Source of the DNA: Nitrososphaeraceae archaeon
Lineage (GTDB): Archaea > Thermoproteota > Nitrososphaeria > Nitrososphaerales > Nitrososphaeraceae
Assembly: GCA_019246625.1 (NCBI GenBank)
Contig: JAFAQB010000091.1
Span: 1 to 54,446, forward strand
Direction: 5' to 3'
Length of the DNA stretch: 54,446 bases
Part shown: positions 1 to 54,446 of the stretch, in pieces
Numbering within the stretch: the first letter of the stretch is position 1
Layout: each line of letters opens with the position of its first letter
Translations under genes and position numbers: made by a program
The notes under the pieces: model-generated
Seen by the model: the letters and a program-made list of their open reading frames with translations, nothing else
Database searches by the model: none
Told to the model about the DNA's origin: nothing

Positions 1-131
1 ATGATAATAATATTGGCACCATTAAGAGCAAATTTCTTGGCGATTGCTTGGCCTATGCCTGTTCCGCTTCCTGTTATTACAACCGTTTTGTCAGTAAATT
101 TTAAAGATGTTTTTGTATTTTGATATTGCAT
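1..131 (-). CDS. SDR-family oxidoreductase, N-terminal fragment (runs off window)
   Basis: Only the first 43 codons lie in the window; the ATG is at 129-131 on the minus strand. The translation contains VVITGSGTGIGQAIAKKFA, which matches the TGxxxGIG nucleotide-binding motif and first helix of classical short-chain dehydrogenases. A Rossmann-fold NAD(P)-dependent oxidoreductase is therefore expected, but the catalytic YxxxK part lies outside, so the substrate cannot be inferred. It is a different gene from the complete SDR at 46857-47672. Confidence 0.8.
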   Translation of the reverse strand, partial: MQYQNTKTSLKFTDKTVVITGSGTGIGQAIAKKFALNGANIII

Positions 132-520
132 TTTAAACAATCACTCAGCAAATATTCAATCGTTGATTTAAGAATTACTTACATAATATATCATAAATCT
201 ATAAATATATTGCATTTTTTCATGATAAATTCGATGTCAAGTAACTGAAGAGAACTGATGACAGTCTAGTCATGATATTGACACTGACATAGAAATGTTT
301 GATACAGAAAATGTTATGTCAATTTTTTATAGCCTTAAACTAATTGTATCTTCTATATTTAATATTCTAGCGGTTTTGTAGTTACCTATCATAAAACTAT
401 TTATAAAATATTATTCCTTTTCCTAGGTATAGGAAGTATATCGTAATCCCGTAGCTCCTGTGTATTAATTACGGTATTGTACCGACAACTTAATTAAAAG
501 CTGCCGATCGAATATTATCA
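132..520. other. Intergenic region between divergent genes
   Basis: No convincing coding sequence. It should hold the promoters of the SDR fragment (minus) and the unknown gene at 521 (plus). A short perfect inverted repeat, CGGTA-TTG-TACCG (472-484), lies about 37 nt before the TTG start at 521, at the place where an operator or basal promoter element would sit; its function is unproven. Confidence 0.5.
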
Positions 521-1168
521 TTGAGCATTCCAGAAGCAAAATTTAAGATCGATGTTAGAGAAGGTATTGTCGAACTGGAAGGTAAGGAGAACTTTGTTGA
601 TAAGCATCTAGATAAGTTTGAGGAAATCTTCAAATCTGCAATAAAAGAGACTATGGCACAAGGATTTGAGTACAATACGACTGATGTTTCAGCATTACCA
701 CAACGAGACATTGAAAAGAGTTTTGATATGTCTAGATCAGAATTTACCAAAATGCATAACAATACTAAGCATACAATAAAACAACGTATCCCTCTTATTC
801 CTGTAGATTTAATGGCGAATGAAAAAAAAATTGCCTTAAGAGAGTTTTATAGTGATAAAAGGCCGGTCAATCATTATGAAAAGACGGCAGTATTCGTATA
901 TTATATTACAAAGCTTAACAAACAAATAGAGGTTAAATATGGTGAGATTTTGTCATGTTATGAAGAAGTAGATGAAAAAAAACCTAGTATTACAGATATC
1001 ATCAAAAATTCGATCAGATATAAAGGGTGGCTAGAGTGGGGGTCTGATAAATTTACCACACGGCTAACGATCTCTGGAGAAAACTTTGTCAAGTTCGATT
1101 TGCCCAAACAAAAAAGATCGCAACTGAATGAACAACAACCTACAACATTACTTCTTCCACATAATTGA
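521..1168 (+). CDS. Conserved-looking hypothetical protein, 215 aa
   Basis: I do not recognise the family. The reading frame opens with TTG (MSIPEAKF in translation) and runs 215 codons with soluble, charged composition, no signal peptide and no transmembrane segment. Residues 8-60 look like a small beta element followed by a long amphipathic helix; residues 150-190 (including IRYKGWLEWG and TTRLTISGE) could form a small beta-rich domain. It stands alone, converging on endA with a 12-nt gap. It is accepted as real because of its length and protein-like composition; function unknown. Confidence 0.7.
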   Translation: MSIPEAKFKIDVREGIVELEGKENFVDKHLDKFEEIFKSAIKETMAQGFEYNTTDVSALPQRDIEKSFDMSRSEFTKMHNNTKHTIKQRIPLIPVDLMANEKKIALREFYSDKRPVNHYEKTAVFVYYITKLNKQIEVKYGEILSCYEEVDEKKPSITDIIKNSIRYKGWLEWGSDKFTTRLTISGENFVKFDLPKQKRSQLNEQQPTTLLLPHN

Positions 1169-1180
1169 ATTCTTTATTTA

Positions 1181-1732
1181 TTAGGCTCTCCACCAGTCAA
1201 AGCCTATGAAATCAACCTTTTTTTCTTTAACTTTTGGAATTGCTAATATGAATTGCTTCTTGACTGTGGTAGCCAATCTGCCTGCAAGTACAATTCCAGT
1301 TGCTGTCATCTGCTCCATAGGTCTAAAGACTTGAACCAAGTATGGAGCATGGTCGATCCCTGGTCCATGTTCATATACTGCAAAGTCACAGCCAAATTTG
1401 ATTCCAGGAGATACTATGTATCCCTTATCTCTCAAGCTCTGAAAAACTTGATATTTCGTATCAAAATCGACATATTCTCTTCTGCAAATAGCTTTGATAC
1501 CCCTGAATGATATCTTCTTGCCATCAATATGATATACTTTTAATTTACCAGTATGAACTAGATAACATCCCTCTATCAAATCTAAAATTAAAGGAGTATC
1601 AAATTGTGTTCCTTTTGGTTTTGGAACGCCTAGAGGTTTGCCATAGTATCCATTTCCAAATAAAGTGCGAGATTCCTGTATACTCCAGACAACTATCCTA
1701 TTTTCTACTAATTTTCCAATAACAGGATTCAT
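1181..1732 (-). CDS. endA: tRNA-splicing endonuclease EndA
   Basis: 183-residue tRNA-intron endonuclease, which cuts both exon-intron junctions of bulge-helix-bulge motifs in pre-tRNA. The C-terminal catalytic domain has the expected triad: Tyr120 in FAVYEHGPG, His128 in IDHAPY and Lys158 or Lys159 in TTVKKQF. The N-terminal domain holds a GNGYYGKP stretch near residue 26-33. The length is that of a single-domain archaeal subunit. Its ATG overlaps the stop of the upstream DUF47 gene by one base (TAATG), so the two are probably cotranscribed and translationally coupled. Two tRNA genes in this window with two introns each are direct candidate substrates. Whether it works as a homotetramer or pairs with a second subunit encoded elsewhere cannot be told here. 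Confidence 0.93.
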   Translation of the reverse strand: MNPVIGKLVENRIVVWSIQESRTLFGNGYYGKPLGVPKPKGTQFDTPLILDLIEGCYLVHTGKLKVYHIDGKKISFRGIKAICRREYVDFDTKYQVFQSLRDKGYIVSPGIKFGCDFAVYEHGPGIDHAPYLVQVFRPMEQMTATGIVLAGRLATTVKKQFILAIPKVKEKKVDFIGFDWWRA

Positions 1733-2385
1733 TACATACTCAATGCTAGGATGATAAATGAATCAGATGCCTCTTGACATTTATCTGCCATGCCTTCGAT
1801 TCCCTCTATTGCATCCTTTAAGAGCAACAGATCTCTTGTAGAAGAAATTTCGTTAAGTGCTTTTATAATAATAGCTCTATATTTGGCATCTACTCGACGT
1901 TCTAATTTTTGAACTTCCTGAGCAAGGTCAATTGTGCTAGCTGGATTTATACTTAATGCCCTTGCCATTTCATTTAATTTGAAAATTGCGTCCACGACCA
2001 TCCCTATTAGTTGTTTAAGATCCTCATCAAATTTACCTTTTTTTAAAGAAGAAATTTTCATATTCGCAAGTCTAAATGCAATTCCACTGATATAGCCAGC
2101 AATGTCATCCATTATATAAGCAGTCCGAAGAACATCTTCTCTATAAACCATAAGACTTCCTATTTCAGCAACTTCGCGCGTGATCTTCCTTCGAAGATTC
2201 TCTACTTCTTCCTCTGCATTTGTCATGCGTTCTATACATACCTGAATATCTTTATCATCTGCTTTGATAAGAGATGCAGTAAGTGTTGACAGGTCCCTAG
2301 CTGAATTTAAAATTCTGTTAATTTCATCATGTAAAACTGCCAACGCTTTTCGCTTGGCCTGAACTTCTAATTCGCCACTGTACAT
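1732..2385 (-). CDS. DUF47/PhoU-like protein
   Basis: 217 residues, almost wholly helical, with the spacing of a DUF47 (PhoU-like, 'Pit accessory') helical bundle: an N-terminal helix with DEINRILNSARDLSTLT, a central RREDVLRTAYIMDDIAGYISG-like segment and a C-terminal ERRVDAKYR helix. Such proteins usually sit next to Pit-type phosphate permeases and modulate ion uptake; no permease of that type is adjacent here. It overlaps endA by one base downstream. No membrane segment. The family assignment is fairly safe; the role is inferred. Confidence 0.75.
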   Translation of the reverse strand: MYSGELEVQAKRKALAVLHDEINRILNSARDLSTLTASLIKADDKDIQVCIERMTNAEEEVENLRRKITREVAEIGSLMVYREDVLRTAYIMDDIAGYISGIAFRLANMKISSLKKGKFDEDLKQLIGMVVDAIFKLNEMARALSINPASTIDLAQEVQKLERRVDAKYRAIIIKALNEISSTRDLLLLKDAIEGIEGMADKCQEASDSFIILALSM

Positions 2386-2758
2386 TTTATATAGAAAATA
2401 GGTATCCAGGCTAATAATTCTTTTGACATGTACAGAAAATTTAGTACCTTTAGCTTGAAATCAATGTTTAAAATAATATCTTCTAAGAATCAATAGTAGA
2501 ATAGGTAAAACAATATCAAATAAGATGGATTACAATTTTATTAGTGTTTGTTGATTCTGCAAAAACGATATTTACTTCTAATTGGATCAGAACAGTACAA
2601 GTGAATATAAGGTTTTGGATAAATACATTTACTATGCTTGTTATATGGATTTAACGAGATTTAATAGTAATGGAAATAAATGGTAAAGCCATCAGTCTCT
2701 AGAGAAGAATCTGATAATGGGGAAGAACATGTGAAGATTGGGGAAAAAGGATCCAAAT
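2386..2758. other. Intergenic region
   Basis: 373 bp of AT-rich sequence between the start of the DUF47 gene and the stop of the TSUP permease, both on the minus strand. It should contain the promoter of the DUF47-endA pair. I see no RNA gene or repeat. Confidence 0.4.
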
Positions 2759-3514
2759 TTATTTCTTATTCATAAAATCGAAAAGCAGTTTTAGAGCAAC
2801 GCCTATTAATGTTACCGAAAGTAAGTTTTGTAGTATGCTTTCTCTTAGATAGCCCGAAAGCCTTGCTCCAATTTGGCCACCTACAAAGGCCCCTGCTGCA
2901 AGAGAAATACCATGAATGTAGTCTGGATGTCCTAATATAGCATGTGTAATTACCCCTACAAAAGAAGTTATCAATAGCGTTAGCTGCGATGTTGGACCAG
3001 ATATGAACATTGTCATTCTAAGTAGAATAATCATCATTGGAACAAAGATTATTCCACCACCAATGCCAAAAAAACTAGAGACGATTCCTGCGGTAAAGGA
3101 CCCCATGTAGAAAAACATTGATTTTGGTTTTGCATCGGGTTTTTCTTTTAATATGGTATTTCTATATACAATGTATAACCCAGTGAAAATCAAAATTATA
3201 GCAAAGTATAATTTAAAATATTCTAACGAAATTCCACTTGATAGAAATGCTCCAATAATTGCACCTGGTGTAGATAATGCTGCCATTTTTAGTCCTAGTC
3301 CATAGTCAATTCGTTTTTGTTTTGAATACTCTACTGTTGAGGAGATACTAGTAGAAGTTATTGCAATTAGACTCGTACTAGCTATGTGAGTTGGTGTAAA
3401 ACCCATAAAAGTTAAAGCAGGTGTCATCAGAATACCACCACCGACACCAATCATAGAGCCAATCATGCCGGCTCCAAGACCTACGATGGCTAAAATTATG
3501 GTGATATATAACAA
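2759..3514 (-). CDS. TauE/SafE-family (TSUP) membrane permease
   Basis: 251 residues with about eight hydrophobic segments and the two-fold internal symmetry of the TSUP (DUF81, sulfite exporter TauE/SafE) family: the motif IGVGGGILMTPAL near residue 22 is repeated as GIGGGIIFVPMM near residue 150. Members move sulfite, sulfoacetate or related organosulfonates across the membrane; the substrate here is unknown. The TTG at 3512-3514 follows an in-frame TAG two codons upstream, so no longer start exists. It stands alone; a winged-helix gene lies 180 bp upstream in the same direction and could be its regulator (inference). Confidence 0.88.
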   Translation of the reverse strand: MLYITIILAIVGLGAGMIGSMIGVGGGILMTPALTFMGFTPTHIASTSLIAITSTSISSTVEYSKQKRIDYGLGLKMAALSTPGAIIGAFLSSGISLEYFKLYFAIILIFTGLYIVYRNTILKEKPDAKPKSMFFYMGSFTAGIVSSFFGIGGGIIFVPMMIILLRMTMFISGPTSQLTLLITSFVGVITHAILGHPDYIHGISLAAGAFVGGQIGARLSGYLRESILQNLLSVTLIGVALKLLFDFMNKK

Positions 3515-3694
3515 TGTCTAACAATCCTTACATATTTTTATTTTACTTCTAACTCAAATCCATTATTATTCATTATTACTTCTGATTCTGTTATAATTTT
3601 GAGTACCTTTTTTCCTTTTAAACAAATTTTTGAAATACTCGTGTTTGCAAAATACAATTTCATTTTGTTCACAACATCATTATCGTTGTCCAAT

Positions 3695-4075
3695 CTATTT
3701 GGTCTTCTGAATCATAGACAGAATCATTCTTATTAAGTAGTAAATAAAATGAACTACATAATATTCAAGAACATGAGTTCTTGTCAATAATATCGAATGA
3801 AGAATCGTGGCAATACTTCTATTGTTGGTCGCATTAACTATCTCGTTTAATTCTAAATACAGCTGTAAAAAGAGTTGACCTTTGCTTGTTGTTCTAAAAG
3901 TTTGCTCTTTCCCAATATATTCTACTAACAAATTATTTTTCTTTAAAATTGTCAGATGTTCTTTCAATTGCTTATAAGATAAATATACCTGGTATAGTAA
4001 TTTAGTTGGTGTTGCGCCATTGATAGCCGTCTGTAGAATAAGTGCGACTATCTCAATCCTGCTCTCATTTTTCAC
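3695..4075 (-). CDS. Winged-helix DNA-binding protein, 126 aa (paralogue A)
   Basis: Residues 1-85 form a winged-helix domain of the HTH_45 type common in Thaumarchaeota: MKNESRIEIVALILQTA opens the first helix, then a helix-turn-helix with YKQLKEHLTILKKNNLL and a wing YIGKEQTFRTTSKGQLFL. The C-terminal 40 residues are unusually hydrophobic (YYVVHFIYYLIRMIL) and could form one membrane helix or a dimerisation helix. It diverges from paralogue B at 4404, which starts with nearly the same residues. Probably a transcription regulator; target unknown. Confidence 0.72.
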   Translation of the reverse strand: MKNESRIEIVALILQTAINGATPTKLLYQVYLSYKQLKEHLTILKKNNLLVEYIGKEQTFRTTSKGQLFLQLYLELNEIVNATNNRSIATILHSILLTRTHVLEYYVVHFIYYLIRMILSMIQKTK

Positions 4076-4403
4076 ATCACTGCATCGTAGTAGATAAAAT
4101 AAAAACGTCGTCGATGAGTATTCTAGTAAATATCTTTTCTGTTCTTATAGGAATTTCATTAGATATATGAAACCAGTATTGTCTAATGCACACTACAATA
4201 ATTCCATGTGAAAAGAAAATGATACATTAGAGTACAATATTCCTATCAGCTGTGAAGATATTCAATTTTTCTGAATAGATATGTTGTCAGTTTTTTGCAA
4301 ATAGATTGTCATAATGACTTCGCTACCAATCTTTTATCAACTAAAAGTCTACAAGACAGTACGCAAGCAATATGAAGTATGGGATGATGAGGTTAACTAA
4401 GAT
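4076..4403. other. Divergent promoter region between two winged-helix paralogues
   Basis: 328 bp without a gene. It must carry the promoters of both regulators, which read away from each other. AT-rich stretches are abundant, but no single operator stands out by eye. Confidence 0.4.
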
Positions 4404-4742
4404 ATGAAGAATCGATCAGAAATAGAAATCATGGCATCAATACTGCGTTCCGCTACAGGAAAATGGGAATACAAAACTACGATTATGAACAACGCCTCAG
4501 TATCGCATTCACAATTGATCAGATATCTATCTATTGCAGTAGAGAGAGGACTAGTCGAATATTCTGAAGTTAGAGATCTATACCGAATTACACAAGCGGG
4601 GCTAGCGTTCTTAGACAAATATACGCATCTTCTTAGCCTTTTACCTAAAACTCCAGTTGTACCAGATTTGACTCATTGCAATGGATTTGAAGAAGCAAAA
4701 GAGGAAGATTCAGTTCTAACTGAATCAGTTAGAAAGGGATAA
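4404..4742 (+). CDS. Winged-helix DNA-binding protein, 112 aa (paralogue B)
   Basis: ATG start; MKNRSEIEIMASILRSA is nearly the same opening as in paralogue A. A winged-helix core follows (SHSQLIRYLSIAVERGLVEY, then LYRITQAGLAFLDKY). Family knowledge places it in the HTH_45 group of short archaeal regulators that act on single promoters. Unlike its neighbour, the C-terminus is a polar, acidic tail (EEAKEEDS) rather than a hydrophobic helix. The pair looks like a local duplication with diverged tails. Confidence 0.8.
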   Translation: MKNRSEIEIMASILRSATGKWEYKTTIMNNASVSHSQLIRYLSIAVERGLVEYSEVRDLYRITQAGLAFLDKYTHLLSLLPKTPVVPDLTHCNGFEEAKEEDSVLTESVRKG

Positions 4743-5020
4743 ATATTATCCTAGGGTCCTCATCAGGACAACAGTCGATTACAATATAACTTTTATTTGC
4801 ATTGAGGGAACTGAAACATTTTTCAGTTTATAGTTGGATACAAGAGGTTTTTTTATTACTGCCGATATGCTCTTTAAGTCTATCAGGACAACTTCTGTTC
4901 TCTAAAGCATCATAGAATATATTATCGTCCGCGGGCCAACTGCCGCTTAACTTTGAAATATTAAGAAAAGACAATAGTTCGTAGAGGAAGATATGTGAAA
5001 AAGCAACTCATTGAGAATTA
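4743..5020. other. Intergenic region
   Basis: About 280 bp between regulator B and the homoserine dehydrogenase promoter. A fragment 'catcaggaca' (4761-4770) recurs as 'tatcaggaca' (4880-4889), but no larger repeat or gene is visible. Confidence 0.35.
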
Positions 5021-5023
5021 TAT

Positions 5024-5036
5024 TTTTAAATATATT
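5024..5036 (+). promoter_or_regulatory. TATA box of homoserine dehydrogenase
   Basis: TTTTTAAATATAT lies 27-39 nt before the TTG start at 5063. That spacing puts the transcription start at or next to the start codon, so the mRNA is probably leaderless; no Shine-Dalgarno sequence is present. This supports the TTG as the true start. Confidence 0.6.
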
Positions 5037-5062
5037 AACCTCCATCCACTACCCTACATGGA

Positions 5063-6079
5063 TTGCGATTAATTGTAGTTGGCTTTGGAGTCGTAGGTCA
5101 AAGCTTCGCAAAATTACTATTATCTCGTTCTGCAGATTTGTATAGTATATATGGAGTCAAGCCCCGCGTCGTTGCTTGTGTTGATAGCAAAGGCTCTAGC
5201 GTATCTTCAGCCGGTCTCGATCTCCAAAGATTGCTTGATGTCAAGAAATCTAAAGATACTATCGGGGAATATGACAAGAGAAGTTCTCATCTTGATTCTA
5301 CTCATATAATTGAAAACGTAGATGCAGAAGTGCTTCTTGAATTAACGCCTACAAATCTAAATGATGGGGAACCTGGCACTTCACACATTATATCAGCTAT
5401 GAGATCAGGCAAGCATGTTATCACAGTAAACAAAGGTCCTCTCGCCTTAGCTTTTCCTTCATTACTAGAGTTAGCTAACTATAACGGTGTCATGCTTCGT
5501 TTTAGTGGAACTGTAGGTGGAGGTACACCAATTTTAGAATTTGCAAAGCGATGTCTAAAGGGTGATAGAATAATATCATTTAGGGGAATTCTGAATGGAA
5601 CTACAAACTACATTTTAAGTAAAATGGAAGAAGATTTGACTTTCGAGAGCGCTCTTGATGATGCAAGACAAAAAGGGTATGCAGAAGCAGCACCTTCCCT
5701 TGATATTGATGGATATGATGCAGCAGCCAAACTTGTAATTATGGCCAATTGGATAATGAATATGAAAGTTACCATGAAAGATGTTAACCGTGTTGGAATT
5801 AGGAAAATCAAGTTATCAGATATACAAAGAGCTCATAAAAGAGGTAATGCTATAAAGTTGATTGCAATGTGTGATAACAAGTGCCTTATTGTAAAACCAA
5901 CTGAAGTATCAAAAACTGATCCACTTTATGTAAATGGAACTTTAAACGCACTAACTTTTTCATCAGAACATTCAGGACAGCATACTATAATTGGACGTGG
6001 TGCGGGCGGCATGGAGACAGCTAGTGCCGTACTTAGAGATCTAATAGAAATAAAGGATGCAACTTTTGAGCACAGATAA
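5063..6079 (+). CDS. hom: Homoserine dehydrogenase
   Basis: 338 residues; reduces aspartate semialdehyde to homoserine with NAD(P)H in the threonine/methionine pathway. N-terminal Rossmann motif GFGVVGQSFAKLL, then the ELTPTN and GKHVITVNKGPLA segments that close the cofactor site; the catalytic domain carries GTVGGGTPI, GILNGTTNYILSKM and AAPSLDIDGYDAAAKL, the conserved substrate site. There is no C-terminal ACT domain, so the allosteric threonine site of longer enzymes is missing. It starts with TTG directly downstream of a TATA box. Threonine synthase, a later step, is in the same window at 19541-20764; homoserine kinase is not seen. Confidence 0.95.
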   Translation: MRLIVVGFGVVGQSFAKLLLSRSADLYSIYGVKPRVVACVDSKGSSVSSAGLDLQRLLDVKKSKDTIGEYDKRSSHLDSTHIIENVDAEVLLELTPTNLNDGEPGTSHIISAMRSGKHVITVNKGPLALAFPSLLELANYNGVMLRFSGTVGGGTPILEFAKRCLKGDRIISFRGILNGTTNYILSKMEEDLTFESALDDARQKGYAEAAPSLDIDGYDAAAKLVIMANWIMNMKVTMKDVNRVGIRKIKLSDIQRAHKRGNAIKLIAMCDNKCLIVKPTEVSKTDPLYVNGTLNALTFSSEHSGQHTIIGRGAGGMETASAVLRDLIEIKDATFEHR

Positions 6080-6899
6080 CGGCATCGTTTGTAAAATTAG
6101 GGTAAGCACATAATAAAAACAGCATTATTTCTAGAAGACAAAAACTTATTTGGAATTTGATAAAGCATAGGGTAATCAGGCGTAGTAAAAGAGGAGCATT
6201 ATGTGCTTTATGTTTATCCAATGTAAACGAAATAAATTCCGTATATACCTCGTGCTAAAACATCGACATGTGATAAGACGTGTGATCTAATTATGTTTGG
6301 TCATATTTAAGGCAATTTGCCACACACACTCGCCCAAGAGTGTATCCCAGTCTTGCAAATAAGATTGCAACAGATCCACACAACATGTATAAAAAGTAAT
6401 AATACACGTGGTCCATTGTCCAAAGAAAGTGAGAGATTACATGGGTCTTCTAGCTCCAGATTTGGGAAGAAACTTAAAGAAAATATACATATTAATTTGT
6501 ATCACAAGTAGGGTTCTTTCATTATCAATTGGCAAAAGTCAGGTCAAATTTTGATTCTTCGTTTTTCTAATGTTATTTTACCGATTTCATTGTCTTATCT
6601 TTCCTCTCCTTTATCGATCGTTCTCTATATATGTAGTACAAATCTGATATTATACTCACTGGTGTAGTATTTATAAGCAATTCTAATTTCATTTCACAGC
6701 ACTCCTTTTCTAGCTAGATCGTATTTCCTTCATTGTATTTGGTGTTTGCTAACGCGTAGTCAAACCTTCTATATTGTACTCAATAGAATTAGATATTTTC
6801 CCAATTCGAGTTCTAATCTATATCCAAAGACAAGATGTTGAAGAATGAACACCAAATTGTGAAACTACGTTTCTATTTTTGCGTTAGAGACGCTCATTA
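6080..6899. other. Gene-poor intergenic stretch
   Basis: 820 bp between homoserine dehydrogenase and a small minus-strand gene. Short open frames exist (for example 6317-6511 on plus) but have unconvincing composition and no recognisable homology. No tRNA, hairpin or repeat of note. Confidence 0.45.
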
Positions 6900-7166
6900 T
6901 TACACGTTATCTGTATCTAACGGTATTCTATACACATACTTGTCAACATCCGGATTTTTGCCATGCATTCCCCATAGTTCCTCTAATTGTTCATCCTTTG
7001 TATTTATAAAAAAACTATCGTATTTTTCTGTCTCCTTAACGGAGTCTTTAATGTAATTAACCAAGTAATTGTTATTAACAAATCGCACATTGGCAGGAAG
7101 TTCATTTACCTTTTTAATAAAGTCGCCAACGTTTATTCTATGAATATTATCCGATCCGATTTTCAA
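6900..7166 (-). CDS. Small hypothetical protein or gene remnant, 88 aa
   Basis: An 88-codon frame with a TTG start and protein-like composition (for example FIKKVNELPANVRFVNNNYL, then KYDSFFINTKDEQLEELWG). I recognise no family. It begins about 115 bp from the left end of the decayed insertion sequence, and an in-frame stop lies five codons upstream of the TTG. It may be a complete small gene or the tail of a gene damaged in this mobile-element-scarred stretch. Confidence 0.4.
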   Translation of the reverse strand: MKIGSDNIHRINVGDFIKKVNELPANVRFVNNNYLVNYIKDSVKETEKYDSFFINTKDEQLEELWGMHGKNPDVDKYVYRIPLDTDNV

Positions 7167-7271
7167 TATCCTATGTTCTTATTTTTTTAGCAAATAAATA
7201 ATAGATGTCAAATCTTTATGACACATCTAAAACAGACTACCACTTATTACATCGAAACGTGAAATAATTTA

Positions 7272-7280
7272 CTGGTGCCC
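7272..7280. repeat. Target-site duplication of insertion sequence 1, left copy
   Basis: CTGGTGCCC directly before the left inverted repeat matches CTGGTGCAC at 8319-8327 after the right inverted repeat, 8 of 9 bases. One base has changed since insertion, in line with the decay of the element. Confidence 0.75.
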
Positions 7281-8318
7281 TGCTTTGTTGCACGATTAAT
7301 TATATTATAGGTTATACTCCTTTGACCACTCGGCATTTAGCTTGCTAATGAGACTATTTTGGTATGGTTGACTGGCTTCCTCCTATAATGTAGCCCTAGT
7401 TAGACGTGGCCAAATACTCTTGGATTTTGATGTAGTTGATAAAAGGGATCATGAATTATATCAGATGAACCTTGGTAAAGTTGGTGAACCTTACTACTAC
7501 TATTCAGATTCATTTATTCAGCTTCTAGGTTACATGAAAGTAAGTATATTTCACCTACCATATCGACAAACACAGGGCGTAGTCATAGCTCATGCAGATA
7601 ATAAAGTATCAACCACACCACCACATTATAGACCATAAGTAGACGCATAAACAGGCTGGAGATTAAAATCAATGAAAGATTAGGAAATGATATTGTCATT
7701 GCCTTAGACAGCACCGGAATTAAAATAGCTAATAGAGGAGAATGATGGATGCATCACAACAAATGGCGTGTAAGAAAAGGATATTTGACAATACACATAG
7801 CAGTCGATATCAAGAAGAAAAGAATCCTATCTTTGGAAGTTACTAGTGAAGATGTACATGATGATGGTAAGATGCTAAAGAAGTTAGTTAGTAGATAATG
7901 CTTCTGAAAATAATAATCTGAAGGGTATATTAGCAGATGATGATATGTACGACAGTAACAACAATTTCAGATATCTATCCAATCATCACATTAAATCTGG
8001 TATAAAGACAAGAAGTAATTAATTCCAAAATTAAGTCAACTAACTGTCATGCTATATAGGAGCATGTCTGTATCAAAACAACAAACAAATCCTAAAAGAT
8101 GGAAACATAACATGAACTATGGATACAGGTGGATAGCAGAAACCGTGTTCTCTTCCATTAAAAGAACATTCGGTGAATATGTAACAGCTAGAAAATTTCC
8201 TCACATGGTAAAAGAGATCTTATTGAAAGCAGCTCTGTATAATAACATGTTCAGTACAATGACCTAGCTAGCGGGTTTTGTATTAGATTAAAAACCTAAT
8301 GAATCGTGCAACACAGCA
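7281..8318 (+). mobile_element. Decayed IS5-like insertion sequence 1 (about 1038 bp)
   Basis: Bounded by 17-bp inverted repeats, TGCTTTGTTGCACGATT at 7281-7297 and the complement of TGCTGTGTTGCACGATT at 8302-8318 (one mismatch), and flanked by a 9-bp target duplication (8/9 identical). Length, repeat size and the encoded DDE transposase fit an IS5-superfamily element. The transposase frame is broken at several places, so it cannot move by itself. Confidence 0.88.
7364..8267 (+). pseudogene. IS5-like DDE transposase, frameshifted
   Basis: Recognisable pieces in order across three frames: LVRRGQILLDF and LGKVGEPYYYYSDSFIQLLG (7394-7525), FHLPYRQTQGVV (7548-7583), INRRIN-like linker, then the catalytic block IVIALDSTGIKIANRGE (first Asp, about 7695-7740) broken by TGA at 7743, VRKGYLTIHIAVDIKKKRILSLEVT, ILADDDMYDSNNNFRYLS (second Asp region, with an extra residue), and RWIAETVFSSIKRTFGEYV (catalytic Glu) in 8128-8190. 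At least four frameshifts plus stops separate the pieces. The intact ancestor was an N-terminal DUF4096-like plus DDE transposase of about 290 residues. Confidence 0.88.
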
Positions 8319-9216
8319 CTGGTGCACTATAATCGGAGAGGTTCAAATCTGAATCCTTCTTTAATTTTCTGGAATTTCTAACTAAATAATCCATACTTAC
8401 TGTATGTGGCAACAATAGCATAGCCAATTAAAAATTGAACTCAATCTTGAATGTAAGAATTGATTTTCAACGCCTTTCTAACTATAATGCATTTACAGTT
8501 GCTACTATAAAAAACAATAACATGAGATCACACGAATTGTAGCGAATGCAAAAGAAAGAATTGTGGTACAATATGCATGCTTTTTCCACAATCCTCGGAA
8601 TGGTACAGTTGATATCTTTGCTCTCGACCAACCCAATTATGCTGGCTAATATTGAGGCTTCCAATGGTGGATGATTGAAATGAAGACACCTACTCTTGCT
8701 TATAGAACCACCAATAACTCTTTATCGCATACGCCTTCTACGTAAGAGTGTCTTTTGATATGATCCTGAAGAAATACTGTAGATTTTGTTGATTTCCAGC
8801 ATATGGTTGTCTAATGTATATTCATTATCACGTATTCAGTATTAGCACAATCTGTCCACAAGAATATTTAATCTTAATGCTGTGACAGTGTGTGCAAAGA
8901 AATCTTTTATGAACCCTATTAACACAGAAAGAAATAGATTCCGCAAAGAGAGGACATACTGATAAATACGATATAACCTTGCTATTTTGAATTTTTATAC
9001 AAGTTACATTAAATCATCATTATATCTCGATCAGGGAGTAGTAAATAGAGAAATACAACCATATTCCCTTAGCAGCAAAATATTTAGAATAAAAGACTAC
9101 TGTGAATAAGATGGATTGATGATATGTAACGTTTTCAATAATACCAACAAAAACATTCAAAAACCACTGGTTCTTAAATTTTACAGTCATCAATAATTAG
9201 GTGCATATGTGTTAAT
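8319..9216. other. Gene-poor intergenic stretch
   Basis: About 900 bp after insertion sequence 1, starting with the right target-duplication copy (8319-8327). A minus-strand segment at 8600-8690 reads CLHFNHPPLEASILASIIGL and looks protein-like but is short and broken, perhaps another gene relic. A T-loop-like sequence (GGTTCAAATC, 8340-8349) lacks any matching tRNA arms. The last 60 bp should be the UPF0147 promoter. Confidence 0.4.
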
Positions 9217-9507
9217 ATGACTTCGATAAAGAGGGAATTAAAACGAAAAGAAAATCAGGAACGCTTGAGCAGCGCAGTAGCTACTTTAGACATAATAACT
9301 AAAAATAATAATATTCAGAGAAACGTCAGAAACATGGTAAAAGAAGTCCTAGGTACGCTAAAGGATGAAAAAGGTGGCAGCTTGTCTGTTAGAGCAGCAA
9401 ATGCTATAAGTATGCTAGATACTGTAACACAAAATCCTCAAATGCAGTCGCATATTAGAACTATGCTTTGGCAGGTCGTTTCAACTCTTGAGAGCATAAG
9501 AGAGTAA
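9217..9507 (+). CDS. UPF0147 family protein
   Basis: 96-residue helical protein with the two-fold repeat of the archaeal UPF0147 family (PF03685): ATLDIITKNNNIQRNVRNMV and, fifty residues on, ISMLDTVTQNPQMQSHIRTM. Members are universal in many archaea and have no established function. The ATG is the first start after the promoter region. It converges on the aCPSF1 transcription unit, leaving 14 nt to the stop of the zinc mini-protein. Confidence 0.9.
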   Translation: MTSIKRELKRKENQERLSSAVATLDIITKNNNIQRNVRNMVKEVLGTLKDEKGGSLSVRAANAISMLDTVTQNPQMQSHIRTMLWQVVSTLESIRE

Positions 9508-9521
9508 GTAATAGAATATCT

Positions 9522-9665
9522 CTATCTGACCTCTGTATTTTTAACAGGCTTTAATGGTGGCGGAAGTTTTTCAAGTTTATGTGTAGGATTAGCAAGATAA
9601 TGTCTTGAAGCACCTTCTCCACTAAGCACGATATTACAATTCTTGCATCTATATCTTATTGCCAA
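9522..9665 (-). CDS. 47-residue putative zinc-binding protein
   Basis: A TTG-started frame of 47 codons (MAIRYRCKNC at the start, HKLEKLPPPLKPVKNTEVR at the end). Residues Cys7 and Cys10 (CKNC) followed by His22 and His29 give a C-x2-C-x11-H-x6-H arrangement that could bind one zinc. It lies 62 nt downstream of the aCPSF1 stop on the same strand, probably in the same transcript, and might bind RNA or be an accessory of that enzyme (inference). An in-frame TAG three codons before the TTG fixes the longest possible start. Confidence 0.72.
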   Translation of the reverse strand: MAIRYRCKNCNIVLSGEGASRHYLANPTHKLEKLPPPLKPVKNTEVR

Positions 9666-9727
9666 TTCTCTGTCCTATTTTTATACCTCAAACATGGCTA
9701 AAAAGGCTGTGGAAACAAGTATAACAA

Positions 9728-11965
9728 TTATCGTAATCTGACAATTTCTCTGTTATCTGGTACGCTAGATCTTATCTTCAATCTAGAATATATTGCACTT
9801 GCCACAATGTCTGATTTTGATTTTTCACCATGATTTACAAGTACTCGTTTTGGTCTTACTCTTGATACAAAACCTAAGATTTGATTGAAATCACTATGTC
9901 CACTGAAGCCATCTATCTTCTGAGTCTGACATCTTACCGGAACCACCTTCACTTTACCGCTTTTATCTAGCATGCTCACTTCCGTCATGACACCGTCCAA
10001 AACACGTCTTCCTAAAGTTCCGTTAATTTGATAAGAAACGAATATTATCTTATTTTTCTCACATGGTGCTATCTCTTTAAAATACTCTACTGAAGGACCA
10101 CCCTCTAACATGCCTGAAGTAGCCATAATAATAGATGGATTTTCATCGTTGAATACTTCGTCTCTCTTACCATGGCCGTTTATTACAGTAAAGTATTCTG
10201 ATTCAAATGGGTTAATTCCTAGAGAAACTGACTTTCGAACATTAGAGCCTAAGTAATGAGCATAAGACATGTGTATAGCGCTTGCTTCTGAAATCATTCC
10301 TTCAATGTAGATAGGTGATTCAATAAGACGTCCCTCGCGCATCTCTTTATCAATGACAAGCATAATTTCCTGTGCTCTTCCGACCGCAGGAAGGGGAATC
10401 AATACTTTTCCACCCTCAGTTAATGTTTTATTGATACTATCTGTAAAAGTTTTATAAACGACCGATTGATCTGGCATAACATCACTAGTATTGCCATAAG
10501 TGCTCTCCGTAATCATAGTTTCAACTCTTGGATATATTGACGACGCACTATCTAGGAGCTGAGTCTTTGCATACTTGTAATCTCCAGAGTAGAGAATGTT
10601 ATGGACTCCAGAAATGTTAAGGTGAACTGTCGCACTTCCCATAATATGACCTGCATTGTTTAACGTGATAGTAATATCCGGGGAAATATCGGTTGGCTTA
10701 CCATAAGGAAGTGTAATACAGTGTTTAATAACTTCGTTAACATCTCTTGATTCATATGGCAAATATGTGCCATTATTTTTTGCTATTTTTACTGAATCCG
10801 TTTGAAGAAGAATCATTAAAGGTAAAGTCGGCTCGGTACAATAAACCGGACCATCATACCCATACTTAAACAAGGCAGGCAAAAAGCCTTGATGATCAAT
10901 ATGCGCGTGGCTTATAATTACTGCATCAAGCTCATCCAAATTAAAGTTGAACCATTCTATTCTAGGGTAAGCATTCAACCCTGAAGTTTCTCCAGGATTG
11001 ATTCCACAATCCAACATAACTTTACTCTCTGGAGTTACGACGATAAAACAAGACCTTCCGACTTGCTTTACCCCTCCGAGACAAAATAGTATAACCTCTT
11101 CTTTGCTTATTGGCCATGATTGCTGTTGTGGTGAACTAGAGCCAGATCCAGTAGTTAATATTCTCTGTTCATTATATCCGTTTTCTTCAGAGCTCCCATT
11201 TATAGCAGTATTAGCTAATAATAACGGAGCTCGGAAAATCCTATTTCCAAGTTCTTGTAAAAATGTTGTCCTTTCTTTAGCAGAATTTTTTAGTGTAGAG
11301 TGAATGGAATTGATGCTGTTAGATAGGATATGCGGAGAGCGTCTTGCATGAGCTATCCAACCAGTAGACTGTGCGATTTGGATTACCATAGTGGAATTTA
11401 TCACTTCTGGACGATTGGTTTCTAGAATAACCTCTCCAATAGCGTCGTCACAGAATACTGCAGAAACTAGGACATCTTTTGGAAGTAATTTAACAACAAT
11501 TGATCTCGTTTCGTCTTCTGGTAATCGTATAGACGGATCAGTACGGATAACAAATCTCTTTTTCAGTGTTTTTGAAAGTGAGGATAAGTGATAAGTTAAT
11601 TCTGTAAGTGAAAATTTCGGATTCTTTGTATATAATGCAATATTAGGACCCTCAAACTTTGCTGAAGTAATATGTGATTCTGGTGGAATAGATTGTGAGA
11701 TAATTTTTGTAATGCCATCTTCATTATTGTCTGTCTTTAATCTTGTGATTAAGTGCCCCTCTTTTCCACTTGCTGTATGTTTACTTGGTAATTCTTCTGC
11801 AGGTTCTCCTTTTGTTTCCCGTTTACTCGCTTTCCTCAAACCCACAGTAGCAGATGTCTTCTCGCTCCTTATTTTTCTATTGAGTTTATTTTTTAAATCT
11901 TCGTTTTCTTCCACGTTTGTTCTTATTCCAGCTATTCCGGTAACTTTCTGCCTCAAACTTTTCAA
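9728..11965 (-). CDS. fttA: KH/MBL/beta-CASP ribonuclease, transcription termination factor aCPSF1 (FttA)
   Basis: 745 residues against roughly 640 usual. FttA/aCPSF1 cleaves nascent RNA at U-rich sites and terminates transcription in archaea. Order: basic, disordered N-terminal extension (1 to about 80); two KH domains (about 85-240); a Gly/Ser/Gln-rich linker (about 251-284) not seen in shorter homologues; metallo-beta-lactamase core with SHAHIDHQG (HxHxDH at 353-358), then GHIMGSA and YSGDYKY; beta-CASP insert (TESTYGNT, PAVGRAQE); and the C-terminal FSGHSD and LVNHGE motifs. All metal ligands look present. The start is TTG; no Met occurs before residue 193, so translation must begin at TTG1 or at the GTG of codon 18. 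The 47-residue zinc protein follows on the same strand. Confidence 0.95.
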   Translation of the reverse strand: MKSLRQKVTGIAGIRTNVEENEDLKNKLNRKIRSEKTSATVGLRKASKRETKGEPAEELPSKHTASGKEGHLITRLKTDNNEDGITKIISQSIPPESHITSAKFEGPNIALYTKNPKFSLTELTYHLSSLSKTLKKRFVIRTDPSIRLPEDETRSIVVKLLPKDVLVSAVFCDDAIGEVILETNRPEVINSTMVIQIAQSTGWIAHARRSPHILSNSINSIHSTLKNSAKERTTFLQELGNRIFRAPLLLANTAINGSSEENGYNEQRILTTGSGSSSPQQQSWPISKEEVILFCLGGVKQVGRSCFIVVTPESKVMLDCGINPGETSGLNAYPRIEWFNFNLDELDAVIISHAHIDHQGFLPALFKYGYDGPVYCTEPTLPLMILLQTDSVKIAKNNGTYLPYESRDVNEVIKHCITLPYGKPTDISPDITITLNNAGHIMGSATVHLNISGVHNILYSGDYKYAKTQLLDSASSIYPRVETMITESTYGNTSDVMPDQSVVYKTFTDSINKTLTEGGKVLIPLPAVGRAQEIMLVIDKEMREGRLIESPIYIEGMISEASAIHMSYAHYLGSNVRKSVSLGINPFESEYFTVINGHGKRDEVFNDENPSIIMATSGMLEGGPSVEYFKEIAPCEKNKIIFVSYQINGTLGRRVLDGVMTEVSMLDKSGKVKVVPVRCQTQKIDGFSGHSDFNQILGFVSRVRPKRVLVNHGEKSKSDIVASAIYSRLKIRSSVPDNREIVRLR

Positions 11966-12246
11966 AGTGTCTTCTTAGAGGCAAAAAACATGAAGTATTG
12001 AACCGGCTATAAGCCGTATTATAATTAGGTTTATCCATTAATATATTTTTGTAAAGCGTTAATGAGACATGAACATCGGATTACTTTTGTATTATCATAT
12101 TTTTAGAATACTTGTTGATTTCCAATATACATAACCATGAAAATCATATGGTAGAAATTCAATAGAGCATGATAGGGACTGGAATGGAGGATTTTAAGGT
12201 TCATAACGCCAGTACAAAAACACATTAGAATGCTTAACTTACGCCA

Positions 12247-13494
12247 TTATCTAATGAAGTAGGGCAGTGCTATGGACATAATTACTATCCCGATCATAAT
12301 AAGTGATAATAAAAGAGAGGCATTTTTGACCATGCTTGCTTTTGATTTTTGTGTTCTGCTTTCGATCAATGAATTATACCACGAGCCTCCGTCAAGAAAG
12401 GTAATTGGAAGGGCATTGAATATTCCGACATTAAAGTTAATAAACCATATCCAGAATAGTATGTTTGCAACTATAGGAAAAGATGATCCTAGTATATTTG
12501 ACTCATATTTCGGAGCCATTAAATCAGAATATGGAACTAGAAGCATACCCTGACCTAGTGTCGGAGGGGCAAGCAGTGCTATTGGATTTGAAGTAAACCA
12601 GCTCTTATATCTCTGTAATACTAAAGAAGGATTAGGTGTTACATCGGTTATAGCGATGCCCAGAATTCCTTTATTTGATGAAACAAATGGTGGCAGACTT
12701 ATAGAACGACTTATTTTTTGGCCTGTTTTATCTTGCCATGTTATTTGTATGTTATGACCCAAATTTGATCGAAGAAGCTTGCCCAAATCATCTACACCAT
12801 GTACCTTTTGTCCTGCTATAGTTTGGATAATGGATTCTTTAGATAAACCTATCTTACTAGCAAGTGAACCATCGTTTACACTCATTACTACAACCCCTGT
12901 CTTGGATTCACCACTAGTTGCTATAGGTGTGAGAGTAGATATAACAAAATAAAGCGTAATCAAAGAAATGGCTGCCAATATCATATTATTTAGAGCCCCT
13001 GCAGTCAAAATTGCACTCTTTTGTTTCATAGACGCTTTTACTAACAATTCCTGTTCGATATTTACAAATGCACCGACAGGTATTCCAAGGAATAACAGGA
13101 TTCCCGTAGATTCTACCCTGATATTGTGAACTCTGGCTACTATTCCGTGACCAGCTTCATGAATAACAAGTGTAATTATAAGCGCTATCAAACCATAAGT
13201 TACAGGAAAAAAAGGATTCAAAACTGGAATAAGAAGGACACCTCGTGGACCCACACTACGTTGAAAATCTCGAGCTGTTCCGTTCGAAAAAAGAGCAATC
13301 AAAGAACCAACTATTAAAAATAATGCAAAGGCGGTGATCAAAGGCATAAGATAGGTATTGAATCTAGCATAAATTCTGGCAGCTTTAGTTTTTGCTACTA
13401 TATCAAAAAAGGTTAAACCGAAAGGAGTATGAATAAATATTAGAGGAAATTTGACGTCAACATGGACTTTGTTCTTCTGCTGTTCCAACCGCAT
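12247..13494 (-). CDS. Site-2 protease family zinc metalloprotease (M50)
   Basis: 415 residues, multi-pass membrane protein. Zinc motif HEAGH at residues 112-116 inside the hydrophobic segment LIALIITLVIHEAGH, and the third ligand in NALPITFLDGG (Asp near 368), both diagnostic of site-2 proteases that cut substrates within the membrane. A PDZ-like domain lies between them (about 195-275; SLASKIGLSKESIIQTIAG). A further hydrophobic segment is at 51-70 and two more at the C-terminus. Likely acts in regulated intramembrane proteolysis; no substrate can be named. The start ATG is 117 bp from insertion sequence 2, so its promoter is close to the insertion. Confidence 0.92.
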   Translation of the reverse strand: MRLEQQKNKVHVDVKFPLIFIHTPFGLTFFDIVAKTKAARIYARFNTYLMPLITAFALFLIVGSLIALFSNGTARDFQRSVGPRGVLLIPVLNPFFPVTYGLIALIITLVIHEAGHGIVARVHNIRVESTGILLFLGIPVGAFVNIEQELLVKASMKQKSAILTAGALNNMILAAISLITLYFVISTLTPIATSGESKTGVVVMSVNDGSLASKIGLSKESIIQTIAGQKVHGVDDLGKLLRSNLGHNIQITWQDKTGQKISRSISLPPFVSSNKGILGIAITDVTPNPSLVLQRYKSWFTSNPIALLAPPTLGQGMLLVPYSDLMAPKYESNILGSSFPIVANILFWIWFINFNVGIFNALPITFLDGGSWYNSLIESRTQKSKASMVKNASLLLSLIMIGIVIMSIALPYFIR

Positions 13495-13610
13495 AAGGTA
13501 TTGTAATTACTGTATTTAAATTAATCATTGTTAGAGGTGGTATAAACGAAGCCATCATCATATACGCTGAACTCACGCAATAATAAATTACCGCATACAA
13601 ATAATAAGTC

Positions 13611-13619
13611 ACCATTATA
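13611..13619. repeat. Target-site duplication of insertion sequence 2, left copy
   Basis: ACCATTATA directly before the element; an identical copy lies directly after it at 14639-14647. Nine of nine bases match, which fixes the element's borders. Confidence 0.9.
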
Positions 13620-14638
13620 GGTTCAGTAGAAACTACCAATATTATGACTAGGTTGGTTAATCTGTGCATGTTGTTGTAGGCTATGCATCTAAGACACAGT
13701 TCTCTGTTCTGTGTTCTTTCTTACCAATTTTGATGTAATGTGCTCTCCAAATAGTCGTTTTATCACTGAAAGTATGGTTTCATCCTTTCTTGTTTCTTTG
13801 ATTGTACAGTAATTTGGAATACCCATGCTTTATCTGCTTCCTGTATCTTCCATGTGTTTTCCATATTGGTACATGTCTATATCGGGCAGGTATAACACTA
13901 AATGCATAGAGTTCTTCTCTGACTAGAACATGATTATCTTCACTACTATCATACCCTTTATCATCTGTAACTACAAGATAATGGGAGGATTTCTGATACA
14001 TTTGTTATATAATAAGTGGACGGAAATCTATGTTAGTTATCATGTCTTGCCGGAGTGTGTCTTATTTTCACAGTACAGATTATCTGTTTTTTTAATACAT
14101 CGGCTCCTAAGGATACTTTAATGTATTTTTTTTCTTCTCCTTAGTTCTGCTCTTTCTGTGTGTAGTAGTACTGTGAAGCATGAGTTGCTTTAAAGCCAGA
14201 TGAATCTACTCCAACGAACATTTGTCTAGTATTCGTAGTAAGAATTATGAATGATGAAATTATCCTTTCTAGCATCGTACCATTTATTTACTCTTTCTGT
14301 GAATTTCTGGAGAATAGTAAAATGTGGTACATGTGATAACTGAAGAAACATTCTCAGATAGTAGGCCTCAACTAACCATTTCGAAAATAGGCGATAACTC
14401 TTCTTTCCTTCGTACTGGCGTATCATCACCGATTATAATACCATATGCTGCCAGACGGTGAATATGTATGTGGTTGCTCTTTCGGTGAAGAAATATTATT
14501 GGTGTTCTAGCATTTCTTAATACATGTAACATAGTATTTGCTAATCTGACGTACCTTGATTCTTTCAATAGGAATATTGTGTTATGCTCTTACAAAGCTT
14601 TGATGGCTTTATTATGAAGGACTGGTTTCTACTGAGCC
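13620..14638 (-). mobile_element. Decayed IS5-like insertion sequence 2 (1019 bp)
   Basis: Ends are imperfect inverted repeats: GGTTCAGTAGAAAC at 13620-13633 and the complement of GGCTCAGTAGAAAC at 14625-14638 (one mismatch in 14). A perfect 9-bp target duplication flanks it. Inverted repeats and transposase differ from insertion sequence 1, so they are separate families of similar size. The transposase is broken, while the target duplication is intact. Confidence 0.88.
13640..14570 (-). pseudogene. IS5-like DDE transposase, frameshifted
   Basis: Read on the minus strand the fragments are QYEGKKSYRLFSKWLVEAYY and MFLQLSHVPHFTILQKFTER (about 14412-14290), MFVGVDSSGFKATHASQYYY with the first catalytic Asp (about 14225-14165), LVVTDDKGYDSSEDNHVLV with the second Asp (about 13975-13920), FSVIPARYRHVPIWKTHGR, and the C-terminal MHRLTNLVIILVVSTEP (13669-13620). 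The segment that should carry the catalytic Glu is scrambled near 13740-13780. Several frameshifts and stops; not functional. Confidence 0.85.
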
Positions 14639-14863
14639 ACCATTATATGTAACGTATACATAGGGCTTCAGTCTTTTGATTGATTCAGTCGTTGCGACTA
14701 TGAACTCTATTAGCAATGATGAAGAAATTTATTTGTATATCATAGAGAATGTCACATAGTATTAAAATTAAGAGATTAGCCTGTTAGTCAGATCCAAAAA
14801 ACCTAGATAATGTCATTTCTCTTGACCAGAACAATCAAATAGGTTTTAAATTCCCTTTAAATA

Positions 14864-15607
14864 ATGTCAAAGAACGATGATGATTATCGTCATGATAATG
14901 ATGGTGACTCATCGGTGAGTTCTAAGAAGATGATTGCTGAACCGCCATTAAATCTACTGTTTAACCCTTCACTTCTTCTTACCGCAAAGAAAGATGTATG
15001 GGATATTAATGTCACAATGCTACTTGAGATGCTTCTTAAGCTCATCAATACCACAGGAAAGAAAGACCTCAGAATATGTGGCATTGCCATATTGTCTTCA
15101 TCAATTATATATCGCCTTAAAGTTGAAAGTATTTTTAGATTAGAGAAAATTGCTATGCAGAGGAAAGTATTAGTTGAGGATCATCGATCGCAACAACCTA
15201 TACCAGATCTTAATCCTATAGAAATCCCCTTTAGAATTGAGTCAACATATCCCGTATCTTTAGAAGATTTACTCAAGGTCCTTGAAAATATGATTTCAGA
15301 ATTAGCAAATCCTATACAAAAAAAGAAACAACTAAAATTGGAACCTGTTGAAACCTTTGATTTTAATCAATATTTAGTAAAATTTGAGCACATATTGAAA
15401 GCATATGAAGATATGATTTTAGATATCGTAAATGCAGATGGAGTAGCAATGTTTAAAATGCTTGTAGCTAAAATGGAATCTATAGAAGTTGTGAGGTGCT
15501 TTATCGCCATGCTTTATCTAGCCATGAAAGACAAAGTGGATTTAGAACAAATTGAAGCTTTAGACGATGTAAAGATCACAAGACGTATCAACAGAAGCAA
15601 TAAATAA
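14864..15607 (+). CDS. scpA: Segregation and condensation protein A (kleisin)
   Basis: 247 residues. ScpA is the kleisin that bridges SMC heads and binds ScpB to form a chromosome-condensing complex. The N-terminus is acidic and disordered (1-25); the region with LLFNPSLLLTAKKDVWDINVTMLLEMLLKLI matches the SMC-binding helical domain, and AMFKMLVAKMESIEVVRCFIAMLYLAMKD near the C-terminus the winged-helix end. Divergent in sequence, as archaeal ScpA often is; the assignment rests on these motifs and on scpB 26 nt downstream. Confidence 0.85.
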   Translation: MSKNDDDYRHDNDGDSSVSSKKMIAEPPLNLLFNPSLLLTAKKDVWDINVTMLLEMLLKLINTTGKKDLRICGIAILSSSIIYRLKVESIFRLEKIAMQRKVLVEDHRSQQPIPDLNPIEIPFRIESTYPVSLEDLLKVLENMISELANPIQKKKQLKLEPVETFDFNQYLVKFEHILKAYEDMILDIVNADGVAMFKMLVAKMESIEVVRCFIAMLYLAMKDKVDLEQIEALDDVKITRRINRSNK

Positions 15608-15633
15608 TCATCTAATTCGATAACATTCACAAG

Positions 15634-16221
15634 TTGCGAGTAATATCTCTTCCTGAAGAAGAAATTACTGCCAGAATTGAGGCTGCATTATATTCTGCAG
15701 GCAGGCCATTGTCCATAGAGGAACTGACAGGAGCATCAGGCACAAATTCTAAACAAAAAACAATGAAAATTCTCACTGACCTGATTAAAAAAACAAAATT
15801 CGTCTTTAAAGCTATTGAAATTACATCCCTTGAAGATGGAACTTATGTATTCCAATTAAAACCTGCTTACATGTCAGTCATAAGAAGATTTGCTCACCAA
15901 CCATTAGTTCCTTCTGCCGCTCTGAAGACGCTGTCGTATATAGCATACGAACAACCTGTCACTTCAAGACGTCTAGTCCAGATTAGAGGTACTCAGGTTT
16001 ATGCTCATATTAAAGAATTGGAAAGCATGGCTTTCATTGAACATGAAAAGTTAGGGAGGCTAAAAGTATATAAGATAACAGAGAAATTCCAAAACTATTT
16101 TGGTATAACCGATCTAAATTCTATGAAAAACAAACTTGTAGCAACGACAAATAACGAAAAGGAAAACAAAATGACAAAGAAGATTCATAATGATTCCTCT
16201 TCTCAGAAAAGTCTTATATAA
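15634..16221 (+). CDS. scpB: Segregation and condensation protein B
   Basis: 195 residues, two winged-helix domains. EEEITARIEAALYSAGRPLSIEEL is the typical first helix pair, followed by VFQLKPAYMSVIRRFAHQPL and ALKTLSYIAYEQPVTSRRLVQIRG of the second domain. ScpB dimers bind the linker of ScpA. The start is TTG, 26 nt after the scpA stop, and the tail (150-195) is Lys/Asn-rich and probably disordered. Transcribed with scpA and rpS8e. Confidence 0.92.
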   Translation: MRVISLPEEEITARIEAALYSAGRPLSIEELTGASGTNSKQKTMKILTDLIKKTKFVFKAIEITSLEDGTYVFQLKPAYMSVIRRFAHQPLVPSAALKTLSYIAYEQPVTSRRLVQIRGTQVYAHIKELESMAFIEHEKLGRLKVYKITEKFQNYFGITDLNSMKNKLVATTNNEKENKMTKKIHNDSSSQKSLI

Positions 16222-16241
16222 CGTAAAAAACTACAATTCCT

Positions 16242-16628
16242 ATGCGAAAGTCAATAGAAAACCTTGCTGGACGCAAATTTACAGGTGGCCGTAGAGTTGC
16301 TATGAGGGACCGAAGGAAGTTTGAAATCGACAGATATCCAAATGAAGCTATTCTAGGTGCAATAAATGTAGTTACAAGAAGAGTGAGAGGCAATAATGTA
16401 AAGTCTGCCTTTAAAACAGTAGAATTTGCAAATGTGGCAGATCCAGCTTCCAAGACAGTGGTAAGGTCGAAAATCTTGCAGGTAATAAAGAACTCTGCAA
16501 ATAAGGATTATGAAAGAAGAGGAGTACTCAGTAAAGGCGCATTACTTGAAACTAATACAGGAACTGCAAGAGTAATTTCAAGGCCTGGACAACATGGTAC
16601 TGTTAATGCAGTACTTATAAAACAATAG
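16242..16628 (+). CDS. rps8e: 30S ribosomal protein S8e
   Basis: 128 residues, the normal archaeal length. The N-terminus carries GRKFTGGRRVAMRDRRKFEI and the C-terminus ISRPGQHGTVNAVLIKQ, both conserved in S8e. Archaeal small-subunit protein that contacts 16S rRNA. It starts 20 nt after scpB, so it probably shares the transcript and links condensin-type subunits with ribosome production. Confidence 0.96.
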   Translation: MRKSIENLAGRKFTGGRRVAMRDRRKFEIDRYPNEAILGAINVVTRRVRGNNVKSAFKTVEFANVADPASKTVVRSKILQVIKNSANKDYERRGVLSKGALLETNTGTARVISRPGQHGTVNAVLIKQ

Positions 16629-17254
16629 CTACGCGTATCATTGTAGAAGAAAAAGTGAAAGATTTTGGATGAAGTAAAACTAAAAAGTATAAGTTAATCC
16701 ACATACTTTTGCAATCTTTAGGTTGGTCATGAATTGAGGAAACTCAGAATTGTCTAGGTTTTGCGGACCATGGGCGATCTTTCTGGTGTCTTTCATGCAG
16801 AATTGATTAAAAGTACTTTAGTGATAGGCTGGTGCAAGTGACCTTATATTGTTTCCATGATATTCTATTTCCTTGCTAGGATAGGAAATTATCATTATAC
16901 CAAACAAATTAGTCGTAATGAAATGTTAATTGTATGATATGAAGATGTTATGTCTGAAGGAGACATTTGCGTCATAGATGAGATCTGCCGTAGCAGTCGA
17001 ACATTAAGCAAATTTACGGATCTGCTTATAGCTACAACTAACAATAACGCTCCTATCTGGCAAACTTTATTCGCAAAAACAGTTTACCTTTAAGTATAGC
17101 ATAGGTTATAAATGGGAACTTGAAAATTAGCATCAATCACGTAATGGACAACGAAAAGAAACTGCAGAGCCAACAAGTGAGGATCTTTTCTGGAATTGGC
17201 TCGAAATATGGTTGAAAGAGTATGGGAACTGGATCAATAGCATATAATACAATA
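16629..17254. other. Intergenic region
   Basis: About 620 bp after rpS8e. A perfect 6-bp hairpin, ATGTCT-GAAGG-AGACAT, is at 16950-16966, and an open frame of 47 codons starting in it (MSEGDICVIDEICRSSRTL) has no recognisable homology; I do not call it a gene. Confidence 0.4.
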
Positions 17255-17848
17255 ATGCGTATCCAAAATACACGTCATTTATATTTATTGATTGTAATGC
17301 CCGTTTTATTATTACCAAGTGCTATTATAACACAGATAGCATTAGCACAAACAAATTATGGTACTTTCTTGACATATCAAAGTCATACTTATGGATTTAA
17401 AATACAATATCCATCAAATTGGGAAAAGTTAGAATTCGCTCAAGGAATCGAGGAAGAGCATCGAAATATTGCTGTTAATTTTCTGTCACCTATGGGAGAA
17501 GGTACTTCAGATACATTTAGAGAATATCTCATAATAGAAGTCGGGAATTTAACATCTCATGATGAATCACCTGATCAATATGCTGTCACCCAAATTAATT
17601 TAAGAAAAGCTTTGCCGAATTTTAATCTTGTGGAATCAACTCAGACAAGTGTTTCAGGAGGTAATCCAGCACACAAAATAATCTATACATACAGTAATCC
17701 TATTGTAGGAATGACTAAAGTGATGGATATTTTGACAATTAAGAGCGATAAACTATATGTCCTTTCGTATAATGCAGACGCAGTAAAATACTCCAGATAC
17801 TTACCAATCATACAAAAAGTGATTGACTCATTTCAAATAATAAAATAA
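17255..17848 (+). CDS. Secreted PsbP-like domain protein
   Basis: 197 residues from the ATG at 17255; the frame extends 11 codons upstream, but this start places the signal peptide properly (MRIQNTRHLYLLIVMPVLLL, cleavage expected near ALAQ). The mature part reads TFLTYQSHTYGFKIQYPSNWEK, the typical start of PsbP/MOG1-like domains that are abundant as exported proteins in soil Thaumarchaeota; the end is KYLPIIQKVIDSF-like. Function unknown; outside the cell or lipid-free in the pseudoperiplasm. Monocistronic. Confidence 0.82.
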   Translation: MRIQNTRHLYLLIVMPVLLLPSAIITQIALAQTNYGTFLTYQSHTYGFKIQYPSNWEKLEFAQGIEEEHRNIAVNFLSPMGEGTSDTFREYLIIEVGNLTSHDESPDQYAVTQINLRKALPNFNLVESTQTSVSGGNPAHKIIYTYSNPIVGMTKVMDILTIKSDKLYVLSYNADAVKYSRYLPIIQKVIDSFQIIK

Positions 17849-18156
17849 TAAAAAATAATTTCCTTGAACAATAAGTTGATGATCTTCCTAGCGATAAATT
17901 ATGGATACGAGGGAGGTTAAGTGATGAGAACCAGACCTAAGACTATGCTATAGAACAAATCTTACTGTGGATCCATTATATGTAATATAAAGGTATTCAA
18001 CAGACCATATTTCCTTTCGTTCTACTTCTATTATCTATGACTAGCTTCTATACGTTGGAAATCGATCTTTACTATGGGTTGTTCTATTCCTTAAGCTTCA
18101 TTAATCTGTCAAAATATTATCTATAACAATACCGTCAACGTAATGTTTAGTGTTTT
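17849..18156. other. Intergenic region between convergent genes
   Basis: About 308 bp between the stops of the PsbP-like gene and the E1 fusion gene. T-rich tracts on each side could terminate both transcripts. No gene seen. Confidence 0.4.
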
Positions 18157-19506
18157 TCATTTTAAATCTTTTAGAAATGTTCTGTATATAGATAGAGCAT
18201 CTTCTTCGTCTCTTGCGCCAACTATTGTTGCAGTGCCACTTGTCAAGAAGCTAACAGATAATTTACCACCATTGTTGCTTATTGCAGTTATTCCTAAGTT
18301 ACCTTTAGTTTTGACTTGATATCCTAATGATTCTGCATTCTTTACTATTTCAACTAGACTAATTGGCGAAGATAGCTCTGATGGAGTAACAGTATATGTT
18401 CTTTTACCGCTATCCCTTCCACAAAGCTGTTCAATTATTAATTGCTGTTGTACAATAAGATTCGCTTTCTTTATCTCTTTCTTTGGTCCGCATGAAGGAC
18501 AATCCTCGTGTCTGAAAACACGGATCTTGTCAAATGAAAGTTCATTTAGGTCGATATAAAGTAATTTATTTTCAAGTGTCGGTTGCTGCCCTGTGATTAT
18601 CTTAACTGCTTCTGATACTTGGATACCACCTACCAAATATAATATTGATGGATGTACTCCTTCAGTACTGCAAGTCGGCATATCATCCTCAGCCAATGCA
18701 GGGAATATACACCGCAGACATGCAGATTTATTAGGCAATATAGTACAAACTGAACCTAGCATTCCTAATGCTCCCGCATAGATAAAAGGTATATTGAATT
18801 TAATGCATGCATCATTTAGTGCATATCTTGCATCGATGCTATCTAGTGCATCAATAACGATATCGACCCCTTTGATAATACTTTCAGCTGCCTGTTTAGT
18901 AACAGAAACTGGAACAGCTTCAATTTCAACCATGGGATTTATTCTCTTTAAATGTTCTGCTGCTACTTCAACCTTGACTTTACCAATGTCATTCTGTGTG
19001 TAAAGATGTTGTCTGTGTAAATTTGAAATCTCCACGACATCTCTATCAACTATTTTTAGTTTACCAATTCCCATTGCGGTCAATTGAGTTACAATAGGGT
19101 TTCCAATTCCGCCCACCCCGATCACACAAACTTTGGAGTTGCGCAACTTCTCCATTCCAGTAAACCCTATTTCTTCAAGCATTATCTGCCTGGAATAGCG
19201 TTGTAAATCCTCATTCGTAAGTTTCGCTCCCCCTGCCACCGCTGGCAATATATATATAGAATCCCCCTCTGAAAGCGATGTTGCCATGCCATCACTGCTG
19301 AAGCGCATGTTTTTGCCATTGATGTAAATGTTAATTAGGGCACGCGGTTTACCATTAAGGTCAAATATTCTCCGTTTAAAATCTTCTCCCATTGAGTCAG
19401 AAACTTTTGCAAATGCGTCGTATAAGTTGCTCGCTTCTAACGAAACTTTTTTTTCGCCTGCGCCTTTGTTCAAGACTGCTGGAATTGTGAATTCAACTTT
19501 TGCCAT
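18157..19506 (-). CDS. Ubiquitin-like (MoaD/ThiS) - E1-like (MoeB/ThiF) fusion protein
   Basis: 449 residues with three parts. 1-93: MoaD/ThiS-type beta-grasp domain ending in PAVAGG (Gly92-Gly93) and running straight into the next domain. 97 to about 340: ThiF/MoeB adenylating domain with RYSRQIMLEEIG, ATP loop GVGGIG (130-135), SNLHRQ, two zinc pairs CLRC (263-266) and CPSC (336-339), and the candidate catalytic Cys279 in MPTCSTEGV. About 345-449: a C-terminal domain ending in LSVSFLTSGTATIVGARDEEDA, resembling a TBP-like half repeat. E1-like enzymes activate the C-terminal glycine of a ubiquitin-like partner for sulfur transfer or protein tagging. The fused domain has no free C-terminus, so it may be regulatory. 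It follows threonine synthase by 34 nt. Confidence 0.9.
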   Translation of the reverse strand: MAKVEFTIPAVLNKGAGEKKVSLEASNLYDAFAKVSDSMGEDFKRRIFDLNGKPRALINIYINGKNMRFSSDGMATSLSEGDSIYILPAVAGGAKLTNEDLQRYSRQIMLEEIGFTGMEKLRNSKVCVIGVGGIGNPIVTQLTAMGIGKLKIVDRDVVEISNLHRQHLYTQNDIGKVKVEVAAEHLKRINPMVEIEAVPVSVTKQAAESIIKGVDIVIDALDSIDARYALNDACIKFNIPFIYAGALGMLGSVCTILPNKSACLRCIFPALAEDDMPTCSTEGVHPSILYLVGGIQVSEAVKIITGQQPTLENKLLYIDLNELSFDKIRVFRHEDCPSCGPKKEIKKANLIVQQQLIIEQLCGRDSGKRTYTVTPSELSSPISLVEIVKNAESLGYQVKTKGNLGITAISNNGGKLSVSFLTSGTATIVGARDEEDALSIYRTFLKDLK

Positions 19507-19540
19507 TTATTTGTTTACACCATCATACAAATATGTATGG

Positions 19541-20764
19541 TTATCTAATCATTGCTGAAACTATCTGAACATCAGGTTTTACAGCATTAAGTTTAGGAAG
19601 TACATCCATAATTGCTTCCGTAGACTTAAGGCCGTTGCCAGTGATGTAACAAACTACTGTCTCATCATTATCAATTTTGCTATCTTCAATTAGCTTTCTG
19701 AGTACTGCTATTGAGACTCCTCCAGCAGGTTCCGTGAAGATGCCTTCCGTTTTAGCAAGCATCAATATTCCATCAATAATTTGATCATCAGTAGCCTCTT
19801 CTGCAATTCCATTAAATTGTTTCAATCTTTTCAATACATATAATCCGTCTCCAGGATCCCCTATTGCAAGGCTTTTCGCAATTGTTTCAGGTCTTTCAAC
19901 TGGAATGACATCATTATTTTTTCGCTTGAAAGCATCAACCACTGGAGCACATCCATCAGGTTGTGCAGCAATAATTTTCATATTTGCCACATTATCGATA
20001 AACCCTAAACTTTCTAATTCTTCAAATCCTTTGCAAATTGCATTTAACATTGCACCGCTTCCAACTGGAATTATTAGGTTGTCAGGAACCCGCCAATTCA
20101 TCTGTTCAGCTACTTCGAAAGCAAGTGTCTTTGAACCTTCAACATAATATGGTCGCATGTTTATATTCACAACCCCAATACCTTTGGAGTCGCCAATTAC
20201 GGAAGCAACTCTGTTGGCATCATCATATGTTCCATCCACTGCAACAAATTCAGCACCATATGATAACGCTTGTGATATCTTTACGTGTTCAATATCAGAA
20301 GGGGCAAAAATATAGCAGGGTAGTTCTGCTTTAGCAGCATGAGCTGCTGTAGCTGAAGCAAGGTTACCGGTAGATGCGCAACCTACCGCTTTAAATTTTG
20401 TTTCTTTGGCTCTTGAGACAGCTACTCCGGCAGGCCTATCTTTAAATGAGAACGTCGGATTTACAGAATCATTTTTAATATACAGCTTTTTCAGTCCACC
20501 TATTTCTTTACCAAGCCTATCTGCATATTGCAAAGGAGTAAAACCCGCATTGAGGTTTACAATATTGCATTTATCAGAAATTGGGAGTAGTTCGAAATAA
20601 CGCCAATAGGTCTTGTCCTCTCTTGATACAAGGGTTTGCTTTTGAATAGTGGAAGTATTATAAATAACATCCAGTGGACCGAAGCATTCTTCACATATGT
20701 ATTTAAACTGAGGTTCATATTCATTACTACATTCTCTACATTTTAAAGATTGGATACTGCCCAT
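19541..20764 (-). CDS. thrC: Threonine synthase
   Basis: 407 residues; PLP enzyme turning O-phosphohomoserine into threonine. An N-terminal zinc-ribbon-like knuckle has Cys9, Cys12, Cys24 and Cys27. The PLP lysine is Lys108 in TFSFKDRPAG; the cofactor phosphate loop is IIPVGSGAM and the C-terminal ITGNGLKS motif closes the site. The ATG at 20762-20764 is the first start. The E1 fusion gene follows after 34 nt on the same strand. Pairs functionally with homoserine dehydrogenase at 5063. Confidence 0.95.
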   Translation of the reverse strand: MGSIQSLKCRECSNEYEPQFKYICEECFGPLDVIYNTSTIQKQTLVSREDKTYWRYFELLPISDKCNIVNLNAGFTPLQYADRLGKEIGGLKKLYIKNDSVNPTFSFKDRPAGVAVSRAKETKFKAVGCASTGNLASATAAHAAKAELPCYIFAPSDIEHVKISQALSYGAEFVAVDGTYDDANRVASVIGDSKGIGVVNINMRPYYVEGSKTLAFEVAEQMNWRVPDNLIIPVGSGAMLNAICKGFEELESLGFIDNVANMKIIAAQPDGCAPVVDAFKRKNNDVIPVERPETIAKSLAIGDPGDGLYVLKRLKQFNGIAEEATDDQIIDGILMLAKTEGIFTEPAGGVSIAVLRKLIEDSKIDNDETVVCYITGNGLKSTEAIMDVLPKLNAVKPDVQIVSAMIR

Positions 20765-20937
20765 TTTTGATTACCAGCTATCTATGACTGTGATACATAA
20801 GGTTCTCTAAGAACAATTTTAATATTACTAAATTTTTTTCTACAAAAGTACCCGTACCACTTGATCCCAGCTTTATACATTACAAGAATTATCGGGTAAT
20901 CAATACAATTCGTTTGATTTGTCTAAAATTTTAGAAA

Positions 20938-21282
20938 TTATCTCAATTTATTCCTTTCTAACAGGTTATGGAAACATGATCGGTTACCAGTGTGGCAAGC
21001 TGGAGCCTTTGAATCTACCAAATACAACAAAGCGTCAGAATCACAATCAACCAATATCTCAGTAACTTTCTGTGTGTTCCCGGATTCCTCTCCTTTCATC
21101 CATAATTTACTACGAGAATTACTCCAAAAATAAGCATTCCCTGTTTTAACAGTATAATCAAGTGCCTCTCTGTTAGCATATGCTAGCATAAGGATATCTT
21201 TTGTGTTTTTATCTTGAACTATAACAGGCAGCAGACCATTTCGTTTTATAAAATCAATTTCTTGTATTGACCTAGTATCCAT
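20938..21282 (-). CDS. hisI: Phosphoribosyl-AMP cyclohydrolase
   Basis: 114 residues, the stand-alone HisI type without the HisE domain. It opens the adenine ring of PR-AMP in histidine biosynthesis. Key motifs: LMLAYANREALDYTVKTG, YFWSNSRSKLWMKGEESGN, the zinc/magnesium site DCDSDALLYLV and CHTGNRSCF. All metal ligands appear present. No other his gene is adjacent. The ATG at 21280-21282 is preceded by TATAAAATAT, too close to be the TATA box. Confidence 0.95.
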   Translation of the reverse strand: MDTRSIQEIDFIKRNGLLPVIVQDKNTKDILMLAYANREALDYTVKTGNAYFWSNSRSKLWMKGEESGNTQKVTEILVDCDSDALLYLVDSKAPACHTGNRSCFHNLLERNKLR

Positions 21283-21699
21283 ATATTTTATACTGTCACG
21301 AGTTGTAATAAAACTAACTGTTTATAGTGAGGAAAAGTTTCATAACTACCTTAACTTGCTAACATAAATTCGTCAACTGTATTAAGCCATTTAACCTCGT
21401 GTTATAGCGCATTGGATTATACGGAATTATGTTAATTGGTATTATTAGTTACAAAACCAATATTTTAGTGAATTCTTGGTGAAAAAGTAGTACATATTAT
21501 AATTTAAGGCCTTGCTCATAAAAGTTAATTGATCTAATTAGCCGCTTATATCGAAAGTTAAAGGCAAATCTGTTAAAATGTTTCCAAAGTTGAATATGAA
21601 GATGAGCAAAGTGAGAAGTCAGAGAATCAATTTCATGTAATAGCACATGACAATATTAGTACGAAAAGATAAATTTATTATTACAAATAAAAAATTAAC
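21283..21699. other. Intergenic region
   Basis: 417 bp, AT-rich, between the hisI start and the stop of the C2H2 mini-protein. It should carry the hisI promoter. No repeat or RNA gene recognised. Confidence 0.4.
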
Positions 21700-21843
21700 C
21701 TAACTGACGCCAGTTGGCCTCTGATGCTCTTTATGTTCCAGTTTCTTATGCTGCTCCAGGTCCTGTTCTGTTGTAAATATGATACTACATATATCGCATT
21801 TAATGTTTTGAGATGTAGTTGGTTCCTTATTCCTTATTGTCAT
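21700..21843 (-). CDS. 47-residue C2H2 zinc-finger mini-protein
   Basis: ATG-started frame of 47 codons, MTIRNKEPTT to QRPTGVS. It contains one classical zinc finger: CDIC, twelve residues, then His and a second His four residues later (C-x2-C-x12-H-x4-H, residues 16-37), with the Phe (IIF) and Leu (DLEQH) of the hydrophobic core in the expected places. The tail is His/Lys-rich. Single C2H2 fingers occur in archaea and bind DNA, RNA or protein; the target here is unknown. Monocistronic, upstream and on the opposite strand of TiaS. Confidence 0.78.
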   Translation of the reverse strand: MTIRNKEPTTSQNIKCDICSIIFTTEQDLEQHKKLEHKEHQRPTGVS

Positions 21844-22166
21844 ACCCACTGATAAGTTTTATCAAATAATTAGGTTTTCAAAAGAGGGCCACTAAGAGCC
21901 ATATGATACAGGATTAGAATTAACATGAAAAATTCGACATGATGCACAGAAAGGCGAAGAAATGCTCTCTTTCACTGACACAATTATATTGTATATTTAT
22001 AACGGTTTCTAATTTAATAAGACGCCCGTATGATCTCATTACAGTGACGTCCAAATAACAATAATATCGAATACCAGATACAATAAAATTCTATAATGTG
22101 TCATATTCTAGCAATAAGTAAAAATATCGTTTATTCTTAAGTTAATATTTGAAAGTCTAGAGAAAT
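21844..22166. other. Divergent promoter region between the C2H2 gene and tiaS
   Basis: About 320 bp with no gene. Both neighbours are read away from it, so it must hold both promoters. Confidence 0.4.
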
Positions 22167-23531
22167 GTGATGAGCATCATCAAGGATGAATCTTGCGACA
22201 TTCTGCATATTGGATTTGATGATACCGATTCAACGCTATCCAGATGTACTACTCAATTGGCATTTAAAATTACAGACTATTTGTTAAAGATAAATGCAAA
22301 GTTTATTGATTACCCACTTCTGATTAGATTGAATCCTAATGTTCCATGGAAGACACGCGGCAATGGCGCTGTTTGTTTAAGGGTGAGAGCAAAGAGCCAT
22401 GATAAAATAATTGGATATGTAAAACAAAGTATAGAGGAGGGATCAAATATAGGTTCAGGTGCAAATCCTGCTGTTGTCTTTTTTAAAGGAGAAGAGATTC
22501 CAGATATTATAAAAGAATTCAGTCGAGTTGCAATGTTTGACATTCTGAGCAGGAAACAAGCAGAAAAGATTGCAAAAGAACACTTAATGGAATACTTAGC
22601 CTTTGGAGATGGCCGAGGTTTAGTAGGCTCATTAGCTGCAATTGGTTGTTTGCTACACAAGGATCATACCTTTGAAGCCATAGCATACAGAAAACCAGAA
22701 TATTGTGGTACAGATAGAGTAGTGGATATATTAAAGGTAATCGAATATAGTAAAAATACATTCCCAAACACTTTCAACAATTACGATCAAAATTACAGGC
22801 GCGTATTAATTACACCTCATGGCCCAGATCCGGTTTTCTGTGGTATAAGGGGAGAAAACCCTGAAGTGGTAGTTTCATCACTGGAACGATTAGAGTTAGA
22901 GGAGAAATTGGATGGTTATATGGTTTTTCGCTCAAACCAAGGGACGAATATGCATTTACAAAACGAATTGAAATTATCTCAGATCAAAGCTTATGCTGCT
23001 GGCTATATCCATTGTAAAATCAGTACTAAACCATATATTATGCAAGGAGGCCACGTGTTGTTTGAGATAGAGGATTTTAATGGAGTTACTTGTCCAGCTG
23101 TAGTATACGAGCCAACTGGTTTAACAACTATCGCTTCAAAGTTAGTAAGAGGCGACATCATCGAAATTGGTTGTGGGGTCAGAAAAGCAACATCAAAGCA
23201 TCCAAAAATTTTGAATATAGAGTATCTTTACATCCTAGAACTTGTACAAATATTCGATACGCTTAATCCTTTATGCAAAGCTTGTGGAAAGCGAATGAAA
23301 TCAGAAGGGAGAAATAAAGGATTCCAGTGTGATAGATGCAAATATAAAGACAGGATTAATAAGAAAATTTGTGTACTGCAAAACAGAAATATAAAGACAG
23401 GATTATATCTTCCGACCCCAAAATCACACAGACATTTAACCAAACCTATTCATAGATATGGCATGGAAAAGTCACCCGTAGGTCTATATCCAGAATCATT
23501 GTTTGCCAGATGGTTTTATTCTTCCAAATAG
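22167..23531 (+). CDS. tiaS: tRNA(Ile2) 2-agmatinylcytidine synthetase TiaS
   Basis: 454 residues; uses ATP and agmatine to turn C34 of the CAU-anticodon tRNA-Ile into agmatidine so that it reads AUA. The N-terminal part has IGFDDTDSTLSRCTTQLA; the middle has the kinase-like FGDGRGLVGSLAAIGC and ITPHGPDPVFCGIRGE; an OB fold follows (VLFEIEDFNGVTCPAVVYEP) and the C-terminal zinc ribbon has CKAC and CDRC (about 370-395). Start is ATG 22167 or the next codon, also ATG. Stand-alone gene. Its substrate tRNA is not in the window. Confidence 0.95.
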   Translation: MMSIIKDESCDILHIGFDDTDSTLSRCTTQLAFKITDYLLKINAKFIDYPLLIRLNPNVPWKTRGNGAVCLRVRAKSHDKIIGYVKQSIEEGSNIGSGANPAVVFFKGEEIPDIIKEFSRVAMFDILSRKQAEKIAKEHLMEYLAFGDGRGLVGSLAAIGCLLHKDHTFEAIAYRKPEYCGTDRVVDILKVIEYSKNTFPNTFNNYDQNYRRVLITPHGPDPVFCGIRGENPEVVVSSLERLELEEKLDGYMVFRSNQGTNMHLQNELKLSQIKAYAAGYIHCKISTKPYIMQGGHVLFEIEDFNGVTCPAVVYEPTGLTTIASKLVRGDIIEIGCGVRKATSKHPKILNIEYLYILELVQIFDTLNPLCKACGKRMKSEGRNKGFQCDRCKYKDRINKKICVLQNRNIKTGLYLPTPKSHRHLTKPIHRYGMEKSPVGLYPESLFARWFYSSK

Positions 23532-24291
23532 TTATTATTGTATAAATTGACTACAGGAATTGCTTACCTAGAGGCAATCCAATATAAGTAGTCATTTGTT
23601 GTGATGTAAGAGTTACAATTTTTGATGCTTAGTAATTATACCTAGATATTATAAGAAGTATTTCTTCTATCTATCTTTTATGTCCCAATATAATGAAGCT
23701 TAACAATTTCGCTTATAGTTATAACGTCATTGACCTGCAATCTAAAACTAACTGAGTATGATCACGTTATTACTTTCAAGTCAGCTCCGTTTGTTTATCC
23801 CTTGTTAGTTCTTGCAATTCTGCATACCAGTCTCTTCCCTTGAGCATAGGATTTCCATGAGCCGTTCTATCAAAGCTAATATGTCTTAACAGTTTAGGCA
23901 TATATTTTTCCTTGTAAAATTTGGTGCAATCTACTTCAATCCCTCGTATGCTTCTCTTCTTAAGCAACTATCGATGGCAAAATTGCAGCTATATCTGCAT
24001 ATGACATTCAAGAAATGCGTTTTCATATTGTTTACAAACTTTATTCGTGGTGAGGACATAATAATTTATTGTTATTGTATTTTGTTCGACTATTTCTTCA
24101 GTTATTGATGATATGAGATGTAAGACAACACTTGAAGCGTTGCTGCTGCCATGATCTCTAACTAATGTGGTGATGTAAATGTTGATGTTAACCCTAACTA
24201 ATATTTATAAACAAACATTGCCATTATCTGTGGTCATTGTATATGTTTTTAAGCATATGTGATCGGTCAGATGGATCACAATAAAAGCCAA
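23532..24291. other. Gene-poor stretch before the initiator tRNA
   Basis: 760 bp. A minus-strand TTG-started frame at 23776-23967 (63 codons, containing HGNPMLKGRDWYAELQEL) has plausible composition but no recognised family; it may be a small gene or a relic. No other feature seen. Confidence 0.35.
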
Positions 24292-24312
24292 TAGCGGGGG
24301 GTTGATTTGAAC

Positions 24313-24340
24313 ATACGGCCACGTGTTTGTCTTAAGTGGA
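24313..24340 (-). other. 28-nt tRNA intron in the T-stem (52/53)
   Basis: A strict bulge-helix-bulge is visible: central 4-bp helix GCGG with CCGT, 3-nt bulges TTT and ATG, and inner helix CCAC with GTGG. Cutting after the second base of each bulge removes exactly these 28 nt and restores the T-stem pair between GGTTG and CAACC. Confidence 0.88.
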
Positions 24341-24375
24341 AACCGCTCTGCGGGTTATGAGCCCGCCGGGATTAC

Positions 24376-24391
24376 CTAACCTCTATGAGAT
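24376..24391 (-). other. 16-nt tRNA intron in the D-loop (18/19)
   Basis: Bulge-helix-bulge: central helix AGCC with GGTT (one G-T pair), bulges AGA and AGG, and an inner 3-bp stem TCT with AGA around loop CAT. Cutting after the second bulge base on each side leaves a normal archaeal initiator D-loop. Sixteen nucleotides is close to the shortest archaeal introns. Confidence 0.82.
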
Positions 24392-24603
24392 CTGGCTTCC
24401 CCACCCCGCTGACAGCATTTCTACACAGGGAAATATATCTCTGTCTCCGAATAAGTAAAAAAACGCTGCAGCAAAAATAGAATAAGAGGCTGAAGAAGTG
24501 TGACTAAATAGTTATTTTATTATTTACCAGGTGTTCTTTAAAAGCATTATTAGTTAATCAATTTTAAAATATTGTTTCCAACGCTGAATCAATTAAACAA
24601 TGT

Positions 24604-25272
24604 CTATATAAATTGCGTGACAATAGCAAGATCTGCCTCTTTTATTGACACATCCGCCTTCTCCTCTAGTATTTTTTGTTTTGGTCTAAACGCAATTCCA
24701 ATATTTGCTCGTTCTAACATACATAAATCAGATTTGCTATCCCCAATTGCCACAGTGGATTCTAATGCAATTTTGAATTTTTGTGCATTCTTTTCTAGCG
24801 AATATCTTTTGCAAACCGAAATTTTACAGTAGCATCCTATTTTTTCCCATCCCAAAGGCATCTTAACGTTACCTGTCAACTTTCCATTTTGATCTAATTC
24901 AAGTATATTAGATTCGCTAAAATCAAAGTTCAATTTTTCTGCTACATAATTTGTTGCAATAGTGTAGCTATCACTAATTATTCCCACTACGTACCCAAGC
25001 TCTTTAAATTCTTTTGCAACTCTATCACAATTCTTCATTAACTTTATGTTCTCAATGGCATTTCTTACATCTTGTTGATCAAGTCCTTTGAATAGCATCG
25101 CGATTTTCCTAGTTTGCTCATATCCAGGCAAAAGGATGTTATTTTGGATTTCTCTAACTTTATCTGATAGTCCAAATCTATCAGCAAGGGTAAAAACCAA
25201 TCTTCCATCAAGTAAAGTACCATCCATATCAAATGCTATCAACAAATGTTTCTCACTCCTTTTGTTACTCAA
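24604..25272 (-). CDS. HAD-superfamily phosphatase, phosphoserine phosphatase-like
   Basis: 222 residues. HAD motif I is IAFDMDGTLLDG (nucleophile Asp15, acid/base Asp17), motif II VGIISDSYTIA, the conserved lysine follows in the NGKLTGN area, and motif III is VAIGDSKSDLCML. The cap looks like the C1-type helical cap of SerB. Likely dephosphorylates phosphoserine or a similar small phosphate ester; exact substrate uncertain. The start is TTG, with a few basic residues before strand 1. It is flanked by the two intron-bearing tRNA genes on the same strand. Confidence 0.85.
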   Translation of the reverse strand: MSNKRSEKHLLIAFDMDGTLLDGRLVFTLADRFGLSDKVREIQNNILLPGYEQTRKIAMLFKGLDQQDVRNAIENIKLMKNCDRVAKEFKELGYVVGIISDSYTIATNYVAEKLNFDFSESNILELDQNGKLTGNVKMPLGWEKIGCYCKISVCKRYSLEKNAQKFKIALESTVAIGDSKSDLCMLERANIGIAFRPKQKILEEKADVSIKEADLAIVTQFI

Positions 25273-25726
25273 AATTGGTTAGTATCAGAGAATGATATAG
25301 AGAAGTTACTTTATAATGTAACTAACTTTTTATTTTTACCAACTCGTCAACATTAGAATATGGTCTGTTAAAAGTACTACAAGATAATGTAAAGATTAAT
25401 TTTAACTTATCTACAATTAGTTCTAGCATTGGTTTAGGTAAATTGTCTGGCAGTAAATTTTGAATAAATCGCTTGTGTAGTCACGACAACTATTTTTTCT
25501 AACAAAATTAGTCTTGACGATATCATATCTTCCAATTAAAGGTCAATTTATTACTATTCTAGAATAGATTAACTAATAGGCTATCGTTAGTACGTAAATT
25601 CTTTAACTTCTACCCCATCACATATATTGTAAATTTCCTAAATCCTTTAGTAACCACAATGCAATGATTAATTCATCAGTTTAAACCACATATTTTAAAA
25701 GTGCATTTTGAAAAAAGGTTCTATAG
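25273..25726. other. Intergenic region
   Basis: 454 bp of AT-rich sequence between the phosphatase start and the 3' end of tRNA-Leu. No coding sequence or RNA recognised. Confidence 0.4.
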
Positions 25727-25771
25727 TGCGGGGGGTGGGATTTGAACCCACGGACCCCTAAGGGATGAGGT

Positions 25772-25793
25772 AGCCCAGTCAAATATCCTAACA
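25772..25793 (-). other. 22-nt canonical tRNA intron (37/38)
   Basis: Bulge-helix-bulge with central helix CTCA and TGGG (one T-G pair), bulges GAT and CTA, and inner helix GTTA with TGAC. Cutting after the second bulge base gives A37 joined to A38. Confidence 0.88.
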
Positions 25794-25800
25794 TCTGAGC

Positions 25801-25825
25801 ATCGTGCCGGACAAATACGTCTGAT
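25801..25825 (-). other. 25-nt non-canonical tRNA intron in the anticodon stem (30/31)
   Basis: Bulge-helix-bulge with a fully Watson-Crick central helix CGTG and CACG, bulges AGA and ATG, and an inner imperfect stem TCAGAC with GTCCGG. Removal supplies G31, which completes the fifth anticodon-stem pair; without it the stem and U33 cannot form. Confidence 0.85.
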
Positions 25826-25997
25826 CTCACGCCTTTGACCAGGCTTGGCAACCCCCGCAATAAATTGCTGTGATATAATACGCCAATATATATCAATGAT
25901 AAAATCGTGATATCCATCTATACCATAAAGCATAGGAAAGCCTCTATACAGGGTTTAAATCAATAGTAATCATGGCATAAATTCCACTAATTTCCAC

Positions 25998-26933
25998 TTA
26001 ATCTATTAAGTCATTATGGCCTACTGTTCCAACACTATTGGCAACAAGTGAGACAAATACATCATCTAAAGTTATTGGAGAAATTGTAAATGAAAGATTT
26101 CTTTTTAGCGCAAATTCTGACAATTCTTTAATAGTTGACTCAAAAGTAAAGACTCGTATAGTATCAGTGCCAGTGTCCACTATTGAACCGTATGATCTGA
26201 GTAAATCGACATCAATTCCATCCTTTGCAATATCTACTCTTATATTTTGCGGTATGAACTTTCGTAGTTCACGCATTGTACCCTTTGCTATTAAATGGCC
26301 ATTATCTATTATCACAATATTGTCTGAAAGCATTTCAGCTTCATCCATATAATGTGTTGTTAACAAGATGGACCCTCCTTCCTTTTTCCAATCCTTGATT
26401 GCTGACCAGACCTGACGTCTTGAAACGGGATCCAAACCGATTGTCGGCTCATCAAGGAATAGTAATTGAGCGTTAGTAGCTATTGCCATTGCTACAAGGA
26501 TTTTTTGTTTCATGCCCCCCGAAAGGTTCATTGCAGGCATGTCTTTTGCTTCATAAAGTTCAAGCTTATTTAAAATGTTTTCAGTCTTTTCTCTAGCCAC
26601 TTTTTTATCTTCCCCTCTAATTTGTAGCCAATTATATACATGATCCCAAGGAGTAAGTGCTCTCAATGGCCTTCCTTCTTGTGGAACTATAGAAATAACA
26701 TTTCTTATTTTACTTGGCTCCTTTAAAACATCATACCCAAGTACAGATATTGTTCCAGCAGAAGGCATTAACTGAGTAGCACATATACGTATAAAGGTGG
26801 TCTTACCAGCACCATTTCTACCAAGAAGTGTAAATATTTTTCTGGGTTCCACATTTAATGACACATTGTTTAATGCTACATGTCTTGAATCCTTATATGC
26901 CTTCGAAACCCTTCTTGCCTCAATTGCATGCAC
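25998..26933 (-). CDS. ABC transporter ATP-binding protein (DrrA/CcmA type)
   Basis: 311 residues: Walker A GRNGAGKTT (38-46), Q-loop VPQEGRP, signature LSGGMKQK (about 138-145), Walker B LLFLDEPTIGLDP and a C-terminal domain typical of exporters of drugs, lipids or polysaccharides coupled to ABC-2 permeases. No permease gene is adjacent: downstream lies tRNA-Leu and upstream a gap before dnaJ. The partner must be encoded elsewhere, or the protein serves several permeases. ATG start at 26931-26933. Confidence 0.9.
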   Translation of the reverse strand: MHAIEARRVSKAYKDSRHVALNNVSLNVEPRKIFTLLGRNGAGKTTFIRICATQLMPSAGTISVLGYDVLKEPSKIRNVISIVPQEGRPLRALTPWDHVYNWLQIRGEDKKVAREKTENILNKLELYEAKDMPAMNLSGGMKQKILVAMAIATNAQLLFLDEPTIGLDPVSRRQVWSAIKDWKKEGGSILLTTHYMDEAEMLSDNIVIIDNGHLIAKGTMRELRKFIPQNIRVDIAKDGIDVDLLRSYGSIVDTGTDTIRVFTFESTIKELSEFALKRNLSFTISPITLDDVFVSLVANSVGTVGHNDLID

Positions 26934-27297
26934 ATCTGTAGTTTGTTATAAATAAGAATATATATTATGCATTAAAGAGTGGGAAAACGTAAGTTGGAAA
27001 TAAAGTTTAGTCAAAAAGAAGTATGTTAGATAATAACAGAGTGATCGAGAAAACTGAGCATTATTCATTTCTGTAGATAGAGCCACTTGACAACTCAATA
27101 GCATTACAATTTATTCTTTTCAATTTAGACCTATTCTATGTGCATGGGAATTAATACACTACCCGATAATTAAATTTTACAGATTACACGTATTCTAAAA
27201 AATTTAGAATATAACCAAGAAACTACATACCACATTTTTATTAATCTTGGATGGGATTTTCACTTTGAAGAATGTCATCCCTATAAATGTATATCTA
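26934..27297. other. Intergenic region
   Basis: 364 bp between the ABC ATPase start and the dnaJ stop. AT-rich, presumably terminator of the dnaK operon and promoter of the ATPase gene; nothing else recognised. Confidence 0.4.
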
Positions 27298-28446
27298 TTA
27301 TACGCCCTCTTCTCTACTTTGAAATTCTATTTCTAACTGCTTAATTAATGTTTTTTGTCTGTCATTTAATTTGGTTGGAACCTTAATATCGATTCTAGTA
27401 AGTAGGTCACCCTTACCATATCCACCATAGCGAGGCAGTCCTTTACCTTTAATTTTTAAAATAGTATTTGGTTGTGTACCCTGTGGAATTTTTAATTTTT
27501 CATGGCCGTCAAGCGTGGGAACTCGAACTTCTGTTCCAAGTGCCAGATCAGTAAATTTAAGATTAAGATTGTAAAGCAGATGACCGTCTTCTAATCTCTC
27601 AAATAGTGGATGTTGTCTAACATGGATTCTTATTAATAGATCTCCAGGAAATCCATTTTCGGATGGCTCTCCCTCACCACGCAATTGCAATGTCATTCCA
27701 TCCTCTACTCCTGCAGGAATTTCTATATCTATTTTCTTACTTCTTCTGACTCTGCCTGAACCATTACAGATATTGCAGGGTTTATCAATAATTTCGCCTT
27801 GACCTTGGCACGTTTGGCATGGCTCTAGTGATACAAAAGTGGAAAATCTATTTTGATTATATATATGTCTAGTTTGTCCTTGGCCGTTACAAACGCTACA
27901 TTTCTTTGGCTTAGTTCCAGGTGCAGCACCAGTTCCACCACAATTGTTACACTTCTCAAGTTTTGGTAGATCTAGTTTATCTTTTCTTCCTTTAAGGACG
28001 TCTTCTAGGGAAAGTTCAATGTCATAAATAATATCCTGTCCTTTTCTTCTACCTCCACCTCTACCAAAGCTAAAGCCAAAACCAAAAGGATCATTACCGC
28101 TCATACCGCTGAAACCGCCAGCACCACGGCCTCCAAATATCTGCTCAAAAATATCCTTAACACCACTGAATCCCATATCTCTGAAGACTTCATCGAAATT
28201 TGCTTCCGAGCCTCTGAATACCTCTTCGGCGCCAACATGGCCATATATGTCGTACCTTTTTCTTTTTTCATCGTCAGACAAAACAGCGTATGCTTCTGAA
28301 ATTTCTTTGAACTTTTCTTCAGATCCAGGTGACTTATTTCGGTCAGGGTGATACTGTAATGCTAACTTTCTGTATGCGTTCTTGATTTCTTCCTTACTTG
28401 CATTCCTACTAACTGTAAGAACATCATAATAGTCCCTCTTGCTCAT
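27298..28446 (-). CDS. dnaJ: Chaperone DnaJ (type I Hsp40)
   Basis: 382 residues: J domain with the HPD tripeptide in [11 protein letters not shown] (about 30-40), Gly/Phe-rich linker ([18 protein letters not shown]), four zinc repeats ([32 protein letters not shown]) and the C-terminal substrate-binding barrels. It stimulates DnaK ATPase and delivers unfolded clients. Third gene of grpE-dnaK-dnaJ, 54 nt after dnaK. Bacterial-type chaperones of this kind reached Thaumarchaeota by ancient transfer (family knowledge). Confidence 0.97.
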
Positions 28447-28500
28447 ATTTTCACACTCCTATGGTTCTTTATTATCAATAGTGTAAGATGTTGTTCAATA

Positions 28501-30396
28501 TTATGAAGGTGGAGGTGGTGGCGTTGTGTCTGATGTATTAGTACCTGAGTCAAATCCTCCAACATTAGACCCTGTACCGGCGGAACCAGTGCCATCTGCT
28601 GTTGCTCCTCCTGAGGTAGTAGTAGATGCAGAGGGGGCTCCTGCAGCTCTATAAGCTTCCGCGCTAACCTCACCAAGAATATTTTTCAATTCTTGCATCT
28701 TTGACCTAATATTGTCTACATTGTTGCTAGCAATTGCATCCTTCAAATCTTGAGCAGATTTGTTGACTCTGTCTACTTGTTCTTGTTTGATTTTATCTTT
28801 CAGATCTTGCTTTACTAGTTTTTCTGCTGCATAGGTCAAATTATCAGCTTCATTTTTGATTTCAGCCTCCTCTTTCTTCTTTTTATCGGCATCGGCAAAT
28901 CTTTCTGATTCTTTCTTTAGTTTCTCGATCTCTTCTTTTGACAGTTTAGTGTTTGCAGTTATAGTAATTTTTGCCTCTTTTGATGTAGCCATGTCTTTGG
29001 CTGTAACGTTCAAGATTCCATTCGCATCTATATCAAAAGTAACCTCAATCTGGGGTATACCTCTTGGTGCTGGGGGGATTCCAGATAGGTTAAACATCCC
29101 AAGCGATACACAATCAGATGCCATAGGTCTTTCGCCTTGCACTACATGAATCGTAACGGCAGTCTGGTAATCAGCTGCAGTAGTAAACACCTTGCTCTTT
29201 TTTGAAGGAATTGTGGTGTTACGCTCTATTAGAGGCTCTTTTAAACCACCAAGAACTTCTACACCTAGAGTAAGTGGTGTGACATCTACTAAAAGTATGT
29301 CTGTTGACACATCGCCGGAAATAATAGCTCCTTGTATAGCTGCTCCCATTGCAACAGCTTCCATTGGATCCACACCGCGTTCTGGCTCCTTACCCATAAC
29401 GTTTGCAACGAATTGTCTAACAATCGGCATTCTTGTAGGTCCACCAATCAATATGATTTTATCAACTTCATTTGGTGCTATTTTCGCATCCTGAATAGAC
29501 TGCATCATAGGTGATCTACATCTTTCAATTATTGGCCTCAGCAGCTCTTCTAGTTTTGCTCTAGTTAAAGACAATATAAGATTCTTTGGACCTGTGGTAG
29601 CATCGTATGCAAGAAACGGCAGATTAATTTCAGTAGTAACAATATTTGATAATTCAATTTTCGCTTTCTCTGCTGCCTCCCTTATCCTCATCATTGCAGC
29701 TTTGTCATTTCTAACATCTAATCCAGATTGCTGTTTGAATTCTTGGATAATATAATCAACCAAAGCATTATCCATGTCCGTTCCTCCAAGCTGAGTATCA
29801 CCAGAAGTACTTTTAACCTGGAAAACTCCTCCTCCCATTTCCATTATTGTAACATCCAGTGTTCCGCCCCCCAAGTCAAAGACCATAATTTTAAGATCTT
29901 TCTGAACCTTGTCCAATCCGTATGCCAATGAGGCAGCTGTCGGCTCATTGATGATCCTCACGACCTGTAATCCTGCAATTTCACCAGCATCCTTTGTTGC
30001 CTGCCTTTGGTTATCGTTAAAGTAAGCAGGTACGGTGATTACTGCTTTATCCACAGTTTCCCCTAGGAAAGCCTCAGCATCTCTCTTTATTTTTTGTAAG
30101 ATGAATGCAGATATCTGTTGCGGAGTGTACTGCTTACCAAATACAGTGAATTTAAAATCAGTTCCCATTTTGCGTTTTGCTGCAAGGACAGTACCTTCGG
30201 CATTTGATATCATCTGACGTCTTGCTGGCTCACCTACAATAAGCTGGCCTTCACGAGTAAAAGCAACAACTGAGGGGAACGCCTTTCCTCCAACAGAAGT
30301 ACCTTCCGCTGCCTGTATGATTGTAGGTTTACCACCGACCATCGCTGCCGCAGCAGAGTTGCTTGTTCCAAGGTCAATTCCTATAATTTTGCCCAT
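28501..30396 (-). CDS. dnaK: Chaperone DnaK (Hsp70)
   Basis: 631 residues. ATPase domain starts with [12 protein letters not shown]; phosphate loops [11 protein letters not shown] and [10 protein letters not shown] follow; then linker [10 protein letters not shown], the substrate-binding domain ([21 protein letters not shown]) and a helical lid. The C-terminal tail is Gly/Ser/Thr-rich and ends in five prolines (TTPPPPPS) rather than the acidic EEVD-type tail. The ATG is 2 nt after the grpE stop, so translation is likely coupled. Confidence 0.97.
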
Positions 30397-30398
30397 AA

Positions 30399-31013
30399 TT
30401 AATTTTCAGTCTCCTTTTCTATTTTCCCTGTATCATTATCGGTATTTTTAACTATCCTTCTAGAAATTTCTACAATGGCCGGTCTTAAAACTTTATTGTT
30501 TAGCATGTACCCTTTTCGAATCTCGCTTGTGACAGTATTCTCTGGTACATCGTCGTGATATGAGTAGCTAATAGCGTCATGGATGTTTGGATCAAAAGGA
30601 GTTCCAACTGTTTCAATTTCCATAATACCCTCGGATTTAAGAATGGAATCAAGGTTCTTTAAAATCGCTTCTAGGCCCTCAATTACAACGGCTTCAGACT
30701 TGCTCTGTTTTGCAATTTCTAGAGCCCGCAAATAATCATCACGAATATTCAGGAACTTCAAAAGGACTTCAGCTCTAGTTGATTCAACTTTTGAAGCTGT
30801 TTGCTTTTCCATTTGTTTACGATAATTATCAAAGTCGGCCATCATATACTTTAATTTATTAAGATTATTGTCCGAAGATTCTCTAGCTTTATACAATTCC
30901 TCTCTAACTAAATCCAATTCCTCTTTAACCTTACTGAGCTCCTCAGTCACATTTGTATCATTTTCGTGTTTTGATTCTTCGGTTTCTTCAATTATATCAT
31001 CCTCTTTTTCCAA
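30399..31013 (-). CDS. grpE: Nucleotide exchange factor GrpE
   Basis: 204 residues. An acidic N-terminal stretch and long coiled coil ([22 protein letters not shown]), then the conserved [13 protein letters not shown] and the beta-domain [15 protein letters not shown] and [19 protein letters not shown]. It releases ADP from DnaK. First gene of the chaperone operon; TTG start. No clear HrcA/CIRCE-type operator is visible upstream. Confidence 0.95.
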
Positions 31014-31566
31014 AATTGATCAGCAATCAAAAAATCAGAGTAACACAAATAATTACATATCGTTTAGTCTACAACCCAGGTAGAGTTTATAGACTTAAAA
31101 TTGTTTTAGTAAAATTCATTTGATCGTATTAATCACGTCAACCAAAATCATCTTTGTTTATCTTGCCATCATTAAACTCAACGGACAGAATGAAATATAA
31201 AATGAAATACATTGTTTGCTATGAAACCATTTATTCTGACAGTTTTTAAATTTATAAATCTGAAATTTCAAAATATCTATTATTAGCTGTTGATTTTTTA
31301 GACACCATGATGCAATCCATATAGAATAGAATCACCAATCATGAACAGTCCATAAATGATGCTGTCAGAGCAGTATTTATCAAGATAAATATAGATGAAG
31401 ACCATCTCACTACACTCTCTTTTGGCTCTAGCATCCAAAGCAATTTAAATGGTGTTTTATACATGTTTAATGTATATATCACCAAAATGTAAAAGAAAAA
31501 ATCACACTAGTAGCAACCCAATAAAAAGTAACAGTTTGTATGACTGGAAACAAGGAAAAAAATTCC
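31014..31566. other. Intergenic region upstream of grpE
   Basis: 553 bp between the grpE start and the stop of the 75-residue gene. It should contain the heat-shock operon promoter near 31030-31080; no defined operator can be picked by eye. Confidence 0.4.
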
Positions 31567-31794
31567 CTAAACGATGTCTAACTGGGGAAATGATGTTACA
31601 TTGACTCGCAGTTCTGTTTGGATCTTTCTAATTTTCGTTGCGTATTCCCGCATTTTGACATCGTCACTCTGTACCTTTGCGATTCTATAGCCTTTCCATG
31701 CTTTTCTTAAGGCTCCCCAACTCTGACCAGTAGTAAAGCTGTTTTCTGGCTGCTGTATCTGCGTTTCATGATGAAGTGACATTATTGCAGTCAT
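31567..31794 (-). CDS. Small hypothetical protein, 75 aa
   Basis: Soluble, basic and helical; the core SWGALRKAWKGYRIAKVQSD followed by MREYATKIRKIQTEL looks like a two-helix unit that could bind nucleic acid. I do not recognise the family. A second Met at residue 5 could be the true start. Monocistronic, upstream of grpE on the same strand. Confidence 0.6.
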   Translation of the reverse strand: MTAIMSLHHETQIQQPENSFTTGQSWGALRKAWKGYRIAKVQSDDVKMREYATKIRKIQTELRVNVTSFPQLDIV

Positions 31795-31988
31795 ATCTAT
31801 CTGAGAAGGTTCCCAAGTTCGTACTTAGAACCAATAGTCAACTTTAACTTATTGTAGAGTAAAATGCTTTAAGGTTATATTTGTTAAACTGAAATTTATG
31901 ATAATAAAGGAACAATATTATAATGAGTAAAATGTGGCATACGTAATATCACACTAGTTATTATAATTTTTATTTGAATAAATTATTT

Positions 31989-32420
31989 TTAAGCATAATT
32001 TCCTTTAATTGAGGATCTTGCACCACATGCTTCACATAACAAAAATCCAAGTTTTCTATTCCTTTCAGTTCTAGTATCAGGACTCCCACATACAGGGCAA
32101 ATTACATAGTCTTTGATATACCTGTCTATTAGTGTTCCAAAAGATGAAGGTTCTTTACGTCCAAGGAATATTACTCTGTCACCAGCGATGTAACCAGCAG
32201 AAGCAAGTTCCTTGTTAAGATAAAGCAGTAATTTCTCTGGGTCTCTTCTCAATGCTTTTGGAAATTCGATAAAATTTCTGAAAATTGTACGTTGTCCGAT
32301 CCAAATAATATGTGGAGTGGGAACCTCGAGTCTTGATACAGCCTTTCTTGAAGTATTACCAAGCTTATCTTGTAAACGCTTAAGTAAAAGTTCGTAATCT
32401 GATTTTGTCTGACTACTCAT
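31989..32420 (-). CDS. eif2b: Translation initiation factor aIF2 subunit beta
   Basis: 143 residues, normal archaeal length. The alpha-beta domain contains RTIFRNFIEFPKALRRDPEKLLLYLNKELA-type sequence and the C-terminal zinc ribbon CPVCGSPDTRTER and CEACGARSSIK. Part of the heterotrimer that brings initiator tRNA-Met to the ribosome; that tRNA is itself encoded at 24292. ATG at 32418-32420. Confidence 0.95.
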   Translation of the reverse strand: MSSQTKSDYELLLKRLQDKLGNTSRKAVSRLEVPTPHIIWIGQRTIFRNFIEFPKALRRDPEKLLLYLNKELASAGYIAGDRVIFLGRKEPSSFGTLIDRYIKDYVICPVCGSPDTRTERNRKLGFLLCEACGARSSIKGNYA

Positions 32421-32802
32421 AGATCGTATTTAATAAGTCGGTTTAATGTGTTTTATGGAAAGCAAATTTTTGTGTTAAACTTCCTCTGATTATAATAATA
32501 GGCGAATTACGCTATAGACACTCAATCCACAAATCAGTATAAAATATGTAAATTGCAAAAATATAGCATATGCAGACAAGGAGATCCTTCTAGGAATTAT
32601 TTGACTAAAAAGATAGATAGAGATTACGTCACGGACTAGGGAATGTTACATTTAATTGCATACTTATAATTCACTGCTTGATTTAGCTCGAATATTTCTT
32701 ATCTTCATAATATCTGTACAGTTCTGTTCCTTTAAATTAATCAGCCTCCCTCGTTATGCATATGCGACCGATTTTTATACCTGAATTGCATTTCAAAGAA
32801 TA
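32421..32802. other. Divergent promoter region
   Basis: 382 bp between aIF2-beta (minus) and the unknown gene pair (plus); holds both promoters. CTTATTAAATACG just before the aIF2-beta start on the minus strand may be its TATA element. No gene seen. Confidence 0.4.
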
Positions 32803-33075
32803 ATGCAAAACAAGCAGGAATTAAAATCGATTTCTGTGTTCATACCTTTAGAAAAAATAGAATATAACCTATCAGAAATCGGCTTTTCAATTAATGGTAC
32901 TACGACGATTGTAGCAGAAGGTAAATTTTGGAAGAAGATGCTATATGTTAAGGATAACGAAAGAATTAGCATTTCAGAAGAAATCGGTGATGCTTATCCA
33001 AAAGATCCTATTATTACCATTTGCGCTTCTAAAAGCACTATTTCAAAAATTATAGATGGAGTGAAAAAAGTTTAA
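32803..33075 (+). CDS. Hypothetical protein, 90 aa, first gene of an unknown pair
   Basis: Starts at ATG (MQNKQELKSISVFIPLEKIE). Probably a small alpha-beta domain; no membrane segment or known motif. Its TAA overlaps the ATG of the next gene by one base (TAATG), a strong sign of translational coupling and of a shared job. I do not recognise the family. Confidence 0.68.
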   Translation: MQNKQELKSISVFIPLEKIEYNLSEIGFSINGTTTIVAEGKFWKKMLYVKDNERISISEEIGDAYPKDPIITICASKSTISKIIDGVKKV

Positions 33076-33623
33076 TGCCTATTTATGAATGTAATGAACA
33101 GCAGTTTGTCGAAAACATTCGCAGGTTAATTGAAACTTCAGAAAAATTTCTTGTTAATCGCAGGATCATAATGTACGATGATGCCAGATATGGCCCATCA
33201 ACCTTGCCTGAGGAAGAATTTGCACGATATGCAACGATATGCATTAGGAAATCATTAAAATCAACCGTTTTCTCCAAGGTTCCATTCATTGATGAATTTC
33301 ATGGAAGACTGTACAATGAGAATGAAATTCTTCATGGAGCATCTAACCTTCTGTTTCCAAGAATGTCAATTCCTTACTATAAAGTAGAATATTCAATAAA
33401 CGTGTGGGGTGGCACTTACCTTTTGACATTTGATGCACTGTTTAAGCCAGAGATCATGATTGAAAAAAGAAGTGGAAAGGGAATGGCTAAAGGAACTTTG
33501 ATCCATGTTTTAAAATATGATCCTCCGGAAGAACGACTTTTAACTATTAATCTGCCAACAAATGTCATGGTTTTTGACGTGAAAAATATGATAAGAGTTA
33601 TAGACTATTCTCTAAGATTCTAA
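33075..33623 (+). CDS. Hypothetical protein, 182 aa, second gene of an unknown pair
   Basis: Coupled to the previous gene by TAATG. Soluble; alternating beta strands in the second half (YYKVEYSINVWGGTYLLTFDAL, LIHVLKYDPPEERLLTINL) suggest a beta-rich domain after a helical start. No catalytic motif recognised. Gap of 126 bp to the next, convergent gene. Confidence 0.72.
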   Translation: MPIYECNEQQFVENIRRLIETSEKFLVNRRIIMYDDARYGPSTLPEEEFARYATICIRKSLKSTVFSKVPFIDEFHGRLYNENEILHGASNLLFPRMSIPYYKVEYSINVWGGTYLLTFDALFKPEIMIEKRSGKGMAKGTLIHVLKYDPPEERLLTINLPTNVMVFDVKNMIRVIDYSLRF

Positions 33624-33749
33624 TTTATTGTCTATGATTTGTAAACTTTATTTTCTCTTCGCTTATATGCAATAGTAAAAGGGGTTTTGTCAGCTTGTTT
33701 AGAATAATTACAAATTAAATTTCTACATGAAGGTTATCCTTATAGTAAG

Positions 33750-34346
33750 TTAACTATTCTTTATTATCCAATTTATGAATGGAATAAGCGTATTTTTAAC
33801 TGGTAACGATTTAGAATCTTTTACATTAAATCCCAATAACAACATCCTCCCCTCAAGCTTCTTTTTTATTGTAGTGGGAATCTGATTTTCCTTGAGTGGT
33901 CCAAATAGTTCAAAAAAATGGTCTTGTGCATAGTATGCAATGTGTTGTGCAAAGCAACTTGATAGAATGATGGGATCAGTAGCAATACGTTTATTCATTT
34001 CATATAAATTAAACGATTTGTCATTCTGCACTTCAATGGAAATTTGTAAGGCTCTTCTGGTATAGCTTTCACGCACAAAATCATGATGCATTTTAGTAGG
34101 ATTGTTAATAAACATCCTTATATCCCTAGATAATTGCTCAATTGTTCTTCTTGCTAGATCAGTAGCGGCCAAAATTTCTATATCTCCTTTTACGCCATCA
34201 TCTTTACCAAATAGATAAAATGTCGCCATTATCTCATGTTTATCTATAAATGGAAAGCCTACATTGCCAGCTATAAATCTCGTAATCCTATATGAAATAT
34301 CCTCAGGTGAAAACATGCCCATATATGAATCTGCTATAAGAACCAT
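33750..34346 (-). CDS. Hypothetical protein, 198 aa
   Basis: Soluble alpha-beta protein (MVLIADSYMGMFSPEDISYR at the start, LIPFINWIIKNS at the end). The long helical middle (ATDLARRTIEQLSRDIRMFI) and the ISIEVQNDKSF strand do not match a family I know. ATG start. Monocistronic; convergent with the unknown pair. Confidence 0.7.
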   Translation of the reverse strand: MVLIADSYMGMFSPEDISYRITRFIAGNVGFPFIDKHEIMATFYLFGKDDGVKGDIEILAATDLARRTIEQLSRDIRMFINNPTKMHHDFVRESYTRRALQISIEVQNDKSFNLYEMNKRIATDPIILSSCFAQHIAYYAQDHFFELFGPLKENQIPTTIKKKLEGRMLLLGFNVKDSKSLPVKNTLIPFINWIIKNS

Positions 34347-34516
34347 TGTTTATTACTCGGAAGCAACTTTGATTTAATCTTCAAACAAAATGTGCTAATT
34401 CAAGTTGTTTTTCGTAAATTCAAGTACGTAGATGATAGGGTATCAAGATCTGACTACTATGATAATATCACATAACAATTGTTTAATAGAAAAAATAAGG
34501 TAAAAGGTTTTGTTTA

Positions 34517-35110
34517 TTAATGTGCATGGGGCGGAGGCGCACTGCCTTTGGATAGCGATTCATTGAAGGTTCCCGATGCTTTTTCGTGAAATTCCAAGTT
34601 AGATTGGTCTACTTTGACAGCCTGAGGTGGACATACTGAAACACAGGCCATACACCATATACAATCGTGTTCCCTTATTGGATCAGCTTTGTCTGTATAG
34701 TCTTTTCTCTCTTCCTTAACGGTGCTACCAGTTCCAGCGCTTGTTGCATTAGCTACATCTTTCGCTGGGACATCCTGTTCTGTTCTATACCACTGAAACA
34801 CTTGCACGGGACAGGCTTCGATACAAGCACCATCTGCTACGCATGAGTCCCAGTCAACTGCAACCATAGTGCCATGCGACCCTAGAGGAGTAATTTCTTC
34901 TCCTCTTGTCGCATAAGCTGACTTTACCTCCTCATTCTCTGCAGCCTCGGCTAATTTCCCTGGGCCCCAAACAAAATGGTAGTGTTCACCATCAGAATGC
35001 ATATGCTTACCTATTACTTGCTGGTTTCTTGGAAAGTCTGGATCTATTGGCATACTTATCTGAGAATAATCAAGATACATATTATTTAAACCATATGCGC
35101 GAAGAACCAA
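34517..35110 (-). CDS. zfx: Zinc-containing 7Fe-type ferredoxin
   Basis: 197 residues from TTG; an internal ATG at codon 11 is a likely start. The cluster I motif CVADGACIEACP has Asp93 where a fourth cysteine would be, as in Sulfolobus zinc ferredoxin, so it should hold a [3Fe-4S] cluster; cluster II CIWCMACVSVCP is a full [4Fe-4S] site. The N-terminal extension has the histidine-rich KHMHSDGEHYHFVWG that in that family binds zinc. An insert of about 25 residues (Ala/Thr/Gly/Lys-rich) separates the clusters. Main soluble electron carrier for 2-oxoacid oxidoreductases in such archaea. Confidence 0.92.
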   Translation of the reverse strand: MVLRAYGLNNMYLDYSQISMPIDPDFPRNQQVIGKHMHSDGEHYHFVWGPGKLAEAAENEEVKSAYATRGEEITPLGSHGTMVAVDWDSCVADGACIEACPVQVFQWYRTEQDVPAKDVANATSAGTGSTVKEERKDYTDKADPIREHDCIWCMACVSVCPPQAVKVDQSNLEFHEKASGTFNESLSKGSAPPPHAH

Positions 35111-35213
35111 ACAGATTATAACAAGAGCTTGTCATTATTTTATTTCGAACCAACTATGCAATTTATGAAACATTTATCCATTGTATTGTTTTCATCTTTT
35201 ACCGTTATCATTT

Positions 35214-36389
35214 TTACTTCTCAAATAATATATTTAGTTCATCACCAAGTAATTTAGCTTTGACAAGCTTCATTCCTATAGTAGCACTGGGCAAGGGTAT
35301 GATATTAACAAGATATCCAACAGGATTTTTTACCTTTATCGTAAGCTGATCGCCATATCGTTCTATATCAAAATCGTCCTTCTCGGTAAAAGGAACCTTA
35401 ACCGTCATTCGCAATGTAGAATCCTCTGTTTTAAAAGCAAATGCCTTTCCGATATAGAATATCTTCGCAGGATCTTCTTTCCCAAACATCAGTTCTCCAT
35501 TCATTTGCAACATTTCGACTCCACATAATTCGCTATTGTGAAGTTTGACCTCTTTAATTGGAAGAGGGTAGAAGTTCGACTTCGCTTCTTCTACTTTTGT
35601 TCTCTGGAAATCTGCCCAGTTTGCATAATATTGATCAGGACTACCTAACGGCATAATTTTGTTAATTATAGCAAGATCAACGTTTATTCCGTAAAGGGAT
35701 GCCGAAACGAACGCTCTCTTAGCGTTCTCTATACTGAATGTATCAGGATTGACGACCAGTCTTATACTAGCTATATCAGGATTTCTTATAACTTCTGACA
35801 GCAGCTCAAGCCTATCTAATAGTTCTAGTTCACTTTGTAGAACGCTTCTCGATGGAGTCGGAGCCTTTGACAATGGTTGAAACATTCTGGTAACTCCACT
35901 GAAAATTCCTGCCAGCCCAGTAAGTTTTCTTCCAATACTTCCAACTAATTTTGGAAAATATAAATATCTTAAAGCTTCTCCAGATGCTGGCATATCAAGA
36001 ACTATACAATCAAATATTTTAGTGCGCATAACTTCCTCAATTTTCAATAAAGAGAATAATTGAGTCATTCCAGGTAACATTGCAATTTCGTACGCAAGAG
36101 TTTCATCTATTCCTTTTGCAGAAAATATTGACGCTATATAAGAAAGGATTGTACCGTATTGTTTGTTCATTTCGGTTACTGGATCAATCTGTAATGCATA
36201 TAAATTAGAAAGGATTTCTTTTGGTTCATGGCCAATGTCTGACATCATAAGGGCATCACTTAAAGTGTGAGCAGGATCAGCTGAAATTACCAGTGTCTTG
36301 TGCTTATTATAAGCGAGCATGATTGCAGTAGAACATGAATTTACAGTCTTACCGGTACCACCTTTGCCAGTGTAAATTATCAATCTCAA
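35214..36389 (-). CDS. ArsA/GET3-like ATPase
   Basis: 391 residues. Deviant Walker A YTGKGGTGKT (6-15), switch motif ISADPAHTLSDAL and LDMPASGEALRYL, one ATPase domain, then a C-terminal small-heat-shock-like domain (about 310-391; LRMTVKVPFTEKDDFDIE and DQLTIKVKNPVG) known from archaeal and cyanobacterial ArsA homologues. The family includes the tail-anchored-protein targeting factor Get3 and arsenite pump ATPases; with no arsenic genes nearby a chaperone role is more likely (inference). TTG start 27-36 nt after a TATA box, thus leaderless. Confidence 0.9.
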   Translation of the reverse strand: MRLIIYTGKGGTGKTVNSCSTAIMLAYNKHKTLVISADPAHTLSDALMMSDIGHEPKEILSNLYALQIDPVTEMNKQYGTILSYIASIFSAKGIDETLAYEIAMLPGMTQLFSLLKIEEVMRTKIFDCIVLDMPASGEALRYLYFPKLVGSIGRKLTGLAGIFSGVTRMFQPLSKAPTPSRSVLQSELELLDRLELLSEVIRNPDIASIRLVVNPDTFSIENAKRAFVSASLYGINVDLAIINKIMPLGSPDQYYANWADFQRTKVEEAKSNFYPLPIKEVKLHNSELCGVEMLQMNGELMFGKEDPAKIFYIGKAFAFKTEDSTLRMTVKVPFTEKDDFDIERYGDQLTIKVKNPVGYLVNIIPLPSATIGMKLVKAKLLGDELNILFEK

Positions 36390-36415
36390 TACAAAGAAAT
36401 AACCTTTAGAATAAC

Positions 36416-36425
36416 AATATATAGC
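36416..36425 (-). promoter_or_regulatory. TATA box of the ArsA-like ATPase
   Basis: Read on the minus strand CTATATATTG lies 27-36 nt before the TTG start. The spacing leaves practically no leader and supports the TTG. Confidence 0.55.
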
Positions 36426-36682
36426 TATACAAAACGTTACTATAGCTATTCAATCCTAGACACAGGCACAAACTAATCTTTTCTGCATTGCACTAGTAGT
36501 GCAATACATGTGATCGGTGTAAGCCTCGATATGTCTTTGACGCACCATCTTCTACACGCCGTCGTCTCATACCATTTCTCATGGTAGGCCATTCGCTTTT
36601 ACCCAATTTCATTTCCTTTTTCTTGATTTATCCGCTCTTGGGATCATTAGTGCAGTCCTTCGCTCATGGTGGTTGGTTAGCA

Positions 36683-36820
36683 TTAATATATATGTAGCCC
36701 TAGTTGCATCCTCAGAATTGCAAGAGTTTTTGCCTCCTTCGCTGGATTTGTAGCATTAACTGCCGCCGCTGCCAACATAACAGCAGATAACACTGCTATT
36801 GCTTTTATTGCCTTGATCAT
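36683..36820 (-). CDS. Small putative secreted or membrane peptide, 45 aa
   Basis: From the ATG at 36818-36820 the peptide begins MIKAIKAIAVLSAVMLAAAAV, a good signal sequence or membrane anchor, followed by 24 short residues. The open frame reaches further upstream but only this start gives a sensible N-terminus. No family recognised. It may be a tiny exported peptide or the front part of a lost gene. Confidence 0.4.
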   Translation of the reverse strand: MIKAIKAIAVLSAVMLAAAAVNATNPAKEAKTLAILRMQLGLHIY

Positions 36821-36892
36821 ATTATTATACATAGGTACATGTTTAGAAAATGGATAATTATGATTCAGATTGAGGTATGATGAAGCTGACAA

Positions 36893-37227
36893 GGTCTTAT
36901 CTAAGGGGGTAGGATTAAAAGAGATATAGAATCTACAGTGACGAAGAAAATATTGCCAGCCTCAGATTTTATTTTTGCAAATGACTTAAAGATGGGGTTG
37001 TATCATTAATAATGCCACATTTCTTAACTAACAGCCTTATTAGCAGGTTTTACTTACGAGTCTCCATTAACCATCATAACATGTGCCAGTTCTAGATCTT
37101 GTAAGGAGAATGAAAAATACAGCTACAGTACTATTTACATCAATATAAGAGTAGATCAAAAAAGTAGGGAAAATGTATTTCGGAATCTGTAGATATTACT
37201 CCTCATGTATGATTCTATTATATTGCT
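36893..37227. other. Intergenic region
   Basis: 335 bp without a convincing gene between the small peptide gene and the repeat protein. No RNA recognised. Confidence 0.35.
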
Positions 37228-37638
37228 TTAAGGAGTTCCTAAAAGTCCACCAGCACTACTTGCTCCACCAGCACTACTTGCTCCACCAGCACTACTTGCT
37301 CCACCAGCACTACTGGCAGTACTTCCACCTGTTTTGTAGGCAGTATCATAACAATTGTCTACATCAGCTCGGGTAAACGTTGAAGGTAGTCCTCTTATGC
37401 AGCTAACGAGTTTACTTACTCCTGTTGTACTACTGCTTGTACCTCCCTTGGAACCGCTTGTACCTCCCTTGGAACCGCTTGTACCTCTCTTGGTAGATTT
37501 GCCACTACTGCTTGTACTGCTTTTACTTTTCTTGCTTTTTTTTGCTATTGCTGAATCAGCAAGACTACTAGATGTCACAAGTGCTATTGCCATGACAATA
37601 ACAAAGATTGCCAAGACAGTTGTTGTTTTTGTATGCAT
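37228..37638 (-). CDS. Secreted low-complexity protein with tandem repeats, 136 aa
   Basis: A signal peptide (TTTVLAIFVIVMAIALVTSS, cleavage near ADSAIA) precedes a Lys/Ser/Thr/Gly-rich region with GTSGSKG repeats, then a short folded segment with two cysteines (Cys79 in LVSCIRGLP, Cys96 in VDNCYDTAY), and a tail of SSAGGA repeats. The basic, flexible mature protein may attach to the cell surface. The two cysteines could form a disulfide. No enzyme motif. Family unknown; similar exported Ser/Gly-rich proteins occur in Nitrososphaerales. Confidence 0.7.
   Translation of the reverse strand: MHTKTTTVLAIFVIVMAIALVTSSSLADSAIAKKSKKSKSSTSSSGKSTKRGTSGSKGGTSGSKGGTSSSTTGVSKLVSCIRGLPSTFTRADVDNCYDTAYKTGGSTASSAGGASSAGGASSAGGASSAGGLLGTP
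37247..37314. repeat. 18-bp tandem repeat, about 3.8 copies
   Basis: Unit CCACCAGCACTACTTGCT repeats with no mismatch through 37247-37314, encoding SSAGGA on the minus strand at the C-terminus of the secreted protein. Copy number is a likely site of slippage between strains. Confidence 0.92.
37435..37493. repeat. 21-bp tandem repeat, about 2.8 copies
   Basis: Unit beginning GCTTGTACCTCCCTTGG at 37435, 37456 and 37477 (third copy with one change), encoding GTSGSKG on the minus strand. Independent of the 18-bp repeat in the same gene. Confidence 0.88.
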
Positions 37639-38128
37639 AGAACGACGATAGTAATCAAAATATTAAAGGGTTTGCTTAACAAGGTTAATTTGTCTATGTA
37701 CACCTGTTCTGAAACTCATACACTTCCATTGCTTTTCTAGTCACAAACTTCATCTATTATAAGATATCTACAAATGTATCACTATTACTTTGAATATAGT
37801 TTGATTTATCAAATCAAATAGTAAAGCTATTCATATACCCTTGGAAGAGGATATATCACAGTATGTTAGAGTCAAAAAACAAGAAAGTGAGGTATTTGGA
37901 GTAATTACGGTCATGTAATGGCAGATCAACCGTAGTAATCCTGCCTGAAAAAAGTATTACCTATAGAACAACAACAGCGATAAGAATTGTTATAATAATA
38001 GATCTAGCAGTTAGATGCTAGCTGCTGTAGGAACAACAATCCTGTCCATACTACGATAAGAGCATGCCACAAGTCAGGGATTATAATAAAGATATAATAT
38101 TAATTCTGATAATATATTGTCTATTTAC
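37639..38128. other. Intergenic region
   Basis: 490 bp; upstream of the repeat protein (minus) and of a tiny secreted peptide (plus). No gene seen. Promoters for both should lie here. Confidence 0.35.
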
Positions 38129-38254
38129 ATGGCAATGTTACAATCTGCATTAATCTTAGCCTTAGTCTTAACAATTTTGATTGGAACAATACATCCCTTT
38201 AATGCTGCTTTAGCTAAACCAATAGTGGTAAAACACACACCTAAAAGTTTATAG
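38129..38254 (+). CDS. Tiny secreted peptide or truncated secreted protein, 41 aa
   Basis: ATG-started frame MAMLQSALILALVLTILIGT followed by HPFNAALAKP and a stop after 41 codons. The first 28 residues are a clean signal peptide with an ALA cleavage site, leaving a mature peptide of about a dozen residues. It may be real and very short, or the front of a secreted protein that lost its body. Confidence 0.45.
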   Translation: MAMLQSALILALVLTILIGTIHPFNAALAKPIVVKHTPKSL

Positions 38255-38309
38255 GAATAAGTATACATATTGTATTAAAGGCAATACAAAAAGGGTGAAC
38301 TCGGTATAT

Positions 38310-38522
38310 ATGATTGAACCTTTTAGCAGTCATAAGAGAATTGAAAAAAAGGAAAGTGTTATGGATGATATTACACATGGACAATGGACCAAAAACCACT
38401 ACAATAATGACGATAATGATTATCATGATCGAAATAGCATACTAAACGATGAAATCCTGGATCCTTATACTACGCAAAAGTCTTTCAGAAAAATAGCCAA
38501 TAAGTTATCAAGAAGACTTTAA
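38310..38522 (+). CDS. Small hypothetical protein, 70 aa
   Basis: From the ATG at 38310 (MIEPFSSHKRIEKKESV); an in-frame GTG lies five codons earlier. Hydrophilic, rich in Asn/Asp/His (HYNNDDNDYHDRNS) with a basic end (FRKIANKLSRRL). It could be the remainder of the preceding secreted gene or an independent gene. No family recognised. Confidence 0.38.
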   Translation: MIEPFSSHKRIEKKESVMDDITHGQWTKNHYNNDDNDYHDRNSILNDEILDPYTTQKSFRKIANKLSRRL

Positions 38523-38669
38523 CTCATATCTGATTTTATTGCCAAGTTAACGGGACGGTTTAGAACAACGACAACACAACATCGGTTTAGTCGTATATAC
38601 GTACAAGTCTATCTTTTGTCTACATTGTATATATTATCTTTTTTATTGAGGAGCATTTCTAAGACTGAT

Positions 38670-39604
38670 TCATAGGTCTAGGTCCAAAGGAGACTGATTT
38701 GTAGTTGATTGATAATACTGGAATGGTTCATGATGTACTACATAATCGGTAACATTCTTGCAAGCAATGTTCATATGAGCTGTACCACATACAGCCTTGT
38801 TGTCATTGCTGGCGATAGTGCCAGATGGTTTGAAACCGCCCTGGAACCATCCCCAGCTGATACCTTTCTCATGCATCAAGTCGCTAATGTTCCTTCCTGC
38901 CATTAATATTTTTGTGCCTACAGAACAATCATCATAAAGTGAAGGTATATCACCTATTACGGAATCGTTGGCCACATTATCTGATATGTTAGTTGGCGTA
39001 GCACCATGAGTTTGGCCTGAGATGAGATTAAGATGGCCTGGAAGGGATGGATGGAGCTATAAAAGTTATCACTCTTTGCATAGTGTTGAGCATAGTTCCA
39101 CAATGCATTGACAGTATTGCCATCAAAATATCCCATTACTAGTTTATGATCATAATTTTTCTGTGATGATAACCAAGAGTTCTGAACGAATTTGTCCACA
39201 AGACCACCATTAAAGGATTTCTGAAGTAGTGTGTATTTATGGGCAGGATTACACGATGCTACTGTCACAGCTTGAGATCTATCTAGGCGGAATGGATTTG
39301 CTGAATTTGTATTATTATTCAATATGCCTGCTGTAGCCCGACCATTGATTGAAGGTGTGTTTAGAGAATATGAAAAATGCGGTTCTCCAATGGATTTGCA
39401 GCTTTAGGGTAGGTGGTAAAATAGTGGTCAAATGCAACGTTTTCTTAAAATATAACAACAAGATGTTTGATAGGTGTGGTGGCAGTAGTAACAGCTGTAG
39501 CAGCTGACAATAAAGAAGTACCAAATAAAACCAACCAATGGTATTATTACTAATGTTAAAACAACAGTAGTTAATGTTTCCTTATTCCATAGATGCAATT
39601 GCAT
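38670..39604 (-). pseudogene. Phosphoesterase (phospholipase C / acid phosphatase family), frameshifted
   Basis: Read on the minus strand from the ATG at 39602-39604: membrane anchor (NKETLTTVVLTLVIIPLVGF), frameshift, SAATAVTTATTPIKHLVVIF, frameshift, ENVAFDHYFTTYPKAANPL, frameshift, NTPSINGRATAGILNNNTNS, ANPFRLDRSQAVT, LVMGYFDGNTVNALWNYAQH, frameshift near 39035, then VIGDIPSLYDDCSV and GISWGWFQGGFKPSG. HxVVIFxENVxFDHYF is the metal-site signature of the PF04185 phosphoesterase family. The C-terminal half is missing. At least four frameshifts make it non-functional. Confidence 0.85.
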
Positions 39605-40166
39605 TATAGGTTATTTATGCTTTGATAGGCATGCTAGTGTAATGAAGAATAAAAGAGTCTTGGATTTATAGCGAAATTATTGACAATACCAAAGAAGCTA
39701 GAATCAAAATTCCAAAATCAACACAGGAACTTGCCAACTCCGCAACACATGATGCTGTTTCAATCCTTATGCCTATTGAGCGGAAAAGCCTGTTATAATA
39801 CTGTATGATTGCATCTGCAGTCATACCTTTACTACTCTTTCAATATTATCGTGTAAGATAGAGCAATAGGATCAAACCACTCATGGAATATTAGATGCAT
39901 TAGTGATAATTTTGGCATGCTCTATTCTATACTCCAAATATTTCTCCAATGCTAGACATGTTTCATACATGAAATTTGAATAGAATGGTAGAAACACATC
40001 AAGTTATATAGATAAGTACAAACTTGTGATTGCTGTAGTTTGTCTGTTTGTCATTCTTTTTTAATTCAATGTTTACTTGTAGTATTATCTTCTTCACTCA
40101 TCTCCAATTCTCTCGAAACCATTTTTCATAAGTAGTAGCATATTAAACCATGATGTCTCTAACTAT
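39605..40166. other. Intergenic region
   Basis: 562 bp between the pseudogene start and the phospholipase D start. Possible TATA-like TTTTTTAATTC at about 40056-40066. No gene recognised. Confidence 0.4.
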
Positions 40167-41903
40167 GTGTATTTGAAGACACCTCGCTCCGGATTTGGAG
40201 AAACTACATTTGGCAATTGTATAACATTCACAATCGATGGACAGCAGAATTTTAGATTGGTATATGAAAAGATAAAAGAAGCAAAAAAATCTATATATAT
40301 ATTAAATTATGATTTAGATCCAGATTTACGCCTCATAAGAGAGGGAAATGCATTACAATCACTTTGGATAACTGATTTAGTTGCTTCTCGTTGCAAACCA
40401 GAATCATCATCAATCGGATCTGAGGAAGATACTAGTAATAGTAATCGTAGTAGCAGCTACGACAATTTACATAATGATAGTAAGAATAACAATATGAAAT
40501 ATCGTCAATATTTTCATAACCATACTCTACAAAATCTTTTGATACAAAAGGCAAACCAAAAAGTTGATATCAAAATCATCGTATGGGAGCCAAGATCCAT
40601 AATCAGAAGATTGCCAGGAATTAAGAAGCGAGGATTGGAGGGAAGAGAGAAAAAGGTTCAAGTTATAAAAGAAGCTGCAAAGCATGTTAGTGTTGAAAAA
40701 TATATAACAATATACCTTGATAGCAAAGCCCCTGTGCTTACATCTGGTTTCCATGAAAAAATTATTATAATAGATAATGAGATTGGGTTTTGTGGAGGAC
40801 AAGATCTATCGCAGGATAAATGGGATACAAGCGATCATGATTTTGATAGTCCACTGCGGGATTCAGGTGGAGATCCTTGGCATGATGTTCAAGTAATGGT
40901 GAAAGGTCCTATATTATGGGATCTGATTTACCATTTTAATCAAAGATGGGTTTATTCTATTTGGAAAGATATCAGGCAAGTCAAAAAAATAGTAAAAGCT
41001 AGTTCAATAGGTTCCTATCTTTCATCTATATCTTCTTCTTTTATTCTATCTCCAGACTTATTTGCTGATAAAGGAGATGTAGAGATTACTGCCCTACGAA
41101 CTTGGAAGCAGTTAAGTGAAGAAAACAATAATGATGCTTATGATAATAAAAATATTCATTATGGCAGCGAAGGCAGTAACAGTATACAGTCATGGTATGA
41201 TGCCATGTTTAGGAAAGCAAAACATAGTATATACATAGAAGATCAATTCCTTTTTCAGGATAAAGCAATAACTCGGATTCTTGTCAATCGACTCAGAGAA
41301 GAAAAAAATCTAAAGATGATCACAGTGGGTCCAATGGAGCCAAACCTCCCTGGTCTCATTTTCAGTGTATTGTCAAAAGAAAGCATTAATGATATCAATA
41401 ATAATTTAGCAGCTTTACGAAAAGTAGGCGAGGGCAGGGTTAAGACATATTCTCTGATATCCCAACATAATAGACTTAAGCAAAAGAGAAAACAGATCTA
41501 TGTTCATTCAAAACTTTTGATAGTTGACGACAAGTGGATTACAATTGGATCTGCAAACACAGATAGAGATGGATTCAAAGACTCAACAGAATTTGATTTA
41601 GGAATTGTTTCTGCAAATGTTGCTCAGGAGCTCAGAGTAAAGCTATGGTGTGAACATTTAAAAACTGATGATACTGTCGATTATTCTTCACAACAATCTT
41701 CTAGATACAGCGATAATGCTGATAACTTGTACAATTTCGAAGAAGGTTTTGAAGCTTGGGAAAAATTGGCAGAAGATAATGGAAAAAGAGTTCAAACACA
41801 TGAATCCATACGTGGACATGTCTATTATTATAATTTTCAAGAAATGAATTATCCCCCTCCCTATCAACAAGCAAAAGGAGGTAACAAATTCAGATTGTTC
41901 TAA
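40167..41903 (+). CDS. Phospholipase D family protein
   Basis: 578 residues, cytosolic (no signal peptide or membrane helix). Two HKD motifs: HEKIIIIDNEIGFCGGQD (His196, Lys198, Asp203) and HSKLLIVDDKWITIGSAN (His447, Lys449, Asp454), each followed by the glycine/serine turn typical of the PLD superfamily. The order resembles eukaryote-type PLD more than cardiolipin synthase, since no membrane segments exist. Residues 75-115 are a Ser/Asn-rich insertion. It may hydrolyse or exchange head groups of phospholipids; the substrate in an ether-lipid archaeon is unknown. GTG start; the nearby ATG at 40165 is out of frame. Confidence 0.9.
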   Translation: MYLKTPRSGFGETTFGNCITFTIDGQQNFRLVYEKIKEAKKSIYILNYDLDPDLRLIREGNALQSLWITDLVASRCKPESSSIGSEEDTSNSNRSSSYDNLHNDSKNNNMKYRQYFHNHTLQNLLIQKANQKVDIKIIVWEPRSIIRRLPGIKKRGLEGREKKVQVIKEAAKHVSVEKYITIYLDSKAPVLTSGFHEKIIIIDNEIGFCGGQDLSQDKWDTSDHDFDSPLRDSGGDPWHDVQVMVKGPILWDLIYHFNQRWVYSIWKDIRQVKKIVKASSIGSYLSSISSSFILSPDLFADKGDVEITALRTWKQLSEENNNDAYDNKNIHYGSEGSNSIQSWYDAMFRKAKHSIYIEDQFLFQDKAITRILVNRLREEKNLKMITVGPMEPNLPGLIFSVLSKESINDINNNLAALRKVGEGRVKTYSLISQHNRLKQKRKQIYVHSKLLIVDDKWITIGSANTDRDGFKDSTEFDLGIVSANVAQELRVKLWCEHLKTDDTVDYSSQQSSRYSDNADNLYNFEEGFEAWEKLAEDNGKRVQTHESIRGHVYYYNFQEMNYPPPYQQAKGGNKFRLF

Positions 41904-42909
41904 AAGTATGTAACTATTACTTTTAATCAACTTTAAGACTACCATAATAATTCGAAGTTATAGAGGACAAGGGCAACCAATGGGATATGAAAATATCCTA
42001 ACTCCAGATCGGCAAAGACAAAAGTGATACATGATTAGGAGCCGCCTGAACCACAAACCTATCGCTAACCAAGCATGTCTCTAACTCTTGGAGACACAAC
42101 GACCAGCCGACCTAATGTCAATAATCCCAACTTATTGACTTTCTAAGGTTCAATCTGATGCTTTTATTGTATTGGCTGCGGAACCTTGGGTAAACCAAGT
42201 GAACGATTCCGGGGTAAACGCCTTATATTGATAAGAGAAGATGGCAGAGTAAGATCTGTTGTGTATTTTCCAATCCATCACCGGAGCAGAATTCACCATA
42301 TAGGACAGATGTATGCCGAGATATACACTAGTGTATAGTATATTATCTATATTTTGTACCTTTTCACTTCTTTCTGTTGTTGCTGTGATCAAAATATTTG
42401 TTGTTGCCAGTTATTATTTCTTCTTTGGAAGTAGCGATATCATAGATATCATTCTTATCGTAGTTTCTGGTCTAATAGATAGTGTTCCTGGAAAATCACG
42501 ATGACTCTGTGAATGTCCATACATCGAAGGAAGAATCACAGGTGCCTTTTGTTTTAGTAGATGCTCTCTATTTCATAGCAATCTATCTATTGTATCTATT
42601 ACTAATAGTAAATGAGGACATGCTACTTACATGTATCCACAGGTACTATTACCATGTTCATATACTGTGTTAGCCCTATATTTTTCCAATTAAGTTCTTC
42701 TCATAAAATAGGTTTGGTAGTATTATCATTATTATTATCATTCTACTCATACGACTATCCATTTCAGAAATCATTCACTATTGCCGAACAAATCTATTAT
42801 TTAAAAATGTTATAGAAAGCACAAACACGTTCATTATTATTTGAGTTTACAAATGATATAATGATCATTACATATTTATAATTCATACCTGAAAAGAGTT
42901 ATCGGTTTT
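41904..42909. other. 1-kb region without an accepted gene
   Basis: Contains a hairpin-rich stretch (41975-42220, listed separately) and several short frames: minus 42150-42392 (containing APVMDWKIHNRSYSAIFSYQ and FTWFTQGSAANTIKASD, protein-like but unrecognised, possibly a gene end) and plus 42313-42504 (hydrophobic). I call none of them. The last 60 bp should be the promoter of the ABC importer operon. Confidence 0.4.
41975..42145. ncRNA. Candidate structured non-coding RNA
   Basis: Three hairpins lie in 160 bp, in a stretch richer in GC than its surroundings: GGATAT-GAAA-ATATCC with a GNRA tetraloop (41983-41998), GTCTC and GAGAC around a 9-nt loop (42076-42094), and the perfect 8-bp GTCAATAA-TCCCAAC-TTATTGAC (42117-42139). 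CGGC (42012-42015) could also pair with GCCG (42043-42046). The strand is not determined. It may be a small RNA, or a terminator plus leader between the phospholipase D gene and the importer operon. Confidence 0.35.
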
Positions 42910-44958
42910 GTGAGTAAATATATTAAAAATTCGCACATACAGAGTGAAAAACTGGCAATGAATATTTTTACTGTCAGTTTGTTGTGTATATTTTGTACCT
43001 CATTCATTATTTCAGGTATCATTAATTCATTGTCTGCTACATTTTATAAAGTAATCCTTTCAATTAGTAATACGAAGATAGAGTACTTGCATTTTCCCAA
43101 TGCTTTTGGAGAACCGATAAATAATTTACAAAAACTAAAAATCAAAGATAAACCCCATGACAGTAGCAATAACAATAGCACCATGAAGAATGGCAATAAT
43201 AATTCTGATAATAAAAAACAAGGATCTATTCAGAATTGGAATATCAGTCTTGTAAACTTACTTGTCGATTCTGCATCTTCCATTTATAGGATGTTTGCCG
43301 CATTAGGATTATCATTTGTTGCTGCTATTATAATTGGAATCACTGCAGCAAGAAAACCTTTGGCCTCCAAAATAATTATTCCCATAATAGATATATTACA
43401 GTCAGTCCCCATCCTTGGATTTTTCCCTGCAGCTATTGCATTTTTCATCACATTGTTTAATGGAAGCTCAATAGGCATCGAAATGGCAGCTATTTTTCTG
43501 ATATTTACAAGCATGGCTTGGAATATGATATTTTCAGTCTATGAATCCGTACTGTCTATTCCCCCAGAATTATTGGAAACATCCTATGCATACAGAGCTA
43601 ATCCATTTCTACAACTAAGAAGGCTTTACTTACCTGCTAGTATACCGAAATTAATTTACAATAGCATCTTATCATGGGCAAGCGGCTGGTATTTTCTTAC
43701 TGCAGCGGAGATCATATCATTAGGATCCAAAACGTTTACACTTCGAGGATTAGGCAGTCTACTAGGCAACTCTGTCTCTTCTGGACAATACATACAGGCT
43801 CTGGTTGCACTTGCAATACTAATTTTAATAATTATGCTAACTGACTTTTTCTTTTGGAGACCACTAGAATCATATGCCAACCGCTTCAAATATGATTATT
43901 CTTCTTCGCGTACTACTGCTACTACTAGACGTCATCAACGTCATTTAGGTTTGTACATTTATAATGGAAATATTGCTAGGCTTATCTCTCGTAGTTCTGC
44001 TGTGTTCTCATCAATTCTTTTGTCAGACTTTTTAGCTAGAAATCCAAGGCCATTAATATATATAAAATCCAGCAGACTGATAGAAGCCTTAGCAAAAATA
44101 GTATATTTCTCTGAATTACAAATATTTGCCATCATTTATCAATGGTTTGGTAACAAGAGAAATCAAAGAATATTTGGGATTATTGCATTATCAATTCTAA
44201 CATTTGCTGTAATTCTGCTTGCCGCTCAAGAAAGTGAGGTAATCTACAAATCCCTTTCTGCTTTGTATGCTGCCTATTATTCACTTTATAATAATCCTCA
44301 AAGTGCAAAAATAATTTCTCAAATTCCACTGGCACTATTGCTGTCATATTTTAGGTTGACCGCAGCTTATCTTTTAGCGTTAGCATGGACAATACCTGTA
44401 GCTATTAAGATTGCAAACAATCCCCGGTTTGATCGTATCCTGCCTCTATTTCAGACCTTTGCAGCTATTCCGGCTACTGCATTCTTTCCATTTGTGGTTG
44501 TTGTTGTAAATTACGTGCCTGGTGGGTTCGAATTCTTGTCTATATTGTTGATATTGACTGGAATGCAATGGTATATATTATTTAATTTAATTGGCGGAGT
44601 ACGATCAATACCTGGAGATATAGAAGAAGCAGCACGCGCATTTAGGGTTACTAAGGGCCAGTATGTTAAGCGAGTTTTATTTCCATCTATATATCCTTCA
44701 TTTATAACTGGCAGCATTACAGCTTGGGGAGGAGGCTGGAATTCGCTAATTGTAGCAGAATATTTAGTATTTGGATATAAAACATACTTCGTGCTAGGCA
44801 TGGGCTCGCTTCTAGATAAAGCCGCATATAACATAGGTAATACGATATTGATACTTTTGATCGTTGGCATAATGTCAGCAATAATTGTCATGATTAACCG
44901 CTTAGTATGGAGACGACTTTATAGAAAGGTAATTAGAAAGTATAGTATGAGTACATAG
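42910..44958 (+). CDS. ABC importer permease, two fused permease domains (TauC/SsuC-like)
   Basis: 682 residues, double the usual length. Two copies of the binding-protein-dependent permease domain: the first with PPELLETSYAYRANPFLQLRRLYLPASIPKL-type EAA loop and ASGWYFLTAAEIISLGSKTF, the second with DIEEAARAFRVTKGQYVKRV, SITAWGGGWNSLIVAEYLVFG and KTYFVLGMGSLLD. Each has about six membrane helices. Between residues 75 and 110 lies an Asn/Ser-rich extracytoplasmic loop. The sequence type belongs to nitrate/sulfonate/bicarbonate (NitT/TauT) importers. GTG start. Followed by the ATPase gene after 104 nt and the AAA-associated gene. Confidence 0.9.
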   Translation: MSKYIKNSHIQSEKLAMNIFTVSLLCIFCTSFIISGIINSLSATFYKVILSISNTKIEYLHFPNAFGEPINNLQKLKIKDKPHDSSNNNSTMKNGNNNSDNKKQGSIQNWNISLVNLLVDSASSIYRMFAALGLSFVAAIIIGITAARKPLASKIIIPIIDILQSVPILGFFPAAIAFFITLFNGSSIGIEMAAIFLIFTSMAWNMIFSVYESVLSIPPELLETSYAYRANPFLQLRRLYLPASIPKLIYNSILSWASGWYFLTAAEIISLGSKTFTLRGLGSLLGNSVSSGQYIQALVALAILILIIMLTDFFFWRPLESYANRFKYDYSSSRTTATTRRHQRHLGLYIYNGNIARLISRSSAVFSSILLSDFLARNPRPLIYIKSSRLIEALAKIVYFSELQIFAIIYQWFGNKRNQRIFGIIALSILTFAVILLAAQESEVIYKSLSALYAAYYSLYNNPQSAKIISQIPLALLLSYFRLTAAYLLALAWTIPVAIKIANNPRFDRILPLFQTFAAIPATAFFPFVVVVVNYVPGGFEFLSILLILTGMQWYILFNLIGGVRSIPGDIEEAARAFRVTKGQYVKRVLFPSIYPSFITGSITAWGGGWNSLIVAEYLVFGYKTYFVLGMGSLLDKAAYNIGNTILILLIVGIMSAIIVMINRLVWRRLYRKVIRKYSMST

Positions 44959-45062
44959 GATAAAAATGTAAGTAACATAGATTTTTTTGGATAATAAAAA
45001 TCTGCAAATAAATAATACTATCTCCTGTACAAAAATGGTTTTCTATATATTGATCTAATGAT

Positions 45063-46001
45063 ATGATAGAATGTGTCAGTTCCATGAGTGTTTCCAACTC
45101 TGATTCAATGAATAATAGGTATTTACAAGAACAACCTGGAGGTAATTATTGTTATAAAAATAACATGAAAAATGAATCAGCGTCGCGACCAAAGAATGTT
45201 GAGAATATGAGCAAAAAACTTTATGAAGATGATGATGCCTCTACGCCTCTACTTGAACTTAGAAATGTCACCAAAGAGTACATAGACGACAATGGTAAGT
45301 CTATTACAGTTCTCAACGATATCAACCTGTCAGTAAACTACAATGAATTTATTTCTGTAGTGGGTCCATCGGGGTGCGGCAAGTCCACGTTATTGAGAAT
45401 GATTATGGGACTGGAGAGATGCACAAGAGGGGACATCTTATTCAAAGGTCAGTCTATGAGTGGTGGAAAAGTAAATCCACATATGGCAATGGTATTCCAA
45501 TCGTTTGGTCTTTTTCCATGGTTGACTGTAATTGAAAATGTAGAATTTGGATTAGAATCCATGCATATCCCAAAGGCCCAAAGACGAGAGAAAAGCCTAA
45601 GTATAATTCAAGAGGTGGGTTTAGAAGGCTTTGAGGATGCTTACCCCCGGGAGTTGTCAGGTGGCATGAAGCAAAGAGTTGGTATTGCAAGGGCGCTTGT
45701 TATTGATCCTGAAATCCTTCTCATGGATGAGCCCTTTTCTTCTCTCGACCCTTTAACAGCTGAAGCATTAAGAGAGGAAGTTCTTAAGGTTTGGAGCAAT
45801 AAATTTACTACACCAGATGTAGTCATAATGGTAACCCATAATGTTGAAGAGGCAGTATATCTTTCAGACAGAATTATAATTCTGAGTCATAGGCCTGCAA
45901 ATGTAGTAAAGCAAGTAAATATAAATATACCAAGGCCACGTGAGAAGCGTGACAAGGTGATATATGAATATTTGGATCAAATTACAACTCTAATCGCATA
46001 A
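45063..46001 (+). CDS. ABC importer ATP-binding protein (NitT/TauT type)
   Basis: 312 residues. Walker A GPSGCGKST (101-109), Q-loop MVFQSFGLFPW, signature LSGGMKQR (198-205), Walker B ILLMDEPFSSLDP (218-230) and the H-loop VTHNVEEA: a full ATPase of the NrtD/SsuB/TauB group. The first 48 residues (Ser/Asn-rich) have no counterpart in the family; the ATG at 45207 (codon 49, MSKKLYEDDD) is a likely alternative start. Partners: the double permease upstream and the AAA-associated protein downstream. Confidence 0.93.
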   Translation: MIECVSSMSVSNSDSMNNRYLQEQPGGNYCYKNNMKNESASRPKNVENMSKKLYEDDDASTPLLELRNVTKEYIDDNGKSITVLNDINLSVNYNEFISVVGPSGCGKSTLLRMIMGLERCTRGDILFKGQSMSGGKVNPHMAMVFQSFGLFPWLTVIENVEFGLESMHIPKAQRREKSLSIIQEVGLEGFEDAYPRELSGGMKQRVGIARALVIDPEILLMDEPFSSLDPLTAEALREEVLKVWSNKFTTPDVVIMVTHNVEEAVYLSDRIIILSHRPANVVKQVNINIPRPREKRDKVIYEYLDQITTLIA

Positions 46002-46139
46002 CGCTATTCTTATAATAATAATAATATATTGATTACATAGTCACATTCACATTAATAGCCTAAAATTATTATATATTAAGGAAGAATATAAAAAACTTAA
46101 ATCACAGATAAACTGATTCATTATAGAGTATAGGAAAAC

Positions 46140-46640
46140 TTGGATATACCGAAGGTCCATTATAGCGTCATTGTTGGATTTCTAGAAGTGTTAGATGATT
46201 TGGGTGGCAAGTCAGATATAGCGGGGATTGCATCTAAACAAGGATTGGAGTTAGACTATCTTTTGCCAATACTTGAATCAGGTGAAATGTTAGGCTTTAT
46301 TCAAGTTCAAGCTGGAGATGTGTCAATAACTGAAAAAGGACATTTATTCATGGCAGCGAGTCCAAAGGTAAGAAAAAAAATGCTACGTGATATTATCATT
46401 AAATTTGATATATTCAAGAAATTAGTTGATCTCGTCAAACAAAGTGAAAATGGATATATTAGAAAAAGTGAATTACTAGAACTCATTTCTGCTAGTGATA
46501 CTACAACCACAAATAACGATGGCTTAAATGACTTTGGTTGGATTATTGAATGGGGAAGAGAAGCACTTATTCTTAATTATAATGCCAATACAGAAAATAT
46601 CGCTTTAAGGCAACGTAGCTTATCTATGTTACCAAGTTAA
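46140..46640 (+). CDS. AAA-associated domain protein of the ABC importer
   Basis: 166 residues matching the AAA-associated C-terminal domain (PF09821 type) that in bacteria is fused to the end of nitrate/sulfonate/bicarbonate-type ABC ATPases. Winged-helix-like first part (GGKSDIAGIASKQGLELDYLLPILE, LGFIQVQAGDVSITEKGHLFM), then KKMLRDIIIKFDIFKKL and FGWIIEWGREALILNY. Here it is a separate protein 138 nt after the ATPase gene; TTG start. Probably binds the ATPase and senses a ligand or regulates uptake (inference). Confidence 0.82.
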   Translation: MDIPKVHYSVIVGFLEVLDDLGGKSDIAGIASKQGLELDYLLPILESGEMLGFIQVQAGDVSITEKGHLFMAASPKVRKKMLRDIIIKFDIFKKLVDLVKQSENGYIRKSELLELISASDTTTTNNDGLNDFGWIIEWGREALILNYNANTENIALRQRSLSMLPS

Positions 46641-46817
46641 TTTTTGTTACAAAACATATCTAGGATACCACTAATTTAGCAGTTGGTCATATTCGTAGGT
46701 AACACAAAATGTCTCTAACTTAACATGCTGTGGTGAGTTCGCCGTATAATTTATTCTTAAAAACCTAATTTTTTCATGTATGCGTGACTCGAATGTAATT
46801 CTTGTTTTGACATATTC

Positions 46818-46826
46818 TTTATAAAC
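46818..46826 (+). promoter_or_regulatory. TATA box of the SDR gene at 46857
   Basis: TTTATAAAC, 31-39 nt before the ATG, would give a leader of roughly 8 nt. No Shine-Dalgarno sequence lies between. Confidence 0.55.
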
Positions 46827-46856
46827 ACACCTTTCCTACTCTAATCCGTAGTATCC

Positions 46857-47672
46857 ATGGGAAATAAAGTTGCAATAGTAACGGGCTCTAGTAAGGGAAT
46901 TGGAAAAGCTATAGCATTAGCATTTGCAAAGTCGAAAGAATATTCTGCAGTAGTCATTAATTCTAGGAAAGTAGAGGAAGCACAAGAAGTCTCTAAAGAA
47001 GTCAACAAGTTAGGTTGTAATTCAACTGCTATTGAAGCTGACGTTTCAAAGGAAAGTGATTGTATTAAATTAATTGAAGAAACTGTCAAGTACTTTGGTA
47101 GGATAGATGTGTTAGTCAATAATGCTGGAATCCAAGAAGATTTGCCTTTAACAGAGATAAATTTAGAAGAATGGTACAAGATAATAGGAGTTGATCTTAC
47201 GGGGCCGTTTATATGCAGCAGAGAAGCTGTAAAGCATATGAAAACACAACATAACCCTGAAGGCGGATGCATCATAAACATTTCATCTGTCCATCAAGCA
47301 ATACCCAAACCCCACTATGTTCCATATGCCACGTCAAAGGCAGGAATTGAAATGATGACAAAGACAATGGCACTGGAATTGGCAAAAGACAACATAAGGG
47401 CCAACATAGTTGCACCTGGAGCTATAGATACAGATATGAATGCGGAGCTAAGAAAGAATAAGGCAGAGCTGCAGGGTGTTCTCAAACGCATTCCTCTGGG
47501 AAGAGTTGCAAGTGCAGACGAGGTAGCAAACGTAGTAGAGTTCTTGGCATCAGATAAAGCAAGTTATGTTACAGGCGCATCATACTTTGTCGATGGCGGT
47601 ATGACTTTATATCCTAGTTTTGGAGTAACTCCTGAGCATGAGACTGCAGAGCTGAATAGTAGCGGTACCTAG
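46857..47672 (+). CDS. SDR-family NAD(P)-dependent oxidoreductase (glucose 1-dehydrogenase-like)
   Basis: 271 residues. Classical SDR motifs: TGSSKGIG (9-16), NNAG (88-91), NISSVHQ (catalytic Ser143 or Ser144) and YATSK (Tyr157, Lys161), then PGAIDTDMN and the C-terminal YVTGASYFVDGGMTLYPS, typical of the glucose 1-dehydrogenase/3-oxoacyl-ACP reductase branch. ATG start behind a TATA box. The tail of 20 residues is extended. The next gene, converging, is a glycosidase, so a role in sugar metabolism is plausible but not shown. Confidence 0.92.
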   Translation: MGNKVAIVTGSSKGIGKAIALAFAKSKEYSAVVINSRKVEEAQEVSKEVNKLGCNSTAIEADVSKESDCIKLIEETVKYFGRIDVLVNNAGIQEDLPLTEINLEEWYKIIGVDLTGPFICSREAVKHMKTQHNPEGGCIINISSVHQAIPKPHYVPYATSKAGIEMMTKTMALELAKDNIRANIVAPGAIDTDMNAELRKNKAELQGVLKRIPLGRVASADEVANVVEFLASDKASYVTGASYFVDGGMTLYPSFGVTPEHETAELNSSGT

Positions 47673-47731
47673 CAGTAATTCTTTGCTCTTTTTGTGCCTC
47701 ATACATAGAATAACTGGAAGACTGTTCTCTT

Positions 47732-49168
47732 TTAATTTTTTTCAAGTATGTCAGCTAATGCTATTCTTATTGTTGTTATGCCTGTTCTAAACGGATATGC
47801 TCCAGATCCTTCGTCAGTAATAGGATTTACCCATTCATAGAATGCATGTAAATGTGGATGGCCATCATTAGAAGCAAGCTTGGAAAGTAGAATATTACAT
47901 CCTTCAACTTTATTAAACCTGCTTCTAGCTAGCATCTCTATTCCTGTAGTCCAAGGCCAAAAAGTATGGTTGTGGTATTGATATGGTTTTAGAATCCAGG
48001 GTCCAGTTCTCTTCAACTCGGTTTCTGTTACAAGTGGCCACTTCTCCTTCCATGCTCTATTTCTTATAGCATCAAGTGTACTAATGGCTCTTTTGTGAAG
48101 AGATTGATGGACAGGCAGCACTGATTCTTGCCGTCCTTGCACTTGTTTATGATTTTTAGCAATCCAGTGGTTACGACTATGATGATGAACTCCAAGGCTA
48201 TCATTGGCTGTATTCTGTGAAATTGCATTCAAATAAAATGAAACATCTTGTGTCAATATCCTATATGGTTCTCCAGAATGATTGGATTGTTGAATATCCA
48301 GATAACAACCATCTTGCTCAGACCATAATTTTTCTTCTACTCCACGTATAGTTTTATCTGTCAAATGCTTTAATCTGTCAGCTTCTTCACTTCTGTCAAG
48401 TTCTGATAAAAGAGAACAAAGATCATTTAAAGCAAGTAGCCAGCAAGATTGACTGTAAACTATTTTACCTGCTCTGACAGCCGTGTCCATCCAGTCTTCA
48501 TTGTGGCTTTGTTCTAACAAGCCATCATTATCAATATCACGACTGTTCAGATGCTCGACGGCTCTTAGCATGCGAGGAACCACAAATTCAGCCACTTTTT
48601 GGGGATCAGTTATCCCTGCTTTTGATAGCAGTGCGCTAACATAATCTGATGAGTGCTCTGAAGCTACTACGCTTGACGTTTCCGATGAAGATGAAGAAGA
48701 ACCGTGATTTTTCAAAACCCTTGCCAAAATCCAAGAAGTCGTTGAAATTATCAATGCTGTAGAATCTATATCTGGATTTTGACCATAGACCTCAGAGAAG
48801 CCAGCCTGGTATATTGTTGTGGGAAGAGCTCCCTCAAATTCCTTTTCTTTGTCTGCATTCGCTACCTCTGCTGAAAATTTCATCTTCGGGGCCCCTCTTC
48901 CATAAACTATCTTTTCCTTGCCAGGCGATATTTGATGAGACCAAATCTGGTAAATCTGCTGCATTGCTCCGTCAATATTGCCAGACAGGAACCAATCTTT
49001 CAGAATATATGACGCATCCCTGCACCATATAGCTTGATAGATTCCACCGGGGTTTAGGCCTTGAAGCACATGCTCGTTTGTCTTTTGTAAGAAGGTATTG
49101 GCATTGACCACGAAAGATTTCCATGAATCTGAAGAAAAGGAGGAGGCAGAAGCATCGACATTAGACAT
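47732..49168 (-). CDS. Glycoside hydrolase with (alpha/alpha)6 barrel (glycogen-debranching-like)
   Basis: 478 residues, no signal peptide. Typical six-hairpin glycosidase motifs: GGIYQAIWCRDASYILKDWF (about 41-60), IDSTALIISTTSWIL, LEQSHNEDWMDTAVRAG (candidate catalytic acid near residue 227), QSCWLLALND and TFWPWTTGIEMLARSRF. This pattern belongs to amylo-alpha-1,6-glucosidase-like/GH63-like enzymes that hydrolyse glucose or mannose linkages in the cytoplasm. Exact substrate unknown. Residues 170-190 hold a serine-rich insertion. ATG start. Confidence 0.85.
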   Translation of the reverse strand: MSNVDASASSFSSDSWKSFVVNANTFLQKTNEHVLQGLNPGGIYQAIWCRDASYILKDWFLSGNIDGAMQQIYQIWSHQISPGKEKIVYGRGAPKMKFSAEVANADKEKEFEGALPTTIYQAGFSEVYGQNPDIDSTALIISTTSWILARVLKNHGSSSSSSETSSVVASEHSSDYVSALLSKAGITDPQKVAEFVVPRMLRAVEHLNSRDIDNDGLLEQSHNEDWMDTAVRAGKIVYSQSCWLLALNDLCSLLSELDRSEEADRLKHLTDKTIRGVEEKLWSEQDGCYLDIQQSNHSGEPYRILTQDVSFYLNAISQNTANDSLGVHHHSRNHWIAKNHKQVQGRQESVLPVHQSLHKRAISTLDAIRNRAWKEKWPLVTETELKRTGPWILKPYQYHNHTFWPWTTGIEMLARSRFNKVEGCNILLSKLASNDGHPHLHAFYEWVNPITDEGSGAYPFRTGITTIRIALADILEKN

Positions 49169-49548
49169 TTTTAAAGTTCGCCATCATATGCTATAAATTT
49201 TTTGCTAATCTTATTATTAATCTTATCAACAGTCAAGGTAACAAAATTTGCCAATAACATTTGTTTTATTGCAGACGCGTCATGGCATTACTTCCAAGTT
49301 GTGTAAAGTACAATTCAGGGCTTAGGTGACACGCAGCGGCGTATAGAGACAGATCACTTTCAAAAAGGATATTTCTTATATTTTTCTTATAGGAAGAAGG
49401 AAGAGAAGTGATCGGCTATCTATCTTGGATGCCTATATTGGATAATAAAGTCAATGGGATCCAATTAATATTCATTTAGTTATATTGATGATGGGGCTGT
49501 TTTCTTTTTATAATCTAATAGTGATCCTCATATAAATGAAAGAGGTTT
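49169..49548. other. Divergent promoter region between the glycosidase and DNA ligase genes
   Basis: 380 bp, no gene. Both neighbours read away from it. TTTTTATAATC at 49505-49515 is a plausible ligase TATA box. Confidence 0.45.
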
Positions 49549-51279
49549 ATGTCCATCCATTCCAGTAACAACAATTTTGATCAATTTTCGCATTTTGTAG
49601 ATACCTGTGAAAAAATACATGCAGTTGCAAGCAAGAATACAAAGGTGAGGATTCTTTCTGAATACCTTGCTTGCCTGGATAAGGAATCATTACCTATTGC
49701 TGTTCTATTTTTCTCCAATAGAGTATTTCCACCAGGTTCAAAATTCGTGATGAACATAGGTTTTAATACAATAATACGAGTACTTTCAGAAATAGCTACT
49801 CTAGATCCAAATCAAATTCAGCGCATCTACTTAAAACATGGAGATATGGGTGCCTTATCTGAGTACGCTGTATCGAAAAAGAACATGGTTTCACTTTTCC
49901 AGCAGCAAGCTTTAACGTTATTATCCATATATGATCGGCTTAAAGAAATTGCAGATACTATAGGCTCTGGTTCTAATAAAGATAAGAAAAACATCTTGAA
50001 AGGACTACTTATCAACAGTTCTCCACTTGAAGCAAAATATCTGATAAAGATCATAAACGGAGAAATGAGGATTGGTTTGACAGAAGGTCTGGTTGAAATT
50101 GCTGTTTCAAAAGCATTTGATCAAGAGCTTGAGCATGTTAGAGACGCGATGCTCTTTTCAGGAGATATCTCCAAAGTATCTCTCTTGGCCAAAAGAAACT
50201 TACTGCATACCGCTCTAATAAAACTACTTTCACCTATAAGTTATATGTTAGCAGATGTGATGTTAACTGCAGAAGAGATAATCAAGTATTATAATAAACC
50301 TCTGATTTGTGAATACAAATATGATGGGATACGTGCACAGGTGCACAAGTTTGGGCAGGAAGTTAGGCTGTTTTCTCGTAAGCTTGTCGACGTTACAAAT
50401 GCATTTCCTGAATTGGTCAATGCTGCACTGGCTGTTAGATCGTCATCATCTGATATTGATTTTATTTTGGATGGAGAAGTAATGGCTTTTCAAAATGGCA
50501 AACCACTTCATTTTCATGAACTCCAAAAAAGACTTCACAAAAAGAACGTCACAGAACAAATCATGACAGACGTTCCACTGGTATATGTAGTATACGATAT
50601 TATGTATTTCAACGGAGAAAACACGATTGGAAAGTCCATTAAAGGAAGAAAAGAAATTCTATCAAATATATCTTTTAAAGATCCAATCATCAATTCAACA
50701 TACAGGGTTGTAAATTCTGAACAAGAGATTATCGCAATGTTTGAAGAAAGCAGAGATATTGGTCATGAAGGGCTGGTATTAAAAGATCTAGATTCTCAAT
50801 ATCATCCTGGAAAAAGAGGAAGGTATTGGATGAAGCTCAAAAAGGAATTAGATACAATTGACGCAGTTGTTGTAATTGCTGAATATGGACATGGAAAGAG
50901 GGCAGGTGTCTTATCTGATTACACATTTGCAGTAAGAGACGATACTGATAGCAACCAATTGAGAACAATTGGTAAGGCTTATTCTGGATTAACTGACGAT
51001 GAAATATTTGAAATAACAAAAAAACTAAGATCAATTATGATAAAAGATGAGGGCTATAGTATAATAGTAAAGCCGGAAATAGTTTTGGAGATTGCGTTTG
51101 ACAGTATCCAGAAAAGCAATAGGCATGATAGCGGTTTTGCATTACGTTTTCCCAGAATAAAGAACATACGTGAAGACAAAGATGCCGCAGATATAGATAC
51201 ACTCCAAAAAGTTAAGCAAATCTACGAAAAACAGACTTACATAATGAGCAAAATAGGTAGGCATGGTAGTAGAGATTGA
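49549..51279 (+). CDS. lig: ATP-dependent DNA ligase
   Basis: 576 residues, the archaeal replicative DNA ligase I type. N-terminal DNA-binding domain (1 to about 225), adenylation domain with motif I EYKYDGIRAQVH (AMP-accepting Lys257), motif III YVVYDIMYFNG, motif IV EGLVLKDLDSQY and motif V WMKLKKELD, and the OB domain with GKRAGVLSDYTFAV, VKPEIVLEIAFD and GFALRFPRI. Seals nicks and Okazaki fragments with ATP. ATG start. It stands alone. Confidence 0.96.
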   Translation: MSIHSSNNNFDQFSHFVDTCEKIHAVASKNTKVRILSEYLACLDKESLPIAVLFFSNRVFPPGSKFVMNIGFNTIIRVLSEIATLDPNQIQRIYLKHGDMGALSEYAVSKKNMVSLFQQQALTLLSIYDRLKEIADTIGSGSNKDKKNILKGLLINSSPLEAKYLIKIINGEMRIGLTEGLVEIAVSKAFDQELEHVRDAMLFSGDISKVSLLAKRNLLHTALIKLLSPISYMLADVMLTAEEIIKYYNKPLICEYKYDGIRAQVHKFGQEVRLFSRKLVDVTNAFPELVNAALAVRSSSSDIDFILDGEVMAFQNGKPLHFHELQKRLHKKNVTEQIMTDVPLVYVVYDIMYFNGENTIGKSIKGRKEILSNISFKDPIINSTYRVVNSEQEIIAMFEESRDIGHEGLVLKDLDSQYHPGKRGRYWMKLKKELDTIDAVVVIAEYGHGKRAGVLSDYTFAVRDDTDSNQLRTIGKAYSGLTDDEIFEITKKLRSIMIKDEGYSIIVKPEIVLEIAFDSIQKSNRHDSGFALRFPRIKNIREDKDAADIDTLQKVKQIYEKQTYIMSKIGRHGSRD

Positions 51280-51893
51280 GAATTATTGATGAGGTTTAAA
51301 AATAATTGAAGTTAGAAAAAAAGATGATGTAGACTTTATAAGCTTTCTACCAAAGAAGAAGATAATTAATATTTAACACTTAATACCATCTTATTTACCT
51401 GTGATGTGAGACCTATTGGAAATGTAAAGTAAAGATGAACGCACGTTGTAGTTATAGATTCCAAACATATTATATCAACATTTCAAAATATCATTACCAA
51501 ATCAGAGAAACAATTTGGACAAGATATTTGATGCTATATTGTATAACCAAAAATAGTGAGCGACCCATGTGGATCCAATAACCATTACCTGTTTGTATTT
51601 GCCAAGCAACTTGTTTTATTGGATCTGTCTGTGTTAAATTTGTAGTATCACATATCCAAATATATCTTTATCCAATATTCATTAAAAATGAAAAAAGTGT
51701 CTGTGAATATTTTCCATGGTGTATCATAGAAGGAAATGTTGTTGTTGTTATAAGTAATCTAACATTGCAGTCAGGTGTGCTATCGTGTTAACTTAAACGG
51801 CTTATTCTTTATACTTGGTTTCTCTAGCCGTATTACAAATATCAAGGTGTAAACTCTTATGCATCTTTACCAGAAATTTGGCTATTACTTAAA
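51280..51893. other. Intergenic region between convergent genes
   Basis: 614 bp between the ligase stop and the nitroreductase stop. A short frame right after ligase (51301-51377, reading VRKKDDVDFISFLPKKK) has no start codon and may be a relic. Nothing else recognised. Confidence 0.4.
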
Positions 51894-52523
51894 TCAAACT
51901 TCATGAATTAAACCGATCAGACTTCTTTTTGGTTTGGGTTGAAGTATTTTATGAGGATACCCTAAACATAGAATTGATGATGGCGTATATTTTGTACGTA
52001 GTGCTGCCATAACCTTTTCTTCATCTATCATGCCTATCCATATGGAGCTTAATCCCAATGCATGTGCTGCAAGCTGAGCATATGCCGCGGCAAGGGTTGC
52101 GTCTTGTAAAGAGAATTTTTTAAGAATATGGAGTGGGAAGTTCATTCTTACCCTCTCTGGGTTCATACAGAAAACAAGAACAACAGGAGCATTTACATAT
52201 GGCTGTTTATTAGATGCATCGACAAGTTTTAGTTTAATTTCTGAGTTTTTAACATGATAGATTTCAAAGCCTTGAAAACCACCAGCTGTTGGAGCTGTAT
52301 CAGCAGCAGCTAATATCATTTCGATTTTGGAATCCTCAACTTGTTTATTTTCAAATTTTCTTTGAGATCTCCTGCTCAGCATGACATTAAAGATATTGGT
52401 TTGCAGGGTGTCATCTATCTCTTGAAGGTCCACGTCTTCGTCCTTTGGATAAAGTAGGTCCTGATCCGATCTAACTGCTCCTCCTGCAAACATTCTAGAG
52501 AAAACGTCTTTTGGGTAAGACAT
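51894..52523 (-). CDS. Nitroreductase family protein
   Basis: 209 residues. FMN-binding nitroreductase fold: SRRSQRKFENKQVEDSKIEM (phosphate-binding arginines), ADTAPTAGGFQGFEIYHV, PVVLVFCMNPERV, and DATLAAAYAQLAAHALGLSSIWIGM. The acceptor is unknown; members reduce nitro groups, flavins or quinones, or dehalogenate. An N-terminal extension of about 40 residues precedes the fold. ATG at 52521-52523. Stand-alone. Confidence 0.92.
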   Translation of the reverse strand: MSYPKDVFSRMFAGGAVRSDQDLLYPKDEDVDLQEIDDTLQTNIFNVMLSRRSQRKFENKQVEDSKIEMILAAADTAPTAGGFQGFEIYHVKNSEIKLKLVDASNKQPYVNAPVVLVFCMNPERVRMNFPLHILKKFSLQDATLAAAYAQLAAHALGLSSIWIGMIDEEKVMAALRTKYTPSSILCLGYPHKILQPKPKRSLIGLIHEV

Positions 52524-52583
52524 CCATTATATGATTCATTATTGCTCTAAAAAAAGGCTTTCTACAAAATTCGTTTCAATATG

Positions 52584-52607
52584 GTATTTCTGTATTTCTG
52601 TATTTCT
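52584..52607. repeat. 8-bp microsatellite-like repeat, three copies
   Basis: TATTTCTG repeated three times in tandem in the upstream region of the nitroreductase gene. A plausible slippage site. Confidence 0.7.
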
Positions 52608-52722
52608 GCATTCTACTTACAAAACTTAGAGGCCCACCATCAATCATAGATTCCATGTATGTTAAGAGCATAAACTTCGATCAGCTCTAATTTATTTATT
52701 TTATATTTATTTATTTTAGAAC

Positions 52723-52917
52723 TCAAAGATCAGATCCATATGGAGTAGTAAATTTTTTCAGCTCTACCACTGTGAAATCTTTTAATTCAATAAGAAATCG
52801 TTTGCGGTCCTTTTGTACAACTACGTAATTTGATCCGGAGCCTACAACGTTGCCGCCAACAAATTCCTTCAACTGTACCACATCAAAGGAAGCCTCTATA
52901 CCAATATATATCTTCAA
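52723..52917 (-). CDS. Small hypothetical protein, 64 aa
   Basis: TTG-started frame with beta-rich, balanced composition (MKIYIGIEASFDVVQLKEF, NYVVVQKDRKRFLIELKDF). Looks like a small beta-barrel-like protein. No family recognised. It diverges from thioredoxin with 119 bp between. Confidence 0.5.
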   Translation of the reverse strand: MKIYIGIEASFDVVQLKEFVGGNVVGSGSNYVVVQKDRKRFLIELKDFTVVELKKFTTPYGSDL

Positions 52918-53002
52918 CTAAAATAAACATCAATTTTAAGCTGCTGCAGATCTGCCAAGACGTGGGAAGAAATACTGCTGCTACATATGTATGTTTAATG
53001 CA

Positions 53003-53010
53003 TTTTATAT
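53003..53010 (+). promoter_or_regulatory. TATA box of thioredoxin
   Basis: TTTTATAT at 27-34 nt before the ATG at 53037; the message should be nearly leaderless. Confidence 0.55.
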
Positions 53011-53036
53011 AGGATTATATACATAGCTTACTTGTT

Positions 53037-53387
53037 ATGGAAAGCCGAAGCAAAAGTAATAGTATAAGTCATGTTACGACCGACTCATGGGATACTGATG
53101 TACTAAAGTCAGATTTACCAGTTTTTGTCGACTTTTGGGCTGAATGGTGTGGCCCATGCAGAATGGTCGGTCCAGCAGTGGAACAGTTATCACAGACAAT
53201 GAATGGAAGACTAAAAATAGCAAAACTAAATGTTGACGAAAACCAAGAAATCGCAATGAAATATGGGATTCGATCAATTCCTTCATTATTGTTATTCAAA
53301 GATGGAAAAGAAATCGCAAGAACAGTGGGAGCTGCTCCAAAAGAAGCATATCAGAAATTTGTAGAACAATATATATCAAAGGCTTAA
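53037..53387 (+). CDS. trxA: Thioredoxin
   Basis: 116 residues. Active site WCGPC (37-41) in DFWAEWCGPCRMVGP, the conserved cis-proline segment GIRSIPSLLLF and the glycine of the last strand (KDGKEIARTVGAAP). Reduces protein disulfides in the cytosol. The first 15 residues are a polar extension. ATG start behind a TATA box; single gene. Confidence 0.96.
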   Translation: MESRSKSNSISHVTTDSWDTDVLKSDLPVFVDFWAEWCGPCRMVGPAVEQLSQTMNGRLKIAKLNVDENQEIAMKYGIRSIPSLLLFKDGKEIARTVGAAPKEAYQKFVEQYISKA

Positions 53388-53614
53388 CTGATTTGTACCT
53401 ATATTTTTATTTTTAACAAAAGCCTTTTCTATTTTTTAATCTAAGTGAATATATACCCTATATTCCTGTCCCTGTCGGCTTAAATTTGTTATCTGTAAGA
53501 CGCTAAAGAACAACATCATTCGATTGATAAATAACATCATACAAAAGCAGAGAACACAACACAAAATTCCAGAATTTCACATGACATTAGAAAAATTGTT
53601 CGAAAAGAAGAGGA

Positions 53615-53785
53615 TTAAGTCAGAATAATAGGGGCTTTGATAAACATAGCTATAGCATGCATGTCATGTTGTTCTAATGCTACTGGTCCTATTGCTATTA
53701 TCGCAAAAACCAGCTTGAGCAATACAATTATGACGATAATTGCTACAATTACCACTATTATTGTCCACAGAAGTCCAAGTACCAT
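53615..53785 (-). CDS. Small single-pass membrane protein, 56 aa
   Basis: An ATG-started frame whose first 37 residues are almost entirely hydrophobic (LLWTIIVVIVAIIVIIVLLK, then LVFAIIAIGPVA), followed by a short polar part with EQHDMHAIAMF. One long or two tightly packed membrane helices. I do not recognise the family, but the codon content and clean frame suggest a true gene. Convergent with thioredoxin. Confidence 0.62.
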   Translation of the reverse strand: MVLGLLWTIIVVIVAIIVIIVLLKLVFAIIAIGPVALEQHDMHAIAMFIKAPIILT

Positions 53786-54308
53786 ATAACCATTACAGTC
53801 TAACGAATGATTAAAAAAGCCTTTGAATATCTTTTAGCTAAGAAATCATACTTGAAAATAGCTTTATCATTATATTATAAGATAGAACAATCAACTAACG
53901 ATGGATTTGTAATGAGCGTTCAAGCGTCTTAGAAATAGAGCATCTTTATCTCACTGCAAGGCCCGCCATAGTTGATACTTTCTCCATCATCGTCCTAATA
54001 CTTCGTCTCTGTAGGAAGTGTGGCCTGCTTGAGTCAATTGTTTTACTAGTTAAAAATCAATAGTTATCCTTTTTTATCAGATCTGTTGGAAATTAAAAGT
54101 CCAGATAACGATGACGCTCAAACGTCATTATTTTCATCATCAAATTATTCCTCCGTCTACTTGAAGAAAACTCTAATTCTTTGCGCTCTCCTTAATGACG
54201 TTTTATTAATAAACATCAATAAACATCCTCTAGTCTAATATGTTAGTCGTTCCATAAACTTGTTGCTTATTCCTTCTATCTCATTTAAGATTTAGTAGTA
54301 GCAGCAAT
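53786..54308. other. Intergenic region
   Basis: 523 bp without a convincing gene. TAATAAACATC and CAATAAACATC form a short direct repeat at 54209-54230. Nothing else recognised. Confidence 0.4.
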
Positions 54309-54446
54309 CTATGAACTTCCAAAATGAACTACATTAACATTAGTGTTATTTGGAGTGTGGTTGAGAGTTACCGATATGTTTTCCAATTCTTCATATGCCA
54401 AGTTATACATTTGAGTACCATCATGCAAATTTTTTGTTTTGATATA
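54309..54446 (-). CDS. C-terminal end of an unknown protein (runs off window)
   Basis: An open frame enters from the right edge and ends at TAG (54309-54311). The last 45 residues read YIKTKNLHDGTQMYNLAYEE and then NISVTLNHTPNNTNVNVVHF. The Asn/Thr-rich, beta-prone end suggests an extracellular or surface protein, but this is weak evidence. No family recognised. Confidence 0.6.
   Translation of the reverse strand, partial: YIKTKNLHDGTQMYNLAYEELENISVTLNHTPNNTNVNVVHFGSS

Follow-up and report, generated by a model that had tools for sequence, protein, structure and literature searches.

The minus strand between positions 24410 and 24292 of contig JAFAQB010000091.1, from a Nitrososphaeraceae archaeon (GCA_019246625.1), carries an initiator tRNA-Met(CAU) gene of 119 nt unspliced and 75 nt spliced. 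The whole stretch of DNA analyzed, referred to here as the window, is 54,446 nucleotides long. Read 5' to 3', the gene consists of five blocks: AGCGGGGTGGGGAAGCCAG / ATCTCATAGAGGTTAG / GTAATCCCGGCGGGCTCATAACCCGCAGAGCGGTT / TCCACTTAAGACAAACACGTGGCCGTAT / GTTCAAATCAACCCCCCGCTA. These are exon 1 (24392-24410, tRNA positions 1-18), a 16-nt intron in the D-loop at site 18/19 (intron 1, 24376-24391), exon 2 (24341-24375, tRNA positions 19-52) with an intact anticodon arm, a 28-nt intron in the T-stem at site 52/53 (intron 2, 24313-24340), and exon 3 (24292-24312, tRNA positions 53-73), after which CCA is not encoded. The exons are read directly from the gene, while the introns are defined by their bulge-helix-bulge (BHB) motifs and by comparison across the family, and for intron 2 also by the centroid fold.

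Removal of blocks two and four (ATCTCATAGAGGTTAG and TCCACTTAAGACAAACACGTGGCCGTAT) leaves 75 nt that form a regular cloverleaf with a CAU anticodon, an A1-U72 pair, the T-stem GGTTG/CAACC, and three G-C pairs at 29-31/39-41, adjoining the anticodon loop. The A1-U72 pair and the three G-C pairs beside a CAU anticodon loop are hallmarks of archaeal initiator tRNA, and the spliced sequence possesses all of them. With its three exons in order inside 119 nt, the gene is neither permuted nor split. An initial annotation of this DNA had described two non-canonical introns in an initiator tRNA-Met, 16 nt at 18/19 and 28 nt at 52/53 around an intact anticodon arm, with excision restoring a regular 75-nt tRNA that has A1-U72 and the three G-C pairs. 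It gave no strand, which is minus; the described structure is borne out by direct reading, standard numbering, and the cloverleaf.

Standard gene finders respond to this gene only after excision. ARAGORN reports no tRNA across the whole window and none in the unspliced gene, and it returns tRNA-Met(cat) for the spliced sequence. The Rfam tRNA model scores the unspliced gene at 13.2 bits against a cut-off of 29 bits. Other Rfam matches at the locus were rejected as weak and chance-like. Both tools thus overlook the initiator tRNA of an archaeon of the soil ammonia-oxidiser type. The unspliced transcript shows both intron hairpins in its centroid fold, and its minimum-energy fold contains a rival helix near intron 2.

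BHB Motifs and Predicted Cut Sites

The motif at intron 1 is AGCC-AG^A-UCU..AGA-GGUU-AG^G, and that at intron 2 is GCGG-UU^U-CCAC..GUGG-CCGU-AU^G. The central helices AGCC/GGTT and GCGG/CCGT, each with two 3-nt bulges, are present just as the initial annotation had claimed. Both sites in this gene have four of four central pairs and three or four inner pairs. When the inserts were shuffled in place, with two bases of slack permitted, helices equal to those observed arose in 0.16% of trials for intron 1 and in 0.12% for intron 2. Exon identity alone leaves the cut ambiguous by 2 nt at intron 1 and by 1 nt at intron 2. The BHB geometry removes this sliding ambiguity and so fixes the cut sites; from this anatomy, we infer that each 3-nt bulge is cleaved between its second and third bases.

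Copy Number and Conservation in Nitrososphaeraceae

The source genome comprises 3.96 Mb in 461 contigs and is 96.8% complete. No initiator tRNA-Met gene other than the one at 24410-24292 was found there. For a second, intron-free initiator gene, which the initial annotation had named as evidence that would speak against its reading, the source genome was searched with the anticodon arm, allowing at most two mismatches, and with T-arm and acceptor together, allowing at most three; none was found. Because the genome is divided into 461 contigs, such a gene could be missing from the assembly.

The family set contains 70 genomes and includes Nitrososphaera, Candidatus Nitrosocosmicus, and Candidatus Nitrosopolaris. 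The initiator anticodon-arm sequence was found in 62 of the 70. Almost every family genome has the pattern just once, the lone extra match (L099) not being a tRNA, and each of the single-contig relatives G001, G011, G012, G020, and G031 has one initiator match. In the remaining eight genomes a search with the gene's 5' end also gave no match; six of these are 65-87% complete and two are 92-93% complete (G045, 93%; G024, 92%). In G045 and G024 the initiator gene may have fallen into a gap of the assembly, or it may be so altered that the search patterns miss it.

Every one of the 62 family genes read, including the gene described here, has a T-arm intron, located at 52/53 in 55 genes and at 59/60 in 7. 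One of the 62 (L112) stops at a contig edge within the T-arm, and its 52/53 intron was judged from the visible start only. The 18/19 intron is present in 51 of the 62, and the 11 genes without it all belong to one Nitrososphaera-like genus (g12). The comparison with relatives that the initial annotation had proposed therefore finds the introns recurring throughout the family. Both introns are a standard feature of Nitrososphaeraceae and not an oddity.

This distribution bears on the possibility that the gene is a disrupted pseudogene with an intact copy elsewhere. Such a reading would agree with the failure of ARAGORN to call the unspliced gene, with its Rfam score below the cut-off, and with a fragmented assembly that is about 97% complete. 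The search for a second copy within the mismatch limits given above was nevertheless negative throughout the source genome, and a decaying copy would not show near-invariant exons and interruptions at the same sites in 62 genomes. A pseudogene is accordingly very improbable.

The family exons are near-invariant, while the introns measure 14-37 nt and have divergent loops. In the inner helix, which adjoins the bulges, pairing reaches 92% for the 52/53 intron, against a permuted mean of 74% (44 distinct sequences), and 92% for the 18/19 intron, against a permuted mean of 68% (30 distinct sequences). None of 2000 permutations matched the observed pairing at either site, a result that also holds with one sequence per genus, although some effect of shared ancestry remains in these tests. 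The pair types seen in the inner helices are C-G, T-A, A-T, and G-C. Sliding of the partner strand lowers the pairing at every offset, although the short D-loop helix still pairs at 82% at one offset. In some relatives (e.g., L086 and L100) the central D-loop helix has only two of four pairs. At both introns, the helices appear to be maintained by compensatory change between species.

The inserts might also be retained, enlarging the loops of the mature tRNA, as their removal is deduced here from sequence. The 28-nt insert would, however, break the T-stem, and the 16-nt insert would part G18 from G19. Moreover, the length and sequence of the inserts vary freely among species while the BHB geometry is constant. 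Retention is consequently a reading to which we assign hardly any probability. The introns are very probably real and excised by the normal archaeal tRNA-splicing enzyme.

Three Intron Sites across the Order

Across the order, every one of the eight possible patterns of occupancy of sites 18/19, 52/53, and 59/60 occurs, from no intron through each single site and each pair to all three. This tally was made by exon matching, since automatic parsing of BHB motifs puts some introns of family f10 in the wrong place (e.g., L035 and L037-L043). The Nitrosopumilaceae genes read have either the 18/19 intron or none. In the family containing Candidatus Gagatemarchaeum, several members have two or three introns; the three-intron genes, with all of 18/19, 52/53, and 59/60, lie at L037 345-482 and L042 1454-1591. 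Members of family f13 have no intron, the 52/53 intron, or the 52/53 and 59/60 introns together. From established tRNA structure, we take the three sites to flank or split the residues that form the contact between the D-loop and the T-loop. A contig labeled Woeseiaceae bacterium (L139, JAJFKT010000034.1) bears a Nitrosopumilus-type initiator tRNA together with TiaS, and the public bin from which it comes therefore appears to be contaminated.

The occurrence of a T-arm intron, at either of two sites, in every family gene read raises the question of selection. The introns may be kept because they shield the 3' attachment site of the gene from integrating elements, or because they block the D-loop/T-loop contact until splicing and so act as a quality control or maturation checkpoint on initiation. 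Randau and Soell put forward protection against integration (cited in PMC3293823), and elements in thaumarchaeal tRNA genes integrate almost always at the 3' ends (PMC6563490). On the other hand, 10 of 39 mapped thaumarchaeal tRNA-gene integrations hit intron-containing genes (PMC6563490), the initiator gene is intron-free in many Nitrosopumilaceae, and the pattern is explained equally well if introns are retained neutrally and are gained or lost from time to time. Selection of this kind, which would be an addition to the best explanation and not a replacement for it, seems unlikely on balance.

Probable Splicing Machinery and Promoter, and Gene Neighborhood

A gene for the catalytic (alpha-type) subunit of tRNA-splicing endonuclease, encoding 183 aa, lies in the window on the minus strand at 1181-1732, with 23 kb between it and the initiator tRNA gene. 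It is identified by PF01974 and PF02778 and by its structural relatives, of which the best solved are the tRNA-splicing endonuclease chains 2cv8, 3p1z_B, and 3ajv_B. It is the sole copy found in the genome and is the likely processing enzyme for the initiator introns. Thaumarchaeota have alpha2-beta2 endonucleases, a type that is linked with introns at non-canonical positions (PMC4090602; PMC3218864). A search of the genome for the beta subunit with PF01974, PF02778, and the alpha protein as queries matched only the alpha gene. The beta subunit may be too diverged or may fall in an assembly gap, and it is the weakest link of the splicing account. The ligase RtcB is present in the genome (PF01139, E 1.2e-172). 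Upstream of the tRNA gene, a TATA-box-like promoter element, ATATAT, is located on the minus strand at 24433-24438, at -28 to -23 from A1; the upstream regions of the 62 family genes share a conserved ATATA at about the same position.

BHB inserts outside the canonical site 37/38 also interrupt further tRNA genes of this genome. The tRNA-Asn(GUU) gene (L023 1501-1600) has an insert of 26 nt (GAGC-AA^..GCTC-AA^C), the tRNA-Phe(GAA) gene (L024 1501-1596) one of 22 nt (CACT-CG^..AGTG-AA^G), and the tRNA-Lys(CUU) gene (L017 1501-1592) one of 18 nt (AACC-AG^..GGTT-AC^A). For tRNA-Lys more than one cut scores, and the 18-nt choice restores the anticodon stem. After excision of the inserts, ARAGORN recognizes tRNAs with matching anticodons in all three cases. 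At least three other tRNA genes thus have non-canonical introns, and the organism therefore uses such introns generally.

TiaS, the agmatidine synthetase for tRNA-Ile2(CAU), is encoded on the plus strand at 22167-23531. Its gene is convergent with the initiator gene and lies a short way downstream of it, and so two CAU-tRNA functions are kept side by side. TiaS is convergent in 142 of 142 loci of the order that show both genes; in 137 of these it is clearly downstream, with a median gap of 57 bases. Here the gap (23532-24291) is 760 bases and contains short ORFs only; it is possibly an insertion or a gene remnant.

Relation to Known Systems

The initial annotation had placed non-canonical introns mainly in Thermoproteales and regarded two of them in a thaumarchaeal initiator tRNA as striking. 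The first statement is not supported: in Thaumarchaeota, non-canonical introns already number 107 according to tRNAscan-SE 2.0, which also provides a BHB model specific to that phylum (PMC8450103). Regarding the second, the presence of two BHB introns in the sole initiator gene found stands, while their rarity does not, given these 107 introns (PMC8450103), their family-wide occurrence, and the introns in other tRNAs. The feature is ordinary for the lineage; the structural reading is correct, and the statement of rarity is unsupported.

The thaumarchaeal introns in the passages covered of PMC8450103 resemble the present ones in phylum, motif, and location outside 37/38, and the initiator tRNA of Nitrososphaeraceae with its three sites is not discussed in them. 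A tRNA of Thermoproteales can have as many as three BHB introns, with positions in the D- and T-arms among them, as here (Pyrobaculum; Sugahara et al., reviewed in PMC4090602); that lineage is a different one, and the introns described here are in an initiator tRNA. Thermofilum pendens has a permuted initiator tRNA and Nanoarchaeum equitans a split one (PMC3218864); both need BHB processing, as is deduced here, and the T. pendens junction at 59/60 (PMC3218864) coincides with the third site found in relatives. Unlike these, the present gene is neither rearranged nor divided, and its introns lie in cis. The Caldiarchaeum tRNA-Thr(GGU) gene, with introns at 24/25 and 45/46, likewise has two non-canonical introns of variable content in one gene (PMC3293823); the tRNA and the positions differ, and the link to mobile-element integration belongs to Caldiarchaeum (PMC3293823).

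A literature search of open-licence papers found none that describes the initiator introns of Nitrososphaeraceae, nor any prior description of the three fixed sites in eight combinations across the order. Databases of the GtRNAdb type very probably do list the family's initiator introns.

Proposed Processing and Implications

The evidence is best explained by a sole working initiator gene with two BHB introns that is spliced to a normal 75-nt tRNA, with introns that are inherited within the family and sites that turn over independently. We place the probability of this explanation at about 95%. The conserved upstream motif suggests that the gene would be transcribed from its own TATA promoter. 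Judging from the anatomy of the gene and the enzymes encoded in the genome, the host splicing endonuclease would cleave each 3-nt bulge between its second and third bases, RtcB would ligate the exons, and CCA would be added after exon joining. The mature product would be an initiator tRNA of regular form and 75 nt. On this explanation, inheritance accounts for the introns within Nitrososphaeraceae, and across the order they turn over independently at 18/19, 52/53, and 59/60.

As a single find, the gene is not unusual for its lineage. The part worth following is the comparative pattern, with its three sites, eight states, and a T-arm intron in every family gene read. Three sites in eight states provide a clean comparative system for the gain, loss, and retention of tRNA introns. 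To make the tRNA with which all of their proteins begin, Nitrososphaeraceae appear to be dependent on splicing.

Follow-up and report, generated by a model that had tools for sequence, protein, structure and literature searches.

The window (the whole stretch of DNA that was analyzed, 54,446 nt) belongs to the draft genome of a Nitrososphaeraceae archaeon (3.96 Mb, 96.8% complete) and carries on its minus strand, at positions 25858-25727, a tRNA-Leu(CAG) gene made of three exons of 33, 7, and 45 nt separated by two introns (Table 1). A split or permuted tRNA was ruled out, as the exons are collinear within 132 nt. By eye, an AT-rich, TATA-like stretch lies upstream of 25858, ahead of the gene, and a T6 run is found on the minus strand at 25711-25716, 10 nt past the tRNA 3' end. 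Two neighboring genes at 27298-30396, encoding DnaJ and Hsp70, are upstream of the tRNA and on the same strand.

Table 1. Coordinates in the window of the tRNA-Leu(CAG) gene parts and of the splicing endonuclease gene.
Feature	Positions	Strand	Remarks
Exon 1, nt 1-30	25826..25858	-	33 nt; homologue parse, orthologue comparison
Intron 1, 25 nt, position 30/31 (after G30)	25801..25825	-	Relaxed BHB, central helix C25-G28/CACG
Exon 2, 7 nt (GCTCAGA), nt 31-37	25794..25800	-	Contains the CAG anticodon
Intron 2, 22 nt, canonical position 37/38 (after A37)	25772..25793	-	Central helix CTCA/TGGG
Exon 3, nt 38-73	25727..25771	-	45 nt; A73, CCA not encoded
EndA, catalytic alpha subunit of the splicing endonuclease	1181..1732	-	Endonuclease family matches

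Neither ARAGORN nor Rfam at the gathering score detected this gene in the window. When the unspliced gene was presented alone and introns were allowed, ARAGORN wrongly called Arg(CCT) and placed a single 49-nt intron in the gene; once intron 1 had been cut out in silico, the call changed to Leu(CAG) with a 22-nt intron, and once both introns were gone, to a plain tRNA-Leu(CAG), evidencing that the canonical tRNA is restored. As ARAGORN called no gene in a one-intron relative (L171) either, its silence on intron-bearing genes of this kind means little. General tRNA finders thus overlook or mislabel a likely essential gene of soil ammonia oxidizers. All one- and two-intron readings of the gene were enumerated under the conditions that the anticodon stem be paired 5/5, that U33 be present, that the anticodon be one for Leu, and that the bulge-helix-bulge (BHB) helices have 4 bp; exactly one solution was obtained, with introns at 30/31 and 37/38; in shuffled versions of the 64-nt region a two-intron solution appeared in 1/3000 and a one-intron solution in 0/3000. 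This unique solution is the arrangement proposed by the sequence-only reading of this DNA, namely a 25-nt intron at 30/31, a 22-nt intron at 37/38, and a 7-nt middle exon with the anticodon between them.

The same layout was recovered in a set of 43 homologues, for which 36 of the 37 family genomes of one search gave a homologue (the remaining one, G024, was dropped as it had no full-length match). Exon lengths were the same in all 43 and the exons were conserved, with introns of 13-36 nt and 13-44 nt, respectively. The two-intron layout was the sole strict solution in 28 homologues, and the other 15 showed the same layout with three of the four central pairs in the BHB of intron 2 (BHB2); in 5 of these 15 an alternative 37/38 junction is also possible, with a poorer outer helix. 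With the BHB geometry taken as a central helix of 4 bp flanked by bulges of 3 nt, which would be cut between their second and third nt, the predicted motif of intron 1 (BHB1) has 4/4 pairs in 43/43 homologues, and that of intron 2 has 4/4 in 28/43 and 3/4 in 15/43. A single-intron solution with a usable anticodon arm was found in none of the 43, which bears out the earlier judgment that a reading with one canonical intron fails.

Orthologues that lack one or both introns provide an independent view of the junctions. Only 5 positions set the uninterrupted orthologue of genome G041 (85 nt) apart from the window gene spliced in silico, and all of them lie outside nt 27-43, so that the mature stem and loop predicted previously are identical to a natural arm. 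An intron at 37/38 only is present in G098 and in G079 (10 nt in the latter), and a member of another order of the phylum, G719 (L203, G719:C98), has a 36-nt intron at 30/31 only, in a gene that encodes CCA; two genomes of the family of G719 (G674 and G695) gave no match to the 30/31 pattern. Hence, both sites are empty in the uninterrupted orthologues, G098 shows the intron 1 site empty and G719 the intron 2 site, and each site has been seen empty and filled independently. On these comparative grounds, which include natural intronless and single-intron orthologues, the two introns, their junctions, both BHB motifs, and the mature sequence are confirmed at the sequence level.

The exact two-intron pattern was detected in 65 stretches of the named genome collection, labeled mostly as Nitrososphaera, Nitrosocosmicus, Nitrosopolaris, Nitrososphaeraceae, Nitrososphaerales, or Thaumarchaeota. 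A few bear different names (e.g., Nitrosopumilus, Nitrosopumilales, bacterium, Asgard), which are presumed to be provisional names given by the depositors. Within the order, the pattern was present in 73/400 genomes, 63 of them among the 70 of the window's family f1, taken as Nitrososphaeraceae from these names and from shared contigs, and 10 in families f4, f7, f8, f14, and f16; two more genomes miss the pattern yet parse identically, namely G009, whose intron 2 is longer, and G040 from family f5. The complementary pattern, Leu(CAG) without an intron at 30/31, occurred in 222/400 genomes of the order (the per-genome table is complete), and in none of the 70 Nitrososphaeraceae genomes or of the 73 two-intron genomes. 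A broader 30/31 pattern matched 8/398 genomes of a phylum sample, that is, seven Nitrososphaeraceae genomes and G719, which lies outside the order.

Pairing was examined in 71 unique cores, which leave out L095 and L140 (cut at the contig end) and L126 (not fitting the regular expression). Since the core expression fixed exon letters 23-26, 28-37, and 38-42 (with two options at 25 and 37), the tests concern only the intron-side letters, nt 27, and nt 43, and the invariance of GCTCAG[AG] is a property of the search. The central helix of BHB1 was paired in 283/284 cells, compared with 1/284 up to 63% when the partner was slid by 1-3 positions, and that of BHB2 in 264/284 cells, compared with 11-52% in the slid versions. 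The homologue parse and these slid controls agree with the helices CGTG/CACG and CTCA/TGGG named in the sequence-only reading. Nucleotide 27 faces nt 43 as T-A in 58 cores and C-G in 13, and faces its partner in intron 1 as T-A in 50, C-G in 13, and T-G in 8; it covaries with both rival partners, and where C replaces T both partners are G in 13/13 cores, although the C27 cores are probably related and may represent few events or one ancestral change. The first inner pair of BHB2 (G-C 41, A-T 16, T-A 7, C-G 2, G-T 1) was paired in 67/71 cores vs. a shuffled mean of 42.2, and inner pairs past the second were not above shuffles in the 71 cores. The outer helix of BHB1 would consist only of G24-C32 and G23-U33, which are invariant for other reasons, and its formation would open the D-stem.

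The two motifs compete for the same strand. As the sequence comparison shows, BHB1 takes up nt 25-28 and BHB2 needs the stem 27-31, which places them in conflict over nt 27-28. The outer helix of BHB2 is the anticodon stem, with 6 bp after removal of intron 1 vs. 1 bp before it in 41/43 homologues. When structures were enforced (n = 43), BHB1 in the unspliced RNA had a median cost of 6.8 kcal/mol above the ensemble (3.2 for the central helix only), and the stem plus BHB2 had a median cost of 14.7 kcal/mol in the unspliced RNA and 4.4 kcal/mol after intron 1 removal. In the unspliced RNA BHB1 was cheaper than the stem plus BHB2 in 43/43, which favors removal of intron 1 first, although this energy gap arises partly by construction from the bulge penalty of intron 1. 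In unconstrained ViennaRNA folding, BHB1 had a mean probability of 0.14 before splicing and BHB2 one of 0.13 once intron 1 was removed, with values near zero for both in the RNA of the window itself; as a test of order such folding is mostly uninformative, with a weak or contrary outcome, and it usually misses the anticodon stem too. Based on the conserved, mutually exclusive pairing and the enforced-structure energies, it is likely that intron 1 is removed before intron 2. Against this order, free folding does not recover either motif reliably, and the energy gap is in part a bulge penalty. The ordered splicing suggested earlier is thus supported by the exclusive pairing and the enforced energies and weakly by unconstrained folding.

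With respect to the enzymes, the window's EndA retains a tyrosine, a histidine, and a lysine at the aligned catalytic places, which we take to be the catalytic residues. Its K38-P39-K40 aligns with K44-P45-R46 in the Crenarchaea-specific loop of Aeropyrum EndA (3P1Z), whose residues have been linked to relaxed substrates in the available portion of PMC12397907. Thaumarchaea are described as having two-subunit endonucleases in portions of PMC3218864 and PMC4090602, and a second, divergent PF01974 protein was found in 10/10 relatives checked. The draft genome of the source gave a single PF01974 hit and a beta subunit was not found in it, probably owing to a gap in the draft; RtcB is encoded elsewhere in this genome. 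The EndA to which the sequence-only reading had pointed for in vitro cleavage is indeed encoded, but it is the catalytic alpha subunit alone, and the enzyme comprises two subunit families in all 10 relatives checked. Accordingly, cleavage by the window's EndA alone would probably fail.

Altogether, this is very probably a working tRNA-Leu(CAG) gene interrupted by two BHB introns, of which intron 1 would be removed first and intron 2 second. Transcription, cleavage, and ligation are inferred, as is the order. In the transcript, BHB1 would form between nt 25-28 and the 3' end of intron 1, EndA and its beta partner would cut out this intron, and RtcB would presumably ligate G30 to G31. With intron 1 gone, nt 27-31 could pair unbroken with nt 39-43, thereby providing the outer helix of a canonical BHB at 37/38, and intron 2 would then be removed. 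A more ambitious proposal, which we consider doubtful, is that the gene acts as a splicing relay, in which intron 1 holds the strand required by the anticodon stem and the D-stem and its removal licenses cloverleaf folding and intron 2 removal; such a relay would have been kept across the whole family and six more families and would time folding, modification, or tRNA supply.

It is also conceivable, though rather unlikely, that the two introns leave in either order, with a two-subunit endonuclease of broad specificity cutting 37/38 as a relaxed motif despite the presence of intron 1. The K-P-K loop of the EndA alpha subunit, associated with relaxed substrates in portions of PMC12397907 and PMC6379350, would fit such an enzyme, the central and inner helices of BHB2 can form without the outer helix, and one homologue (L070) retains 4 outer pairs when unspliced; against this stand the more than 10 kcal/mol that separate the two medians for the stem plus BHB2 with and without intron 1, and the single outer pair left in the unspliced RNA of nearly all homologues. 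The reading of one single intron, or of a different isoacceptor as in the Arg(CCT) call of ARAGORN, is rejected as highly improbable, given that none of the 43 homologues allows a single intron and that the uninterrupted orthologues give Leu(CAG). We likewise reject, with very little probability left to it, a dead copy whose function is supplied by another Leu(CAG) gene: in a 96.8% complete draft such a copy could be absent from the assembly, but the uninterrupted Leu(CAG) pattern occurs in 0/70 family genomes, no uninterrupted Leu(CAG) was seen among 30 of the 31 tRNA matches of the own genome, and the layout persists over the 71 unique cores.

The preferred reading, sequential loss of two close introns, has precedents. 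The available portions of PMC8450103 and PMC3978253 describe close archaeal tRNA introns in which one must leave before the next BHB forms, so that the novelty implied earlier for ordered removal finds no support; nested, multiple, or close introns in archaeal pre-tRNAs were reported before (Sugahara 2007; Tocchini-Valentini 2009; both as cited in PMC3978253). Position 30/31 is among the tRNA intron positions listed in the portion of PMC4090602 considered, and tRNAscan-SE 2.0 included 107 non-canonical introns in Thaumarchaeota and a clade-specific BHB model (PMC8450103, main-text portion). With nested introns, sequential removal, and the 30/31 position published, the kind of gene is already known. 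In the nested archaeal pre-tRNAs, as far as these portions describe them, the introns are likewise so close that one precedes the other, which in the present gene is suggested by sequence; what differs here is that the isotype, the 30/31 plus 37/38 combination, and the 7-nt anticodon exon are all constant across an ammonia-oxidizing family. In the red alga Cyanidioschyzon merolae, multi-intron tRNAs lose their introns sequentially and 37/38 is always last (PMC3978253, available portion), as would be the case here, but the BHBs of the alga fold independently whereas the pairings of the archaeal gene are mutually exclusive. Caldiarchaeum subterraneum also has archaeal two-intron tRNAs, although its tRNA-Thr(GGU) uses other positions, 24/25 and 45/46 (PMC3293823, available portion).

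The two-intron tRNA-Leu(CAG) gene is not named in the main-text portion of PMC8450103 on thaumarchaeal introns, and the supplement of that paper or GtRNAdb may well list it; a literature search restricted to openly licensed papers returned none naming it. What is added here is the gene itself, the constancy of its architecture within and outside the family, and the orthologues that naturally have one intron or none. The resulting natural series in one orthologous tRNA, which runs from genes without introns through those with a single intron at 30/31 or at 37/38 to those with two, could serve as a test bed for ordered splicing and intron gain.

Some related genes were observed in the course of the analysis. 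The draft genome G051 has three two-intron Leu(CAG) copies with differing introns, on contigs C107, C128, and C270 (L066, L061, and L071, respectively). A contig labeled Asgard group archaeon LC30, of uncertain origin, carries at 324-405 a Leu(CAG)-like gene (L126) in which 30/31 and 37/38 both hold inserts and the 5' half is disrupted, perhaps by a third intron. In the window's own genome, other tRNAs with apparent non-canonical introns are misnamed by ARAGORN (L023 and L024), the first of which appears Asn-like by eye and is called Arg. Lastly, in G025 and G002 (L074 and L075) a gene resembling tRNA-Leu(UAA) shows an apparent insert in the D-arm together with one at 37/38.
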